Below, piece by piece: positions 1 to 22,412 of a stretch of 22,412 bases of DNA (the first letter of the stretch is position 1; each line of letters begins with the position of its first letter). A model generated the notes under the pieces. That model was not told the origin of the DNA and ran no database searches. It saw nothing but the letters and a program-made list of their open reading frames with translations. The stretch is taken from positions 1 to 22,412 of IMG/VR virus record IMGVR_UViG_3300027861_000211; one strand, given 5' to 3'. The position numbers and the translations under genes were made by a program. The DNA comes from a virus.

Positions 1-150
1 GCTGAAGGCTACACCATCCAAAAGCTAGAGGTGTTATGTTGTGATAGAAGCGTTCAACACTGGGAAGACATAGAAGTACCTATGTTTATTGAAACAGAAC
101 AATACAGAATTAAACCTTATAACGAACAATGGGAAGAAGGCAATGAGTGA
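1..150 (+). CDS. 3' end of an unknown phage gene (partial)
   Basis: The frame beginning at base 1 is open for 49 codons and stops at TGA 148-150; the true start lies outside the window. The fragment is rich in Glu and Trp and contains a WEDIEVP segment followed by a YRIKP motif close to the C terminus. A terminal (Y/F)RIKP motif is common in small uncharacterised phage proteins of the early or middle regions, which is the only family hint. Its stop codon overlaps the ATG of the next gene at 143 (ATGAGTGA), so the two are probably translationally coupled. Function unknown. Confidence 0.65.
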   Translation, partial: AEGYTIQKLEVLCCDRSVQHWEDIEVPMFIETEQYRIKPYNEQWEEGNE

Positions 151-388
151 TTTACAACAATTTCTAACAATGATGACTAAGACCATAAGTCCTGGAAATG
201 TTAGTGCAGGCTTGAGTGGTAAGCTTTATATTGAGGGTGACAATGTAACAACATATGTTTCTTTTTTTCAAAGAGGCATGAACGGCAAAGATGTGTGTGA
301 TTGTATAGACAAGACTAACCAAGAAGTTACGTTTATGTTTGATGCGCACGATGGATCATTCAGAGGCGTAGAGGGAGCGATAGGATGA
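143..388 (+). CDS. Unknown 81-aa phage protein
   Basis: Small acidic protein of 81 residues with no recognised domain. The open frame extends upstream to an ATG at 89. I prefer the ATG at 143 because a purine-rich GGAAGAAGG stretch at 132-140 lies just upstream, and because this start forms an ATGAGTGA overlap with the upstream stop, as at other junctions here. The middle (SGKLYIEGDNVTTYVSFFQRG) looks like beta strands and the end is glycine-rich. Its stop (TGA 386-388) overlaps the start of the small terminase gene. Position suggests a packaging-adjacent accessory, but no function can be assigned. Confidence 0.6.
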   Translation: MSDLQQFLTMMTKTISPGNVSAGLSGKLYIEGDNVTTYVSFFQRGMNGKDVCDCIDKTNQEVTFMFDAHDGSFRGVEGAIG

Positions 389-786
389 CCGATTTACCTA
401 TACTGATAGGCGCTGGATTAAGCGATAAACAGATCAAGTTCATCAATGGCTTGGTGTCTGGTTATTGCAATATCTCTAAAGCCTGTAGAACTGCTGATAT
501 ACATAGATCAACGTATTATGAGTGGTTAAACACATCCGACAACTTCGCAGAGGCGGTAGATCAGGCTAAAGAAGCACTAAGAGATAGATGGGAAGATGAG
601 ATAGCCAAGCATGTATTTGAAGACCGTAACCCTGTTGTATTGAATAAGTTTGCACCCGCAGTATTAAAGGATCGTGGATATGGTGATGCTAAAGATATTA
701 ACTTAGCTGGATCAATGCAGAATGACAATGAAGTGATTGTAACCATTATTGATGGTGGAGAAGTAGAAGAGTACGATGAAGGTTAA
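385..786 (+). CDS. terS: Terminase small subunit
   Basis: Predicted DNA-recognition subunit of the packaging motor, 133 aa. Residues about 13-50 form a helix-turn-helix-like region (SDKQIKFINGLVSG, then NISKACRTADIHRSTYYEWL) typical of small terminases, where the phrase xISKACxxAxIxRxTxYxW is the DNA-binding part. The middle is helical and the last 20 residues are acidic (GGEVEEYDEG), as is usual for the part contacting the large subunit or portal. The start overlaps the previous stop (ATGA at 385) and the 3' end overlaps the large-terminase start at 776 by 11 bases, so the subunits are co-translated. The call rests on the HTH pattern plus adjacency to an unmistakable large terminase. Confidence 0.85.
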   Translation: MTDLPILIGAGLSDKQIKFINGLVSGYCNISKACRTADIHRSTYYEWLNTSDNFAEAVDQAKEALRDRWEDEIAKHVFEDRNPVVLNKFAPAVLKDRGYGDAKDINLAGSMQNDNEVIVTIIDGGEVEEYDEG

Positions 787-2032
787 TGTAGATGTAACCA
801 GAAAGTTTGAACCTTTCCTAAAGCCACATAGATATAAGATTGCTTATGGTGGGCGTGGATCAGGTAAGTCTTGGACTATTGCATCAATGCTAGTAAAGAA
901 AGCATGGGAAAAACCAGTAAGAATACTATGCTCTCGTGAGATACAACGATCTATTCAAGACTCAGTGTTACAACTACTAGGTGATACTATTGAGCGCATG
1001 GGCTTAGGTGCTTACTTTGATGTACAAAAGACTCAGATACTAGGTACTAATGGTTCAAGGTTTATCTTTGAAGGTATGCGTTCTAACATCACTAAGATTA
1101 AATCAATGGAAGGCCTGGACATAGTTTGGGTGGAAGAAGCAGAATCAGTTACTCACACATCATGGGAAACTTTGATCCCCACGCTGCGTAAGGAAGGCTC
1201 AGAGATCTGGTGTTCATTCAATCCAAACGATGAAATGGATAATACCTACGATCGCTTTGTACTACATCCACCTAGTGATTCATACGTTGTTAAAGTAAAT
1301 TACAATGACAATCCTTGGTTTCCTAAAGAGTTAGAGGCCGAGAGATTACAGCTCAAAGAAAAGAATGAAGACTTATACAACCATGTCTGGGAAGGTGAAG
1401 TCTTATCTAATAGAGATGGATCATACTATGCTAAGTTTATTGACGATAGTCAGATCATGAACTTTGCTGTAGAGCCTAATATCCCTGTTGATACTTACTG
1501 GGATCTAGGTGTGGCAGATGCTACTTCTATATGGTTTGTTCAGCAAGTAGGTATGGAGCTGCGTATTGTTCATGCGTTTGAGAATCAAGGTGAAGGCTTA
1601 CAGTTCTACATCAACTATCTACATGACTGGAGAGTTAAGAACCAAGCGGTGATGGGAAGACACTACGCACCACATGACATAGGTGTGAGAGAATTAGGCA
1701 CAGGCAAGTCAAGACTAGAGACAGCACGTAAGCTAGGCATTAACTTCTTAGTAGTACCACGACTATCAGTAGAAGATGGCATCCACGCTGCTAGAGCTAT
1801 ACTACCTAAGTGTTATTTTGAGAAGACAGGCACTAAAGATGGCCTTAATGCTCTTAGACGATACCGCAAAGAGTTTGATGAGAAGAAGGGTGTGTACAAA
1901 CCACATCCATTACATGACTGGAGTTCACATTTCGCAGATGCGTTTAGATACTTTGCTATTGCCTTTAGAGAGAATAGACCAGAAGCAGGTAAGAGACAAC
2001 CTATGGCAAATACATCGTGGTTGAACTCGTAG
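776..2032 (+). CDS. terL: Terminase large subunit (packaging ATPase/nuclease)
   Basis: DNA-packaging motor of 418 aa. The N-terminal ATPase domain carries a Walker A motif GGRGSGKS at residues 25-32, a Walker B-type IVWVEEAE at 116-123 with adjacent catalytic glutamates, and the coupling motif SFNP at 147-150. The C-terminal RNase H-like nuclease domain begins with WDLGVAD (D243, D248) and has further acidic candidates at H300-D301 and D388 (HFADAFRY). The length and the WDLG/DAFRY pattern fit the PBSX/Terminase_3-like group better than T7 gp19, which is longer; the packaging module is therefore not T7-type although the tail genes are. It ends in TAG, one of only two amber stops in the window. 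Confidence 0.95.
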   Translation: MKVNVDVTRKFEPFLKPHRYKIAYGGRGSGKSWTIASMLVKKAWEKPVRILCSREIQRSIQDSVLQLLGDTIERMGLGAYFDVQKTQILGTNGSRFIFEGMRSNITKIKSMEGLDIVWVEEAESVTHTSWETLIPTLRKEGSEIWCSFNPNDEMDNTYDRFVLHPPSDSYVVKVNYNDNPWFPKELEAERLQLKEKNEDLYNHVWEGEVLSNRDGSYYAKFIDDSQIMNFAVEPNIPVDTYWDLGVADATSIWFVQQVGMELRIVHAFENQGEGLQFYINYLHDWRVKNQAVMGRHYAPHDIGVRELGTGKSRLETARKLGINFLVVPRLSVEDGIHAARAILPKCYFEKTGTKDGLNALRRYRKEFDEKKGVYKPHPLHDWSSHFADAFRYFAIAFRENRPEAGKRQPMANTSWLNS

Positions 2033-2454
2033 AAAATGAAATAGACTGGTTCGTGTGTTTCGTGGATGGTGGGCGATGGCATATATGGGATCTGTTTACA
2101 TCTAAAGGATTCAGACATTGCTTTGCATTTCGTTATGATGGATTTAACTGGATATTAGTAGATCCACTTGGATGTTGGTTAGAAGTACAGGTCATGCCAT
2201 ATACTGTAGATGATAATGTACCAGAGTTGATGTTAGAACTAGGCCATACAGTGTTATATGTTCGGAAGAATAGAGAGAATAAATTTATTTTCCGCGGAGT
2301 CATGACTTGTGTTAATATAATCAAGCATCTAATAGGGGTTAGAGCCTTTTGGATCGTAACACCTAAGAAATTGTATAACTATTTACGGAGAGAAAACCAT
2401 GGGATTCCTATCACCATCAGCACCAGGACCGAGCGAGTCACAATTGAAAGCTGA
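2017..2454 (+). CDS. Conserved-looking phage protein between terminase and portal
   Basis: Unknown 145-aa protein. No ATG precedes the conserved-looking part: the first usable start is GTG at 2017, which overlaps the terminase end by 16 bases with no strong Shine-Dalgarno, suggesting coupled translation. Residues about 10-65 are dense in aromatics (DWFVCFVDGGRWHIWDLF, then GFRHCFAFRYDGFNWILVDP), a pattern I associate with an uncharacterised phage family found next to terminase or portal genes. The FRHCFAF His-Cys pair and the downstream Asp could suggest a papain-like fold, but that is speculation. The last ~19 codons lie in another frame over the next gene (2399-2454), so the C-terminal tail is probably dispensable. 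Confidence 0.65.
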   Translation: MVELVENEIDWFVCFVDGGRWHIWDLFTSKGFRHCFAFRYDGFNWILVDPLGCWLEVQVMPYTVDDNVPELMLELGHTVLYVRKNRENKFIFRGVMTCVNIIKHLIGVRAFWIVTPKKLYNYLRRENHGIPITISTRTERVTIES

Positions 2455-2593
2455 AGAGCAAAGAGATCGTGAGACTAGAAAAGAAGAGTTTGCAGCTAAG
2501 AAGAGACAATCAGCAGGCTTTAAGCGCAGACAGGGTAGATCATTACTTATCTCAGGCGATGAAAAAGGCGTGAAGTCACCAACACTGGGGTAA
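2399..2593 (+). CDS. Small basic pre-portal protein
   Basis: 64-aa protein with an ATG preceded by ACGGAGAG at about 2385-2392, a good ribosome binding site. It begins MGFLSPSAPGP, continues with a charged helical stretch rich in Glu, Lys and Arg (residues ~14-45), and ends with a GRSLLISGDEKG...SPTLG tail. Short proteins with a proline-rich start, a basic middle and a glycine/leucine tail often sit immediately upstream of podovirus portal genes; their role is not established. The portal start follows after two bases. It overlaps the preceding gene by 56 bases in another frame. Confidence 0.7.
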   Translation: MGFLSPSAPGPSESQLKAEEQRDRETRKEEFAAKKRQSAGFKRRQGRSLLISGDEKGVKSPTLG

Positions 2594-2595
2594 AC

Positions 2596-4155
2596 ATGCC
2601 AAACTATAGCAAGAGCAACCAAGCCGTATCATCTATCATTAAAAGATATGAGACTGCTAAAGCACATAGATCATCATGGGAACAACACTGGAAAGAGTGT
2701 TATGAATATGCACTACCTCAACGTGAGGTATTCAATGAGCATAGTCCAGGTAAGAAGAAGAACACAAGGATCTATGACTCTACAGCATTGATTGCTACAC
2801 AGAGATTTGCATCAAGATTACAATCAGTATTAGTACCACCATTTAAGAAGTGGGCTAAGTTGTCAGCAGGTTCAGCAGTTCCTAAGAACCAACAGACTAA
2901 GATTGATACTCAGCTAGAGTCTACAACAGATACTCTATTCTCTTATATCAACAACTCTAACTTAGCTACAGAAGCTAATGAAGCGTTCCTTGATCTTGCT
3001 GTAGGTACTGGCGCATTATTACTAGAAGAAGGTGAAGGTGAAGATCTATTAAGATTCAAAGCCGTACCACTAAAACAACTTATTGTTGAAGATGGCCCAT
3101 CAGGCACAGTCGAGAATGTATTTAGAGATCACTCAGTGGCAGCTAGAGACATTGAACGTATCTGGCCTAAAGGTAAAGCTTCAGAAGCAGTACAAAAACT
3201 ATTGACTGAGAACCCAGATAAGCAGATACATATTGTTGAAGCTACTATTTGGGATGATAAAGAGAAGCAATACTCATTCGTGGTTATTGAATCTGCAACC
3301 AAGCACGTAGTATTTGAAGATTACTTTGAACAGAGTCCTTGGATTGTATTCAGATGGTCTAAAGTATCAGGTGAGCGCTATGGTCGTGGTCCTATCATGA
3401 CAGCACTACCAGACATTAAGACAGCTAATGAAGTTGTTAAGTTTGTATTGAAGAATGCTGAGAAAGAAATTGCAGGTGTTTATACAGCAGTTGATGATGG
3501 TGTACTTAATCCTTGGACTATTAGCATAGCACCAGGTTCAGTAGTACCAGTAGGTCAGCAAGGCTCATTACAACCGTTAGTATCAGGTGGTAACTTCAAC
3601 GTATCAGAATTAATCCTTGGTGATTTAAGAGATGCTATTCGTAAAGCTTTATATCACGATCAGTTAGGACCAGTAGCAGGACCTACTAAGTCAGCAACAG
3701 AGATTGGTATTAGACAACAAGAGTTAATGTCAGACATCGGTTCATCATTTGGTAGATTACAGATTGAGTTTATTAATAAGCTAATTAAACGAGCTTACTA
3801 CATCCTAGAACGCAATAAGAAAGTAGCACCTATTAAGGTAGGTGGTCAAGTCGTAGAGATTAAAGTTATTTCACCACTTGCTCAACAGCAAGACATGGAT
3901 GAAGTTAATAAGCTTGCACAGTTTGTACAGTATGCAGGCATGGTTGGTCCAGAGGCAATGCAGATCGGACTAGATCTAGAAGCATTCCCTGAGCATATCG
4001 CTAAACTATTGGGTGTTGATAAGTCATTAATTAGAGATGAAGAAGCAAGAGCTGAGATAAAGCAGCAGATGCAGCAAGCACAACAGCAGCAACAGATGGC
4101 AGAAGCAGCAATGCAAAACCCTGAAGCAGCACAACAACTTGTAGAGGGTCAATGA
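2596..4155 (+). CDS. Portal protein (head-tail connector, T7 gp8-like)
   Basis: Predicted dodecameric portal of 519 aa, through which DNA is packaged and ejected; it nucleates capsid assembly and binds the terminase. The N terminus has the usual Head-tail connector signature: KRYETAKAHRSSWEQHWKEC with YALPQR at residues ~17-43, then YDSTALIATQRFASRLQSVL-VPPFKKW at 60-86. The centre has the FRWSKVSGERYGRGP motif and a long helix region (LPDIKTANEVVKFVLKNAEK) typical of the stem and clip. The C terminus (about 480-519) is very rich in Gln and Ala (QQAQQQQQMAEAA), a low-complexity tail commonly seen in this family. Length is close to T7 gp8 (536 aa). The stop overlaps the next start. Confidence 0.93.
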   Translation: MPNYSKSNQAVSSIIKRYETAKAHRSSWEQHWKECYEYALPQREVFNEHSPGKKKNTRIYDSTALIATQRFASRLQSVLVPPFKKWAKLSAGSAVPKNQQTKIDTQLESTTDTLFSYINNSNLATEANEAFLDLAVGTGALLLEEGEGEDLLRFKAVPLKQLIVEDGPSGTVENVFRDHSVAARDIERIWPKGKASEAVQKLLTENPDKQIHIVEATIWDDKEKQYSFVVIESATKHVVFEDYFEQSPWIVFRWSKVSGERYGRGPIMTALPDIKTANEVVKFVLKNAEKEIAGVYTAVDDGVLNPWTISIAPGSVVPVGQQGSLQPLVSGGNFNVSELILGDLRDAIRKALYHDQLGPVAGPTKSATEIGIRQQELMSDIGSSFGRLQIEFINKLIKRAYYILERNKKVAPIKVGGQVVEIKVISPLAQQQDMDEVNKLAQFVQYAGMVGPEAMQIGLDLEAFPEHIAKLLGVDKSLIRDEEARAEIKQQMQQAQQQQQMAEAAMQNPEAAQQLVEGQ

Positions 4156-4388
4156 TAGAGAGTCAAAGAGATTTCGATGCGATGATCGCAAAGCTATTCA
4201 AATCAAAGGACGGTAAGAAGGTTCTTGAGTGGCTTGAAGATCGTTACATCAAAGCAGCAGTGTGTACACCTGGCCAAGTGGAAGGTACAGGATACTATCG
4301 AGAGGGTCAAAATAGTGTGGTACGGATGTTTAAGTCCTGCATTATGAGACAAGAAAACGGAGCTTATAACGGAGACAACAATGAGTGA
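4152..4388 (+). CDS. Bbp19-like small phage protein
   Basis: 78-aa protein starting inside the portal stop (ATGATAG overlap at 4152). Its pattern, FKSKDGKKVLEWLEDRY followed by CTPG and then YYREGQNSVVRMFKSCIM, resembles the Bbp19-like family named after Bordetella phage BPP-1, which is found between portal and scaffold or capsid genes in podoviruses. The role is unknown, probably in head assembly. It ends in TGA overlapping the ATG of the scaffold gene (ATGAGTGA at 4381). The family call is from recalled pattern and position only. Confidence 0.65.
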   Translation: MIESQRDFDAMIAKLFKSKDGKKVLEWLEDRYIKAAVCTPGQVEGTGYYREGQNSVVRMFKSCIMRQENGAYNGDNNE

Positions 4389-5148
4389 TGAATCATTACT
4401 AGACGAGGCAGTAGCCGCAAGTGAAGTAGCGGATACGAACGCAACTTCAGAAGCAACAACAGAAACAACAGAACCAACGATTGATGATACTGCATGGTAT
4501 CTTTCAGAAGGTGTAGCAGGTGAGGGAGAAACACCAGAGTGGTTTAAGTCAGGTAAATATCAGACTGTAGAAGAACAGGCAAAGGCTTATTTAGGTTTAG
4601 AATCTAAACTAGGTTCATTTACTGGTGCGCCATCAGATGGATATGAGACAGTTATTCCTGAAGGACTAGAGGTAGAGATTCCATCAGATGATCCACTACT
4701 AGCTAACTTCAATGACTGGGCGCAGAAAGCAGGCTTATCTCAAGATGCTCATAGTGAGTTACTTGGTGTGTATATAGAAGGCATGATGGGTTCTCAACCT
4801 GACATGGAAGCTGAGATGAAGAAGATTGGTCCAGATGCTAACCAAAGAATCACAGATGTTGTTCAGTGGGCGAAGGGTACTTTAGATCAAGGTGAGTTTG
4901 AGACACTACAATCTTTAGCTACTACTGCTGACGGCTTCAAGTTGTTAGAAAGAATGAAGTCTTTAACAAGAGAGACACAGATTTCAGCACCTGATACAGC
5001 AAGACCTGCCAACTCAGTTACTAAAGAAGCTTTATATGATCTAATGGCGGATGAGAAGTACCAATCATCAGCAGCATTTAGAGATGAAGTTAAACAGAAG
5101 TTTGATGACTTCTTCGGTAAAGAACCTGCAAAGACAATTAGACAGTAA
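4381..5148 (+). CDS. Capsid scaffolding protein
   Basis: 255-aa acidic protein located between portal and major capsid, the standard place for the scaffold that templates prohead assembly and is removed before DNA packaging. Residues 1-45 are very acidic and Ser/Thr/Ala-rich (low complexity). Residues ~50-92 contain TPEWFKSGKYQTVEEQAKAY, LGLESKLGSF and the DGYETVIPEG phrase typical of phage scaffold/assembly proteins. The remainder is helical, and the C terminus FDDFFGKEPAKTIRQ is basic, fitting the usual coat-binding tail. No internal protease signature is seen. It is the last gene before the 164-base gap. Confidence 0.85.
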   Translation: MSDESLLDEAVAASEVADTNATSEATTETTEPTIDDTAWYLSEGVAGEGETPEWFKSGKYQTVEEQAKAYLGLESKLGSFTGAPSDGYETVIPEGLEVEIPSDDPLLANFNDWAQKAGLSQDAHSELLGVYIEGMMGSQPDMEAEMKKIGPDANQRITDVVQWAKGTLDQGEFETLQSLATTADGFKLLERMKSLTRETQISAPDTARPANSVTKEALYDLMADEKYQSSAAFRDEVKQKFDDFFGKEPAKTIRQ

Positions 5149-5152
5149 ATAA

Positions 5153-5182
5153 TTAATACTTGACTTAACTTTAAGTTATAAT
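5153..5182 (+). promoter_or_regulatory. Candidate promoter upstream of the capsid gene
   Basis: A perfect TATAAT lies at 5177-5182 in the only substantial gap of the block. The best-spaced -35 is TTAATA (5153-5158, 18-base spacer, 4 of 6 matches); a better hexamer TTGACT (5160-5165) is only 11 bases away, too close for sigma70. A 6-base dyad TAACTT-T-AAGTTA spans 5166-5178. The start TAATAC..GACT (5154-5165) also partly resembles the 5' half of a T7-type promoter, so a phage single-subunit polymerase is an alternative. Position before the most abundantly made virion protein supports a promoter; the type is unresolved. Confidence 0.4.
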
Positions 5183-5205
5183 CAAGCCACAGATACCCGT
5201 TAATC

Positions 5206-5263
5206 GGCCTGTATGAGTAGTTTAAGCGCCTCTAAAGCGCTAGATTCGAACCCATATATGGCC
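5206..5263 (+). ncRNA. Structured capsid mRNA leader with an anticodon-arm-like hairpin
   Basis: Two nested stems can be drawn. The outer stem pairs GGCC TGTATG (5206-5215) with CATATA T GGCC (5253-5263), ten pairs with one bulged T and one G-T wobble. Inside it, AGCGC (5225-5229) pairs with GCGCT (5237-5241) around the 7-base loop CTCTAAA (5230-5236). Five pairs plus a 7-base loop with U at loop position 2 and A after the triplet is exactly an anticodon arm, with triplet CTA, the amber-reading anticodon. TTCGAAC (5245-5251) resembles a T-loop, but no T or D stem forms. It is either a processing/stability element of the capsid mRNA or a degenerate tRNA relic. Confidence 0.45.
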
Positions 5264-5306
5264 ACTTTGAATCGAGAAAGTAAGATAATTTTTTTATTCA
5301 TAGGAG
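5264..5306 (+). promoter_or_regulatory. Capsid translation initiation region (hairpin, U-rich tract, strong SD)
   Basis: A small hairpin ACTTT/AAAGT (5264-5268 with 5277-5281, 8-base loop) is followed by a run of seven T (5289-5295) and then TAGGAG (5301-5306), seven bases... spacing 6 bases before the capsid ATG at 5313. A U-rich tract directly before a near-perfect Shine-Dalgarno is typical of highly translated genes, where ribosomal protein S1 binds. The hairpin plus T run could also act as a weak terminator, but the 7-base separation and short stem argue against efficient termination. Confidence 0.5.
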
Positions 5307-5312
5307 ATTAAC

Positions 5313-6146
5313 ATGTCAGTTAATTTAAGTTCTTCGGCATCAGCACAGTTTGACGCAGAAGTAAAACATGCCTTTCAAGGCGCAGGTAAATTACGTGATA
5401 CAGTACGAGTTCGTACAGGCGTAGTAGGTGATACACATAACTTCCGTACTATGGGCAAAGGCACAGCTGCTGCTCGTGGTACTACTCAATCAGACGTTAC
5501 AGCAATGGACGTTTCACATGCTAAAGTTGCATGTACTCTTGCTAACTACGTTGCACCTGAGTACACAGACATCTTTGATGCTGCTGAAGTAAACTTTGAC
5601 GAGCGTACAGAACTAGCAGGTACTATTGCTGGTGCTTTAGGTCGTAGAGTTGATCAGTTAGTATTAGATGCTCTTGAAGCTGTTACTTCACCGCCTGCTA
5701 TTGCAAACGGTGGTACTAACATGACTTTGGCTAAGATTACAGAAGCTGCTTCTAAACTAAATGATGCTGGTGTTCCGATGGAAGGCCGTGTTATGGTTTG
5801 TTCTGCTGCTGCAATTGAGTCAATGATGAACAACACAACTATCACTTCACAAGATTACAACGCACTACGTGTATTGATGTCAGGTGAAATGAACACATTC
5901 ATGGGCTTCGAGTGGAAGATGATCGAAACTCGTTCTGAAGGTGGCTTAGTTGTTGCTTCTAACATCCGCTCTTGTTGGGCGTACCATAAATCAGCTGTTG
6001 GTTTAGCTGTAGGTATTGATGTTTCTACTGAAGTTAACTACGTACCTGAGAAGGTTTCTTGGTTATCACTAGGTAAAGTTAAAGCTGGTGCGGTAGTTGT
6101 TGATAAGACAGGTACAGTACAAGTAGACATTGACGAAACTGCGTAA
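5313..6146 (+). CDS. Major capsid protein
   Basis: 277-aa protein predicted to form the icosahedral shell. It follows the scaffold and has the best ribosome binding site in the window. The sequence is rich in Ala, Val, Gly and Thr. The N-terminal phrase (SASAQFDAEVKHAFQGAGKL, RDTVRVRTG) and the central ALGRRVDQLVLDAL with VMVCSAAAIESMM match a major-capsid family I recall from marine podovirus genomes; the fold is expected to be HK97-like, which is inferred from the family and not visible directly. It is shorter than T7 gp10A (345 aa). Codons shift toward GTT, GCT, CGT and GAC compared with neighbouring genes, fitting high expression. A terminator follows 15 bases after the stop. Confidence 0.88.
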   Translation: MSVNLSSSASAQFDAEVKHAFQGAGKLRDTVRVRTGVVGDTHNFRTMGKGTAAARGTTQSDVTAMDVSHAKVACTLANYVAPEYTDIFDAAEVNFDERTELAGTIAGALGRRVDQLVLDALEAVTSPPAIANGGTNMTLAKITEAASKLNDAGVPMEGRVMVCSAAAIESMMNNTTITSQDYNALRVLMSGEMNTFMGFEWKMIETRSEGGLVVASNIRSCWAYHKSAVGLAVGIDVSTEVNYVPEKVSWLSLGKVKAGAVVVDKTGTVQVDIDETA

Positions 6147-6160
6147 GTTGCGTTAAGACT

Positions 6161-6185
6161 GGCCCTTTTCACGAGGGGCTTTTCT
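6161..6185 (+). terminator. Probable intrinsic terminator after the capsid gene
   Basis: GGCCCT (6161-6166) pairs with AGGG-G-CT (6174-6180) with one bulged G, leaving loop TTTCACG, and is followed immediately by TTTTCTT. A short GC-rich hairpin plus a U tract 15 bases after the capsid stop, in the 61-base gap before tail tube A, is the same place where T7 has T-phi after gene 10. Incomplete termination would lower expression of tail genes relative to capsid. Confidence 0.7.
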
Positions 6186-6207
6186 TAAAATAATTTAGGA
6201 AGAGAAC

Positions 6208-6786
6208 ATGTCAGCAGTTAAAAACTATACAGATATTGACATTGCATCAAATGCTTTATTGTTAATCGGTGAAAGCCCAATTGCTTCATTTACCGAAGAC
6301 ACAGTAGCAGCGCTTATTGCAGCCAACCTATACTCTTCAACATTTGAGAGTCTATTAACACTTCATCCTTGGCGCTTTGCTTCTACTAAAGCTACATTAT
6401 CAAGACTAACAGCAGCACCAGTTAATCAGTGGAAGTACGCATATCAATTACCTGCTGACTTCTTAGTAGCTCAACACATAGACGAAGGTAACGATAATTA
6501 CCAGATCTATGCTGATAAGCTATATTCAGATAATACAACGATGGTTCTTGATTACACATACAAACCTGATGAGTCATTCCTTCCTGCTTACTTCACACAG
6601 CTATTAGAATTAAGACTAGCATCAGTATTTGCTATTCCTATTACTGAGTCTGCTACTCGTGGTGACTACTACGCAGGACTGGCAGAAAAACAATTACAAA
6701 GATCTAAGACTATTGATTCACAATCTACACCATCAATTGGCCCACCAGCCTTAGAGGGATCTAGATTAATTAATTCGAGGTACTAA
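6208..6786 (+). CDS. Tail tubular protein A (T7 gp11-like adaptor)
   Basis: 192 aa, near the 196 aa of T7 gp11. This protein forms the ring joining the portal to the nozzle in short-tailed phages. The family signature is clear: DIASNALLLIGESPIASF at residues ~9-26, LLTLHPWRFASTKATLSRL at ~49-67, then NQWKYAYQLPADFL at ~74-87, and a C-terminal LLELRLASVFAIPITES helix. Ribosome binding site AGGAAGAG at 6197-6204. The stop TAA overlaps the next ATG (TAATG at 6784-6788), so gp11-like and gp12-like proteins are coupled. Confidence 0.93.
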   Translation: MSAVKNYTDIDIASNALLLIGESPIASFTEDTVAALIAANLYSSTFESLLTLHPWRFASTKATLSRLTAAPVNQWKYAYQLPADFLVAQHIDEGNDNYQIYADKLYSDNTTMVLDYTYKPDESFLPAYFTQLLELRLASVFAIPITESATRGDYYAGLAEKQLQRSKTIDSQSTPSIGPPALEGSRLINSRY

Positions 6787-8747
6787 TGGCTAAAGCAATT
6801 GCATCTCAAGCATCATTCATTGCTGGAGAGCTTGATCCAAGACTAGCAGCAAGGATTGATACTGAGAGTTATACTAAAGGTGCTGAAACATTAACTAATG
6901 TTATTTGCCTAGGCCAAGGTGGCGTTAAGCGCAGACCTGGTATGAAGTATATTGATACAGTTACAGAGTCATCAGTACGTCTAGTTAGGTTTGAGTTCAA
7001 TGTTACGCAGACATATCTTCTAGTATTCGTTGCTTCTAAGATGTACATCTATAAAGATGGCGTATTACAGACTAATATCAATGCCTCTGGTAATGATTAC
7101 CTAGTAGTTCCATATAGCATATCTGAGATTAAAGAGATCAACTGGACTCAGAGTGCTGACACTTTGATTATCTGTCATAACGACTACGTACCTAGAAAGA
7201 TTGTGCGTGGTGCTACAGATACAGACTGGACTATTAGTTCAATGACGTTTACTTACTATCCAACCCATGACTTTAATAGGGATTATGATGGTGCTACATT
7301 TACTACACCTGCATCAGCTAAGGTTGTGGGCGATGTTATTACTATCTCATTAGATGCTGGCCATAATCCTGTAACAACAGAACATGTAGGTGGTATGTTT
7401 GAAGGAAACGCAGGTGTTGTTAGAATTACATCAGTTGACACTACATCAGGCGCACAAACACTCACAGGCACAGTATTACAAGAATTTACAAACACAAACG
7501 CTATTGATGGCGTAGATGCTTCACTAGAAGAGCCAGTATGGACAGCAACACATGGCTACCCTGGTTCAGTAACATTCCATGAATCAAGACTATGGTTATC
7601 TAATTCAACTGCTCGACCACAAACATTATGGGGTTCGGTAACAGCTGACTTCTTTAACTTTGATCGTGGCTTCGGTGATGACACAGATTCGATTGACATT
7701 ACGATGGACACAGACCAGGTTAATGCTATTTACCACCTAGTATCAGGAAGACATTTACAGATCTTCACATCAGGCGGTGAGTTCTTTATTCCAGATCGTC
7801 CTATTAAACCAGCTAATGTGGGCGTATTACGTCAGACAAGATTTGGTATGCTTAAAGCTGTACCACCTATTAACGTAGATGGTGCGACAATGTTTATTCA
7901 AAGGAACGGCAAGCAGGTTCGTGAGTATTTATATACTTATACCGAAAACTCGTATGTATCCACTGAGGTGAATTTGCTTGCCCCTCATCTTATTAATTCA
8001 CCAGTAGCTATGGCAGCACAGACTGGTGATGTTGATAACGAAGGAAACTACTTATATATCGTTAATGCAGATGGTACAGTAGCTGTGTTTATTACTAATA
8101 GAGCAGAATCAGTAACAGCTTGGACCAGGTTTACTACAGATGGCGATATCAAAGACGTTGCAGTAGTAGAAGATGTGGTGTACTTCCATGTGAAGAGAAC
8201 TATTAACGGCTCTACTGTATATACAATTGAAGCATTAGATAACAATACCTATACAGATTCAGCAGTGCATGTGGTTAATAGCCCTGCATCAGCTACAGTT
8301 ACAGGCTTGGATCATCTAAATAGCAAAGAGTGTAGAGTAAGAGCAGATGGTTCAGTGATGGATAATGCTACACCAGCATCAGGATCTATTACTTTGGCAC
8401 GTACAGCTACTAATGTAGAGGTAGGTATTAACTACGATATAGAAGTTAAGACTATGCCAGTTAATGTTACGTTCGGATCAGGCCCTATTAATGCTACTAA
8501 GCGTAGAATTTTACGAGTATCTGCTCAACTATACCAAGCAAACGGTATCAAAATAAATGGTAAAGCAGTTACAGACAAAGGTTTTGGAGTAGGCGTTTTA
8601 GGCGTTGCACCAACAGGGTTTACAGGTATGAAGACTGTGCCTATGTTAGGATATTCAAAGACATCACAAGTAACAGTAACACAATCAGATCCTGCACCTA
8701 TGACGTTGTTAGGACTCACATTAGAAATACAAGCACAAGGCGGTTAA
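6786..8747 (+). CDS. Tail tubular protein B (T7 gp12-like nozzle)
   Basis: 653-aa predicted nozzle that forms the distal tail tube and contacts the spikes. The N terminus has the diagnostic ASFIAGELDPRLAARIDTES followed by GAETLTNVICLGQGGVKRRPGMKYI (residues ~8-55). The centre includes the beta-propeller-like SRLWLSNSTARPQTLWGSV and FFNFD...DSIDI segments (about 265-305) and a GRHLQIFTSGGEFFI phrase, all usual in this family. T7 gp12 is 794 aa, so this is a shorter version. The C-terminal third is rich in Thr, Val and Gly with beta character. It follows tail tube A with TAATG coupling and precedes the internal proteins, as in T7. Confidence 0.93.
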   Translation: MAKAIASQASFIAGELDPRLAARIDTESYTKGAETLTNVICLGQGGVKRRPGMKYIDTVTESSVRLVRFEFNVTQTYLLVFVASKMYIYKDGVLQTNINASGNDYLVVPYSISEIKEINWTQSADTLIICHNDYVPRKIVRGATDTDWTISSMTFTYYPTHDFNRDYDGATFTTPASAKVVGDVITISLDAGHNPVTTEHVGGMFEGNAGVVRITSVDTTSGAQTLTGTVLQEFTNTNAIDGVDASLEEPVWTATHGYPGSVTFHESRLWLSNSTARPQTLWGSVTADFFNFDRGFGDDTDSIDITMDTDQVNAIYHLVSGRHLQIFTSGGEFFIPDRPIKPANVGVLRQTRFGMLKAVPPINVDGATMFIQRNGKQVREYLYTYTENSYVSTEVNLLAPHLINSPVAMAAQTGDVDNEGNYLYIVNADGTVAVFITNRAESVTAWTRFTTDGDIKDVAVVEDVVYFHVKRTINGSTVYTIEALDNNTYTDSAVHVVNSPASATVTGLDHLNSKECRVRADGSVMDNATPASGSITLARTATNVEVGINYDIEVKTMPVNVTFGSGPINATKRRILRVSAQLYQANGIKINGKAVTDKGFGVGVLGVAPTGFTGMKTVPMLGYSKTSQVTVTQSDPAPMTLLGLTLEIQAQGG

Positions 8748-8749
8748 TT

Positions 8750-9220
8750 ATGGCACAACTAGCATTATTATTACCAGCAGCAGGTACAGCAGCAACAGCA
8801 ACAGCAGTAGCAGCACCGACATTCTTAGGAATGACAGCAGCAACATGGGGTGGTATCTCAGCAGGTGTGGGCGCACTAGGCGCTATTCAATCAGGACAAG
8901 CACAGAAGTCAGCTTTTGAACAACAAGCTAGAGCTACTGAGCAAGCAGCAAAGGATAGAGAACTACAAAGATTACAGAATTTAAGAAGAGCGCAGGCAAG
9001 CCAAAGATCTTACTGGGCAGGTAGAGGTGTTTCAGCTACTTCAGGATCAGCTGCAACTATTGCACAACAATCTAGACTTGGTTATGAATTAGAGCGTGGT
9101 GCAGATATATCATCTACTGGTCGTGAGATTCAGAGACTACAGTCAGCAGGTAGTGCGGCTCAAACAGCTGGATGGATTAAAGCAGCAGGTAGTGCGGCTA
9201 ATTATGGAGCAAGTTTATAA
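8750..9220 (+). CDS. Internal virion protein (T7 gp14-like)
   Basis: 156-aa protein placed like T7 gp14, the smallest ejected core protein. Residues ~1-50 are hydrophobic and rich in Ala, Gly and Thr, with two possible membrane-active segments (LALLLPAAGTAATATAVAAP and GGISAGVGALGAI). Residues ~50-100 are a Gln/Arg/Ala-rich helix (QAQKSAFEQQARATEQAAKD), and SYWAGRGVSATSGSA is a pattern typical of this group. Two in-frame copies of a 16-base direct repeat encode AGSAA near the C terminus (9145-9160 and 9184-9199). Likely role: membrane insertion at the start of DNA ejection. It overlaps the next start (TAATG at 9218). Confidence 0.78.
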   Translation: MAQLALLLPAAGTAATATAVAAPTFLGMTAATWGGISAGVGALGAIQSGQAQKSAFEQQARATEQAAKDRELQRLQNLRRAQASQRSYWAGRGVSATSGSAATIAQQSRLGYELERGADISSTGREIQRLQSAGSAAQTAGWIKAAGSAANYGASL

Positions 9221-10851
9221 TGGCAGACTTCGCCCAGTATACATTCCAACAAGGTAGAAGAGTTGGACAAGTAGATATGAGTGAGGCTAATGCCTGGGAA
9301 TCTCTATCTAATACAATGACTAATTTCTCTCAGACTTTATTACAAGTTGATAAGGCACAGAAGAAGGCATACAACGCAGAAGTAAAAGAGTATGTAGAAG
9401 GCATGGAGTCAGACATCATTACTAACCTAGGTAAGGTTGCTATTGATCGTGAGAATGACTACGAGCATTACGAGCGTTTTGTTACTGCATATAAGAAAGG
9501 CACATTAGCTGGTATTGAAGATCCTAATATAAAGGATGCTGCAGGCAAGATGATTGATGATAAGGCTGTTCAGTATGGCCAGAAGGTATTCCAAAACCAC
9601 ATTAATCTTAGAAGTGCTAGACAGCTTCAATCGGCAGAGGATTCTTTAGAGATTCATGCTGTAGATACAGAACATTTGATTGATTCAACTATTAACACTT
9701 GGCATCAACAACCAGAGTTCAGAGATGGCTACATTGATAGTGTGTCTCCTATCTTCCAGACCCAAAGAGACATGTTTGCTAATAAGATCGATGGTCTATT
9801 AGAACTTGGTAAGACAGGTGATGCTGCATTTAAGCAAGAGCAAGCACTATTAGGTCGATTCTATAAGAAGGCAGCAATGGCCGAATTAACGGCTAATATG
9901 GAAGAAGGCAAAGGATGGCAAACCATTCAGGACTTTAACGCTGATCCGAGCAAATTCTTTAGCTCTAGACCACAATTACAAGCATTATTCCCAGAGGTTA
10001 AGATCTCTATGAGTGATGAAGACAAGAATGCTACGTTTAAAGACATGATGTCTATGCTTAACGGTTATCAAGGTCAGCAAGATCGTGTTCAAAATGCAAT
10101 AGCTGCGGATAAGTTAGAAGGCCAAGAGTTCTTCTATTCTAATATCCAAGGCCAGATTGCAGATGATCCAGAGAATATTGATAAGGCAAACCTCCAGTCA
10201 TGGTTAGAAGAAGACAAGATTACTACTAAGCAACATGATTCATTATTGAAGATGATTCAGACTGGTAGCTTATATAGTGAAGATGATAATGTAGTATCAG
10301 GCTTATATGATATGTTGTTTGATCCTGAAGCAGATCAGTTTGTAATATATGATCGAATCAGACAAGCTGTAGATAACAAACAGATTTCACCACCAACGCA
10401 GAAACAAATGCTTGCTACTCTAAGAGATGGTGGACTGAAAGATGTTACTAAGGATGAAGACTATCAGATGGCTATTAACGAGGTTAAGACTGAGTTTAGA
10501 ACTACTGGTCCATTAGCTGCATTCTTGCCTAACGAGTCTAAGAATATCAATAGAGCAATCAGAGAGATCTACGAACTGAAAAAGACATTACGTCCAGATC
10601 AGAACTTCCTTGATGAAGTGGATGCTATTAAGTCTAAGTACAAGCGTACGTCCGAATCTGCCAAGCCTAAAGTAAGCTGGAGAACTGGCACATGGTCAGG
10701 CACAGCAGAAGCACCAGAGCCTGAAGTATCTAAACAGACATTGGCAATTCTATTAGAGAGTAACCAGATTACAGATAAACAATACATGGAACAATTCAAT
10801 GCTATTGATGAGTACATGGAAGCCTATAATTTAAGGGAAGGTAGAAAGTAA
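9220..10851 (+). CDS. Internal virion (ejection) protein, T7 gp15-like position
   Basis: 543-aa hydrophilic, mostly helical protein with many charged residues and no membrane segments. It lies in the gp15 position between the gp14-like and the large internal proteins, and gp15 of T7 is likewise a helical protein (747 aa) that joins the periplasmic ejection tube. Features: NAWESLSNTMTNFSQTLLQV near the N terminus, NLRSARQLQSAEDSL at ~129-143 and a KTEFRTTGPLAAFLPNES segment near ~430. Around residues 488-510 a Ser/Pro/Glu-rich linker leads to a final helical KQTLAILLESNQITDKQYM region. Assigned by order and composition more than by motif. Starts with TAATG coupling and ends the same way. Confidence 0.7.
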   Translation: MADFAQYTFQQGRRVGQVDMSEANAWESLSNTMTNFSQTLLQVDKAQKKAYNAEVKEYVEGMESDIITNLGKVAIDRENDYEHYERFVTAYKKGTLAGIEDPNIKDAAGKMIDDKAVQYGQKVFQNHINLRSARQLQSAEDSLEIHAVDTEHLIDSTINTWHQQPEFRDGYIDSVSPIFQTQRDMFANKIDGLLELGKTGDAAFKQEQALLGRFYKKAAMAELTANMEEGKGWQTIQDFNADPSKFFSSRPQLQALFPEVKISMSDEDKNATFKDMMSMLNGYQGQQDRVQNAIAADKLEGQEFFYSNIQGQIADDPENIDKANLQSWLEEDKITTKQHDSLLKMIQTGSLYSEDDNVVSGLYDMLFDPEADQFVIYDRIRQAVDNKQISPPTQKQMLATLRDGGLKDVTKDEDYQMAINEVKTEFRTTGPLAAFLPNESKNINRAIREIYELKKTLRPDQNFLDEVDAIKSKYKRTSESAKPKVSWRTGTWSGTAEAPEPEVSKQTLAILLESNQITDKQYMEQFNAIDEYMEAYNLREGRK

Positions 10852-13800
10852 TGCTAGAAGCAACAATCTATTTGAATGATAAGCCAGAAGGCGACATGAC
10901 TGGTGGATTCAAGGATAGACTCGAAGATAGAGCTATTCAGACTTCACCTGCTATGAAATACTTCAATGACTACAAAGCACAGCAAGTAGTTGAAGAGGTA
11001 GATGAAGAGATTGAGCTGCCACAAGAGATTACTGGTAAGACTATACGTGAGCCAGAGGTTAATGCTTTTGACCAGATCTATGCTTTAGATGCTCAAGAGC
11101 CTGTTGTACAAGAGCCTATTCAACCTGAAGTAGATAAGCCTCTATTACAAGACGCATGGGATATGCTACCTGCTGAAGCACAAAAGATAGCGTGGCCATT
11201 TGCTGCACCGTTTGTTAAAGGCGCAGGTGAAGAGAATCCTATCTTACGTGGTATGACTGAAGGCGCATTACATGACGCACCACAAGGTATTGTTGATCTA
11301 TCTCGTGATGTTGTTAATGCACTTGGTGGCGAGTTCAAAGAAGAAGACTGGTTAAAGATTCCACAGATACTTGAATCAAACCCAGACTCTACTACAGAAG
11401 GCGTAGTAAGAGGCCTATCACAGTTCATGTCAGTATTTGGCGCAGCAGGTGGTATTGGTAAAGGCGCAACTATATTCAAACAAATGATGGCTGGTGGATT
11501 AGCAGATGCTACATTTGATCCTACTGGCGGTAACGTGGCTACTCTATTAAGAGAGCTAGACATGGATAATGCACTAACTCAGTTCTTAGACTCTAAAGTG
11601 GGCGAAGATGCTGATGCTTTAGAGAGACTACAAGCTAGAGGTAAACAAGTATTAGAAGGTGCAGGTATTGGTTTCGCTATTCCTACCTTGATCGGTGGAT
11701 TGAGATGGGCCAAGAACAATGCTAAGGACTTATTACAGGATTCAGATCCTAACCTAGTGCCTGGTGTGATGAAGAAGTTTGGTATTGATCTGCCACAGAA
11801 GGATATATTTGCTGGTGGATCAGCAGTACAACCACCTGAAGGTTTAGAGCAGGCTAAGGCTATGCTTGAAGGTGAAAGGTGGTCTCCATATCTAGAAAGT
11901 AAAGTTTGGGAAAAGACTGGATGGCATAAATTACCAGATGGAAACTACGCATTTGAGATTGACGATTCAGCGGCAGCCATTAATAACCTTGATGCTAATA
12001 ATGAGGTTATGCGATTTGAAAAGGTTGAGCTAGATAAGTATCTTGATGATCGTGCTGACGGCTTAGATGACATCATAAGAACAACTAATGTTGGCTCAGG
12101 CGAGCGCTTATACGATACTAAACTAGGTGAGGTTTTAGATCACGAACAGCTTTACAAACAATACCCTTATCTTAGAGATATGGACTTACAGGTACTTGAT
12201 GGCCTGACTAACACCCAAGGTGAGTCAATGAGTCGACTTGGTGAGGGCGCTTCATATAACTCCATCAGTCAGCAAATTCAAATATATGTTGATCCAGTGA
12301 AAGGACTTACAGACAGTAGCCTATCTTCATTGGTTCACGAGATTCAGCACGCAATTCAAGACAAAGAAAACTGGATGAACGGTGGTTCTGCTAGTGAGCA
12401 GTGGATAAGAAGATTAAAACAGTCTTTATGGAAAGATAAGGAAGTATTCGCTAAAAACAAAGAGCAATACAAAGAAGACATGAAGGCATACTCTTATGCC
12501 AATAAACTAAAGCAGGTTGATTACTGGGATGAGCTTTCAAAGAGAGATAGTGTTACAGGTATAGCTAGACACTTCTACAATACAGATCTTTGGTACACAC
12601 ACAGTGATGAGATAACCAAGAAGTTTGGACCAAGACCTAAGCCTTATAAGAAAGAAGAACACAACGAATATTTAAAGAACGTGGGCGCATTCTATAGAGA
12701 CAAGATGCAGGATGAAGTAGATGATCTGATTGATATTGCTATTGAGTCTAGAGACATTGAGCGTAATTACGACATGATTAACATGATCAAGTCTGTTGAT
12801 GGCATGAAGCAAAAAGATAAAGTTAAAGCTATTGAAAGAAAGCTAAACGAGAATGTGAAAGATGCACAGGAATATCGTAAGATTGAAAGCCTGATTCAAA
12901 AGGTTGAGAAGTCTTATTTTAGCAGCGGAACTCAATTAGAGAAAAAGAAAAGAAGACATCAGATATACGAGCAACTTCAGGGTGAGTGGCAAGCTAGAAA
13001 TGCTCAAGCCAGAAGAATGATGAGCGCTACAGAAAGAGTAGAGCAAGCACCTTATACAACGTCTGCAAAGACAAGTAGCTGGGGTGACGTACAAAGAGAA
13101 GATGTTATTACTACTAAGAGCAAGAGCTATTTATATGGCCCTGGTTATGGAAAAGTAGATAGCAATGTAGGAGAAAACCCTATAACTGTTTACCGTAGTT
13201 CAACTACAGGCGGTTATGATAAACTAGATCCTACTAAACAACGCAATGCCACATTAGACAAAGGTAACTATGTATTCCTAGATGAAGGTGATGCTAATAA
13301 ATGGCCAGGTGAGACATTAGTAAAAATCGAAGTACCAGGTGACATTATAGAAAAGTCTATTAACTGGGGTGATGGTGGCCAATCAGACTTTGTCACTAAA
13401 GCATTTAAAAATATTGAAAAGGAAGTTGACTTCCCGTTAGACCTAGAAGATGGTGGCATTGATGTTTATCCTACTCTTAAAGCAGAGCTTGGCACTGAAG
13501 GCGCTCAAAAGTTATTATTAAAGCATGGTATCAAAGGCAATAGACGCAAGGGAGAGCTTAATATCTTTGATGTAGAAGACACCAATATCATCTCTAATGA
13601 GCCAAAAAAAAGCAAAGTAAACAACGAACCAGAGGCCAAGCCTGACAAAACACTAGACGTTATGCAAGAGCTAGAAAAAGAGGCTTTGGAGTATGATGAT
13701 ATTAATGAGTTTGTTACAAAAGTGTTTAAAAGGCAGAGTACCCAAAAGCACGCTATTAGAAGTTCTATTGCCAAAGACCTTGGTGGAGAATACTCAGGAA

Positions 13801-14198
13801 ATGTTGAAGTGCCTGAAGGCATTGCTAATAGTATTGGAGACCGTGGAAGTAGAATATCTGTAGATGGAAACGATGTGTATTTTCATATAAGTGTTGAAAA
13901 AGACATAGGTGGAAACGATGTAATATTTTTGCCAAACATAGCAGTCTCAGGCAAGAACAAAGGATTGGGAACAAAGTTTATGGAAGCAATGAAAAAATTT
14001 GCCGATACAACATCTCAAGACATAGTTATTTACAAAGTAACAAACGATGATTTCTTTAGAAAATTTGCTTGGCTAGAAGAGACGGAGTTGGGTGGTACCT
14101 TTAAATATAAAGCAAAAAAAGGTAATGAATCATTAGGGTTAGGTCAGTTAGACGACATTTGGAAGAAAGCACACAGTAATGGAAACAAAGGTAAATAA
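10851..14198 (+). CDS. Large multidomain ejection protein with metallopeptidase, ART-like and GNAT-like regions
   Basis: 1115 aa. Residues ~1-300 look structural: an acidic linker, then helical, Gly/Ala-rich segments (WPFAAPFVKGAGEENPILRG; FMSVFGAAGGIGKGATIF; GAGIGFAIPTLIGGL) of the kind in ejected virion proteins. Residues ~340-730 resemble the peptidase region of phage 'large polyvalent proteins': WEKTGWHKLPDGNYAFEIDD, LGEVLDHEQLYKQYPYLRD, then zinc-binding HEIQH at 496-500 and a GEWQARNAQARR phrase at 711-722 supplying the likely third ligand. Residues ~777-915 (ITVYRSS, GNYVFLDEGDA, LLKHGIKG, LNIFDVED) recall ADP-ribosyltransferase-like modules. Residues ~1000-1085 (IFLPNIAVSGKNKGLGTKFM, VTNDDFFRKFAWLE) recall a GNAT acetyltransferase. 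It occupies the T7 gp16 place but lacks a visible transglycosylase motif. Confidence 0.8.
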   Translation: MLEATIYLNDKPEGDMTGGFKDRLEDRAIQTSPAMKYFNDYKAQQVVEEVDEEIELPQEITGKTIREPEVNAFDQIYALDAQEPVVQEPIQPEVDKPLLQDAWDMLPAEAQKIAWPFAAPFVKGAGEENPILRGMTEGALHDAPQGIVDLSRDVVNALGGEFKEEDWLKIPQILESNPDSTTEGVVRGLSQFMSVFGAAGGIGKGATIFKQMMAGGLADATFDPTGGNVATLLRELDMDNALTQFLDSKVGEDADALERLQARGKQVLEGAGIGFAIPTLIGGLRWAKNNAKDLLQDSDPNLVPGVMKKFGIDLPQKDIFAGGSAVQPPEGLEQAKAMLEGERWSPYLESKVWEKTGWHKLPDGNYAFEIDDSAAAINNLDANNEVMRFEKVELDKYLDDRADGLDDIIRTTNVGSGERLYDTKLGEVLDHEQLYKQYPYLRDMDLQVLDGLTNTQGESMSRLGEGASYNSISQQIQIYVDPVKGLTDSSLSSLVHEIQHAIQDKENWMNGGSASEQWIRRLKQSLWKDKEVFAKNKEQYKEDMKAYSYANKLKQVDYWDELSKRDSVTGIARHFYNTDLWYTHSDEITKKFGPRPKPYKKEEHNEYLKNVGAFYRDKMQDEVDDLIDIAIESRDIERNYDMINMIKSVDGMKQKDKVKAIERKLNENVKDAQEYRKIESLIQKVEKSYFSSGTQLEKKKRRHQIYEQLQGEWQARNAQARRMMSATERVEQAPYTTSAKTSSWGDVQREDVITTKSKSYLYGPGYGKVDSNVGENPITVYRSSTTGGYDKLDPTKQRNATLDKGNYVFLDEGDANKWPGETLVKIEVPGDIIEKSINWGDGGQSDFVTKAFKNIEKEVDFPLDLEDGGIDVYPTLKAELGTEGAQKLLLKHGIKGNRRKGELNIFDVEDTNIISNEPKKSKVNNEPEAKPDKTLDVMQELEKEALEYDDINEFVTKVFKRQSTQKHAIRSSIAKDLGGEYSGNVEVPEGIANSIGDRGSRISVDGNDVYFHISVEKDIGGNDVIFLPNIAVSGKNKGLGTKFMEAMKKFADTTSQDIVIYKVTNDDFFRKFAWLEETELGGTFKYKAKKGNESLGLGQLDDIWKKAHSNGNKGK

Positions 14199-14201
14199 AT
14201 A

Positions 14202-14306
14202 ATGTTAATAAAAGACTACACAGGCGCGCTTACTTTAGTTAAAATAAAAGAAAGCCGTTTGACCCTTGCAGGACACTCAAACCAATTAATCAAAAGGATT
14301 TGGTAA
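14202..14306 (+). CDS. Candidate 34-aa small ORF bridging two internal virion genes
   Basis: ATG at 14202, stop TAA 14304-14306. It lies in the same frame as the 1115-aa gene, starting one codon after that gene's TAA, and its own TAA overlaps the next ATG as TAATG, the same junction used by four other genes here. AAAGG (14187-14191) sits ten bases upstream of its ATG. The product (MLIKDYTGALTLVKIKESRL, then TLAGHSNQLIKRIW) is basic and could be a small beta-hairpin plus helix. It may be a genuine coupling peptide or the detached C-terminal tail of the upstream protein. No family is recognised. Confidence 0.4.
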   Translation: MLIKDYTGALTLVKIKESRLTLAGHSNQLIKRIW

Positions 14307-17011
14307 TGGGTACTCCTCTAGCAGAAATAGGCAAGGCATACATAAAAGCAGGCGCTAAGAGAACTGAGGATATAGTTGAGGCTGGTGCAACTGGCCAACT
14401 AAAGACTGAAGCACAAGAAGCAGCATTAAGATCGGCAACTCCAGAAGTAGAGCCTGTAGCGGTTACAGAACCTGTAGCGGTAACACCTACAGAAGTTACA
14501 CCTGTAGAAGCACCTATAGAAACTCCAACTATACAACCTATTGATGAAGTCGCACAAGCCGAAGCAATCACTGCGCCAAAAGATATTGAGATGGGTTTGC
14601 CTTCAGGCACTACTCCAGGCGCACGTAACATTAACTTTGATAATATTAAAGAGCCTGATGAGGTCTTAACTGTCATTGACAACATAGGCGCTCAGGAAGA
14701 TCAGTTTATTAAAGCTCGTGGTGGTGTTGTATCACAAGAGCAAACAGTTGTTGATGCTCAGAAAGTAGAGTTGGAAGACATCCTAGGCTTTAAGCTTGGT
14801 GATGGTGTGACACCTGCTAGAGTAACAGGTGCTAGAATTGCTTTAACTGATTCAGCATCAAGACTACAGAAGTTAGCTAAGAATGTATTAGATGGCGAAG
14901 CCACTACAGCAGAGAAACTAGCATTCAGACAGTCGGTATCAACACACGTTGCTATTCAACAATCAGTAGCAGGAATGTCAGCAGAGGCTGGACGTTCACT
15001 AAACGCATTTAGAATCCCAGTACAAGCAGGTATGCAGACTGGTGATAAGACAGCAGTATTTAGATCACAACTACAAGAGACATTTGAGCGCTCTGGTGGT
15101 GATGACACATTGTACAAATTAGCAGAGTATATTGAAGAGGCTGGCGATGACTTAGCTGAAGTAACTAAACGTGCTAAAGAGGCAAATTCAGCCACTACAG
15201 GTGACTTTATCCTTGAATACTGGATCAATGGTCTATTATCTAGTCCAGCTACTCACATGGTGAACGTAACATCTAATGCTATGGTGGCCACATGGTCTAT
15301 CCCAGAGCGTATGTTAGCATCTGGCTTCTCTAAGATTCTAAGATCAGAGAAAGGTGTAGAGATCCAAGAGGCAGTAGGCCAAGTATTTGGATTGATGCAA
15401 GGTACTCGTGATGGTCTAAGAATGTTTTGGAAGACTCTAAAGACTGGTGAGCCTTCAGATCCTGCAATGAAATTAGAGGCGCGTAAGTATAGAGCTATCA
15501 CAGCTCAGAACGTGGGTATCAATACTGAGGGTTATTTATCTAAGGGTGTTGATCTACTAGGAAACATGATTAGAATGCCAGGTAGATTCCTTGGTGCTGA
15601 AGATGAGTTCTTCAAGTCTATTGGCTACCGAATGGAATTGAATGCTCTAGCTTACAGAAAGGCAACAAGCGAAGGCTTAGAAGGCGAAGACCTAGGTAAG
15701 CGCATTGTAGAGATCGTTAATAATCCTACAGAAGAGATTCACTTGGCAGCATCAGATGTTGCACGAGTACAGACATTTACAAACCCATTGGGCGAGTCAG
15801 GACAGAAGGTACAGCAATTAGCTAACTCTCATCCTGCTCTTAAACTGATCCTTCCATTTGTTAGAACACCAGTAAACATTGTTAAGTTTGTTGGCGTACG
15901 TTCACCATTAGCACCTTTTGCTAAGTCATTCAGAGCAGATATTGCAGCAGGTGGCGCAAGACGTGATATGGCATTATCGAAGATGAGTCTAGGCTCATTA
16001 GTTATGGGTGTAGGCGTTACTATGTCTTCAGATGGCACTATTACTGGTGGCGGACCAAAGAATAAAGCACAAAGAGATGCTCTAAGAAGACAAGGATGGC
16101 AGCCTTATTCAATGAAAGTGGGCGATAAGTATTACTCATTCAATAGAACAGATCCAATAGGAATGTTCCTTGGCCTATCAGCAGACTTAACTGAAGTCAT
16201 GAAATATGCAGAAGATGATCAAGATTCATTAGACCTTGCTACAGCAGCAACAATCTCAATGGCTAAGAACTTAACTTCTAGAACATATCTAAGAGGTTTA
16301 TCAGATGTGATGAACGTATTATCAGATCCAGATCGTTATGCTGAAAGATTCTTCCAAAGACAAGCTGCATCATTTACACCAATGACATCATTGGTTGCTA
16401 ACATTGAGAGAGAGTTTGATCCTACTATGAGAGCTACTTATTCATTGATGGATGAGATTAAAGCTAGAACACCTGGACTATCAGATTCACTACCACCTAG
16501 ACGTAACTTATATGGCGAGCCTATTGTATTACAAGGTGGCTTAGGTATAGACTTTATATCACCTATCTACTCATCTACTAGGAAGTTTGATTTTGTAGAT
16601 AACGAGATCGTAGAGAATGAAGTAAACGTATCAATGCCTAGAAGAAGTATTGGCACTGGTAATTTCTCTATTGAGCTTAATGCAGATGAATACGATAGAT
16701 ATGTTGTTTTGGCAGGTAAAGAGCTGAAAATGCCTTATACCAATATGAAGACTGGTAAGACTAAAGATCTGAACTTGCATAAATACTTACAAGGCATGAT
16801 GGCTGGTGATATGTATCAAGATGCTAGTGGAGGACCAGATGGCGGTAGAGCTATGTTGATCACTACTATCGTTAATGCTTTCAGAGATGGTGCTAGAGCA
16901 ACACTACTAGATGAGAACGAAGCATTGGCTGCTGAATGGCAATACCAAAAACAATTAAAAGTGGAAGCAAAGACAGGCAAGCCACTTGAAGAATTACTAC
17001 AGGGATATTAA
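14306..17011 (+). CDS. Large internal virion protein (ejection protein, gp16-like position)
   Basis: 901 aa. A TTG at 14300 is in frame, but I choose ATG 14306: AAAGG at 14293-14297 is eight bases from it and only two from the TTG, and the ATG forms TAATG with the small ORF. Residues ~45-90 are a Pro/Val/Thr/Glu-rich linker with the tandem EPVAVT. The central region has DFILEYWINGLLSSPATHMV and NVTSN (~301-324) and LPFVRTPVNIVKFVGVRSPL (~515-540), patterns I recall from very large phage virion proteins. Hydrophobic stretches (SLGSLVMGVGVTM) could insert into membranes. No lysozyme or protease motif is seen. Likely role: part of the trans-envelope DNA conduit with the preceding proteins. Confidence 0.72.
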   Translation: MGTPLAEIGKAYIKAGAKRTEDIVEAGATGQLKTEAQEAALRSATPEVEPVAVTEPVAVTPTEVTPVEAPIETPTIQPIDEVAQAEAITAPKDIEMGLPSGTTPGARNINFDNIKEPDEVLTVIDNIGAQEDQFIKARGGVVSQEQTVVDAQKVELEDILGFKLGDGVTPARVTGARIALTDSASRLQKLAKNVLDGEATTAEKLAFRQSVSTHVAIQQSVAGMSAEAGRSLNAFRIPVQAGMQTGDKTAVFRSQLQETFERSGGDDTLYKLAEYIEEAGDDLAEVTKRAKEANSATTGDFILEYWINGLLSSPATHMVNVTSNAMVATWSIPERMLASGFSKILRSEKGVEIQEAVGQVFGLMQGTRDGLRMFWKTLKTGEPSDPAMKLEARKYRAITAQNVGINTEGYLSKGVDLLGNMIRMPGRFLGAEDEFFKSIGYRMELNALAYRKATSEGLEGEDLGKRIVEIVNNPTEEIHLAASDVARVQTFTNPLGESGQKVQQLANSHPALKLILPFVRTPVNIVKFVGVRSPLAPFAKSFRADIAAGGARRDMALSKMSLGSLVMGVGVTMSSDGTITGGGPKNKAQRDALRRQGWQPYSMKVGDKYYSFNRTDPIGMFLGLSADLTEVMKYAEDDQDSLDLATAATISMAKNLTSRTYLRGLSDVMNVLSDPDRYAERFFQRQAASFTPMTSLVANIEREFDPTMRATYSLMDEIKARTPGLSDSLPPRRNLYGEPIVLQGGLGIDFISPIYSSTRKFDFVDNEIVENEVNVSMPRRSIGTGNFSIELNADEYDRYVVLAGKELKMPYTNMKTGKTKDLNLHKYLQGMMAGDMYQDASGGPDGGRAMLITTIVNAFRDGARATLLDENEALAAEWQYQKQLKVEAKTGKPLEELLQGY

Positions 17012-17012
17012 T

Positions 17013-19235
17013 ATGGCACAAATAAAAGTAGGAGATTTAACTCCTCGTAACCAATACACAGCGACTTCAGGCCAGACTGCATTCACGTATGCCTTTCCTA
17101 TCTTCGCAGACGCAGATCTTAAAGTCTACGTTGGAACGACACTTAAAACATTAACAACAGATTACACAGTATCAGGCGCAGGAGATGACAACGGTGGTAC
17201 TGTTACTCTAGTAACTGGAGCTACTACAGGTGATATTATCACAATCTTACGTGATATGCCTGTAGCCAGAACTTCAGATTACCAAGTAAACGGTGACTTA
17301 CTAGCTGATACATTAAACGATGATCTAGATAAGCTAGTCATGATGGCACAGCAGAATGAGTCTGAGCTTAGTAGAAAGCTAGGCCTTCAGTTGGATGACG
17401 AAGATGCTACGATGACATTGCCACTTAAAGACACTAGAGCTACCAAGCTTATGGGCTTTGATAGTAACGGTGATGTTGCTGTATCAGGCTCAACTATGAC
17501 TGATATTGATGCTTCAGTGGCCGCAGCGTTTGCAGGTGGTGTATTAGCAACGTCATACCAGTTTACAGGCGATGGTGCTACAGTGGACTTCACTATAACA
17601 GGTGGTGTTACTGCTATTCCTAACGCTCAAGCTTTGATTATCACTATTGATGGTGTAACTCAACATACAGACACATACACGACTTCAGGTGCTGTAGTTA
17701 CATTCAGCACTGCACCACCACTTAATGCAGATATTCAAGTACGATACAATGCTTATCTTGGTACAGCTACAGACGCAGCGAGTGCTACCTATAATCAAGG
17801 TGGCACTGGTGCTTCTAGTAGAACAGTAGAGAACAAGCTACAAGAGTCAGTATCAGTATTAGACTTTGGTGCTGTGGGCGATGGTGTTACAGATGATACG
17901 GTAGCTATTCAGGCGTTCTTCACTCATTTAGAAAATACAGGTGGAGTAGGTACGGGTGGTGGTGGAAGTTATATATTCTCTACACCTTTGGTCATTAAGC
18001 ATCATAATCTACAGGACATTAGTTTTACATATAAGGGTAGCACAGCTAGTGCAACTGCTATAACAGTTGAAGAAGGTGGTGATAACTACGGTGTATGTAA
18101 GTGGACTAATGTAGGTCTTTCTATAGATGCTACAAGTACCAATTACGTCTGTGGGTTGCGTTTAAGAAAAGCGTTGAGAAGTACATTCATCAATATCAGT
18201 GTGAGCGGTGCAACAGCAACTAATGCGGTTGGTTTAATTTTAGAGGGTGCTACATCTAATAGATTCTTTAACTGTACTTTCTCTGGTAACTATATTGGTA
18301 TGGAGTTTAAATACTTCCTAAACCCGTCAAATGCTGTACACGTACCAGCGAATGAGAATAAATTCTTTGCTTGTACATATACAAATGAGGTTAATCGTGG
18401 TGTACAGATGTTGGGAGACCCTACAGTTACCAATCAATCACAAGGTAATGGAAATGGCTTTATAGCTTGTTGGTTTGAAACTAACGGCGCTGAAGGTGCA
18501 TACATAGAGAATGGCAATAACTGGTTATTCTCTAACTGTAGATGGGAAAATTGTACAACTAATAGTATTGCTTTGATTAGTTCAGGTGTTAATCTTGGGC
18601 AGGGTGTATCAATCGATGGTATGAATAACTTCGCTTCAGTCATTGGTACAGGTGCATATCAGGTTAAGATTGGCTCTACTTACCAGGGAGTGTCAATCAC
18701 CAACAACTACTTTGATACTTCATTTAATAAAGTTGATGATGCAAGTAATAATGCACAGTTAAGAGGGAATCATAACCTAACTGATGTTTATCCTGATATT
18801 GTAGTGCCATCAACTACGGATGGTACTGTAGGTGCAACTGGTTGGAATCTTCATCGTTTAGATGGTGTAGGGGCTGCCACAGATCTATATGATTTAGGAT
18901 TAAAAACAGGATTCAGATACACTCAGTTTAATCTACTGATAACGTCACAGAAAACAGGTGGCGCTGAAACCTGGAGTCGTACTTTTGTAGGTATTGTTAA
19001 AACAGGAGTTAATACTGAGAATTATGCAAATGCTATAGTTCTAACAGCTCAAGCAGATGGTGTTGTGGATGCCAGTGGATCTACTCAAGGAGACTTTACA
19101 CTTACAACAACAACTCTCAACAATAGAGTGCAGATACAAATTGCCAAAGTAGGCGCTAGCACTATTGATGTTGTCTGCAAGCTTGAGTGGTTGAGTGTAG
19201 GCGCAGATGCAATTAGTGGCTTGATAATCAATTAG
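17013..19235 (+). CDS. Tailspike: T7-fibre N-domain plus pectate-lyase-like beta-helix
   Basis: 740 aa from ATG 17013. An upstream in-frame ATG at 16986 would overlap the previous gene; 17013 has AGGG at 17001-17004 and starts right after the stop. Residues ~12-150 match the T7 gp17 tail-attachment domain (NQYTATSGQTAFTYAFPIFA, TILRDMPVARTSDYQ, then NDDLDKLVMMAQQNESELSR). Residues ~180-250 form a second beta module (QFTGDGATVDFTI, then IDGVTQHTDTYTTSG). From ~280, SVLDFGAVGDGVTDDTVAIQ is the classic Pectate_lyase_3 opening, followed by right-handed beta-helix repeats with NRFFNCTF, NKFFACTY, WLFSNCRW rungs up to ~590. The final ~130 residues look like a trimeric receptor or lectin-like tip. 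Probably binds or degrades surface polysaccharide. Ends in TAG. Confidence 0.9.
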   Translation: MAQIKVGDLTPRNQYTATSGQTAFTYAFPIFADADLKVYVGTTLKTLTTDYTVSGAGDDNGGTVTLVTGATTGDIITILRDMPVARTSDYQVNGDLLADTLNDDLDKLVMMAQQNESELSRKLGLQLDDEDATMTLPLKDTRATKLMGFDSNGDVAVSGSTMTDIDASVAAAFAGGVLATSYQFTGDGATVDFTITGGVTAIPNAQALIITIDGVTQHTDTYTTSGAVVTFSTAPPLNADIQVRYNAYLGTATDAASATYNQGGTGASSRTVENKLQESVSVLDFGAVGDGVTDDTVAIQAFFTHLENTGGVGTGGGGSYIFSTPLVIKHHNLQDISFTYKGSTASATAITVEEGGDNYGVCKWTNVGLSIDATSTNYVCGLRLRKALRSTFINISVSGATATNAVGLILEGATSNRFFNCTFSGNYIGMEFKYFLNPSNAVHVPANENKFFACTYTNEVNRGVQMLGDPTVTNQSQGNGNGFIACWFETNGAEGAYIENGNNWLFSNCRWENCTTNSIALISSGVNLGQGVSIDGMNNFASVIGTGAYQVKIGSTYQGVSITNNYFDTSFNKVDDASNNAQLRGNHNLTDVYPDIVVPSTTDGTVGATGWNLHRLDGVGAATDLYDLGLKTGFRYTQFNLLITSQKTGGAETWSRTFVGIVKTGVNTENYANAIVLTAQADGVVDASGSTQGDFTLTTTTLNNRVQIQIAKVGASTIDVVCKLEWLSVGADAISGLIIN

Positions 19236-19246
19236 GAGAATAAATT

Positions 19247-20104
19247 ATGTATAACAACGGAAATTCAAGTAAGAATGTAACAGGCTCATCAGTAGTTGAT
19301 GGCACATTAGAGAGCGCAGACTATGCAGATAATGGACTATCTGGCGATAAGATTGATGGTGGTATTATTAGTAACTTTCAATCTACTGGTATCGATGATA
19401 ACTCCAATGCTTTAGCTATGACTATTGATAGTAATGAGAGAGTTATAATTGGTAAGACTACAACTATTGCACCTGCACAAGCAGATGATTTATCGATAGG
19501 AAGTACAAGCGGTTCTCACGGGCTAACGATTGTCTCTAATAGGGCGAATACAGGAAATCTATATTTCCACGATAATGATAATAATGACTCTGGTGCTGTA
19601 ATATATGACCACTCGACAAATGCTATGGCGTTTAGAACAAATAGAGGTACTAGAGCGTCATTTGACTCCGCTGGTTATCTTAGACTGAATGCTGGCGGTA
19701 TTCAATTCAACGGTGACACAGCAGCAGCTAATGCCTTAGATGACTATGAAGAGGGTACTTGGACTCCAGCATTAAGCGTAGAAAGTGGAACAACACCAAC
19801 GTACACAGTAACAAAAGCAACTTATACTAAGATTGGTAGATTGGTGACTTGTAAAGTAAAAATTGCAATAACTGCAGCAGGCTCTGGATTATTGAGAATG
19901 ACATATCCTTTTGTTCCAGCGGCAGACCAGCAATTGTATGGTGTGGCTAATTTAAAAGACTCTACTAATACGTATCAAGGGTTGACTGTAGTTAGTTACA
20001 ACAACACTTATGTTTATTTCAGACCAGATAATTCAACAGTCTATTACTTTAAGGCACAGCATCTTAACACTGATTTAAATTTAGCATTTAGTTTCGAAGT
20101 ATAA
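19247..20104 (+). CDS. Fibre-like virion protein with DDYEEGTWTP motif
   Basis: 285 aa, preceded by TTAGGAGAATAAATT, a strong ribosome binding site. The N terminus is Asn/Ser/Gly-rich (MYNNGNSSKNVTGSSVVDGT); the middle has short beta repeats (GNLYFHDNDNNDSGAVIYD; RASFDSAGYLRLNAGGIQFN), and GDTAAANALDDYEEGTWTPA at ~157-176 leads to a C-terminal beta domain. The DDYEEGTWTP phrase is frequent in tail and fibre proteins of marine phages. Lying between two spikes, it is probably a fibre component, adhesin or spike connector. Its start cassette recurs at 21954-21989 without the rest of the gene. Confidence 0.72.
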   Translation: MYNNGNSSKNVTGSSVVDGTLESADYADNGLSGDKIDGGIISNFQSTGIDDNSNALAMTIDSNERVIIGKTTTIAPAQADDLSIGSTSGSHGLTIVSNRANTGNLYFHDNDNNDSGAVIYDHSTNAMAFRTNRGTRASFDSAGYLRLNAGGIQFNGDTAAANALDDYEEGTWTPALSVESGTTPTYTVTKATYTKIGRLVTCKVKIAITAAGSGLLRMTYPFVPAADQQLYGVANLKDSTNTYQGLTVVSYNNTYVYFRPDNSTVYYFKAQHLNTDLNLAFSFEV

Positions 20105-20127
20105 TTTAATAACATAGGAGAACCATA

Positions 20128-20385
20128 ATGGCTCTAACGAAAGAAACAGTAACAGACAAGATTGAAGTGCTAGAGAATGGCACATTACAAGTACGTTCAG
20201 CAACAAGAGTGCTAGAAGATGGTGAGGTATTATCTTCATCATTCCACAGACACGTATTAGCACCTGGAGACGATACGACTAATGAAGATGCTAAGGTAGT
20301 AGCTATTGCAACTGCTACGTGGACAGCAGATGTAGTTACAGCATACAATGATGTGGTTGCAGCACAAGTAGCAGCGTTAGCATAA
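20128..20385 (+). CDS. Small conserved marine-phage-type protein
   Basis: 85 aa, good ribosome binding site AGGAGA at 20117-20122. The sequence (MALTKETVTDKIEVLENGTL, QVRSATRVLEDGE, SFHRHVLAPGDDTTNEDAKV, then a C-terminal Ala-rich helix) closely fits a short family repeatedly seen among tail-fibre genes of marine phages. The function is unknown to me; size and place suggest a small structural or assembly protein for the fibre complex. No membrane segment or catalytic motif is evident. Confidence 0.75.
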   Translation: MALTKETVTDKIEVLENGTLQVRSATRVLEDGEVLSSSFHRHVLAPGDDTTNEDAKVVAIATATWTADVVTAYNDVVAAQVAALA

Positions 20386-20398
20386 CTAGGAGTAGCGA

Positions 20399-21955
20399 AT
20401 GGGATTAACTAAAGTACACAGCAGGATGACACCACAGGCAACTAGTATTGCCGAACTGAAGACCTATGGTGCTTCAATGGCAAACAATGATACAATCACA
20501 GTATTAGGATATTATGCTGCTGGTGACTTAGGTGGTGGTACATTCTACTGGGATTCAGCTTCAACTGAGGCTGATGATGGCGGTATGATTATTCAGGCTA
20601 CTGGCGTAACGACTGGTCGCTGGATTAGGATTTACGACAGTGTTATTAATGTCAGATGGTTTGGTGCTAGAGGTATCGATGCAATCTCTGATGGTACTCA
20701 TTATGATTACGATGACGCTCCTGCTATTAATGCTGCTGTTCTGGCAGCAAACAGTAGAACCAGTGAAACACTTGGTAATACGGTCTTTCTACCTGCTGGT
20801 AAATACCCTATAAAACAACCTGTCAAACCATACATTGGTACAAAATTCATTGGAGAAGGCAGTGGTCTAGGAAGTATAGACCCAAATCCTAGTAATGGTA
20901 CTGTTATGTTGTTAGCGGTACACAATCCAGACAACACTGCTTGGGCAACAACCACCTTAAACAGTGGTGAAGTAACTGTGAATTATCAAATTATGTTTCT
21001 GACTTATGCTGGGATATGTGATGTTGAGAACATTAACTTCGGTGTTCAGAATAATGATAGCACAAAGTCTGTCTGTTTCTGGCTGGGCGCTGATAAAAAT
21101 CCTTATGATAACTCTGGTCTTCCACAGGCTGACTTTAGAAGAATTAGAGCGTTTAGTTTTAATTCTGTATTCCAGGGTTCTAGGATGGCTGATATTTATT
21201 TTGATGCTTGTGGTTTTGAGTATAACATTCACGCCTTTAAGGTGATGCAAGGCTACACGACAGCAAACGTGCTAACCCAAGGTGTTATGGGTGGGATGCA
21301 CTTTAGCAACTGCGTCCTATTTGGTAATTATGTTGACTTCACCACAACCACAGAAGGTAAGTTTGAAAACTTATCGTTCCAAGGTTGCGAGTTTTCCGCA
21401 CCCACTGCACCTAGTCACTTAGCGTTTTTCCAATGTACACAAGACATTTCAGCATTAAAGGACATCAGGTTTACAGCTTGTGCATTTAATGCTTATGGTG
21501 CTAATACTGGTGATAAGGTGTTCTATATGGAAACATCTAACCCAACTGTTGAGGGAATAGTCTTCACTGGTTGCAGCTTCACAGATGTAAAACTTCAGGT
21601 AGGCTATACAACACCTACTGCAAACTTTAAATACCTGGTTGTTACAGGTTGTGTGCTTGAAAATACACCAATCATTGCTGACTATGAAGTAACAGACTTC
21701 AATATATCGAACAACATATTCATTGGTGATAGTTATCTCCTTATGAAGGGTGCTAACAGAGGGGTTATAAACGGTAACAACTTCTTCGCTGCTGTACACT
21801 CACAGACCTATGACATAGGACTTGCGGCAGACATTAACCAAGATTTTGTGGTCGTTGGTAATCTTTGTACAACGAAAGGGTTTGCCACTCACGCATCAAG
21901 TGCGAGATATAAGGTGCTTAGTAATCTTAATGTCACAGATGCTACTAACCCTTAA
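20399..21955 (+). CDS. Second tailspike with beta-helix domain
   Basis: 518 aa, preceded by CTAGGAGTAGCG. Residues ~10-95 form a head/tail-binding type adaptor (TSIAELKTYGASMANNDTIT, VLGYYAAGDLGGGTFYWDS, TGRWIRIYDSVINVRWFGAR) that commonly precedes pectate-lyase-like domains in spikes. From ~85, WFGARGIDAISDGTHYDYDD leading to APAIN, and NTVFLPAGKYPIKQPVKPY, start a right-handed beta-helix with rungs such as DIYFDACGF, NLSFQGCEF, DIRFTACAF and GIVFTGCSF. The C terminus is short (ends NVTDATNP), so there is no large receptor tip. The adaptor differs from that of the first spike, implying a different attachment point or branching onto it. Likely polysaccharide binding or depolymerase; catalytic residues cannot be placed by eye. 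Confidence 0.85.
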   Translation: MGLTKVHSRMTPQATSIAELKTYGASMANNDTITVLGYYAAGDLGGGTFYWDSASTEADDGGMIIQATGVTTGRWIRIYDSVINVRWFGARGIDAISDGTHYDYDDAPAINAAVLAANSRTSETLGNTVFLPAGKYPIKQPVKPYIGTKFIGEGSGLGSIDPNPSNGTVMLLAVHNPDNTAWATTTLNSGEVTVNYQIMFLTYAGICDVENINFGVQNNDSTKSVCFWLGADKNPYDNSGLPQADFRRIRAFSFNSVFQGSRMADIYFDACGFEYNIHAFKVMQGYTTANVLTQGVMGGMHFSNCVLFGNYVDFTTTTEGKFENLSFQGCEFSAPTAPSHLAFFQCTQDISALKDIRFTACAFNAYGANTGDKVFYMETSNPTVEGIVFTGCSFTDVKLQVGYTTPTANFKYLVVTGCVLENTPIIADYEVTDFNISNNIFIGDSYLLMKGANRGVINGNNFFAAVHSQTYDIGLAADINQDFVVVGNLCTTKGFATHASSARYKVLSNLNVTDATNP

Positions 21956-22019
21956 CTAGGAATAAATTATGTATAACCAAGGCAACACACTAAACTACAA
22001 ACTCAGGAGTAATAAATGA
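21954..22019 (+). pseudogene. 16-codon ORF duplicating the start cassette of the 285-aa gene
   Basis: ATG 21969 to TGA 22017-22019 encodes MYNQGNTLNYKLRSNK. The upstream TAACTAGGAATAAATT and the first codons match the 19247 gene start (ATTAGGAGAATAAATT then MYNNGNSS) almost base for base, so this is a second copy of the same initiation cassette with the rest of the gene missing. Its 3' end carries the CAGGAGTAATAA ribosome binding site of the next gene and overlaps its start as ATGA. It is either a decayed gene remnant or a coupling leader peptide. Confidence 0.55.
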
Positions 22020-22336
22020 AAGCATTCAAACAAAAAATAGGCGCACAAGGTCAAGCAACAGGTGCAATTAACGTAACAGATACTTACTACGCAGGTGAAC
22101 TAGCAGCAGCTACTAACCAGTCAGTAACTATCCCAACAGACGGTAATATTTGTGCATTCAGTGCTAATGGTGACTTCTATGTAAGATATGACGGAAGTGC
22201 AGCTACAGTACCAACTGGTTCTATTGCAGCATCTACTGTTGATCTTAACCCAGGCATCAGAGATGTATCAGATGCAACAACATTGAACATCATTGCACCA
22301 GCTACTACTAAGATCACTCTAGCGTTCTACGCATAA
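22016..22336 (+). CDS. Small structural-type protein in the tail region
   Basis: 106 aa, with the ribosome binding site AGGAG (22004-22008) inside the preceding 16-codon ORF and ATGA overlap with its stop. The composition (Ala, Thr, Asn, Val; no Cys pairs apart from one Cys) and the pattern ICAFSANGDFYVRYDGSAAT, with LNPGIRDVSDATTLNIIAPA and KITLAFYA at the end, suggest a compact beta-sandwich, like short decoration or fibre-tip proteins found near spike genes in marine phages. No definite family is assigned. The stop overlaps the next start (TAATG). Confidence 0.65.
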   Translation: MKAFKQKIGAQGQATGAINVTDTYYAGELAAATNQSVTIPTDGNICAFSANGDFYVRYDGSAATVPTGSIAASTVDLNPGIRDVSDATTLNIIAPATTKITLAFYA

Positions 22337-22412
22337 TGCCATACCTAGAGATAGTCCAGGGTTTATTATTTGTCCTCTTTGCGAGTGGCGGGTATTGGCT
22401 ATCTCGCTTGGC
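22336..22412 (+). CDS. 5' part of a small hydrophobic protein (partial)
   Basis: ATG 22336 is formed by the TAATG overlap with the upstream stop, and the frame remains open to the window end (25 codons). The visible sequence (MPYLEIVQGLLFVLFASGGY, then WLSRL) is a likely single N-terminal membrane segment. Small membrane proteins directly after the tail module are often holins or spanin subunits, but the fragment is too short to tell. Confidence 0.5.
   Translation, partial: MPYLEIVQGLLFVLFASGGYWLSRL

Follow-up and report, generated by a model that had tools for sequence, protein, structure and literature searches.

On balance, we read the gene at positions 10851–14198 of this short-tailed phage as encoding a polyvalent ejection protein, in which a constant carrier is followed by exchangeable effector modules and an LPD23-zincin is one such module, predicted to act as a protease on host proteins. 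The DNA analysed (the window, 22,412 bases) makes up the whole of the IMG/VR virus record IMGVR_UViG_3300027861_000211. Judged by its sequence, the gene product is a polyvalent protein in the sense of Iyer et al. 2017 (PMC5512222), with unrelated domains joined in one polypeptide and encoded beside virion genes. The features on which the argument draws are the following:

8750–9220, + strand: gp14-like internal virion protein (phrog_418 internal virion protein, E 4.6e-5)
9220–10851, + strand: gp15-position protein of 543 aa with no SLT domain (position and conservation; no Pfam family above cut-off)
10851–14198, + strand: polyvalent ejection-slot protein of 1115 aa (open frame; LPD23 over cut-off; between the gp15-like and gp16-C-like genes)
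10851–11807, + strand: conserved carrier, residues 1–319, ending at the joint FGIDLPQKD (identity to relatives; abrupt cargo change after the joint)
11808–11981, + strand: LPD23, residues 320–377 (Pfam PF18838, E 1e-8, above cut-off)
12336–12350, + strand: HEIQH, residues 496–500, on a helix; predicted two zinc ligands and catalytic Glu497 (conservation and AlphaFold model)
12396–12920, + strand: long helical insert separating HExxH from the third ligand, roughly residues 516–690 (AlphaFold model, all helical, high confidence)
12981–12998, + strand: GEWQAR, residues 711–716; Glu712 predicted third zinc ligand (conserved GExEAR; on a helix in the model)
13161–13640, + strand: ART-like domain (tentative), residues 771–930 (homologous modules in L003, L004, L011, L100 and L204–L208)
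13668–14175, + strand: GNAT-like acetyltransferase cassette, residues 940–1108 (DNA identity with L008–L010, L012 and L194; Foldseek)
14306–17011, + strand: gp16-C-like internal virion protein, ATG at 14306 (phrog_6651 internal virion protein, E 1.2e-48)

The gene set of the window is that of short-tailed phage late genes, with TerL, portal, scaffold, major capsid protein (MCP) and tail tubular proteins A and B, and further encodes the gp14-like, gp15-position, polyvalent and gp16-C-like proteins as well as tail spikes. The closest cultured match of tail tubular protein B was found in Methylophilales phage MEP301 (37% identical), and by tblastn the gp16-C-like gene resembles the 'internal virion protein D' of cultured Roseobacter, Pelagibacter and Desulfovibrio podoviruses. 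Related records are given L-numbers here, the close relatives all being metagenomic contigs, and the order gp15-like, polyvalent and gp16-C-like gene is kept in L002, L003, L004, L018 and L100. A 34-codon ORF, MLIKDYTGALTLVKIKESRLTLAGHSNQLIKRIW, lies at 14202–14306 between the polyvalent gene and gp16-C, overlapping the start of the latter, and is missing from L004, in which the cargo gene runs straight to gp16-C. Residues 371–426 of the gp15-like protein (gene 9220–10851) resemble the C-terminal part of the scaffold (window 4381–5148) in relatives, at 32–34% identity and E down to 3e-5, and the common stretch is perhaps a shared docking segment. The idea that the gp15-like protein is AF_015 with its lysozyme deleted found no support, similarity between the two being undetectable. 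The tail spike at 16986–19235 gave weak pectate-lyase-like and beta-helix matches under the Pfam cut-offs, and a PADLOC search gave no hits.

The sequence-only reading had recognised a zinc-peptidase region of the kind found in polyvalent proteins from HEIQH at residues 496–500, two upstream phrases (TGW..PDGNYAFEI among them) and a downstream GEWQARN. This is borne out: HEIQH is the sole HExxH in the 1115 aa, both upstream phrases are present as quoted, GEWQAR begins at residue 711, and each of the four flanking phrases is kept throughout the family. Any HExxH arose in 1.3% of 2000 shuffles of the polyvalent ORF, and HExQHxxQ in none. An IMG/VR scan found at least 408 relatives, the best 80 of which were retained. 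Among 74 distinct modules, picked by HExQHxxQ and not by the downstream motif, G[EQ]xx[AGS]R follows in 70 (against 1 of 74 shuffles), a figure that may truly lie nearer 67 than 70, given a loose regular expression with two or three doubtful cases; two of the four failures are cut off by a contig end. Across 62 diverse modules H496, E497, Q499, H500, Q503, G511, Y706, G711, E712 and R716 are invariant, in part by construction for the H/E/Q/H/Q and G/E/R positions because the rows were picked for HExQHxxQ and GE..R, and T356, G357, E369, I370, H431, Y438 and P439 are nearly so. In L130, which was seeded by tail tubular protein B and recognised by LPD23 with no selection for HExxH, HEIQH follows LPD23 too. 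The LPD23-zincin stretch is shared, at about 30% identity, with the Pseudomonas phages AF, 8P and F116-like, and in a six-module alignment that includes Pseudomonas phages HExQHxxQ, Y, GE and R are already invariant.

The structure prediction called for by the earlier reading agrees with this assignment. An AlphaFold model of residues 318–770, built on 62 homologues, is confident (pLDDT 89.4, pTM 0.82) and runs from three strands through the HEIQH helix and the long helical insert to the Glu712 helix, which is zincin topology; the core seen in the model, HExxH and a later helix bearing Glu, is that described for polyvalent zincins (PMC5512222). In relatives the insert between HExxH and the third ligand varies from 30 to 250 aa. 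LPD23 matches 54 of the 62 homologous modules and forms one confident model unit with the zincin, and may therefore be the N-terminal part of an LPD23-zincin peptidase. Profile matches at E <= 0.01 among the 62 modules were to DUF6782 'putative metallopeptidase' (27), Peptidase_M78 (5), SprT-like (3) and Peptidase_M90 (1); Peptidase_M78 is over cut-off in L068, and six M78 hits all cover the HExxH helix by coordinates. The window's own zincin module matched none of DUF6782, M78 or SprT-like, so that the relation stands at the level of the family. MPTase-PolyVal (PF18818) had no match in the window and a single one, below cut-off (E 7e-4), among relatives. Foldseek of the zincin model against the PDB returned helical-bundle hits and no zincin at E <= 0.001, an uninformative outcome because the long helical insert dominates the comparison, and against a viral model library it returned other large polyvalent/LPD proteins with E down to about 1e-10. 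By conservation and modelled fold, the region running from LPD23 through HExQHxxQ to the helix with GExEAR is taken to be a real zincin-type module. Our search of open-licence papers found no experimental study of any LPD23 zincin.

The carrier that precedes this module is far more constant than what follows it. It is 100% identical to L004 in DNA and to L005 in protein (L005 stops one residue short of the residue-319 joint), and 87% identical in L100, 57% in L018 and 46–47% in L011 and L102. The window and L004 are 100% identical in DNA from about 10400 to 11806 (1.4 kb, to residue 319), share nothing until 14303 and are 100% identical again from 14303, their other genes being 79–100% identical. 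The cargo of L004 is unrelated to that of the window and consists of an ART-like domain, a PBECR5 nuclease and a GH24 lysozyme. The ART cassette of L004 recurs at this joint in L011, whose carrier is only 47% identical; L100 combines ART-like modules with GH24; and L018, a more distant podovirus (MCP 53%), has the carrier and the zincin with nothing else recognised. The zincin joint is common to the window, L002, L003 and L006. A remote zincin is found in L048, whose MCP is 96% identical, and in a quick tree with long branches the zincins of phages with 96% identical MCP sit far apart. An IMG/VR search with the joint sequence yielded no further cargo types. Read from sequence, cargo exchange at the residue-319 joint is sharp, and the independent exchanges are few. 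Since near-identical phages carry different enzymes at the same joint, the peptidase looks exchangeable.

Exchange is visible also at the far end of the gene. The GNAT cassette (508 bp, 13668–14175) has 95–98% DNA identity with L008, L009, L010, L012 and L194, its sharp edges coinciding in every complete copy, and the TerL of these phages is only 40% identical to that of the window; by these identities the cassette is recently shared between unrelated phages. In this second phage group the polyvalent gene directly follows TerL, and two of its members, L012 and L008, have flanks that are 98.5% and 99.9% identical in DNA around different cargo, LPD23-zincin in one and ART in the other. Positions 1–150 of the window are 98% identical to L008 23–172, upstream of the second-group TerL, which is another recent exchange. 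The domains in the polyvalent proteins of L008, L012, L197, L204, L206 and L208 are separated by the short recurring linkers DGVLGQ, GGLLAQ and KGLLD, which are possible recombination seeds or cleavage sites.

The two domains behind the zincin are assigned with different firmness. Residues 771–930 form a conserved module that is tentatively ART-like: the ART-PolyVal (PF18760) profile reached E 0.058 on it, in one of five members, hhalign against ART-PolyVal members gave no support, and a PDB profile search with the module returned ribosomal proteins only. For residues 940–1108, in which no Pfam GNAT match was obtained, the best Foldseek hits of a low-confidence model are acetyltransferases (best 4.7e-4), mostly GNATs among the matches listed, and the stretch GKNKGLGT is a putative acetyl-CoA loop; in the model the region thus has a GNAT fold with its acetyl-CoA loop. 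The anti-CRISPR AcrVA5 was among the Foldseek hits (target TM-score 0.56–0.61, with the low-confidence model), and it was the only PDB sequence-profile hit of the region (6iuf), at a non-significant E of 0.78. GNAT beside ART is typical in polyvalent proteins (PMC5512222). L003, an 82% relative, carries in its gene at 7171–11151 an additional segment within the carrier and, after the ART-like module and before the shared GNAT, an additional GNAT.

The presence of several domains behind a peptidase raises the question of whether the zincin serves the polypeptide that carries it. As an auto-processing protease it would cleave the polyvalent protein into separately working domains, whether ahead of packaging, inside the capsid or once in the host cell, as has been proposed for DdrB of phage P1 and for polyvalent zincins generally (PMC5512222), and the ART-like and GNAT domains that it precedes could be released in this way. 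However, L004 and L100 have several cargo domains and no zincin, and in L018 the zincin is the only recognised cargo. The zincin is therefore neither needed for multi-domain cargo nor tied to it, which argues against a dedicated cargo-releasing protease and favours a host-directed one; we consider auto-processing rather unlikely.

A second alternative concerns the cell wall. The sequence-only reading had placed the peptidase in the genomic position of T7 gp16 and suggested that it stands in for the transglycosylase of that protein. The position was confirmed, since the gene lies in the ejection-gene cluster directly upstream of the gp16-C-like gene, and the substitution was not. Complete genes in this slot contain a zincin, GH24 lysozyme, ART-PolyVal, Zeta toxin, DUF7178 or nothing recognisable; in the set seeded by tail genes, the same slot holds a Zeta toxin in the related podoviruses L142 (6593–9919) and L152 (8605–11955), ART-PolyVal in L133, DUF7178 in L149 and nothing recognised in others. 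Only 3 of the 32 related records match GH24, and in two of these (L100 and L119) the match lies in the slot gene; an SLT domain was found neither in the polyvalent ORF nor in any of the 32. Given these variable contents and the scarcity of GH24 and SLT, wall opening is not a conserved duty of the gene. A peptidoglycan endopeptidase that replaces the T7 transglycosylase or the GH24 of sister phages would fit the place upstream of gp16-C, and the window proteins scanned have no other wall-lytic Pfam domain. It would fit also the way in which the two enzymes avoid each other: L004, L100 and L119 lack the zincin and have GH24 towards the C-terminal end of this gene (the L119 gene is cut by the contig end), and in complete carrier-positive genes zincin (window, L002, L003 and L018) and GH24 (L004 and L100) never occur together, four cases against two. 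Against this, the complete slot genes of L133, L142 and L152 have neither, phage AF encodes, next to its LPD23-zincin protein, an SLT 'structural lysozyme' in a gene of its own, and none of the nearest families (M78, SprT and DUF6782) is annotated as a wall hydrolase. In 20 large LPD23-zincin proteins the partners are ART, helicase, methylase, InPase, ParB-like and MuF domains, with a Pfam wall-lytic domain in none, and zincin partners in other phages are intracellular enzymes. T7 itself needs its transglycosylase only under certain conditions (PMC8954989). A wall-cutting role is accordingly improbable.

Less probable still is a role in assembly, in which the zincin would process scaffold, head or ejection proteins. 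In favour are the place of its gene among those for virion proteins and the part that proteases of other classes play in phage assembly. Yet the zincin is missing in sister phages with an about 96% identical major capsid gene (L004 and L100), so that assembly can do without it. The slimmest chance is that L004 differs from the window in its cargo through an assembly chimera, as two metagenomic contigs with 100% identity on both sides might suggest. Against it, neither joint breaks the reading frame of L004, its ART cassette is independently found at this joint in L011 after a 47% identical carrier, its GH24 end recurs in L100, which is another contig, and the zincin joint recurs in three other records.

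In the preferred reading, that of a polyvalent ejection protein with a host-directed protease among its modules, we infer that the protein is packaged and ejected, that it binds zinc and cleaves proteins, and that its substrate belongs to the host; a host defence protein was among the targets that the sequence-only reading listed. The carrier (residues 1–319) would be packaged with the gp14-, gp15- and gp16-C-like ejection proteins; in the zincin, zinc would be bound through His496, His500 and Glu712, Glu497 being predicted to activate water; and a host protein would be cleaved early after ejection, with the GNAT acetyltransferase and a probable ART acting alongside. A broader reading, held tentatively and at a little under an even chance, would make the gene before gp16-C, in this group of short-tailed phages, the place where effector cassettes of different kinds (protease, ART, nuclease, acetyltransferase, lysozyme and Zeta toxin) dock interchangeably. 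The cassettes would be short pieces of DNA that pass between unrelated phages with their edges fixed, much as polymorphic toxins do, and the LPD23-zincin would be one of them, a protease that targets the host and stands alone.

The protein resembles the polyvalent proteins with zincin-like MPTase domains (PMC5512222) in uniting several enzymatic domains of unrelated kinds in a single large polypeptide, in its place among virion genes and in its HExxH zincin with a later helix bearing Glu. It differs in being placed in the podovirus gp15/gp16-C slot behind a dedicated carrier, and in that cargo exchange between near-identical phages is here directly visible; LPD23 has no mention in the main text of that description. 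The likeness to T7 gp16 (PMC8954989) lies in the next gene (14306–17011), which matches the C-terminal regions of internal virion protein D, and in the polyvalent gene standing where gp16-N would precede gp16-C, but in the window this is a separate gene with no SLT, and zincin, ART-like and GNAT domains take the place of the transglycosylase. The LPD22/LPD23 proteins of the Pseudomonas phages AF and F116-like also have LPD23 followed by HExQHAIQ and GEVEARN, but they are 2200–3800 aa long with other carriers and partners, and AF has its SLT lysozyme next door. In polymorphic toxin systems (PMC3482391) a constant N-terminal part likewise receives C-terminal enzymatic cassettes exchanged by recombination, the carrier in the window being a predicted phage ejection protein and not a secreted toxin system.

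The 2017 description left open whether polyvalent zincins release domains or attack the host (PMC5512222). The role of the zincin can be tested directly within one phage background by means of the natural near-identical pairs reported here, one member of which has the module and the other lacks it, at a single joint of the same gene. That unrelated phages share an almost identical GNAT cassette shows that such weapons have been traded recently, and as discrete pieces.
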